A stretch of 64,000 bases of DNA from Bradyrhizobium guangdongense (GTDB taxonomy: Bacteria; Pseudomonadota; Alphaproteobacteria; Rhizobiales; Xanthobacteraceae). Location: the NCBI RefSeq assembly GCF_004114975.1, contig NZ_CP030051.1, forward strand, positions 4,526,001 to 4,590,000. Reading direction: 5' to 3'. A program made the translations under genes and the position numbers. Positions 1 through 64,000 of this stretch are shown here, one piece after another. The number at the start of each line of letters is the position of its first letter. Position 1 is the first letter of the stretch. The notes below the pieces were generated by a model that did no database searches, had not been told where the DNA came from, and worked only from the letters and a program-made list of their open reading frames with translations.

Positions 1-34
1 AGCAGAGGCCGGTTTTGCGCCGCAACCGGCGCTA

Positions 35-83
35 GCGCATGGTCCGGAAAAGTGCAAAGCGGTTTTCCGAAAAGACCATGCGC
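35..83. repeat. Short dispersed palindromic repeat
   Basis: The outer arms GCGCATGGTC and GACCATGCGC are perfect reverse complements. They enclose a purine-rich centre (CGGAAAAG...TTTTCCG) that forms a second inner stem. This resembles the very common rhizobial intergenic element with a CCGGAAAAGTG core, which I recognise from memory. It lies just downstream of the leftmost minus-strand gene and could act as a hairpin at the end of that transcript. Confidence 0.6.
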
Positions 84-100
84 AAACAATAACCTGGCTC

Positions 101-1177
101 CTACCCGGCCAGCGCTTTCATGCGGGCCAGCGCCGATTTGGCGAGATCCCGGGTCAATTCGGCTGCGGGGACCTCGCGGCCGAGCGCGACGGCCTGGCCA
201 GCCCACAGATTGGTGAAATCCACCCTGCCCTGCTTTTCGGCAGCCGCCTTCAGCGGCCCCAGCGCCGTCGCGGCATGGGGAAATGGCGGCGCATCGGGCG
301 AGATCGGGCCGGCCTCGCGCATCAGGCGGTTCTGGACACCACGCGCCGGCCGTCCGGTCATCACGTTGGTGATAACGGTGGAATCATCGCCCGCCTCGGC
401 GAGCGCTTTGCGACCGCCCGCGCTGACCTTGGACTCCGGGCAGCGCAGATAGGCGCTGCCGATCTGCACGCCGGAGGCGCCGAGCGCAAAGGCGGCGGCA
501 ATGCCGCGACCATCAGCGATGCCGCCGGCCGCGATGACAGGCACCTTCACGGCATCGGCGACCTGCGGCACCAGCGCGAAGGTACCGGGCTGCTCGGCGA
601 TCTCCTCGGTCAGAAACATGCCGCGATGACCGCCGGCCTCGGCGCCTTGCGCAATGACGGCATCGACGCCGCGCTGTTCGAGCCAGATCGCCTCCTTCAC
701 CGTCGTCGCCGACGAGATAACGAGACAGCCCGCCGCCTTGACTCGCTTGAGCAGCGTCTGCTCCGGCAGGCCGAAATGAAAGCTGACCACTTCCGGCTTC
801 AGCTCTTCGACCACCTCGCAGAAGGCAGCGTCGAACGGCGCGCGGTTCGCCGCGTTGATCGGCGCCGCCGGATCGAGACCGAGCTCGGTGTAATAATCGG
901 CGAGCCGCTGCTTCCAGCGCGCTTCGGCATCGGGCGTGAGATCGACAGGCGTGTGGCAGAAGAAGTTCATGTTCACCGGCGCCTTCACACGCTGGCGGAT
1001 GACGTTGACCTGCTCGCGCGCCTTCTCCGGCGACAGCATCGCACTCGGCAGCGAACCGAGCCCGCCGCCCTCGGCCACGGCAATCACCAGTTCCGCATCC
1101 ATCACGCCGGCCATCGGCGCCAGCACGATCGGGAATTCAGTCTTGAAGAGATCGATCAGTCGACGGTCAGGCCACAT
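101..1177 (-). CDS. Nitronate monooxygenase (NMO/2-nitropropane dioxygenase family)
   Basis: A 358-residue FMN-dependent TIM-barrel protein. It opens with the family signature FPIVLAPMAGVMD near residue 15. Later come the FMN phosphate-binding stretches VIAQGAEAGGHRG and IAAGGIADGRGIAAAFALGASGVQIGS (shown in part). NMOs oxidise alkyl nitronates such as the plant toxin propionate 3-nitronate to aldehyde and nitrite, using O2. The start is the ATG at 1177, 17 bp after the stop of a second NMO gene on the same strand, so the two are probably one operon. Substrate cannot be told from sequence; some family members are enoyl reductase-like. Confidence 0.85.
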   Translation of the reverse strand: MWPDRRLIDLFKTEFPIVLAPMAGVMDAELVIAVAEGGGLGSLPSAMLSPEKAREQVNVIRQRVKAPVNMNFFCHTPVDLTPDAEARWKQRLADYYTELGLDPAAPINAANRAPFDAAFCEVVEELKPEVVSFHFGLPEQTLLKRVKAAGCLVISSATTVKEAIWLEQRGVDAVIAQGAEAGGHRGMFLTEEIAEQPGTFALVPQVADAVKVPVIAAGGIADGRGIAAAFALGASGVQIGSAYLRCPESKVSAGGRKALAEAGDDSTVITNVMTGRPARGVQNRLMREAGPISPDAPPFPHAATALGPLKAAAEKQGRVDFTNLWAGQAVALGREVPAAELTRDLAKSALARMKALAG

Positions 1178-1194
1178 GGTAAGTCTCTCTTGGT

Positions 1195-2172
1195 TCAGGC
1201 GAGTGATGCGATGGAGTTGCGCCGGCCGGCAAGCAACTGCTCGGCCTCGGACGCAATCCGCTCGACGATCTCGGCTGCCGGTGGAATATCATGGATAAGG
1301 CCGACCGCTTCTCCGGCAAAGACGGCCGCAATTTCGAAATCGCCCCCCATTTTCGCCGCGGCATACTCCCTGGCGATCTCGTCTGCGCGCTGCATCAGCT
1401 CGATCTCGCGGCCGGTCCAGCTCTTGATATGGGTGTTGAGGAGCGTGCGCGCGGTGAACGGCGCGGGCCAGAACAGTTTTCGCGACCAATCAGGAACGAC
1501 GCCGCGCACGGTGCCATTGCTGTCAGCGGTACGAATGCGCTCCTTGGCCTCCGCGGCGCCATTGGCCTCCACGCTCGCATAGAACCGCGTGCCGATCAGC
1601 ACGCCGGATGCGCCCAGCATCATCATCGCCGCGAGGCCCCGGCCATCGGCGATGCCCCCGGCCGCGACCACAGGCACGCGCCCGGCGGCAAGATCGACGA
1701 TCGCGGGCACGATATCGACCGTGGTGCGCGAAGCACCATGGCCACCCGCCTCGGTCCCCTGCGTGATCAAGATCTCTGCGCCGGCATCGAGTGCCTGCTT
1801 CGCCATATCTTCGCTCTGCACCTGGCAGATCAGTCGGGCCCCGCTTGCCTTGATCCGAGGCGCGAACGGCGCGGGATCGCCGAACGACAGCATGACCGCC
1901 TGCGGGCGCGCCTCCAGCGCAATGTCGAGAAGTTCGGGCTGCTTTGCCAGGCTCCAGGTGATGAAGCCGATCCCGAACGGTGCAAGGCCCTTCAGCTCGG
2001 CGGTCTCGACCTGAAGCCGGGCACGGTCACCGTAGCCACCGCCCAAAATGCCGAAACCACCGGCCTCGCTGACGGCGCGCGTCAGCCGGCTGCCCGCGAT
2101 GGTGTCCATGGGCGCCAACAGGATCGGATGCCTGATCCCGAGAAGCTCCGTCAAAGGCGTGGTGATCGGCAT
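1195..2172 (-). CDS. Nitronate monooxygenase family protein, first gene of NMO pair
   Basis: A 325-residue FMN TIM-barrel protein with LLGIRHPILLAPMDTIAGS at the N-terminus, ILITQGTEAGGHGAS in the middle and VVAAGGIADGRGLAAMMMLG near the phosphate-binding loop. The frame stays open upstream, but the ATG at 2172 is chosen because a GGGAG sits 6-7 bp before it and the protein then begins directly at the barrel (MPITTPLTELLG). It is a divergent paralogue of the downstream NMO. A LysR gene is transcribed away from it across a 96-bp gap and is the likely regulator. Confidence 0.85.
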   Translation of the reverse strand: MPITTPLTELLGIRHPILLAPMDTIAGSRLTRAVSEAGGFGILGGGYGDRARLQVETAELKGLAPFGIGFITWSLAKQPELLDIALEARPQAVMLSFGDPAPFAPRIKASGARLICQVQSEDMAKQALDAGAEILITQGTEAGGHGASRTTVDIVPAIVDLAAGRVPVVAAGGIADGRGLAAMMMLGASGVLIGTRFYASVEANGAAEAKERIRTADSNGTVRGVVPDWSRKLFWPAPFTARTLLNTHIKSWTGREIELMQRADEIAREYAAAKMGGDFEIAAVFAGEAVGLIHDIPPAAEIVERIASEAEQLLAGRRNSIASLA

Positions 2173-2213
2173 GAGGTCTCCCACTCTGGACAGGAACATT
2201 AGGCCCAACTAGC

Positions 2214-2230
2214 ATTCTCGAAAAATGAAT
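2214..2230. promoter_or_regulatory. Candidate LysR-type operator (LTTR box)
   Basis: ATTC-N9-GAAT is an interrupted dyad that also fits the T-N11-A LysR-type box. It lies in the divergent NMO/LysR intergenic region, about 40 bp from each start codon. This position is typical for an autoregulatory and activating LysR site. The match is short, so assignment rests mainly on location. Confidence 0.45.
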
Positions 2231-2268
2231 TGATGCGAACGCTGCCATCACAAAAGCGAAACGACGCC

Positions 2269-3159
2269 ATGGAACTGAGCGACCTCAAGACCTTTGCCGC
2301 GGTGGCCCGCGCCGGCGGCATCACCCGCGCCGCCGAAGAGCTCAACACGGTCCAATCCAACGTCACTCAGCGCATCAAGGCGCTGGAGGCCGAGATCGGC
2401 ACGCCGCTGTTCGAGCGCCACAGCCGCGGCATGGCGCTGACCGGCGCCGGCAAGCGCCTTTTGCCCTACGCGCATCGAATGACGGCATTGTCGCACGAGG
2501 CTGTGCTCGCCGCACGCGACGATGGCGAGCCGAAGGGACCGCTGTCGATAGGCTCGATGGAGACGACGGCCGCCGTGCGGCTGCCGCCGCTGCTCGCTGA
2601 TTTCCACCGCCGCTTTCCGGCCGTGCGATTGAGCCTGCGGACGTCGCCGACGGCCGATCTCGTCGCCGGCGTGCTCGAAGGCACGCTCGATGGTGCGTTC
2701 GTCGCCGGGCCCATCGCGCATGCCGACCTCGCCGCAACAAGCGCGTTTCGCGAAGAGCTGGTGCTGGTCAGCGCGCGGCGCTGGGCCTCGCTCGCCGAGT
2801 TGCGTGCCGGCACGCCGGAATCGGGCCCCACCGCGCTGGTGTTCCGCACCGGCTGTACCTACCGCCAGCGCCTCGAGCAGATTTTCGTCGAGTTCGGCTG
2901 GCCTTCGGCAGCGCGCTTCGAACTCGGTACGCTCGACGGCATGATCGGCTGCGTCGCCGCCGACATGGGCGTGACGCTGCTGCCGCGCGCCGTGGTCGAG
3001 CGCAGCGCGATGAACGGTGCCGTGACGATGCATGGCTTGAGCCCGTCGCATGCCCGCGTCGAGACGCTGTTCATCCAGCGCCGCGCCGGACATCAATACA
3101 GCGCACTGAGCGGCTTCCTGTCCTGCCTGACCGGGGATGACGACATCATCGCGGCCTGA
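2269..3159 (+). CDS. LysR family transcriptional regulator
   Basis: A 296-residue regulator. The N-terminal winged helix is typical: MELSDLKTFAAVARAGGITR, then AAEELNTVQSNVTQRIKALE and LFERHSRGMALTGAG. The effector domain starts near residue 90 (GPLSIGSMETTAAVRLPPLL). Start chosen at the ATG at 2269, the family's usual M(E)L..L..F opening, rather than the in-frame ATG at 2230. It is divergent from the NMO pair, suggesting control of nitronate metabolism. The 3' end overlaps a small convergent gene by 14 bp. Confidence 0.9.
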   Translation: MELSDLKTFAAVARAGGITRAAEELNTVQSNVTQRIKALEAEIGTPLFERHSRGMALTGAGKRLLPYAHRMTALSHEAVLAARDDGEPKGPLSIGSMETTAAVRLPPLLADFHRRFPAVRLSLRTSPTADLVAGVLEGTLDGAFVAGPIAHADLAATSAFREELVLVSARRWASLAELRAGTPESGPTALVFRTGCTYRQRLEQIFVEFGWPSAARFELGTLDGMIGCVAADMGVTLLPRAVVERSAMNGAVTMHGLSPSHARVETLFIQRRAGHQYSALSGFLSCLTGDDDIIAA

Positions 3160-3361
3160 TCCACCACCGCCGCAGCGCGACGAAAGCCCAGATCGCCTCG
3201 ACGAGACCGAACGGCCAGGCACCTTGCAGGAAGCCGTAGGCCGATCCAAGCGCGCACGAGGCGGCGAACAGCAAAACGAACCAATGGCTGCGGTCCTCCA
3301 AGGCATAGCAGACCAGCATCGCCGTCACGGCAAACAGGCCGAATAGTGTCAGTGCATCCAT
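3146..3361 (-). CDS. Small conserved-looking membrane protein
   Basis: A 71-residue protein with two or three hydrophobic helices (LTLFGLFAVTAMLVCYAL; WFVLLFAASCALGSAYGFLQ; FGLVEAIWAFVAL) and a basic C-terminus (RRWWIRPR). I do not recognise a named family, but the composition, spacing and Trp/Arg-rich end look like a genuine inner-membrane protein rather than a shadow ORF. It overlaps the 3' end of the convergent lysR gene by 14 bp and starts 46 bp from divergent ruvX. Confidence 0.6.
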   Translation of the reverse strand: MDALTLFGLFAVTAMLVCYALEDRSHWFVLLFAASCALGSAYGFLQGAWPFGLVEAIWAFVALRRWWIRPR

Positions 3362-3407
3362 CGTTACGGGTTCACTCCGCGGCGCGACGCATGATATGCG
3401 CTAGTCC

Positions 3408-3899
3408 ATGCCGGCTCTTATCCTGCCTCTCGTCGAAGCTGCAACCCACTGGCCCGAGCGCGGCGGGCTGATCGGCCTTGACTTGGGTACCAAGACCATC
3501 GGCGTCGCCGTGTCCAATCCGGACCGCCGGCTTGCGACCGGTGTCGAGACCATCCAGCGCAAGCAGTTCAAGCAGGACGCTGCCCGTCTGCTCGCGATCG
3601 CCAACGAGCGGAAGGTCGTCGGCTTCGTGCTCGGCCTGCCCATCAACATGGACGGCAGCGAGGGGCCGCGCGCGCAGTCGACCCGGGCGTTTGCCCGCAA
3701 TCTCGCCAATTTGACGACGCTGCCCATCGGCCTCTGGGACGAGCGCCTCTCGACCGCGGCGGTCGAGCGCGAGTTGATCGGCATGGACGTCAGCCGCGCC
3801 AAGCGCGCCGAGGTGATCGACGAGCACGCCGCGATCTTCATCCTGCAGGGCGCGCTCGACCGGCTCGCAAATCTCCGCACGGCCCCGGGGAATGGCTGA
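3408..3899 (+). CDS. ruvX: Putative pre-16S rRNA nuclease / Holliday junction resolvase RuvX (YqgF)
   Basis: A 163-residue RNase H-fold protein. Family motifs are GLIGLDLGTKTIGVAVSN (first catalytic Asp), VVGFVLGLPINMDGSEG and LWDERLSTAAVERELI, followed by DEHAAIFILQGALD carrying the last Asp. YqgF/RuvX proteins process the 16S rRNA 5' end in E. coli, with Holliday junction resolvase activity described for others. The N-terminus carries about 20 residues before the core. An AEC-type transporter gene starts 3 bp after the stop, so the two are probably co-transcribed. Confidence 0.9.
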   Translation: MPALILPLVEAATHWPERGGLIGLDLGTKTIGVAVSNPDRRLATGVETIQRKQFKQDAARLLAIANERKVVGFVLGLPINMDGSEGPRAQSTRAFARNLANLTTLPIGLWDERLSTAAVERELIGMDVSRAKRAEVIDEHAAIFILQGALDRLANLRTAPGNG

Positions 3900-3902
3900 T
3901 CC

Positions 3903-4826
3903 ATGGCGGTCGTGATCGCGGCGCTGCTGCCGGTCTTCATTCTCATCGTGCTCGGCGTGGTGCTTCGGCACAGCCTGATGCGGCTCGACACCCAGTGGCA
4001 CGGGCTGGAGCGGCTGACCTATTTCGTGCTGTTTCCGATGCTCTTGATCCAGACGCTGGTGAAGGCAGACCTTACAAAAGTGCCGGTCGCCGGCGTCGGC
4101 GGCGCGCTACTGCTGTCGGCACTGACGATGTCGCTGCTCTGCCTCACGCTGCGCCCTGCCCTGGCGCGGCTCGGCATCGACGGCCCCGCCTTCACCTCGA
4201 TCTTCCAGGGCGCGACGCGCTGGCAGACCTATGTGGCGCTATCTGTGTCCGCCAACCTGTTCGGCGAAGTCGGACTGGCGCTCGCCTCGGTGGCGATGGT
4301 CGCGATCATCCCTCTGGTGAACGTGTTCAGTGTTGCCGTGCTCGCGCATTACGCTTCGCCCGAGAAGCAATCCGCCCGCGCCATCGTCATGACGGTGATC
4401 CGCAATCCGCTGATCTGGGCATGCGCGATCGGTCTTGCCATCAACGTCCTCCATCTGCCGCTGCCAAAAATCTGGCACGAGGTCGCGGACGCGCTCGGCC
4501 GCTCCTCGCTCGCCATCGGCCTGCTCGTCACCGGTGCCGGCCTGCAGCTCAAGGGCCTCCTCCGCCTGAGCCTGGGCGCAACTCTCGGCGTGGCATTCAA
4601 GCTGGTCCTGATGCCCGTGCTCGCGCTGGCGCTTGCCGTCTGGTTCGGGCTGTCGGGCACCAACCTCGCGATCGTCGCGATCTGCGGGGCGGTGCCGACC
4701 TCGCCCAGCGCCTATGTGCTCGCCCGCCAGATGGGCGGCGACGCGCCGCTGCTGGCGCAGATCATCACGCTGCAGACGATCCTGGCGGCAATCACCATGC
4801 CGATCGCGATCGCGCTGGTGGCGTGA
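3903..4826 (+). CDS. AEC family transporter (auxin efflux carrier-like permease)
   Basis: A 307-residue integral membrane protein with about ten hydrophobic helices (for example IAALLPVFILIVLGVVLRH at the N-terminus, LLLSALTMSLLCLTL and LVLMPVLALALAVWFGL). The domain is of the Mem_trans/AEC type. The second half carries CGAVPTSPSAYVLARQMGGD, which resembles the conserved P-T/S-AxxxAxxxG segment. Bacterial AEC proteins export or import organic acids such as malate and malonate; the substrate here is unknown. It directly follows ruvX with a 3-bp gap and ends 3 bp before the convergent CPBP gene. Confidence 0.85.
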   Translation: MAVVIAALLPVFILIVLGVVLRHSLMRLDTQWHGLERLTYFVLFPMLLIQTLVKADLTKVPVAGVGGALLLSALTMSLLCLTLRPALARLGIDGPAFTSIFQGATRWQTYVALSVSANLFGEVGLALASVAMVAIIPLVNVFSVAVLAHYASPEKQSARAIVMTVIRNPLIWACAIGLAINVLHLPLPKIWHEVADALGRSSLAIGLLVTGAGLQLKGLLRLSLGATLGVAFKLVLMPVLALALAVWFGLSGTNLAIVAICGAVPTSPSAYVLARQMGGDAPLLAQIITLQTILAAITMPIAIALVA

Positions 4827-4829
4827 GCG

Positions 4830-5588
4830 CTAGATGTACGGTCCCATCAAGAAGAAGAAGGCTATATTGTACGTCGAGTGCATAATCACCGCCAGCCAGG
4901 TTGAATTCCAGCGCCAGCGGAAATAGCCGAGCGCAAGTCCATCAAGGAAAATATACAGGCGCGAAAGCCAATCGTATGGGTGGACGACGCTCCATAGGAT
5001 TGACGTGAGCACAATCGTTCCGATCGGCCCAAGAAAAGTTTTTGACCAACCGCGAAACATAAAGCCTCGAACGACGAGCTCCTCGACGACCGGGGCTGCA
5101 ATGCAGCCCGCGACAAGCATGAGCAGCAATCCGCCTGCACCGCCGCCCACGACATACGCATTCGTGCTCGGCTCCTGCCCACCGACAACGGCGTACGCGA
5201 TCAGAGTCTTGAGGAGAAACATAACGACCGAGACGCCCAAGGCCACCATAATCTCGCGAGGACGCGGCCAATTCAGAGCCAAGTACTCGGAGAACTCCCT
5301 TCCCGCCTCTCGGATCGCAATCCAAAGAACTGCGACAGCAACAGGAGCCGACGCAATTTTGCCCGCGCTCTGCCAATTTGGCTGATTCCATAAGACGTCG
5401 ATCTGGTCTGACGACAGACCTTTCATCGCGCTCGGTATGCTCAAGATGACGGTCAGTATGAGTTGGCCTGCAACGATATGAACGCCATACGCGACCAGGA
5501 CGACGAACAACGTCTCCATGAAATCCCATGTCCGAGGCGGCCGGGTCGAGCCAGCGGCCGGCGGGAGGGCGTTTGGGAGATCGGACAT
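4830..5588 (-). CDS. CPBP family intramembrane metalloprotease (first copy)
   Basis: A 252-residue multi-pass protein of the CPBP/Abi (PF02517) family. Motif 1 is APVVEELVVRGFMFRGW (paired Glu and Arg), motif 2 is SVVHPYDWL with its His, and motif 3 is MHSTYN with a His/Asn pair. The N-terminal 25 residues are Pro-rich and cytosolic-looking. The ATG at 5588 (MSDLPNALP) is preferred over the in-frame ATG at 5606. Codon use looks less GC-biased than in its neighbour. A paralogue lies 130 bp upstream on the same strand; the substrate is unknown. Confidence 0.85.
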   Translation of the reverse strand: MSDLPNALPPAAGSTRPPRTWDFMETLFVVLVAYGVHIVAGQLILTVILSIPSAMKGLSSDQIDVLWNQPNWQSAGKIASAPVAVAVLWIAIREAGREFSEYLALNWPRPREIMVALGVSVVMFLLKTLIAYAVVGGQEPSTNAYVVGGGAGGLLLMLVAGCIAAPVVEELVVRGFMFRGWSKTFLGPIGTIVLTSILWSVVHPYDWLSRLYIFLDGLALGYFRWRWNSTWLAVIMHSTYNIAFFFLMGPYI

Positions 5589-5718
5589 GCGAGCTTTCCG
5601 CGACAACGTCGCAGCGAAGGTGGGAAATAGTTCTACCTAGCCTATCCGAGGATTGTCGGGCGGACAATTCCGACCGAGCACCATGGTGAGAGGCCGCCCT
5701 GTGTCTGACGACCCCGTC

Positions 5719-6510
5719 TCAGCTCCCCAACCACATCGTCAGCACCACCGCGGTCATGTTGTTCAGCGCATGCAGCAGGATGGTGAGCCAGAGCGAACCC
5801 GCGCGGTAGCGCATATAGCCGAACCACAGGCCGATGGAAAACACCTCGGCGAGGAAGTAGAGATCGTATTGCAGATGCACCGCCGTCCACACCAGTGACG
5901 ACAGGATGATCGCGCCGGGCACGCGCAGGAAGCTCTCCGACCAGCCACGGAACAGGAAGCCGCGCGCCAGCACCTCTTCCGACATCGGCGCGGCCACGCT
6001 GAAGGCGAAAAGCATCAACAGCGCAGCGCCGTTGTCGCGGCCGGATTTCAACAGATTGGTCATGAAGCCCGGCGTGGCCTCGCGGCCGAGGGATCGCGAA
6101 ACCACCTCCCAGGCCAGCACGGTCAGCAGCAGCCCGGCCGCGCCGAGCAGGAATTGCCGCCAGCTCGGCCAGTACAGCGCGAGGTAGTCGGCGAAGGATG
6201 CCTTCTTGATGCGAATGGCGAGCCACACCGCCGCGAGCGTCGCCGGCAGGCCCATGATGACCGAGAGTGCCAGCGCCTGCGGCTCGCGGCCGACGACCTG
6301 CACCGAAGCAAGGTCCATCGGCAGGCCGCGCAGCCCCACCAGCAGAACGACGGCGCCAAGCTGGCCGACGAACATGGCGAAGAAAATGCCGAGGCCCCAC
6401 AGCGCCGTGCCCCAGAATTTCCAGACGCGCGGCAGCGCCGGCGTCTCGACGAGCGGCGGATGGTCGGGATTGAGGGAGTCCATCAGGAGGCTTTCGGTTG
6501 GAAGGCTCAC
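5719..6510 (-). CDS. CPBP family intramembrane metalloprotease (second copy)
   Basis: A 263-residue multi-pass protein with the CPBP motifs APMSEEVLARGFLFRGW, SLVWTAVHLQYDL and LLHALNN. It shares domain plan and length with the neighbouring CPBP gene but only scattered identity, so the duplication is old. The listed start is a GTG at 6510 whose first bases overlap the TGA of the AidB-like gene (translational coupling). An ATG at 6483 is an alternative, but it has no Shine-Dalgarno sequence. It is in a minus-strand operon with the AidB-like and VanX-like genes. Confidence 0.85.
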   Translation of the reverse strand: MSLPTESLLMDSLNPDHPPLVETPALPRVWKFWGTALWGLGIFFAMFVGQLGAVVLLVGLRGLPMDLASVQVVGREPQALALSVIMGLPATLAAVWLAIRIKKASFADYLALYWPSWRQFLLGAAGLLLTVLAWEVVSRSLGREATPGFMTNLLKSGRDNGAALLMLFAFSVAAPMSEEVLARGFLFRGWSESFLRVPGAIILSSLVWTAVHLQYDLYFLAEVFSIGLWFGYMRYRAGSLWLTILLHALNNMTAVVLTMWLGS

Positions 6511-8150
6511 GGCAGCGCCCGCTCGAGCAGCGCACGCACATCGCCGCTCTCGAGCTCGACCGCGCCGTACATGCTGGCATGACTACCGGCAAGCCGCGTG
6601 GCAGCGAAAAGTTCAGCGTGGTGAGACGAGACGCCGTTCAGCGCCGCAGCCGCGGCCAGCAGCGCCAGCTTCTCGACCGCGAGCCGCGCGACGCGCTCGC
6701 CGTCGGCGCGGCGGAAGGTCTTGCCGATGAACGCGACGGCCTCGCCCGCCCCGGACAATCCTTTCGTCTCGGCCGCCAGGGATTGCAGCACCGACATCGC
6801 CGCCTCGGGCTCGCGCGAGAGCGCGCGCAGCACGTCGAGGCACATGACGTTGCCGGAGCCTTCCCAAATCGCGTTGACCGGTGACTCCCGGTAGTGGCGC
6901 GCCAAAATGCCGTCCTCGACATAGCCGTTGCCGCCGAGACACTCCATGGCTTCGTAGAGGAATGGCGGCGCGCTCTTGCAGGTCCAGTATTTGATCGCCG
7001 GCGTCAGCAGTCGCATATAGGCGGCCTCTGCCGGATCATGGGGCGTGCGGTCGAACGCGAGGCAGAGCCGCATCACCAGTGCCGTGCTCGCTTCCACATG
7101 CAGCGCCATGTCGGACAGCACCGCCTGCATCAAGGGCTGGTCGGCCAGATGCTTCTGGAACACACTGCGGTGACGGGCGTGGTGCAGCGCATGCGCAAGG
7201 CCCGATCGCATCAGCCCGACCGAGGCAATCGCACAATCCTGCCGCGTCAATTGCACCATCTGGATGATGGTGCGGATGCCCCTGCCCTCCTCGCCGACGC
7301 GCTCGGCATAGGCGCCGACGAACTCCACTTCCGAGGATGCATTGGAACGATTGCCGAGCTTGTCCTTCAGCCGCTGGAACTGAATCGCGTTGACGGATCC
7401 GTCAGGCGCAAAGCGCGGCATGAAAAAGCATGTCAGTCCGCTATCTGCCTGCGCCAGCACCAGGAACGCATCGCACATCGGCGCCGACATGAACCATTTG
7501 TGGCCCGTGATGCGGTAGGTATTGCCGTCGCGCACCGCTCGCGTCATGTTGGCGCGCACGTCGGTACCGCCCTGCTTCTCGGTCATGCCCATGCCGAGCG
7601 TCATGCCGCGCTTGTCCCGCCATGGCACGAAGCTGGGGTCGTAACTCCTGGTCGACAGAACCGGCATGACACGCGCCAGCAGATCCGGCTGCATGGCCAA
7701 TGCGGCGACAGAGGCACGCGTCATCGTGATCGGGCAGAGATGGCCGGTCTCGACTTGCGCAGCCATGTAGAATTTTGCGGCACGAATGACCTCGGCCGCA
7801 TCGCCCGCGGGCTTTCCATCCGCGGTCCACGTCGAGATGTGCACGCCCGCATGGGCGCTGTGTGCCATCAGCTCGTGGTAGGCGGGATGAAACTCGACCT
7901 GATCGCGGCGATTGCCCTTGGCGTCGAAAGTGCGAAGCTTCGGCGTGTTCTCGTTGGCAATACGCCCCCGGTCGGCCATCGCCGCCGAGCCCCAATGCTT
8001 CCCGAACGCTGACAGCTCCTGTTCCGCCGCTGCGCCGCCATTGGCCTTCACCGCTTCGACCAGCGGGCGATCCACGGCGAACAGATCGACGTCCTCGAAC
8101 GGAGGCGATTGGTTGAAGACCTCGTGGGTTGCAAAGCTGGGCTGGGTCAT
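6507..8150 (-). CDS. aidB: AidB-like acyl-CoA dehydrogenase
   Basis: A 547-residue flavoprotein with the AidB-type plan. An N-terminal region (FNQSPPFEDVDLFAVDRPLV) matches AidB rather than short-chain acyl-CoA dehydrogenases. The FAD/substrate segments are MTEKQGGTDVRANMT and ITGHKWFMSAPMCDAFLVLAQ, followed by the helical C-terminal domain with ECLGGNGYVEDGILARHYRESPVN split across the active-site region. E. coli AidB binds DNA and is linked to the adaptive response to alkylation. Whether this protein protects DNA or oxidises an isovaleryl-CoA-like substrate is not visible. It lies 18 bp after the VanX-like gene and overlaps the downstream CPBP gene by 4 bp. Confidence 0.85.
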   Translation of the reverse strand: MTQPSFATHEVFNQSPPFEDVDLFAVDRPLVEAVKANGGAAAEQELSAFGKHWGSAAMADRGRIANENTPKLRTFDAKGNRRDQVEFHPAYHELMAHSAHAGVHISTWTADGKPAGDAAEVIRAAKFYMAAQVETGHLCPITMTRASVAALAMQPDLLARVMPVLSTRSYDPSFVPWRDKRGMTLGMGMTEKQGGTDVRANMTRAVRDGNTYRITGHKWFMSAPMCDAFLVLAQADSGLTCFFMPRFAPDGSVNAIQFQRLKDKLGNRSNASSEVEFVGAYAERVGEEGRGIRTIIQMVQLTRQDCAIASVGLMRSGLAHALHHARHRSVFQKHLADQPLMQAVLSDMALHVEASTALVMRLCLAFDRTPHDPAEAAYMRLLTPAIKYWTCKSAPPFLYEAMECLGGNGYVEDGILARHYRESPVNAIWEGSGNVMCLDVLRALSREPEAAMSVLQSLAAETKGLSGAGEAVAFIGKTFRRADGERVARLAVEKLALLAAAAALNGVSSHHAELFAATRLAGSHASMYGAVELESGDVRALLERALP

Positions 8151-8168
8151 CTGGTTTCCTTGGCAGAC

Positions 8169-8918
8169 TCAGTTCCGCCGCGGCTGGATCGGGAAATCAT
8201 AGGCTGCCCCGCCCGCCCCCGGCAGGGAAAAATGCCACCACTCCTTCGAATAGTTCACAAAGCCTTGCCTCGCCATCGCGGCCACCAGCCGCTTGCGCCA
8301 GGCGCGCTGTTCCTTCGTGATCGACGGTGCTGCGGTATGCCCCATTGCATCGGTGCAATCATAGCCGGTGCCCATGTCCACACTGCCCTCCGGCAGCCGC
8401 GCCGCGGCCGGCGCGGTGCAATCCGCGTAGGATCTTGAAGGATCGATCTTGGCGGCATTGTCGGCCTTGAGATCGACCAAAGTGAGGTCGAGCGCAGCAC
8501 CGGTGGAATGCTGCGAGTGGCTTGCGATATAGCCGAGACGAAACAGCTCGGTTTTCGGGATCCGCGGATTGTAGCGCCGCTCGGCCGCGGTCTCACGGCC
8601 GTTCTGCGACCACTTTACCATGTCGAGCGAGGCGCGCGCCGGCCGGTAGCAATCGAACATCTTCAGCGACAGGCTCTGTGTCGCCAGCTCCTGCTGAACC
8701 GCCTTCAGCCGCAGTCCCACCTCCTGCTTCACCACGCATTCTCCGGCGTTGTAACCGGCCAGCGGACGACCGACGAAATTGTTCGACGTCGCATAGCGGA
8801 TGTCCTGGATGATGGTGGGATCGACGTCGCGCAAATAGACGAAACCACCGGGAAGGGATTGCGCTGAAGCAGACGTGACTGTGGTTATCGCAATGACCGC
8901 AATTAGAAGTGATTTCAA
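8169..8918 (-). CDS. Secreted VanX-like D-Ala-D-Ala dipeptidase (peptidase M15D)
   Basis: A 249-residue zinc peptidase. Metal and catalytic motifs are SHSQHSTGAALD (SxHxxGxAxD) and EWWHFS (ExxH). The CYRPAR stretch is the VanX substrate Arg region. The best start is a TTG at 8918: it sits 6 bp after a perfect GGAGG and opens a classic signal peptide (MKSLLIAVIAITTVTSASA). The longer ATG frame at 8948 would bury that signal behind ten polar residues. It is likely periplasmic and acts on D-Ala-D-Ala or related peptidoglycan dipeptides. First gene of the aidB-CPBP run. Confidence 0.85.
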   Translation of the reverse strand: MKSLLIAVIAITTVTSASAQSLPGGFVYLRDVDPTIIQDIRYATSNNFVGRPLAGYNAGECVVKQEVGLRLKAVQQELATQSLSLKMFDCYRPARASLDMVKWSQNGRETAAERRYNPRIPKTELFRLGYIASHSQHSTGAALDLTLVDLKADNAAKIDPSRSYADCTAPAAARLPEGSVDMGTGYDCTDAMGHTAAPSITKEQRAWRKRLVAAMARQGFVNYSKEWWHFSLPGAGGAAYDFPIQPRRN

Positions 8919-8933
8919 CTTTGCCTCCGCATC

Positions 8934-9059
8934 GTCATGGCCGGGCACAGCCGTCTGAAGGACGGCGTCGCTTCCGTTAGCCTATGCCCGGCCATCCACG
9001 CCCTTTTTGCGACGCTGATGCAAGAACGTGGATGCCCGGGACGAGCCCGGGCATGACGG
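8934..9059. repeat. Bradyrhizobium-type palindromic intergenic repeat
   Basis: CGTCATGGCCGGGCA near the left end pairs with GCCCGGGCATGACG at the right end. Two inner segments, GCCATCCACG and CGTGGATGCCCG, also pair. The result is a long imperfect stem-loop between the VanX-like gene and pyrB. I recognise this composition (gtcatggccgggc ... cgtggatgcccggg) from memory as a dispersed element in Bradyrhizobium genomes. It slightly overlaps the open frame upstream of the VanX-like start, further evidence against the longer start. Confidence 0.6.
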
Positions 9060-9156
9060 AAATTGAGGGCCCAAACCCGACAGATCGGGGGATAACTCAC
9101 CGCCCCGGCTTTGGCCCTTGCTCCCCCAGCCATCCGCGCCTATAGCTCTCGCTTTA

Positions 9157-10104
9157 ATGACATCGAAATCGACCTTCGTCCTCGGCCACCGGCATTTGCT
9201 GGGCATCGAGGGCCTTTCCGCGGCCGACATCACCGGCCTCCTCGACCTGTCCGAAGAATATGTCGAGCTCAACCGCCAGGTTGACAAGAAGCGCACGGTC
9301 CTGCGTGGACGGACGCAAGTAAACCTCTTTTTCGAAGCCTCGACCCGGACCCAGTCCTCGTTCGAGCTCGCGGGAAAGCGCCTGGGTGCCGACGTCATGA
9401 ACATGTCGGTGTCCTCCTCGTCCATCAAGAAGGGCGAGACGCTGGTCGACACCGCGATGACGCTGAACGCCATGCACCCCGACATCCTGGTGGTGCGCCA
9501 TCACGCCTCCGGCGCGGTGGAACTGCTGGCGCGCAAGGTCGACGGTTCCGTGATCAATGCCGGCGACGGCGCGCATGAACATCCGACCCAGGCGCTGCTC
9601 GACGCCCTCACCATCCGCCGCAACAAGGGCCGGATCGAGGGCTTGGTGGTCGCGATCTGCGGCGACGTGCTGCATTCGCGTGTCGCGCGCTCCAATATCA
9701 TCCTGCTCAACACGATGGGCGCCCGGGTCCGCGTGGTCGGCCCCTCCACGCTGCTGCCGCCCGGCATCGAGCGGATGGGCGTCGAGGTCGCGCGCGACAT
9801 GCGCGAGGGCCTCAACGGCGCTGACATCGTCATGATGCTGCGGCTTCAGCGCGAGCGCATGAACGGCTCGTTCGTGCCGTCGACTTCCGAATATTTCCAC
9901 TATTTCGGGCTCGACCAGAAGAAGCTCGGCTATGCCAAGCCCGACGCACTCGTGATGCATCCCGGCCCGATGAACCGCGGCGTCGAGATCGACACCGCGG
10001 TCGCCGACGGCGCCCAGTCCCTGATCCGCGAACAGGTGGAGATGGGCGTGGCCGTGCGCATGGCGGTGCTGGAAGCGCTCGCCCGTAACCTGCCGAACGC
10101 GTGA
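9157..10104 (+). CDS. pyrB: Aspartate carbamoyltransferase catalytic subunit
   Basis: A 315-residue ATCase that condenses carbamoyl phosphate with L-aspartate in pyrimidine synthesis. The carbamoyl-phosphate loop [20 protein letters not shown] contains [15 protein letters not shown] and [19 protein letters not shown] supply further active-site residues, and [11 protein letters not shown] is the C-terminal HPGP-type loop. Start set at the ATG at 9157 ([15 protein letters not shown]); the open frame extends back to 9118 without a good start. No regulatory pyrI is present. It is followed directly by a PyrC homologue, as in the pyrBC' arrangement of class A ATCases. Confidence 0.95.
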
Positions 10105-11411
10105 TGGCCATGCTGATCGACCGCCGCCCCATCCTGCTCGCCAACGCCCGCGTCGTCGATCCCTCCAGGGATTTCGACGGCCCCGGCGACGTCCTGATCG
10201 CCGACGGCATCATCCGAGAAACCCGCCGCGGCATCGGTGCGGCCGGCATCCCCGAAGGCACCGACGTCGTCAATTGCTCCGGCAAGATCGTCGCACCGGG
10301 CCTGATCGACATGCGCGCCTTCGTCGGCGAGCCCGGCTTCAGCCATCGCGAAACCTTTGCCTCGGCTAGCCAGGCGGCCGCGACCGGCGGCATCACCACC
10401 ATCATCTGCCAGCCCGACACGGCACCGGTGATCGACAATTCGGCGACGGTCGACTTCGTGATGCGCCGCGCCCGCGACACCGCGATCGTCAACATCCAGC
10501 CGATGGCGGCGCTCACCAAGGGCATGCGCGGCGAGGAGATGACCGAGTTCGGCCTGCTCAAGGCCGCCGGCGCCGTCGCCTTCAGCGACGGCGACCGCAG
10601 CGTCACCAATTCGCAGGTGATGCGGCGCGCGCTGACCTACGCGCGGGATTTCGACGCGCTGATCGTGCATCACACCGAGGATCCCGACCTTGTCGGCGAA
10701 GGCGTGATGAACGAGGGCGAGTTCGCTTCGCGCCTCGGCCTGATGGGCATTCCGAAGGCCGCCGAGGCCATCATCCTCGAACGTGACATGCGCCTCGTCG
10801 CATTGACCGGCGGCCGCTACCACGCCGCCGCGCTGTCCTGCATCGAGTCGCTCGAGATCCTGCAGCGCGCCCGCGACGCCGGCCTTGCCGTCAGCGCCTC
10901 TGTCTCGATCAACCATCTTGCGCTGAACGAAAACGACATCGGCCCGTACCGCTCGTTCCTGAAGGTGTCGCCGCCGCTGCGCGCCGAGGACGACCGCCGC
11001 GCGATGGTCGCCGCCGTCGCCTCCGGCCTCGTCGACGTCATCATGTCCGACCACAATCCGCAGGACGTCGAGGTCAAGCGCCTGCCCTTCGCCGAAGCCG
11101 CTCCCGGCGCGATCGGCCTCGAGACCATGCTGCCGGCGGGCCTGCGCCTCGTCCATAACGACGAGATGGACCTCAAGACGCTGATCCGGGCGATGTCGAC
11201 AAGGCCGGCCGAACTGCTCGGCCTGCCGGGCGGAACCCTGCGCGTCGGCAGCCCGGCCGACGTCGTCGTGATCGACCCCGACGTGCCCTGGGTGGTTGAT
11301 CCCGCCGACCTCAAATCGCCGTGCAAGAACACCCCGTTCGACGAAGCCCGCTTTACGGGTCGCGCCATCAGGACCATCGTCGGCGGGCGAACGGTGTACG
11401 AGCATGTCTAA
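10104..11411 (+). CDS. pyrC: Dihydroorotase-like protein, probably non-catalytic (PyrC'/PyrX type)
   Basis: A 435-residue amidohydrolase-fold protein whose start overlaps the pyrB stop (TGATG); a GTG at 10101 is also in frame. Type I dihydroorotases have PGFxDxHVHLRxPG, whose two His bind zinc and whose Arg binds substrate. Here the same place reads [14 protein letters not shown], so both His and the Arg are gone. The first His of the TPHHL motif is Asn (SINHL) and TDHAPH reads SDHNPQ. Other positions (HHTED, the SDH Asp) remain. In Pseudomonas such PyrC' proteins are inactive partners needed for ATCase assembly. A catalytic dihydroorotase should then exist elsewhere in the genome. Confidence 0.8.
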
Positions 11412-11446
11412 TGGGCGCTGGCTATGTCAGCCATGGAGACACGGCC

Positions 11447-12043
11447 ATGGGGCTTGATGCATTCCTGCCGGTGGCCTTCGTCATCGGCTATCTCTTCGGC
11501 TCGATTCCGTTCGGGCTGATCCTGACCAGGCTCGCCGGCACGCAGGATCTGCGCTCGATCGGCTCCGGCAATATCGGCGCCACCAACGTGCTGCGCACCG
11601 GCCGCAAGGGCCTTGCGGCAGCGACCCTGCTGCTCGACGCGCTCAAGGGCACCGCGGCAGTGGTGATTTCGGGCTACATCGCCGGTCCCAATGCCGCGAT
11701 GGTGGCCGGCCTCGGCGCCTTCCTCGGCCATCTCTTCCCGGTCTGGCTCAAATTTCGGGGCGGCAAAGGCGTCGCGGTCTATATCGGCATCCTGCTCGGC
11801 CTGTTCTGGCCGGCGGCGCTGGTGTTCTGCCTGATCTGGCTCGCAACCGCGTTCACCACCCGCTATTCCTCGCTCTCGGCGCTGGTGGCGGCCTTCATCA
11901 CGCCGCTGTTCCTGTGGTGGTTCGGCCACCTCGCACTGGCCTCGCTGTCCGTCGTGCTGACACTGCTGCTGTTCTACATGCATCGCGAGAACATCAAGCG
12001 GCTGCAATCAGGAAAAGAAGGCCGCATCGGCGAAAAGGCTTAA
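11447..12043 (+). CDS. plsY: Glycerol-3-phosphate acyltransferase PlsY
   Basis: A 198-residue, multi-pass membrane acyltransferase that moves an acyl group from acyl-phosphate to glycerol-3-phosphate, the first step of phospholipid synthesis. The three family motifs are present: [11 protein letters not shown] with [21 protein letters not shown] with [17 protein letters not shown], and the C-terminal HRENIKRL. The ATG at 11447 has GGAGA 8 bp upstream. An ATG at 11411 overlapping the pyrC stop (TAATG) is also in frame and would add 12 residues. It follows pyrB-pyrC in the same direction. Confidence 0.93.
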
Positions 12044-12213
12044 GTCGCGCTTCTCGAAACAAGAAGCCGGAAAAAGTACGGATACCGCCGCACCTCTTCC
12101 GCATTATATGCCAAATCCTGTTCGCAACTCGGCGCCTGCTCACGGCTGGGAGTAGCGGACAGGTTCCATGCCTGTCATCCTGACGGGCAAATGGCGTTAC
12201 GCGGTTGCTCAGA

Positions 12214-13383
12214 ATGAGCGAGAAGATTGTCGGCACGCATGATGACGGTGGCTCGCAGGGCACTGCGGCAAGCCGGCTGCTCCTGACCACCAACATCTGG
12301 TCCGACGCGCCCGCGCCCAAACCCGATCCTGTTCTTTCCCCAGCGCCGCCGCCCGCTCCCGCGCCGCAAGCGCCTGCTCCGGCTGTAACGGCGACCGCGC
12401 CAGTCGAGCAGCCTCGTTCCAATCGATGGCCGCCGCGAAAACTCTCGCTGGCGCTGCAGGGCGGCGGCACCTTTGCCGCCTTCACCTGGGGCGTGCTGGA
12501 ACGGCTGCTGGAAGAGCCGTCCATTGAATTCGACACGATCAGCGGCGCCAGTGCCGGCGCCATCAACGCGCTGCTGCTCGCCGGCGGCCTTGCCGAAGGC
12601 GGCCGCGAAGCGGCGCGCGCACGGCTGAACAGGTTCTGGGTCCGGCTGATGCACGAGGCCTCGTTCCGTTCGCTGATGCTGCTCGGCGGCTTCTCGCCGG
12701 CCGGAAGCTCGGTCGCGTTCGGGCCGACGCTGCGCTCGGGCCAGTTCGATCCGTTCGACCTCGATCCGCTGCGCCAGGCGCTGTCGCGCGACATCAATTT
12801 TGAAGCCCTGCGCGACGCAAAATGCCCGAAGCTGCTCATCGCTGCGACGCGGATCCGCGACGGGCAGCAGCAGATTTTCGGCAACGATGCTGTGACCGCC
12901 GACGTTGCGCTGGCCTCGACCTGTCCGCCCCTGGTTCACTGCGCCGTCGAGATCGACGGTGAGGCCTATTGGGACGGCGGCTTCGGCGGCAATCCGCCGC
13001 TGATCAAGCTGGCGCAGCAATCGACGACCGCCGATTTGCTGCTGGTCCAGGTCACGCCGACGCGCGACGGCTACGTGCCGATCACGCTCGCCGCGATCGA
13101 TCGCCGGCTCGACCAGATCGCCGCCAATGCCGCGCTCAACGCCGAGATCGCCGCGATCGCATGGGCGCAAGTCTCTGCCGCGCCAGCGCTGCGCCTCTCC
13201 AGGATCGCGGCAGAAGATCATGTTGACGGACTTGCGCAGCGCTCATCCACCGATCTCGGCCGCGGTTTCATACGCCTGCTGCACCGAAGCGGCCGCGCTG
13301 CCGCCGAGCGCTGGCTCGGCCAAGGTGCCGTGAGCGCGAAAGCCCAGCACGCCTCGCCCGCGGCCGAGCCCGCGCTAGCCTGA
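12214..13383 (+). CDS. Patatin-like phospholipase
   Basis: A 389-residue protein. The catalytic dyad is visible: the oxyanion loop LALQGGGTFAAFTWGVLE, the nucleophile elbow GASAG (GxSxG, with Ser in DTISGASAGAINALLL) and the Asp in YWDGGFGGNPP. The first 70 residues form a Pro/Ala-rich low-complexity linker, probably disordered. Patatins hydrolyse phospholipid or storage-lipid acyl esters; some in PHB-storing bacteria act on granules. The substrate is not evident here. The start is the ATG at 12214 with a weak Shine-Dalgarno. The gene ends 9 bp into the convergent amidase gene. Confidence 0.85.
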   Translation: MSEKIVGTHDDGGSQGTAASRLLLTTNIWSDAPAPKPDPVLSPAPPPAPAPQAPAPAVTATAPVEQPRSNRWPPRKLSLALQGGGTFAAFTWGVLERLLEEPSIEFDTISGASAGAINALLLAGGLAEGGREAARARLNRFWVRLMHEASFRSLMLLGGFSPAGSSVAFGPTLRSGQFDPFDLDPLRQALSRDINFEALRDAKCPKLLIAATRIRDGQQQIFGNDAVTADVALASTCPPLVHCAVEIDGEAYWDGGFGGNPPLIKLAQQSTTADLLLVQVTPTRDGYVPITLAAIDRRLDQIAANAALNAEIAAIAWAQVSAAPALRLSRIAAEDHVDGLAQRSSTDLGRGFIRLLHRSGRAAAERWLGQGAVSAKAQHASPAAEPALA

Positions 13384-14619
13384 TTTCGCCAGCGCGTTCT
13401 CCAAAAACCACGCTGCCGAAAGCGCGCCGGGATCATTGCCGAAGCGCGCGATCACCTGCACGCCGACAGGCAGGCCGCCGATCTTCATCACGGGCACATT
13501 GACGCAAGGATTGCCCATCAGCGTCCACAGCCTGTTGTAGCGAGGCGAACCGGTCGAGGCGAGCTCCTTGGCCGGCGCGGTACCCGGCGCGGAATAAGTC
13601 AGCAGCACGTCGAACCCTTCGAACAGTTCGCCGAGTTCGCGGCGGCCGCGACGCGCGATGCGGCGGGCGTCGTCGTATTCCTTCGGCGTCAGCCCGACGG
13701 TCTCGTCGAGGCTGGCGCGCAGCATCGGCGCGATCTCGTCGTGATGCTGGTCGTACTCCCAGGCGAGCGCGCGATGCGCTTCAAAATCCTGGATGATGGG
13801 ATGGATGCGCCAGGCTTCCTTGACCGCCTCGGGCAAATCGATGGTGTGCACGCTGGCGCCGGCCTTCTCGGCCGCCTTGATCGCAGCCAGCAGTCCCTCT
13901 TCGGCCGCCGGCTCCACGGCCTCGGCGAACTCCTGCCTGACCACGCCGATGCGCGGCGACTTCGCCGGGACTATGTCGGAGAACTCCGTCCGGCCGGTCA
14001 TCGCCAAAAGGCCGCGCGCGAGATCTTCCGCGCGCGACCCGAACAGGCCGACCGTGTCGAGCGCCCACGAATAGCATTTCACGCCGACCGTCGGCAGCAT
14101 GCGGAACGACGGCTTGATCGCCGCAGCCCCGCAATAGGCGGCGGGCCGGATCACCGAGCCGCCGGTCTGGGTCCCCAGCGCCAGCGGGATCATGCCGGCG
14201 CCAACGGCTGCCGCCGAGCCCGAAGACGAGCCGCCGGGCGTATGACCGGGATTGTGCGGATTGAGCGTCGGCGTCGGATCGCGCGAGGCGAAAGCCGTGG
14301 TCGTGGTCTTGCCGATGATGGTGGCCCCCGCCCGCTTCAGCATCATCACCACAGGTGCGTCGCTGCGCGGCTGCCAGCCGCGATAGATCTCCGAGCCCAT
14401 CTCGGTCGGCATATCGGCGGTGTCGATGATGTCCTTGATGCCGACTGCGATACCGCGCAGCGGGCCGGCGGCTTGCGCCTTCGCAGCCTTGTCGTGCCGG
14501 ACGAAGGCGCGGACGCCCTTCTCCCTGGCCTCGATCGCCGCGTGCGATTGCGCGATGGCGTCATCGGGCGAAAGCTCCCCCGCTTCGATGCGGCGCTGGA
14601 GGTCGGCAAGTGAGATCAT
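13375..14619 (-). CDS. Amidase (amidase signature family)
   Basis: A 414-residue AS-family hydrolase with the Ser-cisSer-Lys triad. Lys lies in [14 protein letters not shown], and the Ser-rich loop is [40 protein letters not shown] carries the nucleophile region. It is shorter than GatA and lacks gat neighbours, so a catabolic amide hydrolase is more likely than the aminoacyl-tRNA subunit. The start ATG at 14619 gives [17 protein letters not shown], a normal AS-family opening. It is convergent with the patatin gene and divergent from dprA. Confidence 0.85.
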
Positions 14620-14733
14620 GGCAAAATCCTTCTTATTGGCATCGCTTTTAGCATCGGGGCGAGACCGCGCAAGCGCACGTCCCTGTTGCCCACGCCCTCA
14701 GGTTGTTCCATGCTGCGCCTGCAAGGAGACGCC

Positions 14734-15852
14734 GTGGACGCTATCAATCCCAATGTGGAGCTGACCGAGCAGGAGCGGATCGACCGCCTGCGGCTGATCC
14801 GCTCCGACAATGTCGGGCCGCGCACTTTTCGCTCGCTGGTCGATCACTTCGGCACGGCGCGCGCCGCGCTGGAGCGGCTGCCCGACCTGGCGCGCCGCGG
14901 CGGTGCACAGCGATCCGGGCGCATCTGTAGCGTGGACGAAGCGAAGGCCGAGCTCGCCGCGAGCCGCCAATGCGGCATCGCCTGGCTCGCGCCCGAGGAG
15001 GACGGCTATCCGGCGCGTCTGGCGACGCTCGACGATGCCCCGCCGCTGCTCGCCGTGCGCGGCGACACCAGGACGTTGATGCGGCCGATGATCGCGATCG
15101 TCGGCTCGCGCAATGCCTCCGGCGCCGGCCTCAAATTCGCCGGCCAGCTCGCGCGCGAGCTCGGCGAAGCCGGCTTCATCACCATTTCGGGGCTCGCCCG
15201 CGGCGTCGACCAGGCTGCGCATCGCGCCAGCGTCGAGACCGGCACCGTCGCGGTGCTCGCCGGCGGGCACGACTGCATCTATCCGCCCGAGCATGGCAAC
15301 CTGCTCGCCGCGATTCTCGATCATCAGGGCGCTGCCATTTCCGAAATGCCGCTCGGCCACGAGCCACGCGCCCGCGACTTCCCGCGCCGCAACCGGCTGA
15401 TCTCGGGTGCCGCGCTCGGCGTGGTCGTGGTGGAGGCGGCGCACCGCTCGGGTTCGCTGATCACCGCGCGGATGGCCGCCGAACAGGGGCGCGAGGTGTT
15501 CGCGGTGCCCGGCTCGCCGCTCGATCCCCGCGCCGCCGGCACCAACGATCTGATCAAGCAGGGCGCAACGCTGGTCACGGAGGCGTCCGACATCATCAAC
15601 GCGGTGCAGCCGATCATGGAGCGGCCGCTGATGATTCCCGCCCGCGAGCCCGACAGCGAACCGTTCGAAAGCGATCCGCAAGCGCACGATCGCGACCAGA
15701 TCACTGACCTGCTCGGCCCCACCCCGATCTCGATCGACGATCTCGTGAGGATGTCCGGCGCCTCGGCCGCGATCGTGCGCACCGTGCTGCTGGAGCTTGA
15801 GCTTGCCGGTCGCCTCGAGCGTCACGGCGGCGGTCTGGTGTCGCTGATCTAG
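14734..15852 (+). CDS. dprA: DNA-processing protein DprA
   Basis: A 372-residue protein that loads RecA on incoming single-stranded DNA during transformation. The order is an N-terminal SAM-like region ([17 protein letters not shown]), a Rossmann fold with [59 protein letters not shown] and [22 protein letters not shown], and a C-terminal winged helix ([22 protein letters not shown]). A GTG at 14734 is preferred because AAGGAGA precedes it by 6 bp. An ATG at 14710 is also in frame and has no such site. Confidence 0.92.
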
Positions 15853-15889
15853 AAACGAATTGAGTTCTGTAGTTGCCGGCCCAGAGCTC

Positions 15890-15920
15890 GGCTCACCTCT
15901 CCCGTACGGAGAGGTGAGCC
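15890..15920. terminator. Perfect 13-bp inverted repeat between convergent genes
   Basis: GGCTCACCTCTCC and GGAGAGGTGAGCC are exact reverse complements around a 5-nt loop (CGTAC). The hairpin sits between the 3' ends of dprA and the convergent hxlR gene. No T-run follows on either strand, so it is not a textbook intrinsic terminator. It may end transcription another way or be a dispersed repeat. Confidence 0.55.
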
Positions 15921-15945
15921 ACTGAGAGCCGACCCAGCCGACGCT

Positions 15946-16380
15946 CTACGCGTTGTTGCGCTCGTCGAAGCGGGTGCGCGCGGAGGCAATCTGCTCCTGA
16001 TGCTTGATCGCCCACTCGCCGAGCGCCTTCACCGGCTGCTGCAATCCGCGGCCGAGGTCGGTCAGCTCGTAATCCACGCGCGGCGGAATGGTCGGGAAGA
16101 TCGTGCGCGTGACCAAGCCGTCGCGCTCGAGGCCGCGCAAGGTCAGGGTCAGCATCCGCTGCGAGATGCCGTTGATCATGCGCTTCAGCTCGTTGAAACG
16201 TTTCGGCCCGTCGCTGAGCATCATGATGACGAACACGCTCCATTTGTCGCCGACGCGGGACAGCACGGAGGCAACCCCGCGGCAGTCCGCGTGGTTGGGA
16301 TCCGGCATGGGTTCGGGCCTTTGATTTGGCCTTGGCGCGGCAGGCAAATCGCTGTGCTTCGGTTTCAATGATGTGCCCAT
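15946..16380 (-). CDS. HxlR family transcriptional regulator
   Basis: A 144-residue winged-helix regulator. After a Pro-rich N-terminal tail, the domain runs from CRGVASVLSRVGDKWSVFVIMML through GPKRFNELKRMINGISQRML and LTLRGLERDGLVTRTIFPTIP to VDYELTDLGRGLQQPVKALG. The Cys at its start is the position used for redox or electrophile sensing in some HxlR proteins (HypR, YodB). It is divergent from an azoreductase gene, the classic YodB/AzoR-type arrangement, suggesting quinone- or electrophile-responsive repression. Confidence 0.9.
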   Translation of the reverse strand: MGTSLKPKHSDLPAAPRPNQRPEPMPDPNHADCRGVASVLSRVGDKWSVFVIMMLSDGPKRFNELKRMINGISQRMLTLTLRGLERDGLVTRTIFPTIPPRVDYELTDLGRGLQQPVKALGEWAIKHQEQIASARTRFDERNNA

Positions 16381-16418
16381 GGCTCAAAAAAGTGCGTTCT
16401 TGCGGGGATTTTGACAGT

Positions 16419-16431
16419 CACTCATGTAGTG
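16419..16431. promoter_or_regulatory. Candidate HxlR operator in the hxlR/azoR gap
   Basis: CACT-CATGT-AGTG is a short dyad in the 84-bp divergent promoter region between hxlR and azoR, 33 bp before the azoR start. Size and place suit a repressor site for the neighbouring HxlR protein, but the arms are only 4 bp. Confidence 0.35.
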
Positions 16432-16464
16432 CGGGTTACAAATCTATACCATGGGTGACCCCAA

Positions 16465-17073
16465 ATGAAACTGCTCCATATCGACTCCAGCGTACTCGGC
16501 CCCCACTCTGTCTCCAGGCAAGTTTCCGCCGCCATCGTCGCGCGTCTGCGCCAGGCGAGCCCCTCGCTCGACATCGTCTATCGCGACCTGGCCCAGATCC
16601 CGCTCGCCCACCTCTCCGGCTCGCACCTCGCGGCTGCGCAAGGCGCGCCTGCGCCTGCGGAACTCGCCCCCGACCTTGCCGCGAGCGCAGCGGTGCTCGA
16701 CGAGTTTCTCGCGGCCGACATCGTCGTGATCGGCGCGCCCATGTACAACTTCACCATTCCGAGCCAGCTCAAGGCCTGGATCGATCGCATCCTGGTGGCG
16801 GGGAAGACCTTTAAATACGGCGCGACCGGACCCGAGGGGCTTGCCGGCGGCAAGCGCGTGATCGTGGCGATTTCACGCGGCGGTCATTACGGCGCCGAGA
16901 CGCCCTACGCGGCCGGAGAGCACCTCGAATCCTATTTGCGCTGGGTGTTCGGCTTTATCGGGATCACGAGCGTCGAATTCATCCCTGCCGACGGAATCCA
17001 GCTCGGCCCCGAGCATCGCGAGAAAGCGATCACCGGGGCGCTCGAGGCGGCAACGAGCCTCCGCGCCGCCTGA
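16465..17073 (+). CDS. azoR: FMN-dependent NADH:quinone reductase / azoreductase AzoR
   Basis: A 202-residue flavodoxin-fold enzyme. The FMN phosphate loop is [19 protein letters not shown], followed by the family motif [25 protein letters not shown] and by AISRGGHYG in the flavin-binding region. AzoR reduces quinones by two electrons and cleaves azo bonds, protecting against electrophile stress. The ATG at 16465 gives the standard MKLLHIDSS opening. It is divergent from an HxlR regulator. Confidence 0.92.
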
Positions 17074-17142
17074 GGTCACGTCGACATCATCAGCCGCCAA
17101 AGCACCTGCGGCGGCTGATACACCAGCCGATGGTCCTCAATG

Positions 17143-17325
17143 CTAAAGCCAATAGCCCTGTACGCCCAGGATGACGGCAACGAGGGACATGAGCAGGCCG
17201 ATACCGGAGAAGATGGCGACCCCGATGAACTCCGACGTGTCGGAGCGTTTGGCGGGAACCGTGGAGCGTTCGGTGTAAATACGCGGTGCTGAAATCGGCG
17301 AAGCAATGCGGGCTGCTTTCGGCAT
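17143..17325 (-). CDS. Small single-pass membrane protein
   Basis: A 60-residue protein with a basic, Ser/Ala/Pro-rich N-terminal half and one C-terminal transmembrane helix (FIGVAIFSGIGLLMSLVAVIL), ending GVQGYWL. AAGGAG lies 7 bp before the ATG at 17325, which supports translation despite the small size. I do not recognise a named family. It is monocistronic, between azoR (convergent) and the SDR gene. The 177 bp upstream of it (17326-17502) show nothing else. Confidence 0.65.
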   Translation of the reverse strand: MPKAARIASPISAPRIYTERSTVPAKRSDTSEFIGVAIFSGIGLLMSLVAVILGVQGYWL

Positions 17326-17502
17326 AACGGACTCCTTTTAAAAATGAGTCTTTTGATCCCCGGCCCGTAGAAGGGTCTTTGCAACGCGCGCGAAGGTTCA
17401 ACAAATCGCGCAAGCTTCCGAAAATACATCTCAAGAGACGAGGGAACCGGCCGGCGCAACCGTTTGCGGATTGCGGCGGCCGATTCAGCTTCAGATCACT
17501 GA

Positions 17503-18276
17503 TCAGCCGCGATAGATCGGCGCGCCGCTCGGCGATGCCACCGCGCCGCCATCGACGAAGATCTCCTGGCCCTGAATGTGCGCGGCATCGTCCGAGGCAA
17601 GGAACAGCACTGTCTTTGCAATGTGATCCGGCTCGCCGATGCGGCCGAGCGGCGTCGACAATGCGATGCGCTTCTCGAACGCTTGCTCGGCTTCGGGCGT
17701 TGCGACTGCCGCGCCCCAGATCGGCGTGCGGATCGCGCCGGGCGCGACCACGTTGACGCGGATGCCGCGCGGCGACAGTTCCGAAGCCATGATCCGTGCC
17801 ATCGCCCGCACGCCCGCCTTCGCCGCGCCGTAGGCCGAGTAGCCGGGAATGCCGAGTACTGAGATCACCGATCCGTTGAGGATGATCGAAGCGTTGTCAT
17901 TGAGATAAGGCAGTGCCGATTGCACCGTGAAGAACACGCCGGTCAGGTTGGTGCTGATCACCTTCTCGAACGTCTCGAGCGTCGCCGAGCCGAGCGGCGT
18001 GCTGCCGGGAATGCCGGCGTTGGCGAACACGATGTCGAGCTTGCCGAATTTTTCCGCGCCTTGCCTGATCGCAGCCTCGGTCGCCGCGACGTCGGTCGCG
18101 TCGGCGACAACGGCCAGCGCATTGGCCCCCAGCTCCTTCGCGGCAGCATCCAGCGTCGCCTTGTTGCGTCCGGTGATGATCACCTTCGCCCCCTCGGCCA
18201 CGAACAACTTCGCCGTCGCCAATCCAATGCCGCCATTGCCGCCGGTAATCAGGGCCGTCTTGCCTTTCAGTCTCAC
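17503..18276 (-). CDS. SDR family NAD(P)-dependent oxidoreductase
   Basis: A 257-residue classical short-chain dehydrogenase. It has the TGxxxGIG cofactor loop (ITGGNGGIGLATAKLF), NAG (FANAGIPG), catalytic Ser in ILNGSVISVLGIPG, YxxxK as YSAYGAAKAG, and VVAPGAIRTPIW. GRNKATL after the second beta strand, with Arg following the Gly, suggests NADP(H). The start is a GTG at 18276 with GGAGG 6 bp before it. It is divergent from an HxlR regulator across a region holding a long inverted repeat, so it is probably repressed by that protein. Confidence 0.9.
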   Translation of the reverse strand: MRLKGKTALITGGNGGIGLATAKLFVAEGAKVIITGRNKATLDAAAKELGANALAVVADATDVAATEAAIRQGAEKFGKLDIVFANAGIPGSTPLGSATLETFEKVISTNLTGVFFTVQSALPYLNDNASIILNGSVISVLGIPGYSAYGAAKAGVRAMARIMASELSPRGIRVNVVAPGAIRTPIWGAAVATPEAEQAFEKRIALSTPLGRIGEPDHIAKTVLFLASDDAAHIQGQEIFVDGGAVASPSGAPIYRG

Positions 18277-18291
18277 GCTCGCCTCCGCATA

Positions 18292-18344
18292 GTTGCATGA
18301 TTAAACCAGATTGCCATCTAGGCTTCATGGTTTTATAATGCAAC
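18292..18344. promoter_or_regulatory. Long inverted repeat operator between SDR and hxlR
   Basis: GTTGCATGATTAAACC (18292-18307) and GGTTTTATAATGCAAC (18329-18344) are reverse complements at 14 of 16 positions, separated by 21 bp. The GTTGCAT/ATGCAAC ends are exact. The region lies between the start codons of the divergent SDR and HxlR genes, and both promoters must lie within it. It is a strong candidate for binding of HxlR dimers. Confidence 0.65.
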
Positions 18345-18398
18345 CACACAAGCGCGTGATCGGCGCTCAAGCTGCGCGAACGCGACAGGATGAAAGCG

Positions 18399-18878
18399 AT
18401 GGTGAAACGAACCAGCTTCGAAGGCGATTCATGCCCGATCGCGCGCTCGCTTGAGGCGCTCGGCGATTGGTGGTCGCTCTTGATCATTCGCGAGGCGTTG
18501 TTCGGGCTGCGTCGCTTCGGCGAATTCCAGAACAAGCTCGGCATGGCCAAGAACATCCTGGCGGCGCGGCTGCGCTCCCTCGTCGACCACGGCATTCTCG
18601 CGACCGCCCCTGCCTCCGACGGCAGCGCCTACCAGGAATATGTGCTGACGCCGAAGGGCCGCGGCACCTTCCCGATCCTGGTGGCGCTCCGGCAATGGAG
18701 CGAGGAATTCGACGACCACCCCGAGGAGATCGCGACCATCCTGGTCGATCGCGCCAGGGGACGGCCGGTGAAGAAGCTCGAAATGCGCGCCGAGGACGGG
18801 CGATTGCTGAGTCCCGCCGATACCACGCTGAAGCCGCGGCCCGCACCGCGACGGCGGAGCAGTGCGCTCAACCGTTAA
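18399..18878 (+). CDS. HxlR family transcriptional regulator
   Basis: A 159-residue winged-helix regulator. It opens MVKRTSFEGDSCPIARSLEA with the conserved Cys, then GDWWSLLIIREALFGLRRFGEFQ, LGMAKNILAARLRSLVDHGIL and YVLTPKGRGTFPILVALRQW. A C-terminal extension of about 50 residues ends in a basic tail (RPAPRRRSSALNR). The ATG at 18399 has AGGA 8 bp upstream; an ATG at 18390 is also in frame. It is divergent from the SDR gene, with a 16-bp inverted repeat in the gap, so autoregulation and SDR control are likely. Confidence 0.9.
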   Translation: MVKRTSFEGDSCPIARSLEALGDWWSLLIIREALFGLRRFGEFQNKLGMAKNILAARLRSLVDHGILATAPASDGSAYQEYVLTPKGRGTFPILVALRQWSEEFDDHPEEIATILVDRARGRPVKKLEMRAEDGRLLSPADTTLKPRPAPRRRSSALNR

Positions 18879-18880
18879 TC

Positions 18881-19010
18881 CGTCACCCTGAGGTACTCGC
18901 CCCTTCGGCGGGCCTCGAAGGGCGACGGCCCGGCTGACAGCTCGGCCGCACATCCTTCGAGGCTTCCGGCGCGATGCTTCGCATCACGCCGCTTGCACCT
19001 CAGGATGACG
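18881..19010. repeat. Bradyrhizobium-type palindromic intergenic repeat
   Basis: The left arm CGTCACCCTGAGGT and right arm ACCTCAGGATGACG pair at 13 of 14 positions around inner stems containing CCTTCGAGGC and GCGATGCTTCGCATC. It begins 2 bp after the HxlR stop and lies between that gene and a convergent small gene. From memory this is a frequent repeat type in Bradyrhizobium (CCTGAGGTGCTCGC...CCTCAGGATGACGG). Confidence 0.6.
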
Positions 19011-19029
19011 GGACTAACGAAGGCCCCCT

Positions 19030-19278
19030 TCACGACAGCTTGCGCTTGCTCCGCAGCCGCAGATGCTCGTCGGCTTCGAGCTTGGTCATCCCCAACAGAT
19101 AATGCAGCACATCGAGCTTGTGCCGCTCGGCGAGCTTGCGCAAGGCGCCGACCTGCTCGGCGATGAAAGCCACGGCTTCATCGACGCCGCCCTCCCCCGG
19201 TTCCTCGCTGCGCGAGCCTGCCCTCGCGCCTGAAGCGGCGCGCGCCCGTTTCTTTCCTGGCTTTGCCACCAGCCCCAC
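19030..19278 (-). CDS. Hypothetical basic protein
   Basis: An 82-residue protein with a basic, low-complexity N-terminus (KPGKKRARAASGARAGSRS) and a helical C-terminal half (AVAFIAEQVGALRKLAERHKL, then YLLGMTKLEADEHLRLRSKRK). I do not recognise a family. The start is uncertain: GTG at 19278, or GTG at 19269 giving MAKPGKKRAR. It is divergent from topA. The 217 bp up to topA hold no further gene that I can see. Confidence 0.55.
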   Translation of the reverse strand: MGLVAKPGKKRARAASGARAGSRSEEPGEGGVDEAVAFIAEQVGALRKLAERHKLDVLHYLLGMTKLEADEHLRLRSKRKLS

Positions 19279-19495
19279 CCGAATCCATGCCCCACGGAAA
19301 CCTTACGCCGACATCGGCCACAACTCCAAGGTGGTATTTCGCAACTTTCTCGATATGAAACTTTTCCCAATTCGGGGGCTTTCAACACCCCTCGATTTGA
19401 CAGCGGCGGCCTCACCACCCATGTTCGGGGCGAAACGGCCGACCCGAATCTTGTCGATTTCGGCCTCAGATTTCCCCGTAAGTTACTGGAACTAC

Positions 19496-22261
19496 ATGAA
19501 TATCGTCATTGTGGAGTCGCCGGCGAAAGCCAAGACGATCAACAAATATTTGGGCTCGTCCTATGAGGTTCTGGCCTCGTTTGGCCATGTCCGCGATCTC
19601 CCGGCGAAGAACGGTTCCGTCGATCCCGACGCCAATTTCAAGATGATCTGGGAGGTCGACCCCAAGGCAGCTGGCCGGCTCAACGACATCGCCAAGTCCC
19701 TGAAGGGTGCCGACCGCCTGATTCTGGCCACCGACCCTGATCGCGAGGGCGAGGCCATCTCCTGGCACGTGCTGGAGGTGATGAAGGAGAAGCGCGCGCT
19801 GAAGGATCAGAAGATCGAGCGCGTGGTGTTCAACGCCATCACCAAGCAGGCCGTCACGGACGCGATGAAGCATCCGCGCCAGATCGACGGCGCGCTGGTC
19901 GACGCCTATATGGCGCGCCGTGCGCTCGACTACCTGGTCGGCTTTACTCTCTCCCCCGTGCTGTGGCGCAAGCTTCCGGGCGCCCGCTCGGCCGGCCGCG
20001 TGCAGTCGGTGGCGCTGCGCCTGGTCTGCGACCGCGAACTCGAGATCGAAAAGTTCGTGCCGCGTGAGTACTGGTCGCTGATCGCGACGCTGCTGACGCC
20101 GCGGGGCGAGGCCTTCGAGGCGCGTCTGGTCGGCGCCGACGGCAAGAAGATCCAGCGTCTCGACATCGGCACCGGCGCGGAAGCCGAAGACTTCAAGAAG
20201 GCCCTGGAGCTGGCGACCTATGCGGTCACGGCGGTCGATGCCAAGCCGGCGCGCCGCAATCCGCAGGCGCCCTTCACCACCTCGACCTTGCAGCAGGAAG
20301 CCAGCCGCAAATACGGCTTTGCGCCCGCGCACACGATGCGCATCGCCCAACGCCTCTATGAAGGCATCGACATCGGCGGCGAGACCACCGGACTCATTAC
20401 TTATATGCGTACCGACGGCGTGCAGATCGCCCCCGAGGCGATCACCCAGGCGCGCAAGGTAATCGGCGAGGATTACGGCAAGGCCTATGTGCCCGACGCC
20501 CCGCGCCAGTACCAGGCCAAGGCCAAGAACGCCCAGGAAGCGCACGAAGCAATCCGCCCGACCGACCTCTCCCGCCGTCCTGATAGCATGAGCCGCAAGC
20601 TCGATTCCGATCAGGCGCGGCTATATGAGCTGATCTGGAAACGCACCATCGCGAGCCAGATGGAATCCGCCGAGCTCGAGCGCACCACCGTCGATATCAC
20701 GGCGAAAGCCGGCGGTCGCACCCTGGAGCTGCGCGCCACCGGCCAGGTCGTCAAGTTCGACGGCTTTCTGACGCTCTACCAGGAAGGCCGCGACGACGAG
20801 GAGGACGAAGACTCGCGCCGGCTGCCCGCCATGAGCCAGGGCGAGGCGATCAAGCGCGAGTCACTGTCGGTCACCCAGCATTTCACCGAGCCGCCGCCGC
20901 GCTTCTCCGAGGCTTCGCTGGTCAAGCGGATGGAAGAGCTCGGCATCGGCCGGCCCTCGACCTATGCCTCGATCCTCCAGGTGCTGAAGGACCGCGGCTA
21001 CGTCAAGCTGGAGAAGAAGCGTCTGCACGGCGAGGACAAGGGCCGCGTCGTGGTCGCATTCCTCGAAAGCTTCTTCAACCGCTACGTCGAATACGATTTT
21101 ACGGCCAATCTGGAGGAGCAGCTCGACCGCATCTCCAACAACGAAATCTCCTGGCAAGAGGTGCTGAAGGATTTCTGGACCGGCTTCATCGGCGCGGTCG
21201 ACGAGATCAAGGATCTGCGCGTCGCACAGGTGCTCGACGTGCTCGACGAGATGCTGGGTCAGCACATCTATCCGCCGCGTGCCGATGGCGGCGATATCAG
21301 GCAGTGCCCGAGCTGCGGCACCGGCCGGCTCAATCTGAAGGCCGGCAAGTTCGGCGCCTTCGTCGGCTGCTCCAACTATCCGGAGTGCCGCTACACGCGG
21401 CAGCTCGCCGCCGACAGTGAGCAGACGGCCGACCGTTCGCTCGGCCAGGATCCCGACACGGGCCGCGATGTCTGGGTGAAGGCCGGCCGCTTCGGCCCCT
21501 ACATCCAGCTCGGCGAGCAGAAGGATTATGAGGAAGGCGAGAAGCCGAAGCGCGCGGGCATCCCCAAGGGCACCTCGCCTGCCGATGTCGACCTCGAGCT
21601 TGCGCTGAAGCTGTTGTCGCTGCCGCGCGAGATCGGCAAACATCCGGAGACCGGTCAGCCGATCACGGCGGGCCTCGGCCGCTTCGGGCCGTTCGTGAAG
21701 CACGAGAAGACCTATGCCAGCCTCGAGGCCGGCGACGAGGTCTTCGACATCGGCCTCAACCGGGCCGTGACGCTGATCGCGGAGAAGGTTGCCAAGGGGC
21801 CGAGCCGTCGCTTCGGCGCCGATCCCGGCAAGGCGCTCGGCGACCATCCGACGCTCGGCACCGTCACCGTCAAGAGTGGCCGCTATGGCGCCTACGTCAC
21901 CGCTGGCGGCGTCAACGCGACGATTCCGGCCGAGTTCGAAAAGGACACCGTCACGCTGGCACAGGCGATCGCGTTGATCGACGAGCGCGCGGCCAAAGGC
22001 GGCGGGAAGACCAAGGCAAAGAAGGCAGCGAAGCCGGCCAAGGCCAAGAAGGCTGCAGAGAAAGCTGCGGACGGCGAGGACGCCGCGCCGAAGCCGAAGA
22101 AAGCGGCCGTGAAGAAAGCGGCCAAACCGAAAACCGAATCCACCAGCAAGGCGCGCGCAGGCGTGGCGCCGACGGCCAAGACTTCAGCGGTCAAGACCTC
22201 GGCGACCAAGTCAGCTGGCGCAGCCAAAGCTCCGGCCAAGAAGAGTGCCGGCACCAATTAG
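19496..22261 (+). CDS. topA: DNA topoisomerase I
   Basis: A 921-residue type IA topoisomerase that relaxes negative supercoils. The TOPRIM domain begins at MNIVIVESPAKAKTINKYLG and includes DPDREGEAISWHVLE. The active-site Tyr is in GLITYMRTDGVQI, and GIGRPSTYASILQVLKDRGY follows. There is one four-Cys zinc ribbon (CPSCGTGRLNL...GCSNYPECRY), then several Cys-less ribbon-like repeats (GRFGPYIQLG, GRFGPFVKHE, SGRYGAYVTAGG). The protein ends in a tail of about 90 residues of Lys/Ala. The frame is open far upstream, but the ATG at 19496 gives the universal MN/KIVIVESPAKA start. rnr follows 7 bp later. Confidence 0.95.
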   Translation: MNIVIVESPAKAKTINKYLGSSYEVLASFGHVRDLPAKNGSVDPDANFKMIWEVDPKAAGRLNDIAKSLKGADRLILATDPDREGEAISWHVLEVMKEKRALKDQKIERVVFNAITKQAVTDAMKHPRQIDGALVDAYMARRALDYLVGFTLSPVLWRKLPGARSAGRVQSVALRLVCDRELEIEKFVPREYWSLIATLLTPRGEAFEARLVGADGKKIQRLDIGTGAEAEDFKKALELATYAVTAVDAKPARRNPQAPFTTSTLQQEASRKYGFAPAHTMRIAQRLYEGIDIGGETTGLITYMRTDGVQIAPEAITQARKVIGEDYGKAYVPDAPRQYQAKAKNAQEAHEAIRPTDLSRRPDSMSRKLDSDQARLYELIWKRTIASQMESAELERTTVDITAKAGGRTLELRATGQVVKFDGFLTLYQEGRDDEEDEDSRRLPAMSQGEAIKRESLSVTQHFTEPPPRFSEASLVKRMEELGIGRPSTYASILQVLKDRGYVKLEKKRLHGEDKGRVVVAFLESFFNRYVEYDFTANLEEQLDRISNNEISWQEVLKDFWTGFIGAVDEIKDLRVAQVLDVLDEMLGQHIYPPRADGGDIRQCPSCGTGRLNLKAGKFGAFVGCSNYPECRYTRQLAADSEQTADRSLGQDPDTGRDVWVKAGRFGPYIQLGEQKDYEEGEKPKRAGIPKGTSPADVDLELALKLLSLPREIGKHPETGQPITAGLGRFGPFVKHEKTYASLEAGDEVFDIGLNRAVTLIAEKVAKGPSRRFGADPGKALGDHPTLGTVTVKSGRYGAYVTAGGVNATIPAEFEKDTVTLAQAIALIDERAAKGGGKTKAKKAAKPAKAKKAAEKAADGEDAAPKPKKAAVKKAAKPKTESTSKARAGVAPTAKTSAVKTSATKSAGAAKAPAKKSAGTN

Positions 22262-22268
22262 AGGTTAA

Positions 22269-24614
22269 GTGAAACGCAAGAATGACCGTGGCTTTCCCGA
22301 GAGGCAGGCCATCGTCGCCTTCATCAAGGCACATCCAGGAAAGGTCGGAACCCGCGACATCGCGCGCGAGTTCGGCCTGAAGAACGCCGATCGCATCGAG
22401 CTCAAGCGCATGCTGCGCGAGCTTGCCGATGACGGCACCATCAAGAAAAAGCGCCACACCGTCTCCGAGCCGGACAGCCTGCCGCCGACGCTGGTCGCCG
22501 ACATCACCGGCCGTGACCGCGACGGCGAGCTGATCGCCTCCCCTACCGAATGGGACGAGGTCGAGAGCGGCGAACCGCCAAAGATTCTCATCGAGATGCC
22601 GCGCCGGCCCAAGCCCGGCACCGCCGCAGGCGTAGGCGATCGCGCGCTGCTGCGGGTCGAACGCACGGACGAGACCGAGGGACCGGCCTATCGCGGCCGC
22701 GTCATCAAGGTGTTCGACAAGGCCAAGAGCCGCATCCTCGGCGTGTTCCGCGAGCTCCCCGAAGGCGGCGGACGGCTCGTGCCCGTCGACAAGAAGATGG
22801 CGGACCGCGAGCTGAACATCGCCGCGGCCGACACCAAGGGCGCGCAGGACGGCGATCTCGTCAGCGTCGATATCGTTCGCACCCGCAGCTTTGGCCTCGC
22901 CTCCGGCCGGGTGAAAGAAAAGCTGGGCTCGGTCAAGAGCGAGAAGGCGATCAGCCTGATCGCGATCTATGCCCACGACATTCCGCTGCAATTTTCCTCC
23001 GCCGCCGAGCGCGAGGCGGAAGCGGCCGAGCCCGCCAATCTGAAGGGACGCGAGGACTGGCGCGACGTTCCGCTCGTCACGATCGATCCGCCCGACGCCA
23101 AGGATCACGACGACGCGGTGCATGCGCAGACAGACCCCGATCCGAACAACAAGGGCGGCTTCATCGTCGATGTCGCCATTGCCGATGTGAGTTTTTACGT
23201 GCGGCCGGGCACCGCGCTCGACCGCGATGCGCTCGACCGCGGCAATTCGGTCTATTTCCCCGACCGCGTCGTGCCGATGCTGCCCGAGCGCATCTCCAAC
23301 AATCTCTGCTCGCTGGTACCGGGCGAGCCGCGCGGCGCACTCGCCGTGCGGATGATCATTGCGCCTGACGGGCGCAAGCGCTCGCACAGCTTTCATCGCA
23401 TCCTGATGCGTTCAGCCGCCAAGCTGAATTACGCGCAGGCACAAGCCGCGATCGACGGCAGGCCTGATGACACCACCGGCCCCCTGCTCGATCCGATCCT
23501 GAAACCGCTTTACGCCGCCTACGCCTGCGTCAAGCGTGCACGCGACGAGCGCGATCCACTCAATCTCGATCTGCCCGAACGCAAGATTCTCCTCAAGAGC
23601 GACGGCACGGTCGACCGCGTGGTCGTCCCTGAACGGCTCGACGCGCACAAGCTGATCGAGGAGTTCATGATCCTCGCCAACGTCGCCGCGGCCGAGATGC
23701 TGGAGAAGAAATCGCTCCCGCTGATCTACCGCGTGCATGACGAGCCGACGCTGGAGAAAGTCCACGCGCTCTCCGAATTCCTGGAGACGCTCGACGTTCC
23801 CTTTGCCAAATCAGGTGCGCTGCGTCCCACGCTGTTCAACCGCGTGCTGGCCCAGCTCGAAGGCCATGATTATTACCCGCTGGTGAGCGAGGTCGTGCTG
23901 CGCGCGCAGGCGCAGGCCGAATACTCCTCCGAGAATTACGGGCATTTCGGCCTGAACCTTCGCCGCTACGCGCATTTCACCTCGCCGATCCGCCGCTATG
24001 CCGACCTCGTCGTGCACCGCGCGCTTGTCCGCGCCCTCGGCCTTGGCGAAGGCGCGCTGCCCGACAGCGAGACGCCTGAAACGCTCGGCGAAGTGGCCGC
24101 GCACATTTCGCTGACCGAGCGTCGCGCGATGAAGGCGGAGCGCGAGACCGTCGACCGCCTGATCGCCCATCACCTCGCCGACCGCATCGGCGCGAGCTTC
24201 CAGGGCCGTGTCTCCGGCGTCACCCGCGCAGGGCTGTTCGTCAAGCTGAGCGAGACCGGCGCCGACGGGCTGATCCCGATCCGGTCCCTCGGCACGGAAT
24301 ATTTCAACTATGACGAGAGCCGCCACGCGCTGATCGGCACGCGCAGCGGCACCATGTACCAGCTGGGCGACGTCGTCGACATCAGGCTGATCGAAGCTGC
24401 TCCCGTCGCCGGCGCGCTGCGTTTCGAGCTGCTGTCATCCTCCAGCGAGACCAGCCCGCGCGAGCGCAGGCGTCCCGGCGGGCAACGCCGCCCCTCGTTC
24501 AAGGCCCATCCCGGCCGCAGCCCGGATAAAAAACGCAAGCCGCCGAAACCAAAATCCGGCAAAGCGAGGGGCAAGGGAAAGAACAAGGGCTCTTCAAATC
24601 GGGCTTCGAAATAG
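22269..24614 (+). CDS. rnr: Ribonuclease R with IS-altered C-terminus
   Basis: A 781-residue 3'-5' exoribonuclease. An N-terminal helix-turn-helix (GTRDIAREFGLKNADRIELKR) precedes cold-shock domains. The RNB catalytic motif is VTIDPPDAKDHDDAVHA and the S1 domain begins near GASFQGRVSGVTRAGLF. The C-terminus is Lys/Pro/Gly-rich. The start is a GTG 7 bp after the topA stop with GAGG upstream. The last seven residues (SSNRASK) and the stop lie inside the IS110-type element. The apparent original end, a Gly/Lys-rich stretch finishing GKAW and a TGA, is now at 26151-26201. The catalytic core is intact, so exonuclease activity is expected; tail functions may be changed. Confidence 0.92.
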   Translation: MKRKNDRGFPERQAIVAFIKAHPGKVGTRDIAREFGLKNADRIELKRMLRELADDGTIKKKRHTVSEPDSLPPTLVADITGRDRDGELIASPTEWDEVESGEPPKILIEMPRRPKPGTAAGVGDRALLRVERTDETEGPAYRGRVIKVFDKAKSRILGVFRELPEGGGRLVPVDKKMADRELNIAAADTKGAQDGDLVSVDIVRTRSFGLASGRVKEKLGSVKSEKAISLIAIYAHDIPLQFSSAAEREAEAAEPANLKGREDWRDVPLVTIDPPDAKDHDDAVHAQTDPDPNNKGGFIVDVAIADVSFYVRPGTALDRDALDRGNSVYFPDRVVPMLPERISNNLCSLVPGEPRGALAVRMIIAPDGRKRSHSFHRILMRSAAKLNYAQAQAAIDGRPDDTTGPLLDPILKPLYAAYACVKRARDERDPLNLDLPERKILLKSDGTVDRVVVPERLDAHKLIEEFMILANVAAAEMLEKKSLPLIYRVHDEPTLEKVHALSEFLETLDVPFAKSGALRPTLFNRVLAQLEGHDYYPLVSEVVLRAQAQAEYSSENYGHFGLNLRRYAHFTSPIRRYADLVVHRALVRALGLGEGALPDSETPETLGEVAAHISLTERRAMKAERETVDRLIAHHLADRIGASFQGRVSGVTRAGLFVKLSETGADGLIPIRSLGTEYFNYDESRHALIGTRSGTMYQLGDVVDIRLIEAAPVAGALRFELLSSSSETSPRERRRPGGQRRPSFKAHPGRSPDKKRKPPKPKSGKARGKGKNKGSSNRASK
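24597..24604. repeat. Left sub-terminal inverted repeat of the IS
   Basis: AATCGGGC, exactly complementary to GCCCGATT at 26138-26145. It starts 6 bp inside the proposed left boundary. The match is only 8 bp long, so it gains weight mainly from its position and from the disrupted rnr frame. Confidence 0.55.
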
Positions 24615-24699
24615 CGGTGCACGGGGATAATGCGGCCGTGGCCAAATCCGGAGCCTGGTGCAACGACTTGGAAGGTCGTTGCCACACAGGAGAGCTCCG

Positions 24700-25764
24700 A
24701 TGAAACTCTATGTTGGATTGGACGTCGGTCTTGAAGAAACCAGCCTTTGCATCGTCGACAGCGAGGGCCTCACGGTCCGCGAAGTTAAGGTCAGCACCGA
24801 GCCAGAGGCGATCCGCTCCGCTGTGGAGAACTACGCGGATCGCCTCGATAGAGTGGGAGTCGAGGCGTCATCGCTTGGTATCTGGCTGTATCGCGAATTG
24901 CAGCCAGCCGGGCTTCCAATCATCGTCGTGGAGGCACGCCACATGCGCGTTTCGCTGTCGACGATGCGCAACAAGACGGACCGAAACGATGCACGCGGCA
25001 TCGCGCAGATGATGCGGTTGGGCTGGTACCGTGCCGTCCATGTCAAGAATATCGACATGCAAAAAATGCGCACGTTGTTGACGAACCGGAAGCTGCTCAA
25101 GCGCAAATTGATCGACCTCGAGAACCACGTTCGGGGGGCACTGCGGGCCTATGGATTGCTGGTCGGAACGGTTGCCCGAGGTGCCTACGAAGCTCGCATC
25201 CGCGAACTGATCGAGCATTGCGACCCGGTTTTTGTGATGTCTATCCAGGTCATGTTGGACGTGCGCCGCGCTCTCCTCGAGGGCTACGATCGGCTACATC
25301 GCGTGCTCCTGCAGGTGGTCCAGCATGATCCTGTTTGCCGGCGCCTGATGACAGTTCCGGGTGTCGGTCCGGTCGTTGCCTTGTCGTTCAAAGTTGGCGT
25401 TGATGATCCTCATCGCTTTACCCGATCACGCACCGTGGGCGCCCATTTTGGGCTGACGCCGAAGCGTCACCAGTCTGGGACGTCGATCGATTTTGAAGGT
25501 CATATCAGCAAACAGGGCGATATCTCGGTGCGGGAGGCGCTATGCGAAGCAGCTGCAAGTCTGCTGCTGCGAGTCAGGAAATGGTCGGCGTTGCGAGCGT
25601 GGGGCCTGCGGATCGCCAAGCGTTCGAGCATGCTGTGTGCGATTGCCGCGGTCGCACGAAAGCTCGCATGCATTCTGCACCGGATGTGGATCAACGAAAC
25701 CGATTTCAACGTCGGATTCGGCGCCAAGATCACGCAGCGGCTGCGCCTAAAACCGGCGCAATAG
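24700..25764 (+). CDS. IS110 family transposase
   Basis: A 354-residue DEDD transposase. The N-terminal RuvC-like domain has Asp8 (YVGLDVGLEET), Glu55 (VGVEASSLG) and Asp94/Asp97 (NKTDRNDARGIAQ). The C-terminal Tnp_20 domain has TVPGVGPVVALSF, then FTRSRTVGAHFGLTPKRHQSG containing the candidate nucleophilic serines 243 and 259. The ATG at 24700 follows AGGAGAG by 5 bp; a longer frame back to 24658 lacks a ribosome-binding site. The gene is full length with no frameshift, so the element may still be active. Family members recombine DNA under guidance of an element-encoded RNA. Confidence 0.93.
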   Translation: MKLYVGLDVGLEETSLCIVDSEGLTVREVKVSTEPEAIRSAVENYADRLDRVGVEASSLGIWLYRELQPAGLPIIVVEARHMRVSLSTMRNKTDRNDARGIAQMMRLGWYRAVHVKNIDMQKMRTLLTNRKLLKRKLIDLENHVRGALRAYGLLVGTVARGAYEARIRELIEHCDPVFVMSIQVMLDVRRALLEGYDRLHRVLLQVVQHDPVCRRLMTVPGVGPVVALSFKVGVDDPHRFTRSRTVGAHFGLTPKRHQSGTSIDFEGHISKQGDISVREALCEAAASLLLRVRKWSALRAWGLRIAKRSSMLCAIAAVARKLACILHRMWINETDFNVGFGAKITQRLRLKPAQ

Positions 25765-26137
25765 CCGCTGAGCAGCCGAGCATAGAAAGCGCTGGGTTTG
25801 TGCCCGGCATGTTGAGGAGGAACGAAATTAGAGATCCGCGCGCGCGGTGAGCGGTCCCCCTGGCGGGGCCGCGAAACGGGGAATGTCCGCTATCTCTTGC
25901 CTGCTGCCGCCCTTCGGGGACGAGAGCGCAAAACTGCTTGGACAGCCCTGTTTACGAACCTGATGAAGAGCATGCGACGGCCGAAGTGCTGAACGCGAAG
26001 GAACGCATGGACCCCGCCTGGTGAATGCACGTCGCGTACGCGGCTGTGGTGAAGTTGTGCGTTGTTGCTGCAGGGAGTCGGTAATGGCTGAAGTACGAAG
26101 AGTCGAAGAAAAGCGTAGGAATGAGTTGACTTTGCCC
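25765..26137 (+). ncRNA. Candidate guide (bridge/seek) RNA region of the IS
   Basis: This 373-bp segment between the transposase stop and the right terminal repeat has no convincing ORF. IS1111-type elements are reported to encode their RNA guide in this interval. A strong hairpin is visible at 25851-25872 (GCGGTCCCC ... GGGGCCGC, loop CTGGC, one bulge). I could not identify target- or donor-binding loops by eye, so RNA ends and strand are inferred from the family. Confidence 0.4.
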
Positions 26138-26150
26138 GCCCGATTAGGAA

Positions 26151-26201
26151 GGCAAGAGTAAAGGAACCAAGGGCAAAGGGAAGAAGGGCAAGGCATGGTG
26201 A
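26151..26201 (+). pseudogene. rnr: Stranded original 3' end of rnr
   Basis: Read in frame, this stretch gives Gly-Lys-Ser-Lys-Gly-Thr followed by a Lys/Gly run ending GKAW and TGA (26199-26201). Its composition continues the KARGKGKNKG end of RNase R before the insertion at about 24590. The stop lies 2 bp before the ATG at 26204 of the DUF983 gene, so rnr and that gene were probably adjacent and coupled before the IS arrived. It is no longer translated as part of RNase R. Confidence 0.6.
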
Positions 26202-26203
26202 CG

Positions 26204-26635
26204 ATGAGCACAGTTCCGAAGATCTGGACGCGCGAGACCGGCCTCGTCGAGAAGCGCGATCTCTTTGCCGCGATGAAACGCGGTTTCCGCGGCCGCTGCC
26301 CGCGCTGCGGCGAGGGAAAGCTGTTTCGCGCCTTCCTGAAGACCGCGGACAATTGCTCGGTCTGCGACCTCGACTTCACGCCGCATCGCGCCGACGACCT
26401 GCCCGCCTATCTCGTCATCGTCATCGTCGGCCATATCGTCGTGCCCACGATCCTCTGGATCGAGACCAATTACACGACGCCGGTCTGGCTCAGCTTCGTG
26501 GCCTATCTGCCCTTCACCTTCTTCGCCTCGCTCGGGCTGTTGCAGCCGGTGAAGGGAGCTGTGGTCGGCTTGCAATGGGCTCTGCGCATGCACGGGTTTG
26601 ACGACAACCCGCCGGATGGTATTCCGCCTGTGTAA
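26204..26635 (+). CDS. DUF983 family membrane protein
   Basis: A 143-residue protein with a zinc-ribbon-like N-terminus (FRGRCPRCGEGKLFRAF, then CSVCDLDFTPHRADD, four Cys) followed by two hydrophobic helices (LPAYLVIVIVGHIVVPTIL; FVAYLPFTFFASLGLLQP). This is the DUF983 pattern, of unknown function. Starts at 26195 (ATG) or 26204 (ATG) are both possible. The original rnr stop lies at 26199-26201. Transcription once came through rnr and may now depend on the IS or a local promoter. Confidence 0.85.
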   Translation: MSTVPKIWTRETGLVEKRDLFAAMKRGFRGRCPRCGEGKLFRAFLKTADNCSVCDLDFTPHRADDLPAYLVIVIVGHIVVPTILWIETNYTTPVWLSFVAYLPFTFFASLGLLQPVKGAVVGLQWALRMHGFDDNPPDGIPPV

Positions 26636-26661
26636 GCAAATAAAAGCGTTCGGGTGAGGAC

Positions 26662-27411
26662 ATGACGGATATTGCGCAAGCCGAGGAGAAGGCCAAGGTC
26701 CACGAGGGGAAGGAGGCCGACCACCATCCCTATTTCCGTCCGAAGGATGCGGCCACGCTGATCCTGGTCGATCGCAGCAGCACTGTGCCGAAGGTGCTTG
26801 TCGGCAAGCGCCACGACAAGGTGGTGTTCATGCCCGGCAAGTTCGTCTTCCCGGGCGGCCGCGTCGACAAGGACGATCATCGCGTGCCGGTCGCAGCACC
26901 GATCACCGCGGAGCTGGAAGCCAATCTCGCCAAGGGCAGCCCGAAGACGCCGGCCTCACGCGCCAAGTCGTTGGCCATTGCCGCGATCCGCGAAGCCTGT
27001 GAGGAGACCGGCCTCTGCCTCGGACGCAAGGCCGAGGGCAAGGCCAGGCTCGAAGGTCCGTGGCAACCTTTCGCGGACGCGGGCCTCTTGCCCGATCCCT
27101 CCAGCCTGTTCCTGATCGCGCGTGCGATCACCCCGCCCGGCCGCGTCAAGCGCTTCGACACGCGCTTCTTCACGGCGGATGCGTCCGCGATCACCCATCG
27201 CGTCGAGGGCGTGATTCACGCCGATGCCGAGCTGGTCGAGCTGGTCTGGGTCGAGCTTGGCTCCAAGCCCCTCGCCGATCTGCATCCGATGACGCGCAAC
27301 GTGCTCAACGAGCTCGACGCGCGCCTTGCCACCGGTCCCTTGCGCCATGACGCGCCGGTGCCGTTCTTCCATTTCTACGGCGGCAAGATGCAGAAGGACA
27401 TTTTGGGCTAG
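26662..27411 (+). CDS. NUDIX hydrolase
   Basis: A 249-residue protein. The Nudix box is split by an insertion: FPGGRVDKDDHRVP supplies the first glycines and AAIREACEETGL the REx2EExG helix, with about 35 residues between. This resembles the longer NUDT7/NUDT19-like CoA or nucleoside-diphosphate hydrolases, but the substrate is not evident. The N-terminal 25 residues are charged. It follows DUF983 closely in the same direction and ends 4 bp inside the convergent membrane-protein gene. Confidence 0.85.
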   Translation: MTDIAQAEEKAKVHEGKEADHHPYFRPKDAATLILVDRSSTVPKVLVGKRHDKVVFMPGKFVFPGGRVDKDDHRVPVAAPITAELEANLAKGSPKTPASRAKSLAIAAIREACEETGLCLGRKAEGKARLEGPWQPFADAGLLPDPSSLFLIARAITPPGRVKRFDTRFFTADASAITHRVEGVIHADAELVELVWVELGSKPLADLHPMTRNVLNELDARLATGPLRHDAPVPFFHFYGGKMQKDILG

Positions 27412-27950
27412 TCCTCGTCCGGCTCGGTGCCGACATAGTCCCGCGCCGGCAGTTTCAAGAGGCGGCCGATCTCGCTGGCGAGCCTGTCCGCCTCCTCGCG
27501 CCTGGTAAAACTCTGCAGCATGATCGGCTCGGTGCCCTTGCTGCCGCAGAGGTTGACGTCGTAGGTCGTCAGTTCAGGATCATAGTCGTCGGTAATGCTG
27601 ATGAAGTGATACTCGGCGAGATCGCGCTGCTTGCGGATGTTCAAAGGGCCGAACTGCCTGGTGATGACGATCTGGCGCAACGCCTCGTTGAGCACGACGA
27701 AATAGCGGAACGTCAGCAGGATCACGCCGGGGATGCCGATCAGCAGCCCGAGGCCCGTGAACACCAGCACGGGCACGAGATCGTCCGCCAGCCTGCCGAA
27801 GCCGGAGAAATCCTGGCGCAGGCCGAGCGCGACGTTCCAGAGCAGATAGGCGCTCGCCGCGAGCAGCGGCAGCGACAGCAGCCGGCCGAACCAGGGCATC
27901 GGCCGGTCGATCCGGACAACGCCGCCGTCCACGCTCATCGCGCTGGCCAT
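27408..27950 (-). CDS. Hypothetical membrane protein
   Basis: A 180-residue protein with two transmembrane helices (LLSLPLLAASAYLLWNVALG; LVPVLVFTGLGLLIGIPGVILLTF) and a soluble C-terminal domain. That domain (RQIVITRQFGPLNIRKQRDLAEYHFISI) resembles a small PH-like beta module; this is a weak impression. The ATG at 27950 has GAGGAG 7 bp upstream. No named family recognised. It is convergent with the NUDIX gene. Confidence 0.65.
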   Translation of the reverse strand: MASAMSVDGGVVRIDRPMPWFGRLLSLPLLAASAYLLWNVALGLRQDFSGFGRLADDLVPVLVFTGLGLLIGIPGVILLTFRYFVVLNEALRQIVITRQFGPLNIRKQRDLAEYHFISITDDYDPELTTYDVNLCGSKGTEPIMLQSFTRREEADRLASEIGRLLKLPARDYVGTEPDED

Positions 27951-28020
27951 GAACAATCTCCTCGGGAATGAAGGTCATGGCTTGGTCGGGCTGAGCGGCG
28001 TTTTGGTTCGATGGCCCCTT

Positions 28021-28127
28021 CTGTCATTCCGGCGCGCGCCCTTTGGCGCGAACCCGGAATCCATCCCTCGTCGGTCACCGCGGCCCCATGGATTCCGGGC
28101 TCGCGCTACGCGCGCCCGGAATGACGG
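28021..28127. repeat. Bradyrhizobium-type palindromic intergenic repeat
   Basis: Outer arms GTCATTCCGG and CCGGAATGAC pair perfectly. Inner CCCGGAATCCAT and ATGGATTCCGGG also pair. The resulting cruciform-like element fills most of the 293-bp gap before the LLM monooxygenase gene. It resembles, from memory, a dispersed Bradyrhizobium element. Nothing else is visible in this gap (27951-28243). Confidence 0.65.
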
Positions 28128-28243
28128 AATTGTGCTGAGCACGTCGCGAAAAACAAAAGAATCTTCCCTTCCCCACCAATGGCGGAGTTTCCCGGCGTGC
28201 CTATGTCTTTCCGCAACGACACCAGAACGGGATTTTGGGCGCG

Positions 28244-29569
28244 ATGGCACAACGGCAACTCAAGCTCGGCGCGTTCATGCGCCCGATCAGCATCCACACC
28301 GGCGCCTGGCGCTATCCCGGGGCCTGGCCCGACGCCAATTTCAACTTCGCCCACATCAAGACGCTGATCCAAAAGCTCGAGGCCGGCAAGTTCGACGCCT
28401 TCTTCATGGCCGATCACCTTGCCGTGCTGAACATGCCGATCAACGCGCTCAAGCGCAGCCACACCGTGACGTCGTTCGAGCCGTTCACGCTGCTGTCGGC
28501 GCTCTCGGCCGTCACCGAGCGCATCGGCCTGATCGCGACCGGCTCGACCACGTTCGACGAGCCCTATCACGTCGCCCGCCGCTTTGCCTCGCTCGACCAC
28601 ATCAGCGGCGGCCGCGCCGGCTGGAACATTGTCACCACCTCGAACCCGGACGCGGCGCTGAATTTCGGCCTCGACGACCACATGGAGCACGCCGAGCGCT
28701 ACAAGCGCGCCCGCGAGTTCTACGACGTCGTTACCGGCCTGTGGGATTCCTTCGCCGACGACGCCTTCGTGCGCGATGTCGAGAGCGGGTTGTTCTTCGA
28801 TCCCGCCAAGATGCACGTGCTCGACCATGTCGGCAAATATCTGAAGGTGCGTGGTCCCCTCAACATCGCCCGCCCCGTGCAGGGCTGGCCCGTGATCGTG
28901 CAGGCCGGCGCCTCGGAAGACGGCAAGCAGCTTGCGGCCGAGACGGCGGAGGCCGTCTTCACCGGCGGCGGCAGCCTCGCCGACGGCCAGAAGCTCTATG
29001 CCGACATCAAGGGCCGCATGGAAAAGATCGGCCGCGACCCCGAGCATCTGAAGATCCTGCCCGGCGCTTTCGTCGTGGTCGGCGACAGCGTCGACGAGGC
29101 CAGGGAGAAACGGGCGCTGCTCGACAGCCGCGTGCACTATGACAGCGCCATCGCCTCGCTCTCGGTCATCCTCGGCACCGATGCCTCCGGCTTCGACCCT
29201 GACGGACAATTGCCTGATATCCCGGAGACCAATGCCAGCAAGAGCGGCCGTCAGCGCTTGGTCGATCTTGCGAGGCGCGACAAGCTCACGGTGCGCCAGC
29301 TCGCCCAGCGCGTCGGCGGCTATGGCGGACTGTCCTTCGTCGGCACGGCCAAGACGATCGCCGACCAGATGGAGGAATGGCTGGTCGGGCGCGGCTCCGA
29401 CGGTTTCAACATCATGTTCCCGTTCCTGCCCCAAGGCCTCGACGATTTCGTCGACAAGGTCGTCCCGGAGCTGCAGCGGCGCGGGATTTTCCGGAAAGAG
29501 TATGAAGGGGCCACTTTGAGGGAGAATCTGGGGCTTCCACGGCCGAAAAACCGGTTCTTCGAGGCCTGA
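28244..29569 (+). CDS. LLM class flavin-dependent monooxygenase (NtaA/SnaA/DszA-type)
   Basis: A 441-residue bacterial luciferase-like protein of the FMNH2-dependent NtaA/DszA subfamily. It begins MAQRQLKLGAFMRPISIHTG and has AWRYPGAWPDANFNF, DAFFMADHLAVLN and GSTTFDEPYHVARRFASLDHIS. Next are GGRAGWNIVTTSNPDAALNFG and QAGASEDGKQLAAETAEAVF, all family hallmarks. It requires a separate flavin reductase, not seen nearby. Likely substrates are chelators, sulfur compounds or other xenobiotics; the specific one is unknown. The ATG at 28244 is chosen over the ATG at 28235. Confidence 0.88.
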   Translation: MAQRQLKLGAFMRPISIHTGAWRYPGAWPDANFNFAHIKTLIQKLEAGKFDAFFMADHLAVLNMPINALKRSHTVTSFEPFTLLSALSAVTERIGLIATGSTTFDEPYHVARRFASLDHISGGRAGWNIVTTSNPDAALNFGLDDHMEHAERYKRAREFYDVVTGLWDSFADDAFVRDVESGLFFDPAKMHVLDHVGKYLKVRGPLNIARPVQGWPVIVQAGASEDGKQLAAETAEAVFTGGGSLADGQKLYADIKGRMEKIGRDPEHLKILPGAFVVVGDSVDEAREKRALLDSRVHYDSAIASLSVILGTDASGFDPDGQLPDIPETNASKSGRQRLVDLARRDKLTVRQLAQRVGGYGGLSFVGTAKTIADQMEEWLVGRGSDGFNIMFPFLPQGLDDFVDKVVPELQRRGIFRKEYEGATLRENLGLPRPKNRFFEA

Positions 29570-29605
29570 TCGGTCCGATTTGGTTGGTTTTCCAGCCCTA
29601 AAACC

Positions 29606-29633
29606 TTGACATCAGGCGGTTTCTGGCTAGGTT
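29606..29633 (+). promoter_or_regulatory. Candidate sigma-70-type promoter of rpmG
   Basis: TTGACA (29606-29611), a 16-bp spacer and TAGGTT (29628-29633). It lies about 60 bp before the rpmG start. The -35 is a perfect match and the -10 is poor, which is common in alphaproteobacteria. Confidence 0.5.
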
Positions 29634-29661
29634 GCCGGCCAACGCGGGCCGTTTGGCCGGC
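29634..29661 (+). promoter_or_regulatory. Stable hairpin in the rpmG leader
   Basis: GCCGGCCAA and TTGGCCGGC are exact reverse complements around a 10-nt loop. The hairpin begins just at the expected transcript start and lies 33 bp before the rpmG ATG. It might stabilise the message or bind a regulator; no function is established by sequence. Confidence 0.4.
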
Positions 29662-29694
29662 TCCAGATTCCCCTGATTTTCTGAGGTTCAGAAC

Positions 29695-29862
29695 ATGGCC
29701 AAAGCGGTCACCATCAAGGTCAAGCTCGTGTCCTCGGCCGACACCGGCTTCTACTACGTCGCCAAGAAGAATTCGCGCACCATGACCGACAAGCTGGTCA
29801 AGAAGAAGTACGATCCGGTCGCGCGCAAGCACGTCGAATTCAAGGAAGCCAAGATCAAGTAA
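29695..29862 (+). CDS. rpmG: 50S ribosomal protein L33
   Basis: A 55-residue ribosomal protein: it begins [20 protein letters not shown], continues [20 protein letters not shown] and ends [11 protein letters not shown]. This is the Cys-less, proteobacterial form of L33, which does not bind zinc. It has a strong -35 promoter element upstream and an intrinsic terminator 27 bp downstream, so it is monocistronic. Confidence 0.95.
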
Positions 29863-29888
29863 GATCGGCTGATACGTTGAAGAAATTG

Positions 29889-29916
29889 CGGGGCCTTGTC
29901 GGGCCCCGTTTTCGTT
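29889..29916 (+). terminator. Intrinsic terminator of rpmG
   Basis: CGGGGCC, a short loop and GGCCCCG, followed by TTTTCGTTT. The GC stem and T-rich tail are in the right orientation for rpmG, 27 bp after its stop. Confidence 0.8.
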
Positions 29917-30107
29917 TGTGCCCCCTCGTGTCCCGGACGCGGTGCAGCGCGTAGCGTCGAAGTGACGCTCTTGGCCCGGCCGCGTCGCACGCCGATGCCG
30001 ATTCTATCGGCAGACATCTCATCAACCCTTGGTTGCTCGCCTCCAAATGCATGTTATCGTGCACTTACCGGGACGGCATTTCCGGCCCGGATTTGGGAGG
30101 TCATGTC

Positions 30108-30659
30108 ATGAGGTTGTCGTCAGGCTTGATCGTGCCTTCAACCATCGCTGCCCTGTCCACCGCCCTATTGTGCAGCCCGGCCTCGTCGCAGATCCCGACA
30201 GGTCCCGCCGCCACGCTTCCCGCCGTCTCGGTCGATGCACCGAAGCGGGTGGAAAGGCCGCATCGCGTGGAGCGCGAGACAAATACGGGAGCGTCTCGCC
30301 GAGCGTCCCCGGCCACGCAAACGTCAGCCGCACGGACAGCTTCCTATGCCCCGGGATCAGTGATGGGGAGGATTGCCCACCTGGAGAGCGTCGCAAGCAG
30401 CTGCAATGGTGGCTGTGCATCGAGCTTCGCACACGGCAAAGAGCCCTGGATTGGCTGCAGCGAGTCGGGCGGCAACATCAATTATGGCCCTTTCTCGCCA
30501 ACCTGCCGAGACACCATCACCCATACGTCCTACGAAAACTGCGTCGAGACGAAGGTTTTCCTGGGCGAGTTTCGAAACCGAGCCCACTGGTTTTGCAGCA
30601 GTCTGCAGGTCGGCAACAGGTTCAAGGTTGCAGACCTCAAGCGAACGGCACGTCGCTGA
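30108..30659 (+). CDS. Secreted Cys-containing hypothetical protein
   Basis: A 183-residue protein with an N-terminal signal peptide (MRLSSGLIVPSTIAALSTAL, cleavage near SSQIP). An Arg/Ser/Thr-rich linker follows. The C-terminal domain carries six Cys (SSCNGGCASSF, WIGCSESGG, PTCRDT, ENCVET, WFCSSL), which probably form disulfides in the periplasm or outside. GGGAGG lies about 8 bp before the ATG at 30108. I do not recognise the family. It is convergent with a large regulator gene. Confidence 0.7.
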   Translation: MRLSSGLIVPSTIAALSTALLCSPASSQIPTGPAATLPAVSVDAPKRVERPHRVERETNTGASRRASPATQTSAARTASYAPGSVMGRIAHLESVASSCNGGCASSFAHGKEPWIGCSESGGNINYGPFSPTCRDTITHTSYENCVETKVFLGEFRNRAHWFCSSLQVGNRFKVADLKRTARR

Positions 30660-30700
30660 GCCAGCAGCGATCTAAATCGCGGACTCGACCGACGACTGTC

Positions 30701-30724
30701 GCGGGGCCTCTGGGCCCCGCTCCT
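30701..30724. terminator. GC hairpin between convergent genes
   Basis: GCGGGGCC-TCTG-GGCCCCGC is a perfect 8-bp stem with a 4-nt loop, 41 bp after the stop of the secreted protein gene. The following bases (TCCTATCT) are only weakly T-rich. It may serve as a terminator for the plus-strand gene. Confidence 0.55.
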
Positions 30725-30794
30725 ATCTGATCCCCTTGCGGCCTCTAGCCGGCATCGACTCAGAACGCTTGCGAGCCTGGGAGCCCGAAGTTCG

Positions 30795-32870
30795 CTATAC
30801 AAACAAATCGTGCGTGAGGTGATGCTGGACGCCTCTTGCGTGATCAAGGGCGCTTTGCGCCGCATCTGAAGGGCCAACCAGGTCGAAAGCCGGGACTGCC
30901 GGCGGTCCGTCATGTGCGGCTGTGTGCAGACCGTAGCCAACGAAATCCGGTCCGGGGCCACCATGCATCTCAGGCGATGTTGAAGTTCCGGAAGCCGCAT
31001 TATCATTCTTGAAATGAAATGAATCTCCGAGCTCTGGGGCAGTTTCCTTTTGTGCTGGACCCGAGCGATCGGTCGCTTGGTCCTTGGCTTCAGCGTGCCC
31101 GCTAGAGGCCGCATGCGGATTTCCTGCCGCGGACTCGTGCAAGTCTCTCTCGGACTGGCCGGACTTGCCACCGCTGGCCGGGCTCGCGTCATCCCGGGCA
31201 TGCTGACCGGCAGCGGCCGAACCGTGATCGGACTTGTGTAAATCGCCCTGCGACTGCGCATCATTGGACTCGTCACCCGACGATGCGTGCTCGGAGTGCC
31301 CCTTGGCGAGCGCGGTGTCGTCTTTCGACTCCTGCACATCACCCTGCGATTGCCCGTGATTGGAACCGGCCTCCGGTGAGCCTTGCTTGTCGTGCTGCTT
31401 GGAGGCTGGGCCGCCGTCCTCGTCGTCGTGCAAACCAATTTGCGGCTGACCGGCATTGGACTCGTCTCCTCCGGCCGCCCGCGTTCCGTCATGTTCGCTA
31501 TTTCCCAACGCGTCGGTTGCGACCGCCTGCGCCAAGCCGCCATGATCGGTTGGGGCGTCGACGGCTCCGGATCCGACATGCGGCGTGGCGTTGCTGCTGA
31601 CGCTGGCTTCGCCCGCATTCACACCCATGATCTGAACGGCATCGCCGTGTGCGCCGATGGCATCGCTTCGGGGACCCTCGAACGCAAACGATTGATGGTC
31701 AATGTCAAGATGCAGCCAAGCGAGATTGTCGAAGCTGCCGAGATTCGCATCGGCGTTGCCGCTCAAATTGAGCGCGGCCGCCTCGCCTGCATCGTGTCCG
31801 GGAGCCGACGCAAGAACGGCATTAGCAAAATTGGCCGCATGCGCGACGCTGTTCAGCACCTCGCAGATCCAGATCCCGACCGCCGTCGTCAGGAAAGGAG
31901 CGTAGCTGCCCAAGGCAGCCCTTGCTGCGTTAGTGGCCTGCAACGCGAGCGTCCCGGGGACAATATCGGGGCTCGATTGAACGAGCTTGCCGGCCCGCCC
32001 CAGCGTCTCGGTGATGGGAGTTTCCCCGCGGACGGCTTTGAACGCGGATTTCGCCGCTTTGCCGGAAGCAGGCGTCGTCTTCTTGTCGTTGATCTTGATG
32101 GTGATGACCTCGGAGGTGCCGTCTGCGGTCACCACCGTAAAACTGTCGGTCAACGCATCGCCGAATCCGGTTGCCTTGGCGCCCCTGAAGTCTTCGAGCG
32201 CGGCATAAATCAGAGCTGCGAGCGCACCGATCCCGCCGTAAAGCCGCGACAGAGCGAACGCCGCCACCTCGGTCCGGCTCTTGATCTCGAGCTGCGTCGA
32301 TACTTGATTGAGCCGCGCCTTGATCGTGCCTGTGGAGACCTTGAGTTGGCGCGCGATCTGTTTGTTCGACATGCCGCAAGCAACCAGGCGCATGATCTTG
32401 CGCTCCTGGTCCGTCAGCGCGGCCAATCCAGTTTCGTCCAACGCTCCATCTTCTTGCTTGCCGGGCCTCGCCCGGTCGGAGGCGGGTGCCACCAGCCTCA
32501 GCGACTGCAACAGGTGTTTGGGTTCCTCGCGCATCGAAATCGCACAGCAAGTGCCCGCAGCGATTGCGGCGGCAAGCTCGCCATGTGCGAGCGACGCGGT
32601 GTAGAACACCAGCCGTGTGGGAATCTTCTCGGCCTTGACGACGGCGAGCATCTCGGCAGCCGTGACGTCTGAAAATCCGTCCTCGACAAGCACGAGATCC
32701 GGCGCCAACGTCCGAATTGCCTTCAGGCAGCCGGCTCCATCGGGACACGAAGCGACCACCGCGAAATCGCGCTCTGCCGCAAACAATGAGGCAAAGCCCT
32801 GCAGAACGATCGGGCGGCGATCTGCTATCACGAGCCGGATGGGGCGCATGCGCGCTTTCGTCGCCAACAT
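30795..32870 (-). CDS. LuxR-type regulator with degenerate receiver, VCBS-like segment and 32-residue repeats
   Basis: A 691-residue protein of unusual plan. Residues 9-130 resemble a NarL-type receiver, but the acidic pair is Asp-Arg (IADRRPIV), the phospho-Asp position is Glu63 (PDLVLVEDG) and the usual Lys is missing, so normal phosphorylation is unlikely. Residues about 148-205 are a complete LuxR helix-turn-helix (LTDQERKIMRLVACGMSNKQ, IARQLKVSTGTIKARL). A hydrophobic stretch (LYGGIGALAALIYAALEDF) and a VCBS/cadherin-like strand pair (LTDSFTVVTADGTSEVITIK) follow. The C-terminal half is Ser/Gly/Asp/His-rich and contains four tandem 32-residue repeats near residues 472-599. The ATG at 32849 is an alternative start. 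Function unknown. Confidence 0.75.
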   Translation of the reverse strand: MLATKARMRPIRLVIADRRPIVLQGFASLFAAERDFAVVASCPDGAGCLKAIRTLAPDLVLVEDGFSDVTAAEMLAVVKAEKIPTRLVFYTASLAHGELAAAIAAGTCCAISMREEPKHLLQSLRLVAPASDRARPGKQEDGALDETGLAALTDQERKIMRLVACGMSNKQIARQLKVSTGTIKARLNQVSTQLEIKSRTEVAAFALSRLYGGIGALAALIYAALEDFRGAKATGFGDALTDSFTVVTADGTSEVITIKINDKKTTPASGKAAKSAFKAVRGETPITETLGRAGKLVQSSPDIVPGTLALQATNAARAALGSYAPFLTTAVGIWICEVLNSVAHAANFANAVLASAPGHDAGEAAALNLSGNADANLGSFDNLAWLHLDIDHQSFAFEGPRSDAIGAHGDAVQIMGVNAGEASVSSNATPHVGSGAVDAPTDHGGLAQAVATDALGNSEHDGTRAAGGDESNAGQPQIGLHDDEDGGPASKQHDKQGSPEAGSNHGQSQGDVQESKDDTALAKGHSEHASSGDESNDAQSQGDLHKSDHGSAAAGQHARDDASPASGGKSGQSERDLHESAAGNPHAASSGHAEAKDQATDRSGPAQKETAPELGDSFHFKNDNAASGTSTSPEMHGGPGPDFVGYGLHTAAHDGPPAVPAFDLVGPSDAAQSALDHARGVQHHLTHDLFV
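31074..31457 (-). repeat. Degenerate 96-bp tandem repeat inside the regulator gene
   Basis: Four in-frame units of 31-32 codons carry the pattern N-x-x-Q-S-Q-G-D-L-x-x-S near their start (AGQPQIGLHDD, HGQSQGDVQES, DAQSQGDLHKS, SGQSERDLHES). The DNA copies are also recognisable; for example, ACCCTGCGATTGCCCGTGAT recurs with changes as GCCCTGCGACTGCGCATCAT 96 bp away. Unit boundaries are approximate. Confidence 0.65.
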
Positions 32871-33017
32871 TATGCGCTCAAGGACGGTTTGAGGTTCAGC
32901 GGCGTGCCATTTTCAAGAGCAGCGCGGCAACGCATGACCCCCCGCTAAGTTCCGGAGAAAACGCCGGCCGGAGGGCGTTCCTACTTGCATTGGACCCGCC
33001 GAAAGACTGGCCCGGAC

Positions 33018-34256
33018 CTATGCTGTCCGCAGCACCGGTGCCGGCGGCTGCGAGGGGCGGATCAGCGCGAACGCGACCTGGATGATGCCGCCGGCAAGAC
33101 CGAGCGCCACGCCGATGCGCCAGGCCATGGTGTAGGAGCCGAGTGCGTCGTAGATCAGGCCTCCGCCGTAGGCGCCGAGGAAGCTGCCGATCTGATGGCT
33201 CATGAAGGCGAGGCCCTGGATCATGGCCTGCCAGCGCAGGCCGAACATCTCCGCGACGGCGCCCGCGACCAGCGGGCCGACGCCCATCCAGAGGAAGCCC
33301 ATGATGGCGCCGAACAGCAGCGTCGAGAACGGCGTCGCGGGCAGCGTGAAGTACCAGGCCAGCGCGAGCGAGCGCAGGATGTAGATGGCGCCCAGCAGCG
33401 CGAGCTTGTTCCAGCGCTGGCCGGCCCAGCCGAAGAACAGCGAACCGAGCACGTTGAAGCCGCCGATCATGCCGAGCGTCTGCGCGCTCAGCATCGGATC
33501 GAGGCCGCAGATCGCCAGATACGACGGCAGATGCGTCGTGAGGAAGACGAGTTGCATGCCGCAGACGAGATAGGCGCAGGTCATCACCACGAAGGAAGCA
33601 TTGCCGAACGCCGCCCTGGTCACGGAGGCAGCCGTGGCATCGCCGATGTCGTCGGCGGCCGGTTTCGGCAGCGGAATGGCGTCGACGCGGCCCGCGTACC
33701 ATGCGGCGGGGATCATCAGCACCGACATGATCACGAAACCGGCGAGCCCGATCCGCCAGCCAAACCCCTCGTTGAGCATCTGCCCGATCGGTGCCGACAG
33801 CAGCGCGCCGAGCGAGCCTGCGCCGGAGACGATGCCGAGCACGGTCGAGCGCACCGTCGCAGGCACCGCGCGCGCCGCCACCGACATCGCGATCGCAGCC
33901 GCGGTGCAGGCGAGCGAGGTGCCGATCAACACGCCGGCGCCGATCATGATGCTGACGAGCCCACCCGCGGTCGCCATCAAGGCAAGACCCGCGATGTACA
34001 TCAGCGCGCCCGCGATCATGATGGGACGGAAGCCGAAGCGCACCGTCAGCGCGCCCGCGAGCGGCTGGAGGAAGCCCCAGGCGAGGTTCTGCACGGCCAG
34101 CGCCAGCGTGAAGTCCGAGACCGACAGGTGGATGTCGTGCGTCAACGGCTGCATGAAGATACCGAGCGACTGCCGCAGTCCCATGCTCAGCGTCAGCATG
34201 ATCGAGGCGCCGATCAGGATCGGCAATGTCGGACGCAGGACCTGCAACAGGGGCAT
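33018..34256 (-). CDS. MFS transporter
   Basis: A 412-residue, 12-helix major facilitator. The N-terminal half carries TLSMGLRQSLGIFMQPL, and the loop 2-3 motif is ALTVRFGFRPIMIAGALM. The second half has NVLGSLFFGWAGQRWNK. It resembles the oxalate/formate-type and CynX-like members with the N-terminal RQS-GIF pattern. GGGAG precedes the ATG at 34256. It is divergent from a TetR regulator with a perfect palindrome between them, indicating a regulated efflux or uptake pair. Substrate unknown. Confidence 0.88.
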   Translation of the reverse strand: MPLLQVLRPTLPILIGASIMLTLSMGLRQSLGIFMQPLTHDIHLSVSDFTLALAVQNLAWGFLQPLAGALTVRFGFRPIMIAGALMYIAGLALMATAGGLVSIMIGAGVLIGTSLACTAAAIAMSVAARAVPATVRSTVLGIVSGAGSLGALLSAPIGQMLNEGFGWRIGLAGFVIMSVLMIPAAWYAGRVDAIPLPKPAADDIGDATAASVTRAAFGNASFVVMTCAYLVCGMQLVFLTTHLPSYLAICGLDPMLSAQTLGMIGGFNVLGSLFFGWAGQRWNKLALLGAIYILRSLALAWYFTLPATPFSTLLFGAIMGFLWMGVGPLVAGAVAEMFGLRWQAMIQGLAFMSHQIGSFLGAYGGGLIYDALGSYTMAWRIGVALGLAGGIIQVAFALIRPSQPPAPVLRTA

Positions 34257-34317
34257 TTTTGTCTCCCTTTTGGGCGCGGCACGCGTGCCGGCGTCTGCTT
34301 TTGCCGCCGATTTTGAT

Positions 34318-34333
34318 TACACAGACCTGTGTA
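34318..34333. promoter_or_regulatory. TetR-type operator between MFS and tetR genes
   Basis: TACACAG-AC-CTGTGTA, a perfect 7-bp-arm palindrome with a 2-bp centre. It is located between the start codons of the divergent MFS (34256) and TetR (34386) genes. Arm sequence and size are typical of TetR-family operators. Confidence 0.75.
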
Positions 34334-34385
34334 CTTAGGCTATAGGTGGCTGGTACTGTCAAGCGAACAGGACGCGCGCGATCGC

Positions 34386-34997
34386 ATGGCTCCCCCGCCC
34401 GCCCCACAGACGATGAAAGAACGGATCCTTCAGACCGCCGACAAGCTGTTCTATCTGCAAGGCATTCGTGCCATCGGCGTCGACACCATCGCGGCCGAGG
34501 TCGGGATCAGCAAGCGCACGCTCTACAACCACTTCCCTTCCAAGGACGCGCTGATCGCAGCCTATCTCGAGCGCCGCTTCGTCCACGCCCGCCCCTCCGA
34601 CAAGCCGCCGGCCGAACAGATTCTCGCGACCTTCGATTCGCTGGAGCGGCGCTTTGCGGCGAAGGATTTTCGCGGCTGCCCGTTCGTGAATGCGGTGGCG
34701 GAGCTCGGCCCTGCCGACCGCGCCGTGAAGAAGATCGCCATTGCCTTCAAAGAAAGCCGCCGCCTCTGGTTTCGCGAGCGGCTGACCGAACTCGGCGTTA
34801 CGGAGGCCGATGCGCTCGCCACCCAACTCGTGCTGCTGGTCGACGGCTCGATTGCCCAGGACTTGGTGCGTGACGATCCCGCGATGGCACGCGCCGCGAA
34901 GGAAGCCGCGAAGGTGCTGTTGCGGAATGCGGGCGTGGATGTGGGTGGTGATGCGAGGAAGCCAGCGCCCGTGAAGGGCAAGCGCTCACCCCAATGA
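34386..34997 (+). CDS. TetR/AcrR family transcriptional regulator
   Basis: A 203-residue regulator. The DNA-binding domain runs MKERILQTADKLFYLQGIRA, VGVDTIAAEVGISKRTLYNHFP in slightly altered form (IGVDTIAAEVGISKRTLYNH), then SKDALIAAYLERR. The ligand domain contains DFRGCPFVNAVAELG, a motif of the YxaF/LmrA-like TetR_C subgroup. The ATG at 34386 is chosen; upstream in-frame codons would run into the operator. It likely represses the divergent MFS gene and itself. Confidence 0.9.
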   Translation: MAPPPAPQTMKERILQTADKLFYLQGIRAIGVDTIAAEVGISKRTLYNHFPSKDALIAAYLERRFVHARPSDKPPAEQILATFDSLERRFAAKDFRGCPFVNAVAELGPADRAVKKIAIAFKESRRLWFRERLTELGVTEADALATQLVLLVDGSIAQDLVRDDPAMARAAKEAAKVLLRNAGVDVGGDARKPAPVKGKRSPQ

Positions 34998-35001
34998 CCG
35001 C

Positions 35002-35160
35002 TGATCATCCCGGACAAGCGCAGCGAAGCGGAGCGCAGATCCGGGACCGATAACCACAGGCAGTTGTTTGGCGAAGGCTCGGAGTGGTCAGCTCGCTCCA
35101 CAACCCCTCCCTGGGGTGATGGGTCCCTGCGTTCGCAGGGACGACAGCTGAGTGTTAGGC
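35002..35160. repeat. Intergenic repeat cluster
   Basis: The 183 bp between tetR and pleD holds two parts. ATCCCGGAC ... GATCCGGGAC(CGAT) is a dispersed Bradyrhizobium-like motif. GTCCCTGCG-TTCG-CAGGGAC (35125-35142) is a tight hairpin. I recognise both from memory as repeats of this genus. No gene is visible here. Confidence 0.5.
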
Positions 35161-35180
35161 GCGCGCCAACGCCCCTCGCC

Positions 35181-36554
35181 TCACGCGGCGTGCGACACCA
35201 CGCGATTGCGGCCGTCGTGCTTGGCGCGGTAGAGCGCGGTATCGGCGCGCTTGAGAACGTCGGAAACCGCCTCGCCCTTCTGCTCCAGCGTGGTCAGCCC
35301 GATCGAGATCGTGACCTCGATCCGCTTGGTGCCCTTGTGGACCGCGAACGGCTCGCCCGCGATTGAGCGGCGCAGGCGCTCGGCCACCATGCCCGCGACG
35401 TGGAGATCGGTCTCCGGCATCACGATGACGAATTCCTCGCCGCCATAGCGGCAGGCGAGATCGATGCCGCGGATCGATTTCCGCACGCGCACGGCGAATT
35501 CCCGCAGCACGTCGTCGCCGGCGTCGTGGCCATAGGTGTCGTTGATCGACTTGAAATAGTCGATGTCGAGGATCATCAGCGCCAGAGGCTTGCCGCGCGT
35601 CGCGGCCTGCTCGGCGAGTGTTGCCAGATGGCTCTCCATGTAACGGCGATTGTGCAGGCCGGTGAGCGCGTCGGTGATCGCCATCTCGATCGAGTTCTGC
35701 ACGTTATCCCGCAGATGATCGGTATAGCGGCGGCGGCGGATCTGAGTGCGGGCGCGCGCCAAGAGCTCGATCTTGTCGATCGGCCGTAGCAGATAGTCGT
35801 TGACGCCGATCTCGAGGCCACGCAGCAACCGCGTGGAGTTTTCCGCTTCCGCGATCGCGAGGATCGGCACGTGACGGGTGCGCTCCAGCGAACGCGCCTG
35901 GCTGCATAGCCTGAGGCCGTCGAAATTGTTCAGATCGAGCGAGACGATCAAGAGATCGTAATTGCCCTCGGCGGCATGGAACAGCGCTTCGGTCGGGTTG
36001 GGCTCGACCTCGACGGTGTGCTCGGCGGCGAGGATCGTCGCCAGCCGCTCATAGGAGGACTCGCGGTCGTCAACCAGGAGGATGCGGCCGCCCTTGCCGG
36101 TGTCGGCCACCGCGCTCCGCTCCGGGGCCTGCATGCCGATCTCGAGCGAGGTGATGGCGCGCATGCGCAGCTCGTCGGTCATCATCTTCAACCGCGTCAG
36201 CGAGCGCACGCGCGCGATCAGCACGACGTCGGAGACGGGCTTGGTCAGGAAGTCGTCGGCGCCGGCTTCCAGGCCGCGGTTGCGGTCGGACGGGCTGTCG
36301 AGCGCGGTCACCATGACGACGGGGATGTGGTGGGTGGCCGGATCGGTCTTCAGCCGGCGGCAGACTTCATAGCCGTCCATGTCGGGCATCATCACGTCGA
36401 GCAGGATGATGTCGCATTCGGCGCGGCGGGCCAGCGCCAGCGCCTCGGTGCCGTTCGAGGCGGTCATCACGTCGAAATATTCGGCGGAGAGACGGGCCTC
36501 TAACAGTTTGACGTTGGCGGGAACGTCATCGACCACAAGGATACGCGCGGACAC
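35181..36554 (-). CDS. pleD: PleD-type response regulator / diguanylate cyclase
   Basis: A 457-residue protein with REC-REC'-GGDEF order. The first receiver has ILVVDDVPANVKLLEARLSA and DIILLDVMMPDMDGYEVCRR with its phospho-Asp. The second (RILLVDDRESSYERLATILA) is an adaptor lacking the full site (LLIVSLDLNNFDG). The GGDEF domain reads RYGGEEFVIVMPETD with an RGID inhibitory RxxD site before it, so product inhibition by c-di-GMP is expected. PleD links cell-cycle signalling to c-di-GMP production at the pole. It lies 14 bp after divK in one operon. Confidence 0.95.
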   Translation of the reverse strand: MSARILVVDDVPANVKLLEARLSAEYFDVMTASNGTEALALARRAECDIILLDVMMPDMDGYEVCRRLKTDPATHHIPVVMVTALDSPSDRNRGLEAGADDFLTKPVSDVVLIARVRSLTRLKMMTDELRMRAITSLEIGMQAPERSAVADTGKGGRILLVDDRESSYERLATILAAEHTVEVEPNPTEALFHAAEGNYDLLIVSLDLNNFDGLRLCSQARSLERTRHVPILAIAEAENSTRLLRGLEIGVNDYLLRPIDKIELLARARTQIRRRRYTDHLRDNVQNSIEMAITDALTGLHNRRYMESHLATLAEQAATRGKPLALMILDIDYFKSINDTYGHDAGDDVLREFAVRVRKSIRGIDLACRYGGEEFVIVMPETDLHVAGMVAERLRRSIAGEPFAVHKGTKRIEVTISIGLTTLEQKGEAVSDVLKRADTALYRAKHDGRNRVVSHAA

Positions 36555-36568
36555 TTTGAACTCACTTC

Positions 36569-36934
36569 CTATCCGATAAAACGCCGGACCGTCTCAATGA
36601 ATTTGCCGACCGAGATCGGCTTGGACAAATAGGCTTCGCAGCCGCCCTCGCGGATGCGCTCTTCGTCGCCCTTCATCGCGAACGCCGTGACCGCGACGAC
36701 GGGAATGGCGCGCAGTTCCGGATCGTCCTTGATCCAGCGTGTCACCTCGAGCCCCGACACCTGAGGCAATTGAATATCCATCAGCACCAGGTCGGGCCGC
36801 ATCTTGCGCACGAGGTCGAGCGCCTCGTAGCCGTTGCTGGTGCCGGAGGTCTGGTAGCCGTGCGCCTCCAGCAGGTCGCGGAAGAGCTTCATGTTCAGCT
36901 CGTTGTCTTCCACGATCAGGACGGTCTTAGCCAT
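36569..36934 (-). CDS. divK: Single-domain response regulator DivK
   Basis: A 121-residue receiver: [40 protein letters not shown] with the phospho-Asp, [13 protein letters not shown] and [12 protein letters not shown] with the conserved Lys. DivK is phosphorylated by PleC/DivJ-type kinases and controls the DivL-CckA-CtrA pathway. A GGAGGG lies upstream of the ATG at 36934. The divK-pleD order is conserved in Alphaproteobacteria. Confidence 0.95.
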
Positions 36935-37106
36935 CCCGCCCTCCTGTTTGGTCCCGACGACCGGTGCATGTAAACGCCTCAGGCACCGCTTTCCGGTGCT
37001 TCGAAAACTGGATTCAAACTAGCCTCAGATTCGCTTGAGTTTCGTTAAACCCGAGCGGCCACTTTCTGCGATGTGGTTTCCAGTTGCTTGTCTGGGGCCG
37101 CAAGAC

Positions 37107-37177
37107 GCAACGCCGAGACTCAGTCCCAAAACTCAACGCCAAAACTCAACGCCAAGACTCGGCGCCAAGACTCGGGC
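37107..37177. repeat. 13-bp imperfect tandem repeat
   Basis: Units CTCAGTCCCAAAA, CTCAACGCCAAAA, CTCAACGCCAAGA and CTCGGCGCCAAGA follow each other without gaps (37119-37170), with partial units on both sides. They lie in the non-coding gap (36935-37225) between divergent divK and the DUF3572 gene, ending about 50 bp before the latter's start. Confidence 0.8.
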
Positions 37178-37225
37178 ATAGTCCAAAGTAGACACCGAAA
37201 GTTAACGGAAAGGCAAACCTCGCCC

Positions 37226-37537
37226 TTGAAAAAGCCTGTTCACAACCCCCGGGAAGTTGCTGAAATCGTTGCGATTCAGGCGCTGTCTTTTGTTGCGGGT
37301 GACCCTGAAAGGCTGGGCCTGTTCCTGGCCGAGACAGGGGTCGGTCCGGAGACCCTCCGGAACGCCGCCTCGGACCCGAATTTCCTGCTCAGCGTGCTCG
37401 ATTTCGTGCTGCGTGATGACGAGACCGTGAAGGCCTTCGCCAAGGCCTCGGAACTGCATCCGACCAACGTTGCCGCGGCGCGGCAAGTGCTGGGCGATGC
37501 GCTCGGCGACCGGACCTGGGAGCGCGACGTGCCGTGA
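37226..37537 (+). CDS. DUF3572 family protein
   Basis: A 103-residue helical protein: AEIVAIQALSFVAGDPERLG, LFLAETGVGPETLRNAASDP and NFLLSVLDFVLRDDETVKAF match the alphaproteobacterial DUF3572 family, of unknown function. The likely start is a TTG at 37226 (MKKPVHNPREVAE); there is no ATG or GTG in the right place, and GGAAAGG lies upstream at a rather long distance. The stop overlaps the dinB start (GTGA), so the two are coupled. Confidence 0.8.
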   Translation: MKKPVHNPREVAEIVAIQALSFVAGDPERLGLFLAETGVGPETLRNAASDPNFLLSVLDFVLRDDETVKAFAKASELHPTNVAAARQVLGDALGDRTWERDVP

Positions 37538-38823
37538 CCGCCCCCGATCCGGCCGGGCCCCGCTGCTTCTGCCGGGATTGTCTGGCCGATCTGGATATGG
37601 GCGGGCGGCGCTGTTCCGCCTGCGGCTCCCCTCGCCTCGTCCGCCACCGCGGGCTCGCCGGGCTCACCATCGCCCATATCGACTGCGACGCCTTCTATGC
37701 GACGGTCGAGAAGCGCGACAATCCTGAGATCGCGGACAAGCCCGTCATCATCGGCGGCGGCAAGCGCGGCGTGGTCTCGGCGGCCTGCTACATCGCGCGC
37801 ACCTACGGCGTACGTTCGGCGATGCCGATGTTCAGGGCGTTGGAAGCCTGCCCGCATGCCACCGTGATCCCGCCCGACATGGCAAAGTATGTTCGTGTCG
37901 GCCGCGAGGTACGGCAGGCCATGCAGGCGCTGACGCCGCTGGTCGAGCCGCTCTCGATCGACGAGGCCTTTCTCGATCTCTCCGGCACCGAGCGCGTGCA
38001 CGGCATGATCCCGGCAAAGGTGCTGGCGCGCTTTGCCCGCGACGTCGAGCGCGACATCGGCATCACCGTTTCGGTTGGGCTCTCCTGCAACAAGTTCCTG
38101 GCCAAGATCGCCTCCGATCTCGACAAGCCCCGCGGCTTTGCGGCGCTTGACCAGGAAGAAGCGCGAACGATGCTCGCCGAGAAGCCGGTCGGCTTCATCT
38201 TCGGGGTCGGGCCCGCCACGCAGGAACGCCTCGTGCAGCGCGGCTTCCGCATCATCGCCGATCTGCAAAAGGCCGATGAGATCGAGCTGATGCGGCAATT
38301 CCCCAGCGACGGCCGCCGGCTGTGGCGGCTCGCGCGCGGCATCGACGACCGCCGCGTCGAGGCCGACCGCGGTGCCAAGACGATTTCGAGTGAAACGACG
38401 TTCGAAACGGACATCCGCGATTTCGCCTCGCTTGAAAAAATCCTGTGGCGGCTATGCGAAAAGACCTCGTCGCGGCTCAAGAGCAGCGAGCTTGCGGGAT
38501 CGACCGTCACGCTGAAGCTGAAGACCGCCGATTTCCGCCAACGCACCCGCTCGCAGTCGATCGCGGCGCCGACGCAGCTCGCGGCCAAGATCTTCTCGAT
38601 CTGCCGCGAGATGCTGGCCAAGGAGATCGACGGCACCGCCTTCCGCCTGATGGGCGCCGGCGTCAGCGCGCTGCGCGACGGCTCCCCCGCCGACGACACC
38701 GACATGCTCGATCGCCGCGCCGCCCATGCCGAGCGCGCGGTCGACAGCCTGCGCAAGAAATTCGGCAATGCCGCGGTGATCCGCGGCATCGCGTATGACG
38801 GGCCGGAAAGGACGCAGGAGTGA
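37534..38823 (+). CDS. dinB: DNA polymerase IV with N-terminal zinc-finger-like extension
   Basis: A 429-residue Y-family polymerase. Catalytic residues are in IAHIDCDAFYATVEKRDNP and LVEPLSIDEAFLDLSGTE; SVGLSCNKFLAKIASDLDKP and FGVGPATQERL follow. Residues 10-40 precede the usual start and hold CFCRDC and CSACG, a likely four-Cys zinc site not found in E. coli DinB. The start is a GTG overlapping the DUF3572 stop. The C-terminus has no obvious QLxLF-type beta-clamp motif that I can see. It performs error-prone translesion synthesis. Confidence 0.93.
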   Translation: MTAPDPAGPRCFCRDCLADLDMGGRRCSACGSPRLVRHRGLAGLTIAHIDCDAFYATVEKRDNPEIADKPVIIGGGKRGVVSAACYIARTYGVRSAMPMFRALEACPHATVIPPDMAKYVRVGREVRQAMQALTPLVEPLSIDEAFLDLSGTERVHGMIPAKVLARFARDVERDIGITVSVGLSCNKFLAKIASDLDKPRGFAALDQEEARTMLAEKPVGFIFGVGPATQERLVQRGFRIIADLQKADEIELMRQFPSDGRRLWRLARGIDDRRVEADRGAKTISSETTFETDIRDFASLEKILWRLCEKTSSRLKSSELAGSTVTLKLKTADFRQRTRSQSIAAPTQLAAKIFSICREMLAKEIDGTAFRLMGAGVSALRDGSPADDTDMLDRRAAHAERAVDSLRKKFGNAAVIRGIAYDGPERTQE

Positions 38824-38885
38824 TCTGGCAGGCCGCTTCCACGCCGTCATTGCGTGGCTGGACCGCCTCCTGAAAGAAAGCCGCA

Positions 38886-39290
38886 ATGACAGGCGAACGC
38901 GATCTCGACGTATTGCTGAACCACATGAACCCTGAGCTTCAGCCCGGCATCTTCGTGTTCTGCACCATCACGTTACATCAGAACATTCCCGCGGCGCTCA
39001 ATCCGCTGCTGACGTTCCGCGAGCAGGAAGGAACGACGCTGGTCATCCCGCGTGAAGAGGCCGAAGCGGCAGGACTGGCTTTCGCGTTTGCCTCGCGCCT
39101 GATCACCTTGACGGTCCACTCCGCGCTCGATGCCGTGGGTTTCCTGGCAGCCATCACGGCGCGTCTCGCCGCAGCCGGCATCAGCGCGAATGCCGTGCCG
39201 GCCTTCCACCACGATCATCTCTTCGTGCCCGTGGATCGGGCCGACGATGCGATGGCCGTCTTGCAGGAAATCTCCAGGAACGGCTCGTAG
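38886..39290 (+). CDS. ACT domain-containing protein (DUF2241-type)
   Basis: A 134-residue protein with two ACT-like halves: LLNHMNPELQPGIFVFCTIT near the start, and SRLITLTVHSALDAVGFLAA followed by ITARLAAAGISANAVPAFHH in the second half. HDHLFVPVDRADDAMAVLQE ends the domain. The family is annotated as a small ligand-binding ACT protein of unknown role. It follows dinB by 62 bp in the same direction. Confidence 0.85.
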   Translation: MTGERDLDVLLNHMNPELQPGIFVFCTITLHQNIPAALNPLLTFREQEGTTLVIPREEAEAAGLAFAFASRLITLTVHSALDAVGFLAAITARLAAAGISANAVPAFHHDHLFVPVDRADDAMAVLQEISRNGS

Positions 39291-39305
39291 CTCGCCGCTT
39301 TTTCG

Positions 39306-39420
39306 AGAATGTCAGCATGGCATCATGCCACTGTTTTGCCCGACGCGTCAAATGGAATTCGCAAAATACGAAATCGATCTCGGACTTCTACTGTGCATGG
39401 GGTTGTTTTTCATTTTTTGA
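39306..39420. repeat. AT-richer intergenic element, possibly dispersed repeat or small RNA
   Basis: This stretch between the ACT and ridA genes contains GCCACTGTTTTGCCCGACG and CTACTGTGCATGGGGTTG, then TTTTTCATTTTTTGA. I recall very similar wording between genes of Bradyrhizobium and Rhodopseudomonas, so it is probably a dispersed repeat. The final T-rich run could end transcription on the plus strand. No ORF of note. Confidence 0.4.
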
Positions 39421-39441
39421 TGGAGCCCGGGCCGGCACGCC

Positions 39442-39843
39442 TCAATCCGCCACCGCGGTCGCCTCGATCTCGATCAGCCATTCCGGCGCGGCGAGCGCGG
39501 AGACACCGACGAGGGTCGAAGCCGGCGGCTCCATGCCTTCGAAGAAGGCCGAGCGGGCCTTGCCGATGATCGGGCGCAGCTCCGGCTTGTAGCCGACGAC
39601 GAAGGTCGTGATCTTGACGATATTGGCGTAGGTCGCGCCGGCCGCCTTCAGGGCATGGCCGAGATTCTGCATCACCTGCGTGGTCTGCGCAGCGATGTCG
39701 CCCTCGCCGACGATCCGCCCCTCCTCGTCCACCGACACCTGGCCGGAGATGTAGATCGTGCGTGCGCCGGAGGCGGTGACGACGTGGGAATAAGCGGGAT
39801 TGTGGTGCAGGCCGCTGGGACGCAGATGTTCGAGCTTGGGCAT
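39442..39843 (-). CDS. RidA family protein
   Basis: A 133-residue YjgF/YER057c/UK114-fold protein. It contains YSHVVTASGARTIYISGQVS, AQTTQVMQNLGHALKAAGAT and NIVKITTFVVG, then PPASTLVGVSALAAPEWLIE with EIEATAVA. Canonical RidA deaminates reactive enamines/imines using an Arg in the RTTV-like place; here that segment reads PPAST, so another subfamily and substrate are likely. Monocistronic. Confidence 0.85.
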   Translation of the reverse strand: MPKLEHLRPSGLHHNPAYSHVVTASGARTIYISGQVSVDEEGRIVGEGDIAAQTTQVMQNLGHALKAAGATYANIVKITTFVVGYKPELRPIIGKARSAFFEGMEPPASTLVGVSALAAPEWLIEIEATAVAD

Positions 39844-39913
39844 GGGCTGGCTCCCGGAGTTGTGGTTGACGGGGAGCGTAGCTGGAGACCGTGTCGAGAG
39901 CTAGCCTCCTCCC

Positions 39914-40759
39914 TTAATTGCAGGGCTTGCTGTCCTTGACGTCGAACTTGCCCATCGCTCCGGAGATGACAAAGTCGTTGTAGTCGAGCACGAGCCGGCG
40001 GGAGACGCCGTTCTCGTAGAGCTCGAACGACATCGCATAGACAGGCGTCTGCTCGCCTTCCTTCTGTTTGACGTCACGGTCGAAATAGCTGACGGTCACG
40101 GGCCAGCGCTTCAGCGATTTCATGTGCTCGTCGGAGGTGGACGGATCGGGCGAAGCGGTGTGGTCGGCCGGGATCGGCTGGCCGATCACCGTCAGCGTGT
40201 TGTAGACCTTCTGGCCGTCGTCGGAGCCGTCATAGACGGAGAGCTCCAGCAGCGATTTGCCTTCCTTGGCAGCCGCAATGATGCGCTGGATCTGCTCGGT
40301 GGGGAACACGATCTTGCCGTCGAGGGTGAAGGTCTTCGGCGCCGGCAGCTTCAGCTTGACGTTGATGTGATCGCCGTCGCGTTCAGCCGAGCCGTCGACG
40401 AGGCCAGACTCGGTCTCGTTCATCCGCGTCTCGATCTTGAAGCGATAGCTTTTTCCTGCGGCGTCCTCCCAGGAGTTGGAGCGGAGATCGCTCAGCGTGA
40501 CCTTGCCCTCGCCGCTGTCGAGTTCGGACACCTGGCGGAATTCGGAGGTGTAGCCCTCGCAGGTGCTTCCGGTGAAGTTGTAGAGGATGCGGCCGCGCGC
40601 GCTGCTGATCGAGTTCGAGCGAGACTTGACCAGGCTGAGGTCATACAGCGCCTGGTGCGCGAGGAACGGGCCGCTGGCCGCCGGCGCCCCATTGGCGGGG
40701 CCGAAAGCGATCGCCGCGAGCGCCATCACACCGAGCGAAGTCCGGAAAAGGTGCACCAT
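39914..40759 (-). CDS. EipB-like periplasmic protein (DUF1849)
   Basis: A 281-residue protein with a signal peptide (FRTSLGVMALAAIAFGPANG). The mature part has SSARGRILYNFTGSTCEGYT, the first conserved Cys, and ends DSKPCN, the second. EipB of Brucella forms a periplasmic beta-spiral domain with this disulfide and supports envelope integrity. The spacing of the two Cys and the SARGR...GSTCEGY signature fit. It is divergent from the second RidA gene. The 260 bp between them include a small GC hairpin (40945-40962) and no gene. Confidence 0.85.
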   Translation of the reverse strand: MVHLFRTSLGVMALAAIAFGPANGAPAASGPFLAHQALYDLSLVKSRSNSISSARGRILYNFTGSTCEGYTSEFRQVSELDSGEGKVTLSDLRSNSWEDAAGKSYRFKIETRMNETESGLVDGSAERDGDHINVKLKLPAPKTFTLDGKIVFPTEQIQRIIAAAKEGKSLLELSVYDGSDDGQKVYNTLTVIGQPIPADHTASPDPSTSDEHMKSLKRWPVTVSYFDRDVKQKEGEQTPVYAMSFELYENGVSRRLVLDYNDFVISGAMGKFDVKDSKPCN

Positions 40760-41019
40760 GTCTGTTCCTTGAGGATGCGTCCTTGGGGAAAGCGCAGATT
40801 CGACATTTTAATGACCGTTCCATTGCGCCGCAACTGAGGCCGGTTCACGTAAACTTGCGGCGCTGGCTTTGAACCGCCTGCTCGGTCACAACGGATTGCA
40901 GCCCCCTCCGGTTGCTTGCATGTGACAGCCCAATGAGCGAAACAGGGCGCCGCCCGGCGCCCCTCGGACGCGCACGGGCGGGTGAATTCCTGAACGGATT
41001 TTGGACAACGAGGTCGAAC

Positions 41020-41487
41020 ATGGCGGGCACGGTCGAGCAGAAACTGGCGGAACAGGGCATCAAGCTGCACGAGGCCCCCACCCCCGTCGCCAATTACGTG
41101 CCGTTCGTGCGCACCGGCAATCTGCTGTTCATCTCCGGCCAGGTCTGCTTCGACCCCGCCGGCAAGCTGATCGCCAAGGGCAAACTGGGCGCCGGCGTCT
41201 CGCTCGAGGACGGTGCTGCAGCCGCGCGCGGCTGTGCTGTCAACCTGCTCGCGCAGGTCAAGGCGGCGGTCGGCGATCTCGACAAGGTGGTGCGCGTGGT
41301 GCGCCTTGGCGGCTTCATCAACTCGGCGCCGGATTTCCTGGATGGGCCGAAAGTGCTGAACGGCGCCTCCGATCTGATGGTCGCCGCTTTCGGTGACAAG
41401 GGTCGTCACGCCCGCACCACCGTCGGCGTCGCTTCGCTGCCCGCGGATGCGGCCGTCGAGGTCGAAGGCGTATTCGAAGTCGCCTGA
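41020..41487 (+). CDS. RidA family protein
   Basis: A 155-residue YjgF-like protein of the longer subgroup: PVANYVPFVRTGNLLFISGQ, VCFDPAGKLIAKGKLG, AAARGCAVNLLAQVKAAVGD and ARTTVGVASLPADAAVEVEG. The ARTTVGV segment retains the catalytic Arg position, unlike the RidA gene 1.2 kb to the left. The ATG at 41020 follows a GAGG. A glycerophosphodiesterase gene begins 9 bp after its stop, so they are likely co-transcribed. Confidence 0.88.
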   Translation: MAGTVEQKLAEQGIKLHEAPTPVANYVPFVRTGNLLFISGQVCFDPAGKLIAKGKLGAGVSLEDGAAAARGCAVNLLAQVKAAVGDLDKVVRVVRLGGFINSAPDFLDGPKVLNGASDLMVAAFGDKGRHARTTVGVASLPADAAVEVEGVFEVA

Positions 41488-41496
41488 GGCAACATC

Positions 41497-42243
41497 GTGC
41501 GTGCTCCGGATTGGCTGACAGCGCGGCCGGTCGCCCACCGCGGCCTGCATGACATTTCCCGCGGTGTGGTCGAGAACATGCCTGGCGCGGTGCAAGCCGC
41601 GATATCGGGCAATTTCTCGATCGAGGTCGACATCCAGCTCTCCGCCGACGGCGAGGCCATGGTGCACCACGACCATGCGCTAGGCCGCCTCACCGAGGCG
41701 ACCGGTCCGCTGGTCGCAAAGACCGCTGCGGAGCTGAAAGCCATCCCCTTCAAGGATACGCCCGAGCGGATGATGTCGCTCAGCGACCTCTGCGCCATCG
41801 TCGCCGGCCGCGTGCCGCTGGTGATCGAGGTGAAGAGCCGTTTTGACGGCGACCGCAAGCTGGTGAAGCGGATGGCCGAAGTGCTGGCCTCCTATGATGG
41901 GCGAGCTGTGGGCATGTCCTTCGATCCCGATCAGGTGCTGGCGCTACGCGACTTGCTACCCTCCCGTCCCCGCGGCATCGTCGCGCAGCGGAGCTATGAG
42001 GACGAGTACTGGGCCCACCTGACCAAAGCGCAGCGCGACAGCATGCTGCACCTGCGCCACGGCTTCCAGACCCAGCCGCATTTCGTCGCCTTCAAGGTCG
42101 ACCACCTCCCGGCGCCCGCCCCCTGGATCGCCCGCAACGTCTTCGGCTGCGCCCTGCTCGGCTGGACCGTCCGCACGCCCGAACAGCGGTCGCGTGTCGG
42201 GCAATATGCGGACCAGATGATTTTCGAGGGCTTCGTGCCGTAG
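41497..42243 (+). CDS. Glycerophosphodiester phosphodiesterase
   Basis: A 248-residue TIM-barrel enzyme. The GDPD signature begins PVAHRGLHDISRGVVENMPG, with the catalytic His and the metal Glu in SIEVDIQLSADGEAMVHHD; LVIEVKSRFDGD supplies a further acidic residue. It hydrolyses glycerophosphodiesters to glycerol-3-phosphate and alcohol. No signal peptide, so cytoplasmic. The start is a GTG at 41497 with GAGG 7 bp upstream. Confidence 0.9.
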   Translation: MRAPDWLTARPVAHRGLHDISRGVVENMPGAVQAAISGNFSIEVDIQLSADGEAMVHHDHALGRLTEATGPLVAKTAAELKAIPFKDTPERMMSLSDLCAIVAGRVPLVIEVKSRFDGDRKLVKRMAEVLASYDGRAVGMSFDPDQVLALRDLLPSRPRGIVAQRSYEDEYWAHLTKAQRDSMLHLRHGFQTQPHFVAFKVDHLPAPAPWIARNVFGCALLGWTVRTPEQRSRVGQYADQMIFEGFVP

Positions 42244-42297
42244 GGGCACACCTCCCGCCCCTTGAAGTCGCTGCTGCAATGCACGATCTTGGGCTTA

Positions 42298-43539
42298 ATG
42301 GCATCATCTGAAATTACGCTAGAGGCCGTCCCCTCCATGAGCGATGTCTCGCCCGAGGATTGGGACGCCTGCGCCAATCCCGCCGGCCGCTGCAAGGGGG
42401 GCGACAAGGGATCCTCATCCGCCCTTTCAGGCGATTCCCTCACGCCCTTAAAGCCTGCCTACAACCCATTCGTCTCGCACGCATTTCTTTCTGCGGTCGA
42501 GAAATCGGGTTCGGCAACGATCCGCACCGGTTGGGGACCGCGGCATCTTGTGGCCAAGATCGACGGCCGCGTCGCCGGCGTCGTGCCCTGCTATCTGAAG
42601 TCGCACAGCCAAGGCGAATATGTCTTCGATCGCGGCTGGGCCGACGCCTATGAGCGCGCCGGCGGGCGCTATTATCCGAAGCTTCAGGTCTCGGTTCCCT
42701 TCACGCCCGCCACGGGGCCCCGGCTCCTGGTCCGCGACGGCGTCGACCGCGAGCGCATCATGGAGGCGCTGGCGAGCGGGCTGGTGGCGCTGTGCGGCGT
42801 CAGCAAGGCCTCCTCGGTGCACGTCACCTTCGCGCGCGAGGCGGAGTGGAAGCTGCTCGCCCGGCACGGCTTCCTCCAGCGCACCGACCAGCAGTTCCAC
42901 TGGCACAACGAGGGCTTTGCCAGCTTCGAGGATTTCCTGGCCACGCTGAATTCGCGTCACCGCAAATCGATCAAGCGCGAGCGGCGCGACGCGCTCGCCT
43001 CCGGGATCACCATCCACTGGCTCACCGGAAAAGACATCACTGAGGACGCCTGGGATGCCTTCTTCGAATTCTACATGGAGACCGGCTCGCGCAAATGGGG
43101 TCGGCCGTACCTGACGCGCGAGTTCTTCTCGCTGATCGGCGAGACCATGAGCGAGGACGTGCTGCTGGTGATGGCCCGCCGCAACGATCGGTGGATCGCG
43201 GGTGCCATCAACTTCATCGGCTCGGACACGCTGTTTGGCCGCAATTGGGGTGCGGTCGAGCATCATCCGTTCCTGCATTTCGAGGTCTGCTACTATCAGG
43301 CGATCGACTTCGCCATCAAACACGGCCTCGCGCATGTCGAAGCCGGCGCGCAGGGCGAGCACAAGATCGCGCGCGGCTACCTGCCGCGAACCACCTACTC
43401 GGCTCATTTCATCGCCGATCCAGGCCTGCGCCGCGCCATCGACGACTACCTCAAGCGCGAGCGAGCCTATGTCGCGGAAGCCGGACGAGAGCTGGCTGAA
43501 CTCGGGCCCTTCCGGAAAGGCATTGACGAGGCGCCTTGA
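42298..43539 (+). CDS. FemAB-like GNAT-fold protein (DUF482/peptidogalycan biosynthesis family)
   Basis: A 413-residue protein of the PF04339 family. Motifs include NPFVSHAFLSAVEKSGSATI, GWADAYERAGGRYYPKLQVS, HRKSIKRERRDALASGITIH and FLHFEVCYYQAIDFAIKHGL, then EAGAQGEHKIARGYLPRTTYS at the C-terminal active region. It resembles aminoacyl-transferases (FemAB) but its substrate is unknown. The ATG at 42298 (MASSEITLEAV) is preferred to a TTG at 42262. It follows the GDPD gene and precedes a HIT protein on the same strand. Confidence 0.85.
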   Translation: MASSEITLEAVPSMSDVSPEDWDACANPAGRCKGGDKGSSSALSGDSLTPLKPAYNPFVSHAFLSAVEKSGSATIRTGWGPRHLVAKIDGRVAGVVPCYLKSHSQGEYVFDRGWADAYERAGGRYYPKLQVSVPFTPATGPRLLVRDGVDRERIMEALASGLVALCGVSKASSVHVTFAREAEWKLLARHGFLQRTDQQFHWHNEGFASFEDFLATLNSRHRKSIKRERRDALASGITIHWLTGKDITEDAWDAFFEFYMETGSRKWGRPYLTREFFSLIGETMSEDVLLVMARRNDRWIAGAINFIGSDTLFGRNWGAVEHHPFLHFEVCYYQAIDFAIKHGLAHVEAGAQGEHKIARGYLPRTTYSAHFIADPGLRRAIDDYLKRERAYVAEAGRELAELGPFRKGIDEAP

Positions 43540-43593
43540 CGGTTTGCCGCCGCTGATGACAGTAAGCGGGAAAGTTTCGAGGGAGCCGCCGCC

Positions 43594-44022
43594 ATGACCG
43601 CCTATGACACCAACAACATCTTCGCAAAGATCCTGCGCGGCGAGCTGCCCTGCCACAAGGTCTATGAAGACGAGCATGTCTTCGCCTTCCTCGACATCAT
43701 GCCGCGCGTCCCCGGCCACACGCTGGTGATCCCGAAGGCCCCTGCCCGCAACATCCTCGACGTTACGCCGGACGACTATGCCCATGTGGCGCGGGCTGCG
43801 AAGAAGATCGCGATCGCCGCGATGAAGGCGTTCAATGCCGACGGCATCACCGTGCAGCAGTTCAACGAATCCGCCGGCGGCCAAGTCGTGTTTCATCTCC
43901 ACATGCACGTGATGCCCCGCCACGACGGCGTTGCGATGCTGCCACCTGCAAGCCGCAAGGAAGACGCCAAGGTCCTGGAAGAGAACGCGACCAAGCTGAT
44001 CGCGGCGCTCAAGGTGGGCTAG
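43594..44022 (+). CDS. HIT family protein (histidine triad)
   Basis: A 142-residue nucleotide-binding hydrolase. It has NNIFAKILRGELPCHKVYED, FLDIMPRVPGHTLVIPKAPA and the triad VFHLHMHVMPR. HIT/HINT proteins hydrolyse adenosine phosphoramidates and related nucleotides. Length and motif order fit the bacterial HinT group. Confidence 0.92.
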   Translation: MTAYDTNNIFAKILRGELPCHKVYEDEHVFAFLDIMPRVPGHTLVIPKAPARNILDVTPDDYAHVARAAKKIAIAAMKAFNADGITVQQFNESAGGQVVFHLHMHVMPRHDGVAMLPPASRKEDAKVLEENATKLIAALKVG

Positions 44023-44031
44023 ATCTCACCA

Positions 44032-44122
44032 CCCGTCATTGCGGGCGTAGCGAAGCAATCCAGACTGCCTCCGCAGGGACCGCCTGGATTGCTTCGTCGC
44101 AAGAGCTCCTCGCTATGACGGG
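44032..44122. repeat. Bradyrhizobium-type palindromic intergenic repeat
   Basis: CCCGTCATTGCG at the left pairs with CGCTATGACGGG at the right (with mismatches). GCGAAGCAATCCAG and CTGGATTGCTTCGTCGC form a strong inner stem. It lies between the 3' ends of the HIT and convergent trmO genes. This type is recognisable from memory as a widespread rhizobial repeat. Confidence 0.65.
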
Positions 44123-44139
44123 AAGGCGGCGATGTACCC

Positions 44140-44631
44140 TCATTCCGTCTGAAAGTCCCCCGACTGCGGCGCAGCCAGCGGGGTGAACTCACAGCGATCC
44201 GGCTTGATGTCGATCAGCGGCGTGTTGTCGAGGCAGTCGAGGCCGCGAACCAGGATGGTGTTGCCCTCGATACCGACCAGCTTCACGATCGACGTGCCGA
44301 TCGGATTGGGCCTGACCGGCGAGCGCAGCGAGAATGTGCCGCGGGTCTTCTCGTTGTTCTTCGGACTTTGCAGCACAATGTCGCGGCGCGACTTGTCGAG
44401 CCAATAGAGCACTTCGAGATTACTGTAGAAGTCGACGCCCTTGATCGCCGGCACGAAGGGCTCGAAAATCTCAAGGCGACAGACCGGGCCGTCGGTACGC
44501 CCCTGCCGGGGCGTCTCCAGCCGCGAGGCCCAGGGCGTACGGATGCGGCCGATGAAGACGAGGCCGGCATCCTCAGTCGAAGGCAGCTCGATGGCAACCT
44601 CGCCTTCGCGGAGCTCGTTTTCGCGAACCAT
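44140..44631 (-). CDS. trmO: tRNA (N6-threonylcarbamoyladenosine(37)-N6)-methyltransferase TrmO
   Basis: A 163-residue SAM-dependent methyltransferase of the TrmO/UPF0066 family. It contains VFIGRIRTPWASRLETPRQG, EIFEPFVPAIKGVDFYSNLE and VLYWLDKSRRDIV, then FSLRSPVRPNPIGTSIVKLV, the most conserved block, and LDCLDNTPLIDIKPD. It methylates t6A37 in certain tRNAs. Start ATG at 44631. The 100 bp to the next gene hold nothing recognisable. Confidence 0.9.
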   Translation of the reverse strand: MVRENELREGEVAIELPSTEDAGLVFIGRIRTPWASRLETPRQGRTDGPVCRLEIFEPFVPAIKGVDFYSNLEVLYWLDKSRRDIVLQSPKNNEKTRGTFSLRSPVRPNPIGTSIVKLVGIEGNTILVRGLDCLDNTPLIDIKPDRCEFTPLAAPQSGDFQTE

Positions 44632-44731
44632 ATTTCCAGTTCCTTGGCTGTTCGCGGGGTTTTAGCGCAATCAACACCTGCCGGCCAGCATGAAGACTTC
44701 GCCGGCGAAAACGCCCGTGCATGCGCTCTTC

Positions 44732-45757
44732 CTACCCCCTCACGCCGCGGTTCTTCAGCACGAAGCACGCCCCGCCCGCTTTCCGGATGCGATTGCAGAG
44801 ATCGTCCGCCTCGGGTCGCGTGTCGGCGCCGATGCGCACCTGGTAGAAGGCGTGCGAACCACGGCTTCGCATGACCGAGCTCAACAGGCTGGGATCGCGG
44901 TCACCGATCACGCCGCTCAGCCGCGTGACGGCGCGTGAGTACATCGCCAGCGCCTTGTTGCGGTCGAAGCCGGCGGCGAGCTGCACGCCCCAGATCTTGG
45001 CGGCCGCGAGCTCGACATGCTGCTCGAGCTCGGCGACGAACGGGTTCGGCGCGCGCTTCAGCAGCGCCATCAGGTCGCGGCAGCTCGTCGGCGGGGAGCT
45101 CGGCGGCCCCTTGCCGGTGCTGCCGGCCTTGGCCCATGTATCGACCGTAGCTCCAGTGATGGCATAGACGTAGTTGCGGGTCTGCTCCGGCATGCCACCG
45201 GTGCCGGCGAGCCATTCCTGCACCCGCCGCGGCCCAGCATTGTAGGCGGCGGCCGCGAGGCCAAGATTGCCGAACTGGTTGCGTAGCTCGTTCAAGAACT
45301 CCGCCGACTTCGGCAGGGCCTGCACCGGATTGAAGGGATTGAGCAGCCCCCGCTCGCTCGCCGTGCCCGGCATGAACTGCGCGATCCCCTGCGCCTGCTC
45401 GCCGCTGCGCGTCACGGGCCCCACCGCATCGGCCTGGAAGCGGCTCTCCTGCCAGATCACCCGGGCGAAGAATTCCAGCGGCAGATTGGCATCACGGGCG
45501 GCGGCCTCCACGATCAGGCAGATCGATTCCCGCGTATCGCTTTCGCGGTCGTCTGCAGGCTTCTCCGGTGGCTTGGCAGGTGGCGTCTCAGGTACTTGGA
45601 CGCTCGGGGCCGCGGGTTCAATCGGGCTGTCCTCGGCCTCTCCCCGTGTCGCTGAGACCAGCAATGCGACAATGACGAGTGACGCTATCCGCGCCAGTCT
45701 TGCCCACGTATCATTGTGGTGGGCGCGGGCACGGTATTTAACAACACGGTCTGCCAT
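44732..45757 (-). CDS. Lytic transglycosylase with SLT and SPOR domains
   Basis: A 341-residue exported murein hydrolase. An N-terminal hydrophobic segment (ASLVIVALLVSATRGEAEDS) serves as signal or anchor, then a Pro-rich linker follows. The SLT domain has FFARVIWQESRFQADAVGPV with catalytic Glu, GIAQFMPGTASERGLLNPFN and AAAAYNAGPRRVQEWL. A C-terminal SPOR module (FYQVRIGADTRPEADDLCNR) probably targets it to septal, denuded glycan strands. The ATG at 45757 is one of two plausible starts (45775). It is divergent from a TRAP binding-protein gene. Confidence 0.85.
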   Translation of the reverse strand: MADRVVKYRARAHHNDTWARLARIASLVIVALLVSATRGEAEDSPIEPAAPSVQVPETPPAKPPEKPADDRESDTRESICLIVEAAARDANLPLEFFARVIWQESRFQADAVGPVTRSGEQAQGIAQFMPGTASERGLLNPFNPVQALPKSAEFLNELRNQFGNLGLAAAAYNAGPRRVQEWLAGTGGMPEQTRNYVYAITGATVDTWAKAGSTGKGPPSSPPTSCRDLMALLKRAPNPFVAELEQHVELAAAKIWGVQLAAGFDRNKALAMYSRAVTRLSGVIGDRDPSLLSSVMRSRGSHAFYQVRIGADTRPEADDLCNRIRKAGGACFVLKNRGVRG

Positions 45758-45796
45758 ATCGTGGCGTTGGGCCATAGTTCGACGAGTTGCCAATCG

Positions 45797-46843
45797 ATGC
45801 TGAGTGACCTGCTTCTCCCAATGCTTTCCCCCGCCCGACGGATCCATAGCGTCCTTGTCTTCGTCTTCGCCGCGCTCATGTTCTGCGCCGCACCGACCAA
45901 GGCGCAAATCAGCTCGAACAGTACCGCTCAAACCGTCTGGCGGATGACCACCGAATATCCAGAGAACAACATATCCGGGATCGGGCTCGTCACTTTCGCC
46001 GATCGCGTCGCCGCGCGCACAAACGGTTTCGTGACCGTGACCAACGCCTTTGACAATCAGCTGAAGATCAGCTCGGGCGAAATGCCGCGCGCGGCGCTGG
46101 ATGGCCGGATCGCCGGAGGCGATGCCTTCGCAGGCGCGCTTTCCGGCGTTGACCCCGTGCTCGGCCTTTCAACTCTTCCCTTCGTGGTACAATCGGTCGA
46201 TATCGCCGCCGCGGTCAATTCGCGGGCGCGGCCGCTCTACGAGAAGGCCCTCGCCGCCCGCGGCCTCAAGCTGCTCTATCTGACGATCTGGCCGGCGACG
46301 GGCCTGTGGTCAGACCGATCCCTTGCGGGCCCCGATGATCTGCCGAAACTCACCCTGCGCGCTTACGATGCCAATTCCAGCGAGGTGATGAAGGCGGCCG
46401 GCGCGAACGCGCAATTCCTTCCGATGGACAGCGCGCTTGCCGGGCTCAGGGAGCACCGGCTGAACGCATTCCTCACCTCCGGTGACGGCGGCGCAGGACG
46501 CAAGCTATGGGATTTCCTGCCCTATTTCGCGGCCATCAACTACGCGATGCCGGTCTCGATCGCCTTTGTCCGGAACGAGGCGTTCGCGACGCTGCCCGAG
46601 CCGATGCAGCGCGAGGTGCTGGCTGCCGCGGCCGAGACCGAGCAAAGCCAGCTTGCGCTACTGGCCCACCGCACGAGCGAAAATTACGCCCGCATGCGGG
46701 ACAATGGCGTCCACATCACCGAGCCCGCACCTGCGTCCCTTGTCGCGGCGCTGCGAACCGCCGCGACGGGCACGATAACGGCGTGGGAAGCGCAGGCCGG
46801 CGCAGATGCCGCCGCGATCGTCGAATGGGCGAGACAGCAATGA
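45797..46843 (+). CDS. TRAP transporter substrate-binding protein (DctP family), orphan
   Basis: A 348-residue periplasmic binding protein. The signal peptide RRIHSVLVFVFAALMFCAAP ends near TKAQ. DctP features are WRMTTEYPENNISGIGLVTF, GEMPRAALDGRIAGGDAFAG and KLTLRAYDANSSEVMKAAGA, with Arg in the carboxylate-binding place, and WDFLPYFAAINYAMPVSIAF. No DctQ/DctM membrane genes are adjacent, so it must use distant partners or sense. The ATG at 45797 is used; the frame opens earlier at 45716. Confidence 0.85.
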   Translation: MLSDLLLPMLSPARRIHSVLVFVFAALMFCAAPTKAQISSNSTAQTVWRMTTEYPENNISGIGLVTFADRVAARTNGFVTVTNAFDNQLKISSGEMPRAALDGRIAGGDAFAGALSGVDPVLGLSTLPFVVQSVDIAAAVNSRARPLYEKALAARGLKLLYLTIWPATGLWSDRSLAGPDDLPKLTLRAYDANSSEVMKAAGANAQFLPMDSALAGLREHRLNAFLTSGDGGAGRKLWDFLPYFAAINYAMPVSIAFVRNEAFATLPEPMQREVLAAAAETEQSQLALLAHRTSENYARMRDNGVHITEPAPASLVAALRTAATGTITAWEAQAGADAAAIVEWARQQ

Positions 46844-46914
46844 CGCGACGGCTCTTGACTTGAAGTCCGATCCGACTAGCAACGGGCCGGCAGATTCAAC
46901 CCGGGCCGCTCCTG

Positions 46915-47553
46915 ATGGCAACAATCTTCTTCGACCTCGACGGCACGCTGACCAACCCAAAATCCGGGATCACGCGCTCGATCCAGTACGCCCTGGACAA
47001 GCTGAGCCTCGCGGTCCCCAGTGAGGATGAGCTGACCTGGTGCATCGGGCCGCCGCTGCATGCGAGCCTCCAGAAGCTCACAGGTAGCTCGGACCTGGCC
47101 GACCGGGCGCTGCTGCTCTACCGCGAGCGATTCAGCGATATCGGCCTGTTTGAGAACGAGGCCTATACCGGCATAGTGGATACGCTGGCGACGCTTGCAG
47201 CAACCAACCAGCGCATGTTCGTGGCGACCAGCAAGCCTGCCGTCTACGCCACCCGCATCGTCGATCATTTCGGTTTAAAGTCCTATTTCGAGCGTGTGTT
47301 CGGCTCCGAGCTCGACGGCACGCGCGTGGACAAGCGTGACCTCCTCCGCTACGCGCTCGGAGAGACCAGGGCGAATGCGGACAGCGCCATCATGATCGGC
47401 GACCGCAGCCATGATGTGGTCGGGGCCCGGACCAACGGCATGACGGCGATCGGGGTGCTCTATGGCTATGGCAGCGAGGCCGAACTGAAGGATGCCGGCG
47501 CCCATCACATCTGTGCCGCGCATCCTGAACTGCTCGGTCACTGCGTGATCTAG
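46915..47553 (+). CDS. HAD family hydrolase (phosphoglycolate phosphatase-like)
   Basis: A 212-residue HAD phosphatase. Motif I is FFDLDGTLTNPKSGI, motif II is VATSKPAVYA, and motif III/IV is KRDLL...IMIGDRSHDVVGARTNGM. The cap domain is of the helical C1 type (GPPLHASLQKLTG). It resembles Gph/PgmB-like enzymes and may act on phosphoglycolate or sugar phosphates. It overlaps the convergent aldoxime dehydratase by 4 bp. Confidence 0.88.
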   Translation: MATIFFDLDGTLTNPKSGITRSIQYALDKLSLAVPSEDELTWCIGPPLHASLQKLTGSSDLADRALLLYRERFSDIGLFENEAYTGIVDTLATLAATNQRMFVATSKPAVYATRIVDHFGLKSYFERVFGSELDGTRVDKRDLLRYALGETRANADSAIMIGDRSHDVVGARTNGMTAIGVLYGYGSEAELKDAGAHHICAAHPELLGHCVI

Positions 47554-48590
47554 GCAGCGATTGTCTCGACAGCCGCAAGCATCCCTGTCTTCGGATGGCA
47601 GTTGAGATATTCGAAGAACTGCTCATCGGCCGCTGCCACCGTGACCTCATGATAGAGCCGCAGCTTCGCTGACGGCCCCAGCGTCGACAGATACTTCATC
47701 GCCGCACCGAAGATCTTCACGTGGGTCGGATGCGATTCCGCCCACCGCTCCAGCGCGGCCAAGCTCTTCCACCAGCTCTGACCATAGGATTTCTCGCTCG
47801 CGCTGCCGTCAGCCGAGAGCACCTGCATGTAACGGTTGGCATAGCAGCCGATCGCAAGGCCGCCGTCGCGCAGAAAATCCATGCCTTCGCGCAGCACCGG
47901 CTCGACGTCGTCGAGATAGAGCTTTCGTTCCGAGGCCTCGGTATCGCTCCAGTCCTGCCCGGAGCGGATCAGGCAAAGATTGTCCTGCGCCTTTACGCGC
48001 ATCCGTGCGCCGTCGCGGACCAGTTCGGGATCGCAGCCCGGCGATATCGGATCGGTCTGCGACAGCGGAATACGGTCGCGCATGCCGCCCCAATAGGCGT
48101 GCTCCTGCACCTCGCCACTCATGCCCTCAGCGATGACCGCGACACCTTCTGGCCTGCCGAGCGAGGAGAACAGCGTCTCGTGCCGCGCCACGGTGGGACG
48201 CAGCACCTCGATGAAGGTGCCGATGTCCTGGCGTGTCTTTCCGGTCCACACCTCGCGCGCGGGCATAAACCAGGCGTCGAAGCGCGGGATATCGTCCCAA
48301 TAGGCCACCGAGACAATATTCACGTAGCCGGCCTCGTCGACATAGCGCGCGCGATCCCAATGCGAGGGGCCGCCCTCGCCGGCAAACAACCGGGCGATTT
48401 CGGCGAGCGCTTCCGCCGCAGCCGCCGGTGATGTTCCACGATACTGCACGCCGAAATAACCCATTACGACGCGGTTCACGCCGGGCTTGTAGCGCGCCAC
48501 GAACGAGGGATATGGCGGCCGGTAATCATCGGACACGTGCTTGTGGCGGGTACGCTGGATTTCCAGATGTGCAGGAATTGCGGATTCCAT
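47550..48590 (-). CDS. oxd: Aldoxime dehydratase (phenylacetaldoxime dehydratase family)
   Basis: A 346-residue heme lyase that dehydrates aldoximes to nitriles. The family blocks are present: YKPGVNRVVMGYFGVQYRG, SVAYWDDIPRFDAWF and EHAYWGGMRDRIPLSQTDP. The proximal heme His is likely in AESHPTHVKIFG, and the catalytic His in LRLYHEVTVAAADEQFFEYL. The ATG at 48590 lies 8 bp after GGGGAGG and is better spaced than the ATG at 48596. A nitrilase gene sits 28 bp upstream on the same strand, giving a two-step aldoxime to acid pathway. Confidence 0.88.
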   Translation of the reverse strand: MESAIPAHLEIQRTRHKHVSDDYRPPYPSFVARYKPGVNRVVMGYFGVQYRGTSPAAAAEALAEIARLFAGEGGPSHWDRARYVDEAGYVNIVSVAYWDDIPRFDAWFMPAREVWTGKTRQDIGTFIEVLRPTVARHETLFSSLGRPEGVAVIAEGMSGEVQEHAYWGGMRDRIPLSQTDPISPGCDPELVRDGARMRVKAQDNLCLIRSGQDWSDTEASERKLYLDDVEPVLREGMDFLRDGGLAIGCYANRYMQVLSADGSASEKSYGQSWWKSLAALERWAESHPTHVKIFGAAMKYLSTLGPSAKLRLYHEVTVAAADEQFFEYLNCHPKTGMLAAVETIAA

Positions 48591-48618
48591 AATCATGTCC
48601 TCCCCTCGTCCCTGATCA

Positions 48619-49635
48619 TCAGCTCGCTGCCAGGGCAATATCCACCGGTTCGACGGTGTCGACCGGCAGCGCGAACTGCTCGACCCGCTTGTACGGCTTC
48701 TTGTTGACCAGCAGCCGTGTGACGTCAGGCCGCGAGTAGTGCCCGGCGGGATCGGCGGCGTTCTTGGCGACGCCGATGGCGCCGAGATCGATCTCAGCCA
48801 CCAGCAGCCCCTCCTGGTCGGGTGCAAGCTTGTCGCCGATCTGGCTGCCGTCGGGGCCATAGATCGCGGCAAAGCCGCCGCCCACATGCAGCAACGCGTT
48901 CTTGTCCGGCCGATCGCAGAGCTCGTCGATCATCGCCTGCGAGACCGTGGCGCAAGGCGCCAGCACGAAGCAGGAGCCTTCAACCGCATAAACGCGCGAG
49001 GCGGCGTTGTTGACCTCAGCCCCGAGAGCCGGAGCGAAAGGATCATACAACGAGAAACTCGGCCACGCCGCGACATGCACCTGCTCGTTCTGGGCATACA
49101 TAGCGTATTTCGACAATGGCTGGAGATGCTCCCAGCAGCACAACGCACCGATGCGGCCGATGTCCGGGCGCGCATGAACCGCGAGATCGCTGCCGTCGCC
49201 TTCGCCGTAAACCGTGCGCTCGGCATGGGTCGGCCGCAATTTGCGGCGCTTGGCGATCGTCTCGCCGTCCGGCCCGATCAGCCATTGCGCCAGATAGAGG
49301 CTGCCGCCATCGCGCTCGGACAGGCCGATCACCGCCGTAAGCTTGGCCTTGCGGACAGCATCGCGCAATCGCTCGGCCTGCGGGCTGTCGTAGGACAGTG
49401 AATTGTCGAAATAGCGCTGCACAAAGCCGCGGCCGATCGCCCAGGCAGGCGAGTCCATCCAGATATGCCAGGGGTAGCCGGGGATGAAGGCCTCTGGGAA
49501 CGCGATCAGCTTGGCGCCTTTCTCCGCGGCCTCCCTGATCAGCGCGATCGACTTGTCGATCGAGGCATCGAGGTCGAGCCAGGCCGGCGCCGCCTGCACC
49601 ACCGCGACCTTGTATTTCGGATGTTCAATGCCCAT
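48619..49635 (-). CDS. Nitrilase
   Basis: A 338-residue carbon-nitrogen hydrolase. The catalytic Glu lies in LIAFPEAFIPGYPWHIW, Lys in KRRKLRPTHAERTVYGEGDG, and Cys in GALCCWEHLQPLSKYAMYAQ. These signatures and length fit true nitrilases rather than amidases. It converts the nitrile from the neighbouring aldoxime dehydratase to a carboxylic acid and ammonia. Start ATG at 49635 with AAAGGAGG 6 bp upstream. Divergent from an AraC-type regulator. Confidence 0.9.
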   Translation of the reverse strand: MGIEHPKYKVAVVQAAPAWLDLDASIDKSIALIREAAEKGAKLIAFPEAFIPGYPWHIWMDSPAWAIGRGFVQRYFDNSLSYDSPQAERLRDAVRKAKLTAVIGLSERDGGSLYLAQWLIGPDGETIAKRRKLRPTHAERTVYGEGDGSDLAVHARPDIGRIGALCCWEHLQPLSKYAMYAQNEQVHVAAWPSFSLYDPFAPALGAEVNNAASRVYAVEGSCFVLAPCATVSQAMIDELCDRPDKNALLHVGGGFAAIYGPDGSQIGDKLAPDQEGLLVAEIDLGAIGVAKNAADPAGHYSRPDVTRLLVNKKPYKRVEQFALPVDTVEPVDIALAAS

Positions 49636-49817
49636 TGCCACCTCCTTTGCCGGTTGATCCAAGACCACGTCCGATGCAGTCTATTGGGCCAAGCTGGGCG
49701 GGCATGCGCTCGACCAGGGTGGAACAAAAACTCGACTGGAAGGGATCGCGCGCCGGGTACGGAATTTGCCTGCGGGCGTGGTCTGGTTTTGCTGGAAGTA
49801 GAAAGGGAGGCCTGCCG

Positions 49818-50774
49818 ATGACGATCCAGTTCACGACAGACGGCAGCCCCGGCTACCGGCGGCTCGCTCTCTGGCAGGACATCGTTTGCGACGTCTTCGT
49901 CGGGCTCGACTGCAAGTCGGATCTCGGCAGCGCCTTTCACGGCTCGGTCACGCAGGTCCCGCTCGGCAAAGCCGTTTGCTCCGAAGTCCGCTCCGACCGC
50001 CAACACGTCTTCCGCACGCCATCGCGCATCGCACGTTCGGATCAGGACTATATCCTCGTCGCGCTCGGCAATCGCGGCGATGGCGGCGTGGTGCAGGACG
50101 GTCGCGAAACCGTGATTCATCCCGGCGAATTCGCGCTCTACGACACCACGCGTCCCTATGAGCTGAAGTTCAGGGACAGCTTCTCCCAGACGATATTCAA
50201 GGTGCCCCGCGAAATGTTGCAGCGGCGGCTGGGCGGCACCGAGACGCTCACCGCGATCACGTTCGGGGCCGATGTGCCGCTCGAACGGCTGGCCTGTGAT
50301 TTCATCTTCAGGCTTTGCCAGAGCGCGGACCGGCTCGCGCCCAACAACGCCGCCGCTTTGTCCGAGCAGGCCGTCGACCTGCTGGCGATGGCGCTCAGCG
50401 AGCGACTCGGCAAGACTTCTCTGCCCTCCTCGACCCATCGCTCCGCCCTGCTTTGCCGGCTCAAGGCGCATATCCGCACACGCCTCGCCGATCCCGATCT
50501 CTCGCTGGCCGCGACCGCCGCGGCGCTCGGCATCTCATCGCGCTATGTCAATGATCTCCTCGCCGACGAGGATACCTCGTTCCAGCGCCATGTGCTCGCG
50601 GAGCGCCTCGCCCAGTGCAAGCGCGACCTCGCCTCGCCCGTGCTCGCCCACCGCCACATCGGCGAAATTGCGTTTGCCTGGGGCTTCAACGACGTCTCGC
50701 ATTTCGGCCGCGTCTTTCGCGAGCATTTCGGCATGTCGCCGCGCGATTACAGGCAAAGCCAGCTGCGGCACTGA
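49818..50774 (+). CDS. AraC family regulator, probable control of the oxd-nitrilase operon
   Basis: A 318-residue regulator with an AraC-binding-like N-terminal sensor (YRRLALWQDIVCDVFVGLDC, HPGEFALYDTTRPYELKFRD) and a C-terminal double helix-turn-helix (DLSLAATAAALGISSRYVND, HIGEIAFAWGFNDVSHFGRV, FREHFGMSPRDYR). This type matches NitR/OxdR-like activators of nitrile genes. Start ATG at 49818, with GGGAGG upstream. It is divergent from the nitrilase gene across 182 bp in which I see no clear operator. Confidence 0.88.
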   Translation: MTIQFTTDGSPGYRRLALWQDIVCDVFVGLDCKSDLGSAFHGSVTQVPLGKAVCSEVRSDRQHVFRTPSRIARSDQDYILVALGNRGDGGVVQDGRETVIHPGEFALYDTTRPYELKFRDSFSQTIFKVPREMLQRRLGGTETLTAITFGADVPLERLACDFIFRLCQSADRLAPNNAAALSEQAVDLLAMALSERLGKTSLPSSTHRSALLCRLKAHIRTRLADPDLSLAATAAALGISSRYVNDLLADEDTSFQRHVLAERLAQCKRDLASPVLAHRHIGEIAFAWGFNDVSHFGRVFREHFGMSPRDYRQSQLRH

Positions 50775-50857
50775 CGTCCGCCACGCGCCCGCCCTTGAGC
50801 TGAATCAAGTGCGCTTGCGCAGCTCATGGCATCCTGCGACGGTCGCGAGGGCTCCCG

Positions 50858-51022
50858 ATGCGCCGATTTGCCATGAAGGCCCTGTTCACGGTTCTCTCGT
50901 TCGGAAGAGCGGAGCGAGAGAGGATCGATTGGGATCGCCGCATCCTGATCTTCTCCACAGGGGTAACGATCGCCTTGATTGCGCTCTACGTCTGGGCCAA
51001 GGCGACCTCGCGCTGGGAATGA
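50858..51022 (+). CDS. Small single-pass membrane protein (54 aa)
   Basis: A 54-residue gene below the usual length cutoffs. It begins MRRFAMKALFTVLSFGRAER, has a charged segment (ERIDWDRR) and one transmembrane helix (ILIFSTGVTIALIALYVW), ending KATSRWE. GAGGG lies about 7 bp before the ATG. Its TGA overlaps an ATG of the following cytochrome frame (TGATG), so the two are probably coupled. It may assist the cytochrome; function unknown. Confidence 0.6.
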   Translation: MRRFAMKALFTVLSFGRAERERIDWDRRILIFSTGVTIALIALYVWAKATSRWE

Positions 51023-51033
51023 TGGAGTACACG

Positions 51034-51372
51034 ATGAAGAGGTTCGCGCCGATCCTGCTGGCCATCGGCGTTCTGTGGAGCACCGCCAGTCAAGCCCTGG
51101 ACCTCGAGCAGCGGCGCGCTGGAGCAATGCTGCAGCGGATGTGCGCGCGGTGCCACGCCGTCGGCAGGATGGGCGCGAGCCCGAACGAACTGGCGCCGCC
51201 GTTCCGTTATCTCGGCGAGAACAAGCTCTACGATCCGGACTTCATGCAGCGCCTTCAAGACGGCTACAGCAGCATTCATCGCGCCATGCCGACGGCTCGA
51301 TTCGGCCGTGACGACGCAGAGGCCGTGGTAAGCTACCTCAGGGCGATTCAGGAGTCGCGGAGGTCGAAATAG
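51034..51372 (+). CDS. Small periplasmic c-type cytochrome
   Basis: A 112-residue protein with signal peptide (MKRFAPILLAIGVLWSTASQ) and one heme site CARCH in MLQRMCARCHAVGRMGASPN. The distal Met is probably in YSSIHRAMPTARFGRDDAEA. It is a class I-like electron carrier. The ATG at 51034 follows GGAG by 6 bp; the ATG at 51022 overlaps the stop of the upstream small gene. No oxidase or dehydrogenase partner is adjacent. Confidence 0.82.
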   Translation: MKRFAPILLAIGVLWSTASQALDLEQRRAGAMLQRMCARCHAVGRMGASPNELAPPFRYLGENKLYDPDFMQRLQDGYSSIHRAMPTARFGRDDAEAVVSYLRAIQESRRSK

Positions 51373-51462
51373 GGCTGAAATGCCCACGGCTTCGGCTGGA
51401 ACCATCCTGGGTCGGACCAAGTTGCGGACCAGTGACCGCGCCTCAACCGAATTCGCTTTACG

Positions 51463-52884
51463 ATGTCGTCAACCACAATCGAGCACGTCGACGGCCTGCC
51501 GCAGCCACAACGCAATCAGGCGGTGCTGACCATTGCGCTCGGCATCATCATGGCCGTGGTCGACAGCGCCATCGCCAATGTCGCACTGCCGACGATCGCA
51601 GCCGACCTGAATGCGAGCCCTGCGTTCTCGATCTGGATCGTCAATGGTTACCAGCTCGCGATCACCATCTCGTTGCTGCCGCTGGCTTCGCTCGGCGAGA
51701 TCGTCGGCTATCGCCGCGTGTATCTGGTCGGGCTCGTGCTGTTCACGCTCGCATCTGCCTTCTGCGCGCTGGCGCATACTCTGCCGTTGCTCACCATCGC
51801 ACGCATCATCCAGGGGTTCGGCGCGGCCGGCATCATGAGCGTCAACTCGGCGCTGGTGCGCTTTACCTATCCGCGCAGCCTGCTCGGCCGCGGCATCGGA
51901 CTCAACGCACTCGTCGTCGCCTTCTCCGCTGCCGTCGGACCGACGCTTGCTGCCGGCATCCTCGCAGTCGGCAGCTGGCCCTGGCTGTTCGCCATCAACG
52001 TCCCGCTTGGCATCGCCACGCTCGTGCTCGGCCTGCGCAGCCTGCCGCATACAACGCCGGCGAGTCATTCCTTCGATTGGCAAAGCGCGGGGCTTTCTGC
52101 GATCACCTTCGGCGTCGGCATCGCCGCGATCGATAGCGTCGGCCATGGCGAGGCGGCGATCACCTGTCTCATCCAGTTCGCCATCGCAATCGCCGCTGGC
52201 GCTTCGCTCATTTATCGCGAAACGCACATGAAATCGCCGCTCCTGCCTGTCGATCTGTTGCGCATCCCGGTGTTCGGGCTGTCCATTGCCACCTCCATCG
52301 CCTCGTTCTGCGGGCAAATGCTGGCCTTCGTGGCCATCCCCTTTTATCTGCAGAGCCGCTTCGGCTATTCGGCCGTGCATATGGGCCTGCTGATCACGCC
52401 CTGGCCCATCGCGGTGGCGTTCGCAGCTCCTCTGGCCGGTCGCCTGGTCGAGCATTATCCGGCCGGCCTGCTCGGCGGCATCGGACTCGCACTGTTCGCC
52501 TGTGGCCTCGCCGCGCTGGCCCTGCTGCCGGCGAGTCCGACGCCACTCGATGTCATCTGGCGGATGGCGCTGGCGGGGGCCGGCTTCGGCCTGTTCCAGA
52601 CGCCCAACAACCGCACCATGATCGCCGCCGCCCCACGCGAGCGCGCCGGCGGCGCCAGCGGCATGCTGGGCACGGCGCGCTTGCTCGGCCAGACCACCGG
52701 AGCTGCGCTGGTCGCGCTGTTCCTCGGCCGCTATCCGATCGATGGGACCCGCATCGCGCTCCTTACCGGCGTCGGATTTGCCCTCTGCGGCGCCATGCTG
52801 AGCATGCTGCGGCTGTCGCCCGCCGGCGCCCGCGGCGCCGAACATGTCCGGGTGCAGGACGATCAACGCCTGCGGGGCGAATGA
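51463..52884 (+). CDS. MFS transporter, DHA2-type drug exporter
   Basis: A 473-residue, 14-helix major facilitator. The N-terminal motif D1-like block is VVDSAIANVALPTIAADLNA, then WIVNGYQLAITISLLPLASL and GEIVGYRRVYLVGLVLFTLA. Motif C appears in FSAAVGPTLAAGILAVGSWP. Such proteins export drugs or metabolites in exchange for protons. It stands alone, followed by the clpA terminator. Confidence 0.88.
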   Translation: MSSTTIEHVDGLPQPQRNQAVLTIALGIIMAVVDSAIANVALPTIAADLNASPAFSIWIVNGYQLAITISLLPLASLGEIVGYRRVYLVGLVLFTLASAFCALAHTLPLLTIARIIQGFGAAGIMSVNSALVRFTYPRSLLGRGIGLNALVVAFSAAVGPTLAAGILAVGSWPWLFAINVPLGIATLVLGLRSLPHTTPASHSFDWQSAGLSAITFGVGIAAIDSVGHGEAAITCLIQFAIAIAAGASLIYRETHMKSPLLPVDLLRIPVFGLSIATSIASFCGQMLAFVAIPFYLQSRFGYSAVHMGLLITPWPIAVAFAAPLAGRLVEHYPAGLLGGIGLALFACGLAALALLPASPTPLDVIWRMALAGAGFGLFQTPNNRTMIAAAPRERAGGASGMLGTARLLGQTTGAALVALFLGRYPIDGTRIALLTGVGFALCGAMLSMLRLSPAGARGAEHVRVQDDQRLRGE

Positions 52885-52916
52885 CGCCACCCCGGCAGAC
52901 GTGAAGCTGGAACAAC

Positions 52917-52943
52917 AAAAAGGCCGGCTTTTCAACCGGCCTT
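52917..52943 (-). terminator. Intrinsic terminator of clpA
   Basis: AAGGCCGG (52920-52927) and CCGGCCTT (52936-52943) form a stem. On the minus strand the stem is followed by TTTTTGTTG, so it terminates clpA 20 bp after its stop. It could also slow transcripts from the MFS gene on the other strand. Confidence 0.8.
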
Positions 52944-52962
52944 CCTGATCACGATGCGCAGA

Positions 52963-55374
52963 TCAAACCTTGACCAGCGGGCCCTTCGAGGTCGGCCCCT
53001 TGGATCCGCCGGGGCCGCCCGGCTTGTTGGGCTTGCCCGGCGGGCGCTTGCGGGCACCGGGCAGCTTTTCCTGCTTCGGCGTAACCGGCCCCTCGACGAA
53101 CTCGAAACCGATCTTCTCCTTGGTCTCGTCGGCCTCGTCCTTGACCAGGACGACGCGAACGTGGCCACCGCTCTTGAGCTTGCCGAACAGCACCTCGTCA
53201 GCCAGGGGTTTCTTGATGTGCTCCTGGATCACGCGGGCCATGGGGCGCGCGCCCATCTGCTCGTCGTAACCATGCTGGACCAGCCAAGCCTTGGCGGGGT
53301 CGGACAGTTCGATGGTGACGTCGCGGTCGCCGAGCTGCGCTTCGAGCTGAAGCACGAACTTCTCGACGACGGTGCCGATCACTTCGACGCTGAGATGACC
53401 GAACGAGACGATGGCGTCGAGACGGTTGCGGAATTCCGGCGCGAACTGCCGGTTGATCGCCTCGTGGTCGTCGCCTTCCCGCTTCGAGCGCGTGAAGCCG
53501 AACGCCTGCTTGGCGAGATCCGAAGCACCTGCGTTCGTGGTCATGATCAGGATCACGTTGCGGAAGTTGACCTGCTTGCCATTGTGGTCGGTGAGCCGGC
53601 CGTGGTCCATGATCTGGAGCAGCACGTTGTAGAGGTCGGGATGCGCCTTCTCGATTTCATCGAGCAGCACCACGCAATGCGGATGCTGGTCGACACCGTC
53701 AGTGAGCAGGCCGCCCTGATCGAAGCCGACATAGCCAGGAGGTGCGCCGATCAGGCGCGACACGGTGTGCCGCTCCATGTATTCGGACATGTCGAAGCGC
53801 AACAACTCGACGCCGAGGCTCGCCGCGAGCTGCTTTGCCACCTCCGTCTTGCCGACGCCGGTGGGACCTGAAAACAGATAGCAACCGATCGGCTTCTCCG
53901 GCTCGCGCAAGCCGGCACGCGCCAGCTTGATCGATGCCGCGAGCGACTCGATCGCCTTGTCCTGGCCGAACACGGTACGCTTCAGGGTCTGCTCGAGATG
54001 CTTGAGCACCTCGGCATCATCCTTCGACACGCTCTTTGGCGGGATCCGCGCCATCGAGGCGATCGTGGTCTCGATCTCCTTGATGCCGATGGTCTTCTTG
54101 CGCTTGTTCTCGGCCACCAGCATCTGCGCCGCACCCGATTCGTCGATGACGTCGATCGCCTTGTCGGGCAGCTTGCGGTCATGGATATAGCGCGAGGACA
54201 GCTGTACGGCGGCCTCAATCGCCTCATTGGTGTATTTCAGCCGGTGGTAGTCTTCGAAGTAGGGCTTGAGACCCTTGAGGATGGCAATCGCGTCCTCGAC
54301 CGTCGGCTCGTTGATGTCGATCTTCTGGAAGCGCCGCACCAGCGCGCGGTCCTTCTCGAAGTGCTGGCGGTATTCCTTGTAGGTGGTGGAACCCATGCAG
54401 CGGATCGTGCCAGAGGCAAGCGCCGGCTTGAGCAGGTTCGAGGCATCCATCGCCCCGCCCGACGTTGCGCCCGCACCGATCACGGTGTGGATCTCGTCGA
54501 TGAACAGGATGGCATTGGGGTGCGCCTCGAGCTCCTTCAGCACCTGCTTGAGGCGCTCCTCGAAGTCGCCACGGTAGCGCGTGCCGGCGAGCAGCGTGCC
54601 CATGTCGAGCGAGAACACGGTCGCGGCCGCCAGAACCTCCGGCACCTCGCTGTCGACGATGCGCTTGGCAAGGCCCTCCGCGATCGCAGTCTTGCCGACG
54701 CCGGCCTCGCCAACGAACAGCGGATTGTTCTTCTGCCGGCGGCACAGCACCTGGATCGCCCGGTTGATCTCGGAATTGCGTCCGATCACCGGGTCGATCT
54801 TGCCGTCGCGCGCTTTCTTGTTGAGGTTGACGCAGTAGGTCTCGAGCGCTTCGCCCTTCTTCTTGGCGTCCTCGCTGCCCTTGGTCTCGGTCTCCTCATC
54901 GACGCCGCGCACCGGCCGCGCCTCGGAGACGCCCGGCCGCTTGGCGATGCCGTGGCTGATGTAGTTGACGGCGTCATAGCGCGTCATATCCTGCTCCTGC
55001 AGGAAGTACGCGGCATGGCTCTCGCGCTCGGCAAAGATCGCGATCAGCACGTTGGCGCCGGTCACCTCTTCGCGACCCGAGGACTGGACGTGGATTACCG
55101 CGCGCTGGATCACGCGCTGGAAGCCGGCGGTCGGCTTGGCGTCGTCGGCTCCGTCAGTCACCAGATTTTCGAATTCGGTCTCAAGGTAGTTGACGAGACT
55201 CGTACGGAGCTTGTCGAGATCGACGCTACAGGCGCGCATGACCGCAGCTGCATCGGAATCGTCGATCAGGGAGAGCAATAGATGCTCGAGCGTCGCATAT
55301 TGGTGATGACGCTCATTGGCGATCGCCAGTGCACGATGCAGGGATTGTTCAAGGCTTTGGGAAAAAGTCGGCAT
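52963..55374 (-). CDS. clpA: ATP-dependent Clp protease ATP-binding subunit ClpA
   Basis: An 803-residue AAA+ unfoldase. The N-domain starts [21 protein letters not shown]1 has Walker A GEAGVGKT near residue 215 and [21 protein letters not shown]2 has GPTGVGKT near residue 500, [20 protein letters not shown] and [20 protein letters not shown], where FGF stands in for the IGL/IGF loop that docks ClpP. The C-terminal 50 residues are Lys/Gly/Pro-rich. It threads substrates into ClpP, with specificity set by ClpS. clpS lies 318 bp upstream, and that gap (55375-55692) has no other gene. Confidence 0.95.
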
Positions 55375-55692
55375 TCGCGTCCTCTATGGCCCCCACCATC
55401 ATGATCGCCATCGCCCGGTCAGGCAACAACAACCTTTGTCACATATAGTTATACAAGGCCGCAGCGAAAGACCGGTTCCGCGACTCGGCGGCTTCGATAG
55501 CTGCGGTATTCTCGATGCAAAACCCCTTCCGATTTGGGCAGGAGTCTTAGACAGATTCTCGCCGGCGGGATTTCCGTAGTTTTGCCGGTAGCTGCGCCCG
55601 GACGACACGCCAAAGCACCATCACGAGGCATCACGCGGCAAATCACGCTCCGCCCTGTGCCAGGGTCGGCTTCGAACGCGCCGTGATGCGCC

Positions 55693-56025
55693 CTATTTCT
55701 TTTCCATCACGCATTGCAGCGGGTGCTGGTGCTTGCGGGCGAAATCCATCACCTGCGTCACCTTGGTCTCGGCAATCTCGTAGGTGAACACGCCGCATTC
55801 GCCGATGCCATGATGATGGACGTGCAACATGATCTTGGTCGCGGCCTCGACGTCCTTCTGGAAGAACTTCTCCAGCACGTGGACGACGAACTCCATCGGA
55901 GTGTAGTCGTCGTTTAGGATCAGCACGCGATAGAGGTTCGGCCGCTTGGTCTTCGGTTTGACCTTGGTGATGACGGACGTGTTCGGACCCGCCGGGCCAC
56001 CGGAACGGTTCTCGTCATTGCTCAT
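55693..56025 (-). CDS. clpS: ATP-dependent Clp protease adaptor ClpS
   Basis: A 110-residue N-degron adaptor. The binding pocket is [20 protein letters not shown] (Asn-Asp-Asp and Met), with [20 protein letters not shown] and the C-terminal [12 protein letters not shown]. It delivers proteins with bulky N-terminal residues to ClpA. The ATG at 56025 ([10 protein letters not shown]) is preferred to one at 56085. The 479 bp between this gene and the Tad genes (56026-56504) hold only promoters as far as I can see. Confidence 0.93.
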
Positions 56026-56504
56026 CCGGGGAGCGTGGGCGGCAGCGGCCGTGGACAGGTCTACTCTGGAAGTCAGTTGCGGCATGGCTCAGGCGTTCAA
56101 ATTCCCCACGGAAGCGTATGACGGCTCACCGGCCGGCCCCGCCCTCGGGAGCCTCGCGCAGGCGCGCCGCCCTGATCGCCGCTTCCAACCGGTCCGGTCG
56201 GGCCGGAGCGATTACCGGGAATATGGGCCTGCCCCCGGCTCGCCGCAAGCGTGCAGAGGTCGAACCGATGCGGCCGTGGCGGTCCCGATTCCCGGTCCGG
56301 CGATCCCCACCAAGGTTAATCAATTCGGACCGATTTGACAAAGCAATCCGTTCCCGGGTTTCAGGGCCATTAACCAGAAACACCGTTCGAAACGGGAACG
56401 CGACCTTTTGCGCGGCCCTAATCCCGGTTTTGTACGGTCGAGTTTACCTGGAATTCAACTGCGGGGCCTGAAATCGGGAGAAATTATTGATTTCGGGGAA
56501 AATC

Positions 56505-57914
56505 ATGTTTCGCCTGCCCGTTGTCCGGTGCATTCGCCGACACCTAGCTCGTTTTGCCGCCGCCGAGCAGGCCAACGTCGCCGTTCTCTTTGCGATCATG
56601 CTGTTCCCGACCATCTATCTGCTCGGCATGACGATGGATTACACCCAGGCCCAACGTCGCCAATCGCAGCTCGACGCCGCGGCCGACGCTGCTGCTATCG
56701 CGGCCGTGACGCCATCGATGATGGCCCAAAGCACGACGGTCGCACAAACGACCGCCACCAACATTTTCAATGCGACCGCGAACGCAATCGCCGGCGGCCT
56801 GTCCGGGGCGCCGGTCCTGACGGTCACTGTCGGCAATGTCGGTCTGGTGCGCACGGCGACCGTGACTTACACCGCGAACTCCAGCAACGCCTTCCCGAGC
56901 GTGCTCGGCACTCCGGTGTGGCCGATCAGGGGCGGAGCGACCGCCAGCGCTTCCGGTGCGCCGAACATCAACTTCTATCTGCTGCTGGATGACTCGCCAT
57001 CGATGGGCATCGCGGCAACGGCGAACGATATCTCCAACATGATAACGGCGACGAAGAACCAGCCCGGCGGCTCGGCAAATTGCGCGTTCGCCTGCCATGA
57101 AGCCCATCCTAACCTCGACAGCGGCGCAAACTCCTCGACCAAGGACAATCTTACCATCGCACGCAACAACAATATCACGCTGCGCATCGATCTCGTCGCC
57201 CAGGCCACTGCAAGTCTCATGAGCACGGCGCAAGCCAAAGAGGCCGTGAACAACAACACTTACAAGGCCGCGATCTATACCTTCGACTACGGCTTCAACA
57301 CGGTTTACGCGCCATCGGGGCTGCCATCTGCCGACCTGACGACTGCTGCCAGTCAGGCCGCCAGCAACATTTCGCTCCTCACCGTCGACCATCAGAACTG
57401 TGTGGTCTCGGGATGCGCCATCACCACCGACTATGGCACCGACATCGAGAATGCCCTCTCGAGCGTCAATGCCCTCATGCCCGCACCTGGCGGCGGATCC
57501 AACCAAACCGGAGACACGCCTCAGGAAGTGGTATTTCTCGTCACCGACGGGGTCGACGACAAGATTGTATCGCTAAAGTCGTCCTGCAGCGGCACGCCGA
57601 TTGCCACCGGCTCCAAATACCGATGCCAGCAACCCATCGACACGTCGATATGCACGACGATCAAGAACAGGGGAATTCGCATCGCGGTGCTCTATACCGA
57701 GTACCTGCCGCTCACAAGCAACAGCTGGTACAATTCCTACATCTCGACATTCAACAGCCCCTCGTCGTCGAGCGGACAGATCGCGCAGAACCTACAATCC
57801 TGCGCGTCGTCGCCCGACTTGTTCTCTGACGTACAATCGGGCGGTGATATCACAGGCGCGCTGAACAAACTTTTCCAGAAGGTCGTGGAAACGGCCCCTC
57901 ACCTGACCAATTGA
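56505..57914 (+). CDS. TadG-like pilus assembly protein with VWA domain
   Basis: A 469-residue protein. An N-terminal membrane helix follows a basic segment (ANVAVLFAIMLFPTIYLLGM) with TadE/G-type features, then QSQLDAAADAAAIAAVTPSM. A von Willebrand A domain has MIDAS residues LLLDDSPSMGIA and EVVFLVTDGVDDKIV. There are several Cys pairs. TadG proteins are minor pilins or assembly factors of Flp/Tad pili. Start: ATG at 56505; a TTG at 56487 with GGGAG upstream is possible. First of three co-directional pilus genes. Confidence 0.85.
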   Translation: MFRLPVVRCIRRHLARFAAAEQANVAVLFAIMLFPTIYLLGMTMDYTQAQRRQSQLDAAADAAAIAAVTPSMMAQSTTVAQTTATNIFNATANAIAGGLSGAPVLTVTVGNVGLVRTATVTYTANSSNAFPSVLGTPVWPIRGGATASASGAPNINFYLLLDDSPSMGIAATANDISNMITATKNQPGGSANCAFACHEAHPNLDSGANSSTKDNLTIARNNNITLRIDLVAQATASLMSTAQAKEAVNNNTYKAAIYTFDYGFNTVYAPSGLPSADLTTAASQAASNISLLTVDHQNCVVSGCAITTDYGTDIENALSSVNALMPAPGGGSNQTGDTPQEVVFLVTDGVDDKIVSLKSSCSGTPIATGSKYRCQQPIDTSICTTIKNRGIRIAVLYTEYLPLTSNSWYNSYISTFNSPSSSSGQIAQNLQSCASSPDLFSDVQSGGDITGALNKLFQKVVETAPHLTN

Positions 57915-57922
57915 GGGAACGC

Positions 57923-58474
57923 ATGACCGGCCCGCAGAGAGAATGGCGGCTGCGCGATCTCCTCGCCGCATTCCGCAAAGACACCAAAGGGGCGAACGCG
58001 GTCGAATTCGCCCTCGTCGCACCGGCATTCATCGCGTTGCTGGTTGGAATCATCCAGATCTTCCTGGTCTTCTTCGGTCAGCAATTGCTGCAGCAGGTCG
58101 TGCAGCAATCGGCTCGACAGATTCTGACCGGTCAGGTGCAAGGGGCCGGGATGACGCAGACCCAATTTTCGAACCTGGTCTGCTCGCAGGTCCGCATCAT
58201 CTTCAACTGCAACAAGTTGATGATCAGCGTCCAATCCGCGAGCAGCTGGTCGACGTTGAGCGCGGCGGCTCCAACACTGACGTTCGATGCCAACGGGAAT
58301 GTCACCAACAACTGGCCCTACAGCCCCGGAGGACCCGGCTCCAAGGTCATTCTGGAGGTGATCTACCAATGGCCGGTGTTCGGGGGACCGCTCGGCTTTA
58401 CCCTCGCAAACCTTCCGAACGGCAATCGCCAGATCACGGCGTCGGCCGCATTCCAGAATGAGCCCTATCAATGA
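57923..58474 (+). CDS. TadE family minor pseudopilin
   Basis: A 183-residue protein with the TadE-type N-terminus: KGANAVEFALVAPAFIALLV, including the Glu at the prepilin-peptidase-like position, then IQIFLVFFGQQLLQQVVQQS. The rest is a soluble domain with one Cys pair (LVCSQVRIIFNCNK). Start ATG at 57923, 9 bp after the tadG stop; it overlaps the next gene (ATGA). Acts at the inner membrane in Tad pilus assembly. Confidence 0.88.
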   Translation: MTGPQREWRLRDLLAAFRKDTKGANAVEFALVAPAFIALLVGIIQIFLVFFGQQLLQQVVQQSARQILTGQVQGAGMTQTQFSNLVCSQVRIIFNCNKLMISVQSASSWSTLSAAAPTLTFDANGNVTNNWPYSPGGPGSKVILEVIYQWPVFGGPLGFTLANLPNGNRQITASAAFQNEPYQ

Positions 58475-59064
58475 TCCGCCGGTCGGTGCGCCTGAAGGAA
58501 TTCCGAGCCAATGAAGACGCGGTGGCAGCGATCGAGTTTGCCATCGTACTGCCGTTCATGCTGTTGCTTTGCATCGGCGGGGTCGAGCTCGGCAACGCGC
58601 TCTCGATCAACGTCAAGGTGACGAATACGGTGCACACGATCGCCGACATCGTGTCGCAGAACAAATGCGTGACCACGAGCGACGTGACCGGCATCCTGAG
58701 CGCCTCATCCTACGTCCTCTCGCCTTATGACATCACCAAGGCCGTCGTAACCGTGTCGGAGGTGCAGCCGAACGGCGACAACGCCACAGCCAAGGTGATC
58801 TGGAGCCAATCGCTCAACGGCACGGCACGAACGGTTGGGACAACCGTCAATTTGCCGACAGCCTTGACGGGGGTGCCCACCACGAGTGGGCTCATCCTCG
58901 GTGAAGCGACGTATTTCTATACACCCAACCTCGGCTACACGATCAGCGGCACGGTTGCGCTCAGCGACAGCTATTACCTCTATCCTCGCCAGACGAGCTT
59001 CGTCCCCGCCATCACGAGCGGGACGACGCCCCCGGTGCCAGGAACCTCGTGTCCCACTTCTTGA
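58471..59064 (+). CDS. TadE/TadF-like pilus protein
   Basis: A 197-residue protein with DAVAAIEFAIVLPFMLLLCI followed by GGVELGNALSINVKVTNTVH, the TadE/F-type transmembrane start with conserved Glu residues. The C-terminal domain is Ser/Thr-rich and ends PPVPGTSCPTS. It overlaps the preceding tadE gene by 4 bp. The main Tad components (CpaA-F, TadA-C) are not in this window, so this trio must work with a distant locus. Confidence 0.85.
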   Translation: MIRRSVRLKEFRANEDAVAAIEFAIVLPFMLLLCIGGVELGNALSINVKVTNTVHTIADIVSQNKCVTTSDVTGILSASSYVLSPYDITKAVVTVSEVQPNGDNATAKVIWSQSLNGTARTVGTTVNLPTALTGVPTTSGLILGEATYFYTPNLGYTISGTVALSDSYYLYPRQTSFVPAITSGTTPPVPGTSCPTS

Positions 59065-59081
59065 CCTGTTGCGCTCGCAAA

Positions 59082-59110
59082 AAAAGCCCGGCTGAAGCAG
59101 CCGGGCTTTT
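59082..59110. terminator. Bidirectional intrinsic terminator
   Basis: AAGCCCGGCTG and CAGCCGGGCTT form an 11-bp stem with a 3-nt loop. It is flanked by a run of A on the left and T on the right, so it can terminate both the Tad operon and the convergent phasin gene. Confidence 0.88.
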
Positions 59111-59131
59111 CGATTCCAGGAGTTCAGAAAA

Positions 59132-59470
59132 TTACTGGGCGGCCGGGGTGAACTTCGAGACGACTGTTTCGACCGGCTTGAACGCCTGCTTGGCGAGGTC
59201 GCTGTAGAGCCCGGCGATCTTCTGCGATTCCGCGACGAACGTCTCATAGGCAGAACGGGCGAAATCGGTCTGCGCTTCCAGCGCCTTGTCCAGCGACTTC
59301 ACACCGGACAGCTTCTCGACGAAAGACTTGGTGTCTTCGAACGACTTCTTGGTGTAGTCGCCATAGGCGCTGGCGATTGCCTGGAGGCCGTGCTGCACGG
59401 AGGTTGCGGAGGCAACGCAGCTCTCGAAATGCTCTTTTCCGTAGTTCTGAAAGTCTTCAACCTTGAACAT
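59132..59470 (-). CDS. Phasin family protein
   Basis: A 112-residue amphipathic helical protein: FQNYGKEHFESCVASATSVQ, SAYGDYTKKSFEDTKSFVEK, LEAQTDFARSAYETFVAESQ and FKPVETVVSKF. This is the Phasin_2 pattern of proteins that coat polyhydroxybutyrate granules. The ATG at 59470 (MFKVEDFQNYG) follows AAGGA. Two PhaR-like sites lie upstream, pointing to regulation by PHB status. Confidence 0.88.
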   Translation of the reverse strand: MFKVEDFQNYGKEHFESCVASATSVQHGLQAIASAYGDYTKKSFEDTKSFVEKLSGVKSLDKALEAQTDFARSAYETFVAESQKIAGLYSDLAKQAFKPVETVVSKFTPAAQ

Positions 59471-59534
59471 CTTGGAATCCTTTTCCCTGGCTCGCGTCCG
59501 GAAGCCCCGGCTCCCTGACTGTGCCCACAATTAG

Positions 59535-59546
59535 TGCAACGCACAA
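59535..59546. promoter_or_regulatory. PhaR-like operator, site 1
   Basis: TGCAACGCACAA, 65 bp before the phasin start. It fits at all positions the Bradyrhizobium PhaR consensus as I recall it (TGCRNYGCASMA). Paired with site 2 exactly 30 bp away. On the minus strand a TTGAC(C) -35-like box lies between the sites. Confidence 0.6.
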
Positions 59547-59564
59547 AAAAGGTCAAGAATATTG

Positions 59565-59576
59565 TGCATCGCACAA
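59565..59576. promoter_or_regulatory. PhaR-like operator, site 2
   Basis: TGCATCGCACAA, within the dyad TTGTGC-ATC-GCACAA. It matches the recalled PhaR consensus on both strands. Its centre is 30 bp (about three helical turns) from site 1, which suits cooperative repressor binding. Confidence 0.6.
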
Positions 59577-59858
59577 AGATCAATCCAAGTTACGGAAATT
59601 CCCGGGCTTTCCCGCAAGGGTTCCTTAAGCTTTTGGAAACCGCGGCCCCCTACCCTGATTCCCTGGACGTGTTCACATCCGCAGACGGTCAAAAGCCGTT
59701 TGAGAACATCACCTTAGCCAGAACAGCGGCTCAGGTCCAACGTCCCCCGCAGTGAGCACCAGCGGAGGGACAGCCTGAGCAGGTAATGATCCCGGGTCAG
59801 CAGGGCACAATTTCGCCTCACGAGCCGGTGATCAAGTCACAAACGGGGACGGGGTTCC

Positions 59859-61676
59859 ATGCTTCGTAACAAGTGGTCTTCCTCGCGCTTGGCGCGGGTT
59901 GGCGTTTTCGGACTTCTCACGGTCACCGCGGCGGTCATTGTGACGACCGATGCGGCCGACGCGCGGCGCTACCGACGCCATTACGCGCACCATCGGGTGC
60001 ATCGCGACGTCTCCGAGAGCTACAGCCCGCAATTCGCCTCGATCATCGTCGACGGCAATTCCGGCGCGGTGCTGCAGGCAACCAGCCCCGACGGGCTGCG
60101 CCATCCCGCCTCGCTCACCAAGATCATGACGCTCTACCTGCTGTTCGAGCGCCTCGAGTCCGGCAAGATGAAGCTTGATACCGAGATGCCGGTATCCCAG
60201 CATGCCGCCGACCAGGACCCGACCAAGCTCAATCTGCGCGCCGGCCAGACCATCCGCGTCGAGGACGCGATCAAGGGTCTTGTCACCCGCTCGGCCAACG
60301 ACGCGGCCGTGGTGATTGCGGAAGCGATCGCCGGCGACGAGGACGATTTTGCCGCGATGATGACGCGCAAGGCGCGCGCGCTCGGCATGTCCAAGACGGT
60401 CTACCGCAACGCCAACGGCCTTCCCAACGACGAGCAGGTCACCACGGCGCGCGACCAGGCGACGCTCGGCCGCGCGATCCAGGAGCGCTTCCCGCGCTAC
60501 TATCGTTATTTCTCGACTACCTCGTTCACCTGGCGTGGCGAGCAGATCCGCAACCACAATCACCTGCTCGGCAGCGTCGAGGGCGTCGACGGCATCAAGA
60601 CCGGCTACACCCGAGCTTCCGGCTTCAATCTCGTGACGTCGATACGCCGCGGCAACCGCCATCTCATCGGTGTGGTGCTGGGCGGCCGCAGCGGCGGCTC
60701 GCGCGATGCCATCATGCGCAACCTGCTTGCGGAGAACCTCGACAAGGGCGCAACCACCCACACTGTTGCCGCAGTGACCGAGCGAAACAGCGCTGAGGCC
60801 AGCACCGAGGTGGCCGATGCTTCGGAGACCTCGGCCCGTCCCGTTCCCCCGGTTCAGGTCGCGGCCGCTCCTGCCCCCGAGGCAGCCGCGCCGCGTCCCT
60901 CGCGTCTGGCGACGCTTGCCGCTGCGACCGCCGCGATGCCGCCGGTGCAGCCCAAGCCAGAAGCCAAGGCCACGGAATCCAAGATTGAGCCCGCGCCGCT
61001 TACCAGCGGCGTGATCACCAGCCAGCCGCTCTCCCTGATCCCGGGTTCGTCCGAGCCGATGAAGCCCGTGCGGGTCAAGACGGTTCAGGTCAAGGCTGGT
61101 GCGGTGAAGGTCGCGTCTGCCGCCCCGACGCAGGTTGCGCCGCAAGTCACCAGCACGATTTCGCCCCGTCCCGACGTCGCGGAAACCTCCGGCGCGGTCG
61201 TTGCCAAGGCCGACATGATCAACAAGCCGGAGCCGGTCAAGGCCGATGTCGCCCGAGCCGAATTGCCGCACCAGCCGGTGGGCTTCGGCACCGGCAACGG
61301 CATCCTCGGCGTGCTGCCGGCGGCCACCGCCGCTGCACCGGCGCCCGCCCCAGTCGCCAAGCTTGCCTCCGCCGATCCGGCCCCGCAGCCGATCCAGATG
61401 AGCGCCCCCACCAAACCGGTCGTCACCCATAGCGGCTGGATCGTCCAGGTTGGCGCGCTCGAGAGCGAAAGCGAAGCGCAGCAGCGCATTGAAGCGGCCC
61501 GCAGCTCGGCCCGTGGCCTGCTCAGCAAGGCCGATCCGTTCACCGAGCCTGTCGTCGCCAGGGATAACCGCAAGCTCTACCGGGCCCGCTTTGCCGGGCT
61601 CGAGCGGGACCAGGCCGAAGCGGTGTGCCGGATGCTGAAGCGCGCCGACATCTCCTGCATGACGGTCCGCAACTGA
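59859..61676 (+). CDS. D-alanyl-D-alanine carboxypeptidase (S11/PBP5-type) with SPOR domain
   Basis: A 605-residue exported peptidase. The signal is GVFGLLTVTAAVIVTTDAAD. The active site has SxxK in PASLTKIMTLYLL, SxN in RSANDAAVVI and KTG in GIKTGYTRASG. A long Pro/Ala/Val-rich linker covers residues about 310-510. The C-terminal SPOR module (GWIVQVGALESESEAQQRIE ... ISCMTVRN) should bind septal peptidoglycan. It trims pentapeptides. The 390 bp before it (59471-59858) carry the phasin promoter and its own leader, but no further gene. Confidence 0.92.
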   Translation: MLRNKWSSSRLARVGVFGLLTVTAAVIVTTDAADARRYRRHYAHHRVHRDVSESYSPQFASIIVDGNSGAVLQATSPDGLRHPASLTKIMTLYLLFERLESGKMKLDTEMPVSQHAADQDPTKLNLRAGQTIRVEDAIKGLVTRSANDAAVVIAEAIAGDEDDFAAMMTRKARALGMSKTVYRNANGLPNDEQVTTARDQATLGRAIQERFPRYYRYFSTTSFTWRGEQIRNHNHLLGSVEGVDGIKTGYTRASGFNLVTSIRRGNRHLIGVVLGGRSGGSRDAIMRNLLAENLDKGATTHTVAAVTERNSAEASTEVADASETSARPVPPVQVAAAPAPEAAAPRPSRLATLAAATAAMPPVQPKPEAKATESKIEPAPLTSGVITSQPLSLIPGSSEPMKPVRVKTVQVKAGAVKVASAAPTQVAPQVTSTISPRPDVAETSGAVVAKADMINKPEPVKADVARAELPHQPVGFGTGNGILGVLPAATAAAPAPAPVAKLASADPAPQPIQMSAPTKPVVTHSGWIVQVGALESESEAQQRIEAARSSARGLLSKADPFTEPVVARDNRKLYRARFAGLERDQAEAVCRMLKRADISCMTVRN

Positions 61677-61696
61677 TCTCTCAGCCCCTTCCCAGC

Positions 61697-61729
61697 AAAA
61701 TGCCCGCGCCTTGCGCGGGCATTTTTGTT
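61697..61729 (+). terminator. Intrinsic terminator of the carboxypeptidase gene
   Basis: AAAATGCCCGCGC and GCGCGGGCATTTT pair around a 3-nt loop, followed by TTGTTTTT. Stem and T-tract are both strong, 20 bp after the stop. Confidence 0.9.
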
Positions 61730-61899
61730 TTTGGGACGCGGTGGCGCCGATGGCCGTTCCGCGACAACCTCTCGTCAAGAATTTACGGTTAAGACTTTGC
61801 TCAAGGGATCGACCACGCCGACAATGGCGGGCATCGGGCAACAGCAAACAGAGCAAGCGGAGCTTACGCGGTACGGGCGTTTGTGGCGTGGTGCCGGAG

Positions 61900-62625
61900 T
61901 TAGCCGTTATGCGTACGAAGCAGAGTATCCTTGGCCTCGTTTACACGGGCAGCGAGGTACGTCGACCCCCCTTGGTCGGGATGCAGTTTCTTCATGAGGG
62001 ACTTGTGCGCCCGGCTGATGTCGTCGCGCCCCGCTCCCGGCTGCAAGCCAAGGATCTGATAGGCTTCCTCCGTCGTCATTTTGCCGCTCGCCGCCGTGCG
62101 GCGCTGCCCCCCTGCCGCATCGCCCTGCGCGTTCTGACGCCAAGCGGGAAACCGGCGGTCCAGATAGCTTTCAAGTAAGGCCACGCTCTCGGCGTCGAAT
62201 GCCGGGACCATCGCCAGCAGGCCTGCAAGATCGAACTCGTCGAGATTGCGCCCCGCGTGGGGCCCGGCGACGATCTGGCCCGAGAGCTGGCCGGAGTCGT
62301 GATCAAGCCGCATGTCCAGAAACTGCGAGCGCACGCGCGAGCTCTGTCCGGATGGGCGTGTTGCGCCACCGCCGAATAGACCGCCCAAATTGCCGAACCC
62401 CGCATTGGCCAGCGGCGTCCAGCCGAGCAGTCCGGCACCGAATATCCCGAGCGGAATCGCGACCGCCAACTCACCCCTCAACCCGGTGAAGGCGGCCACT
62501 GCGAGTGCGACCACACCTCCGCCGAGCTTGATAGCGCGCGCCAGCACCGCCGGGTTGGCGGCGCGGAACATCTGGAGCAACAGATAGAGTGTGATAACGG
62601 CGACGACGCCGGCGATCAGAGTCAT
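61900..62625 (-). CDS. Membrane-anchored J-domain protein
   Basis: A 241-residue protein. Two N-terminal hydrophobic segments (TLIAGVVAVITLYLLLQMF; LAVAIPLGIFGAGLLGW) are followed by a conserved middle region (SQFLDMRLDHDSGQLSGQIV). The C-terminal J domain reads TTEEAYQILGLQPGAGRDDI, AHKSLMKKLHPDQGGSTYLA and ARVNEAKDTLL. The HPD triad is intact, so it should stimulate DnaK at the membrane. The HPDQGGS...LAARVNEAKD wording resembles mitochondrial Tim14/Pam18 J domains. Confidence 0.85.
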   Translation of the reverse strand: MTLIAGVVAVITLYLLLQMFRAANPAVLARAIKLGGGVVALAVAAFTGLRGELAVAIPLGIFGAGLLGWTPLANAGFGNLGGLFGGGATRPSGQSSRVRSQFLDMRLDHDSGQLSGQIVAGPHAGRNLDEFDLAGLLAMVPAFDAESVALLESYLDRRFPAWRQNAQGDAAGGQRRTAASGKMTTEEAYQILGLQPGAGRDDISRAHKSLMKKLHPDQGGSTYLAARVNEAKDTLLRTHNG

Positions 62626-62680
62626 TTCCGGAATATAGCCGCCCTTCCGGCAAATTGCATGGCGCTGGACGGTTGAGCTG

Positions 62681-63436
62681 CTACTTCATCTGTCCAATCA
62701 GCTGCGCCGCACCGCTTGCCGTCTTCGCCAGCCTCAGCAGCGCCTCACGGCCCCCGGCAGCATAGGCTGCGGCGGCCCGCAACAGATCGCGCAGTTGCGC
62801 CGCCGCGCCTGGATCGAACCGGCACCAGGCGCCCCCGGTCAGACGCGCGATCTCCCGAAACGTCTGCTCGGCGCGCACATCATGGCCCTCCTGGAACAGG
62901 AACACCGGCACTTTCAACATGCCGAGCTCGCCGGCCTTGGCACAGAGCGCGTCGACCTTCTCCTCCATGGCGTCGCCAACGAAGACCACGGCACGCACGC
63001 CCGATTCGACCGCCTCGCGCCGCGCGTCGGTCAGCACCCTGCCGATCTGGGTGTCGCCGCCACGGCAATCGATCTTGCTCATCAGCGCCGCGAGCTTGCC
63101 ACTGTCGGAAATCCACCCGGTGGCACGGCATTCGTTGTAGCCGCGGTAGTAGACAAGCCTGATATCGAGACTTCCGAGCGCCGCAGCCTCGCGAAACATG
63201 TCGGCCTGAAGCGCACAGGCCATGTCCCAGGTCGGTTGCCGGCTCATCGTCGCATCCAGCGCAAAGATCAAGCGGCCCTTCGCGCCGGGTGCATGCGGCG
63301 ACAGCGCACGCGCCTTGGCGACGAAGGCCGCGACGTCCGCCGAACTCGACGTCTTTGCCTGCGGCAACGTGGCGTCGCTTTCGGTCCTCGCCGACACAGC
63401 ATCATGATCGCGCGGTTTGATGGGATCGCCGGGCAT
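62681..63436 (-). CDS. VWA domain-containing protein
   Basis: A 251-residue cytoplasmic protein. The VWA fold has MIDAS-like residues in LIFALDATMSRQPTWDMACA (DxTxS), Thr in CRGGDTQIGRVLTDARREA and Asp in VVFVGDAMEEKVDALCAKAG. No signal peptide. VWA proteins often work with AAA+ ATPases or bind metal-dependent partners; none is adjacent. It lies 55 bp upstream of the J-protein gene on the same strand. Confidence 0.8.
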   Translation of the reverse strand: MPGDPIKPRDHDAVSARTESDATLPQAKTSSSADVAAFVAKARALSPHAPGAKGRLIFALDATMSRQPTWDMACALQADMFREAAALGSLDIRLVYYRGYNECRATGWISDSGKLAALMSKIDCRGGDTQIGRVLTDARREAVESGVRAVVFVGDAMEEKVDALCAKAGELGMLKVPVFLFQEGHDVRAEQTFREIARLTGGAWCRFDPGAAAQLRDLLRAAAAYAAGGREALLRLAKTASGAAQLIGQMK

Positions 63437-63499
63437 CTGAGGTCACACTTGGGCTCGCGCTCCCAATGTGGATAGCGTGCCCTTCCCGGTCAATGCACA

Positions 63500-63533
63500 A
63501 AGCCTCCGCGGGCGGCAGCCGGCGGAGGCTTTT
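63500..63533. terminator. GC hairpin downstream of the alpha/beta hydrolase gene
   Basis: AAGCCTCCGC and GCGGAGGCTT are exact reverse complements with a 12-nt loop. A T-run follows on the plus strand (TTTTG). On the minus strand it lies 59 bp after the hydrolase stop, so it probably ends that transcript. Confidence 0.65.
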
Positions 63534-63591
63534 GAAGTTTCCAACTATGGCCGAATGGGTCAGCGCTTTTTCGGAGCAGCTCTTCTTCGGA

Positions 63592-64000
63592 TCAACTTTT
63601 CGCGGGCGCCATCAGGGCGACTGGACCGGGCTCCAGGATTTTGGGCGGAGCCGAAGTGGTGTCGACCGGCGCGATGGCGCTGTCGGTGTCGCTGAGGAAT
63701 TTATCGAGCATGCCCTGGATCGAATTCTTGGCGTCGTCCGGACCGGTGTCGCGCATGTCGTTGTGCTGGAAGTCCGTCTTCACGACCTGAATACCGGCCT
63801 TCTCGCATTCCTCGTCGGTGGGGATCACGCCCGGATCGGTCTTGAACTGCGGATCATGAGAACGGAACGACAGGATCTTGAACTTGCCGGCGGTCACGAA
63901 CGGCACGCGGAGATTATCCAGCGTCACGACTTTCTTGACCTCGTCCGGATACTGCTTGGCGAAATACATCGTGATGTCGCCGCCCATTGAGTGGCCGACC
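63592..64000 (-). CDS. Alpha/beta hydrolase, partial (5' end beyond the window)
   Basis: The C-terminal 135 or so residues of an alpha/beta hydrolase; the frame stays open to the window edge. The nucleophile elbow VGHSMGGD (GxSxG) is visible at the edge, followed by AKQYPDEVKKVVTLDNLRVP. A later acidic residue (DTGPDD) or His (DFQHND) may complete the triad. An internal ATG at 63987 falls inside the elbow and is not the start. The substrate is unknown. Confidence 0.75.
   Translation of the reverse strand, partial: VGHSMGGDITMYFAKQYPDEVKKVVTLDNLRVPFVTAGKFKILSFRSHDPQFKTDPGVIPTDEECEKAGIQVVKTDFQHNDMRDTGPDDAKNSIQGMLDKFLSDTDSAIAPVDTTSAPPKILEPGPVALMAPAKS

Follow-up and report, generated by a model that had tools for sequence, protein, structure and literature searches.

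Why does the RNase R gene (rnr) of Bradyrhizobium guangdongense end inside an insertion sequence, and does the exchanged C-terminus matter? In the window, the whole stretch of 64,000 nucleotides analysed here, the present open frame of rnr (22269..24614; all features given here lie on the + strand) runs from a GTG start codon at 22269 to a stop codon at 24612–24614 and encodes 781 aa with the Pfam domains RNB, CSD2 and S1. The product ends in GKNKG-SSNRASK, of which the final seven residues, SSNRASK, and the stop are encoded by the element. The original 3′ end of the gene lies stranded at 26151..26201, where a GGC core is followed by the last 15 codons and a TGA stop. This stretch translates as GKSKGTKGKGKKGKAW followed by a stop, with the original tail and its stop, KSKGTKGKGKKGKAW, now at 26154–26201. 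The sequence-only reading had proposed both the replacement of the C-terminus by seven insertion sequence residues and the stranding of the original tail at the right end of the element, and both proposals hold. The join that it gave, 24590 to 26148, keeps the frame yet would leave two element codons in place; precise restoration joins 24590 to 26154, equivalent to 24587 to 26151. The restored product has 789 aa, and RNase R has exchanged its last 15 residues for 7 supplied by the element.

An IS1111-group element interrupts rnr near its 3′ end

The insertion sequence is 1563 bp long (24588..26150) and is delimited by an identical second copy, empty sites in relatives and its end letters; an IS1111-type element had already been recognised at this position. 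GGC flanks it on both sides, at 24588–24590 and 26151–26153. The left subterminal inverted repeat, CAAATCGGGC (24595..24604), read from the sequence letters, matches the right one, GCCCGATTAG (26138..26147), at 9 of 10 positions; with the repeat read in this way, and with element ends that are ambiguous by the 3-bp core, the extensions outside the repeats are GGCTCTT on the left (7 bp) and GAA on the right (3 bp). The repeats, at 10 bp, are shorter than the perfect or near-perfect 11–13 bp usual in the IS1111 group; by eye, those of a 61%-identical relative have 13 bp. The DEDD transposase (24700..25764, an open frame of 354 aa, with a longer frame possible from GTG 24658) carries the Pfam domains DEDD_Tnp_IS110 and Transposase_20 (PF01548 and PF02371), and its GLTPKRHQSG corresponds by eye to the C-terminal motif GL-P----S(T)G (given in the part of PMC11187229 used here). 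Noncoding DNA amounts to 386 bp downstream of the transposase (25765..26150), as opposed to 112 bp upstream. As there is no long noncoding region upstream, we ruled out the IS110 group, with its left-side bridge RNA.

The element belongs to the IS1111 group. It resembles ISEc11, ISKpn4 and ISPa11, as portrayed in the available part of PMC11187229, in its DEDD transposase, its subterminal repeats and 7-bp and 3-bp extensions, in a downstream noncoding region with a predicted hairpin of ~80 nt whose top-strand guide lies in the 5′ part, and in the absence of target duplication beyond the shared GGC. With IS621-type IS110 elements and their bridge RNA (PMC11208160, in part) it would share an RNA-guided DEDD recombinase, but the noncoding region of those elements is on the left, whereas here it is on the right. 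The second copy, elsewhere in the B. guangdongense genome, is 100% identical.

The rnr site is empty in relatives

In all 29 genus loci read through (L084–L112), rnr is uninterrupted, carries a tail of the type found at 26151–26201 and ends in AW before the stop. All 148 other genomes among the matches listed (one genome per species, with 113 additional matching genomes outside the listed matches) align unbroken across the site, and B. guangdongense is split in two. Neither finding that would have spoken against stranding was made: relatives whose RNase R ends near KGKNKG, or a tail missing from all rnr homologues. Beyond the close clade, tail ends vary widely, and W before the stop is found in 9 of 78 readable rnr loci of named genomes. 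We ruled out rnr as a regular second target of the element, since it is occupied in 1 of 149 genomes among the matches listed. The element would have entered the Lys/Gly-coding 3′ end of rnr once, and recently.

The habitual target adjoins relaxase genes

Target specificity had no place in the sequence-only reading. Most copies of the element lie at one sequence, GGC/RAGATAAA, some 160 bp upstream of relaxase genes of the rlxS type, and the second B. guangdongense copy occupies such a site, upstream of a DUF3363/Relaxase gene. Of 30 flanks examined, 23 encode a relaxase to the right of the element (23 of 29 distinct places), and so do all 20 fetched empty habitual sites on that side. Some copies lie at cgcccgtaatcgg and other sites. 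Among 20 more distant relatives submitted to automatic motif reading, 12 could be parsed, with a relaxase motif in 2 and none in 10.

The reverse complement of the target, TATCTYG/CC, resembles the MOBP nic site, for which the consensus is (C/T)ATCCTG(C/T) (PMC3772185, in part). The nic-like letters at the habitual target in Bradyrhizobium are TATCTCGCC or TATCTTGCC, with an adjoining relaxase gene. We infer that the habitual target is the nic region of an origin of transfer (oriT). Instead, the element could recognize a conserved intergenic sequence other than nic upstream of relaxase genes, such as a regulatory site: the commonest form, TATCTCG, departs from the consensus at two places, and copies also occur at cgcccgtaatcgg and elsewhere. 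This alternative is unlikely, however, as the position matches that of the published oriT, between transglycosylase and rlxS genes (in the part of PMC11963761 used here), inverted repeats lie next to the canonical site, and a relative of 51% identity, from another genus, sits beside a relaxase gene at an exact MOBP nic sequence, TATCCTG/CC (TATCCTGCC).

A presumed oriT/nic of rlxS-type conjugative elements is unlike the IS1111 targets named in the available part of PMC11187229, which comprise attC sites, REP sequences and one short linear target. No description of an IS1111 element at oriT was found in the literature searched. Tn21-type ends are reportedly also a target of the group, to go by a cited title.

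The rnr site scores as a target look-alike

Of 51 copies or pieces fetched, 41 had two readable flanks; these represent 30 distinct sites, and a target weight matrix was built from the 29 sites other than rnr, which include near-orthologous places. With this matrix the rnr site scores 18.99, and the next best unrelated position in the 64-kb window reaches 10.67, 8 bits lower; the only higher score, 26.03, is that of the element's own right junction. When each distinct right flank contributes a single site (17 in all), there is likewise only one position that reaches the rnr score. Because the site outscores all other positions in the window except that junction, we regard rnr as a likely off-target hit. 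The resemblance could also be coincidental and the insertion an untargeted, chance landing: the left half of the site is undistinctive, with 3016 of 127,944 positions scoring equally well, the bottom-strand guide gives no signal (see below), and the pattern GGCRAGANNAAAG, defined with rnr already in view, has 15 occurrences in the genome as opposed to 6 for its reversed control. Given the 8-bit lead and the match to the top-strand guide described below, we consider this improbable. Our preferred explanation, with a probability of roughly 0.7, is an off-target insertion of an IS1111-group element at a look-alike of its habitual target in rnr, with no demonstrated functional tail swap; the element probably inserted there because GGCAAGAGTAAAGG in rnr resembles that target.

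A predicted seekRNA and its guides

In the IS1111 group, the seekRNA is bound to the transposase, with the top-strand guide 5′ of the bottom-strand guide, and for ISEc11 a circle forms and the rejoined target went undetected (available part of PMC11187229). Here, an 80-nt seekRNA hairpin is predicted in silico at 25874..25953 and is strongly conserved among copies; consensus folding with alifold did not include the four rows L150, L151, L174 and L178, in which sequence is deleted or foreign. An Rfam scan gave three chance-level matches and no bridge RNA family, leaving the hairpin outside any Rfam family. The predicted top-strand guide, CTCTTGCC (25894..25901), finds its complement, GGCAAGAG, in the rnr site, forming 8 of 9 pairs over a 9-mer, a fit equalled by 9 of 500 shuffles. 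At the habitual site of the second copy it forms just 7 pairs plus 1 wobble, a weak fit that 46 of 500 shuffles equal, and the hairpins of two relatives fit that site better. In the 61%-identical relative, which sits at AGCAAGATA, the hairpin contains TATCTTGCT, a fit equalled by 0 of 500 shuffles; here the guide has changed in step with its target. The supposed bottom-strand guide, AAAACTGC (25930..25937), was placed by eye from position and analogy with a relative. It was dropped as evidence, as shuffles fit as well in 463 of 500 cases for rnr, 448 for the second copy and 478 for the canonical site; the bottom-strand guide of the 51% relative is above chance (9 and 3 of 500 shuffles). Taken as a model, insertion would be guided by a seekRNA made from the noncoding DNA downstream of the transposase gene, and rnr would have been struck through the resemblance of GGCAAGAGTAAAGG to the habitual target.

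A more specific reading, to which we give somewhat less than an even chance, is that this IS1111 lineage, with a short seekRNA copy of the MOBP nic strand (TATCTTGCC-like), lives at transfer origins and made a stray hit in rnr on a nic look-alike of Gly/Lys codons. The seekRNA copy would then place the element where rlxS-type conjugative elements cannot easily mutate without losing transfer, and, as the nic motif is left whole on the right side of the insertion, the element may be carried along when conjugation takes place.

Consequences for RNase R and DUF983

Judged from its sequence, the interrupted RNase R keeps all its Pfam-recognised domains (cold-shock, RNB and S1) and most of its basic tail, with a tail charge of +18 at present versus +23 if restored, and it is probably still active. 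The earlier suggestion of a tail-swap allele, taken as functionally meaningful in that the new tail binds RNA or ribosomes differently and was favoured by selection, is unsupported. The Lys-rich tail of Escherichia coli RNase R is important, at residues 735–750, and the rnr frame stays open with a clean end. The loss of 15 residues is, however, confined to the far end of a tail whose ends vary widely outside the close clade, the drop in charge is modest, the allele occurs in a single genome among those judged, and C-terminal truncation of the E. coli enzyme from residue 813 to 750 (63 residues) leaves trans-translation unaffected (both E. coli results from the part of PMC3949413 used here). 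We therefore consider a functional swap very improbable.

The DUF983 gene (26195..26635) has in-frame starts at ATG 26195, GTG 26198 and ATG 26204. The restored rnr stop does fall 2 bp before ATG 26204, as had been noted, though the first two starts overlap it. An overlapping DUF983 ATG is found in 29 of 29 relatives, and the conserved AW and stop of rnr may be held partly by this start. With such an overlap, translation of rnr and DUF983 may be coupled, and the main consequence of the insertion could be a polar or expression effect, from the 1.56 kb that now parts the two genes, and not the tail change. We consider this rather unlikely, as DUF983 still has its starts and some 45 bp of the sequence preceding them; a weak scan of 24400–26300 found no sigma-70-like promoter, including at the element's right end reading into DUF983, which says little either way.

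A probable off-target insertion and the biology of transfer origins

Insertion sequences commonly truncate the 3′ ends of host genes, and a short element-encoded tail with a premature stop is an ordinary outcome. As a gene disruption, the rnr insertion is ordinary too; it differs from such truncations in that its site is probably explained by likeness to the element's habitual target. The case led to a presumed RNA-guided group of insertion sequences located next to, and probably at, transfer origins in a family of rhizobial conjugative elements. A natural off-target insertion of this kind gives an indication of the degree of mismatch that such guides may accept. Both the group and the insertion bear on the specificity of bridge RNAs and seekRNAs and on the parasitism of conjugative elements.

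Insertion of the element into rnr

The rnr open frame now runs from 22269 (GTG) to 24614, its 3′ end interrupted by a 1563-bp IS1111-group element (24588-26150) whose transposase gene, at 24700-25764, matches the Pfam families DEDD_Tnp_IS110 and Transposase_20. The element ends were fitted to the IS1111 rule of 7 bp on the left and 3 bp on the right outside the subterminal repeats, as worded in an excerpt of PMC11187229, with up to 3 bp of uncertainty because GGC flanks both sides. The stranded original end of rnr lies just beyond, at 26151-26201. The sequence-only reading, which had proposed an element in the 3′ end of rnr and a stranded tail, is borne out by the relatives: rnr is unbroken to AW* in 29/29 related loci (L084-L112). 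The site is also unbroken in 148/148 other genomes among the matches listed (262 of 265 genomes matched, and the listing covers 149 of these), with the own genome appearing as two rows of the same 150-row comparison, one for each half of the split gene. Across 80 named-genome loci, RNase R ends in W* in 9 of the 78 that are readable, and the remaining readable loci have other, mostly basic, ends.

Habitual location of the element

Matches to the element, many of them short, occur in 151 of the 265 genus genomes, and 51 fetched copies or pieces formed the sample for site analysis. To the right of the element, most of them read GGC and then gagataaaag or aagataaa. A second, identical copy in the same genome (copy 2) has a gene for an SLT-transglycosylase-domain protein ahead of it and, after it, one encoding DUF3363 and Relaxase domains. 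Among flanks of at least 700 nt, tblastn placed a relaxase to the right in 23/30, or 23 of 29 distinct places with L134 and L176 counted as one, and its start lies 161 bp from the element in 16 of those 23; the same search found no right-side relaxase in L129 (the rnr insertion), L131, L134, L139, L140, L143 and L176. A transglycosylase lies to the left in 17/28 flanks. The unoccupied habitual site, GACGGCGAGATAAAAG, was found in 55/265 genomes, its reversed control giving zero matches in the genomes listed; the relaxase is present at all 20 unoccupied sites fetched, the transglycosylase at 17 of them. At one unoccupied habitual site, L195, the left side is cccgattaaGAC followed by GGC, which looks like a right end left behind by an element since lost.

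According to excerpts of the respective papers, oriT is located upstream of rlxS, after traF and msi107 (PMC11963761), and msi107 is a putative transglycosylase (PMC8627217). The reverse complement of the habitual target, TATCT(C/T)GCC, is similar to the MOBP nic consensus (C/T)ATCCTG(C/T) excerpted from PMC3772185, and inverted repeats adjoin the canonical site. A 51%-identical element in another genus of the family sits before a relaxase gene at GGCAGGATA, the complement of which is exactly TATCCTGCC. We consider it probable, at roughly 70%, that the IS1111-group element entered rnr off target, its habitual target being a sequence within the presumed oriT region.

Some flanks look like the ends of other elements. 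Of 42 copies whose left end could be read, seven (L002:1420-1503, L132, L144, L145, L154, L167 and L172) have a left flank resembling a related element's right end (GATTARGAN or nearly so), which would fit insertion beside earlier insertions. By eye, the right flanks of L139, L142, L170 and L173 (cgcccgtaatcgg or cgctcgtaatcgg) resemble another element's left end, followed in L139 by a frame resembling an IS110-type transposase. A 61%-identical relative from another family (L221:1-4053) has, also by eye, two tandem right ends about 40 nt apart, each followed by AGCAAGATAAAAGAGAT, with a relaxase gene downstream.

Resemblance of the rnr site to the habitual target

With a weight matrix built from 29 distinct sites other than rnr, the rnr site scored 18.99. 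Among about 128,000 window positions scored, the best target and sole higher score was the element's own right junction (26.03), and the next after rnr reached 10.67; a matrix from one site per distinct right flank (n=17) again left one position reaching the rnr score. The signal is right-sided: 3016 positions equal the left half of the rnr site taken alone, against 4 for its right 13 bases. The pattern GGCRAGANNAAAG, picked after seeing rnr, occurs 15 times in the genome versus 6 for its reversed control, and 2 of the 15 are occupied by the element.

Predicted guide RNA

The noncoding region downstream of the transposase gene contains a conserved hairpin (25874-25953) of 80 nt, compared with 82 nt for the ISEc11 seekRNA in an excerpt of PMC11187229. 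In the predicted fold of the window copy, four top-strand-guide bases pair with opposite-strand bases, and the open loop is therefore smaller than in most relatives shown. The predicted top-strand guide CTCTTGCC forms 8/9 pairs with GGCAAGAG in rnr (9/500 shuffles as good) and, with the habitual target where copy 2 sits, 7 pairs plus 1 wobble (46/500). At their own targets, the guide of the 61% relative forms 9/9 pairs (0/500) and that of the 51% relative 8 pairs and 1 wobble (4/500). Both relatives' hairpins match the site of copy 2 better than its own hairpin does, which argues against a tight guide-target fit. The bottom-strand guide of the window copy is at chance level at rnr (463/500), copy 2 (448/500) and the canonical site (478/500), as is that of the 61% relative (430/500); that of the 51% relative is above chance (9/500 over 8 letters, 3/500 over 12). 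We hold the guide step less firmly because shuffles do not support the bottom-strand guide of the window copy.

Consequences for RNase R and DUF983

RNase R is 781 amino acids long at present versus 789 when restored, and its tail beyond FELL has 59 residues and a net charge of +18 versus 67 residues and +23. The Pfam matches RNB, CSD2 and S1 are all intact in the interrupted protein. In E. coli, as excerpted from PMC3949413, cutting RNase R from 813 to 750 residues left trans-translation unaffected and cutting it to 735 affected it. Since trans-translation in E. coli tolerates the shorter cut, losing 15 residues here is expected to have a mild effect, by analogy with that species. The sequence-only reading had called this a natural tail-swap allele; the tail has indeed been replaced, but a functional swap is unsupported given the intact domains and the E. 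coli truncation to 750.

An in-frame DUF983 ATG overlaps the rnr stop in 29/29 related loci; the overlap, ATGGTGA, corresponds to window 26195-26204. This start is likelier to be the one used in L098, L102 and L109, because the ATG 2 bp beyond the stop is missing there. The stop/start overlap with DUF983 may be enough to keep the AW* ending of RNase R conserved, and the element may have uncoupled DUF983 translation from rnr.
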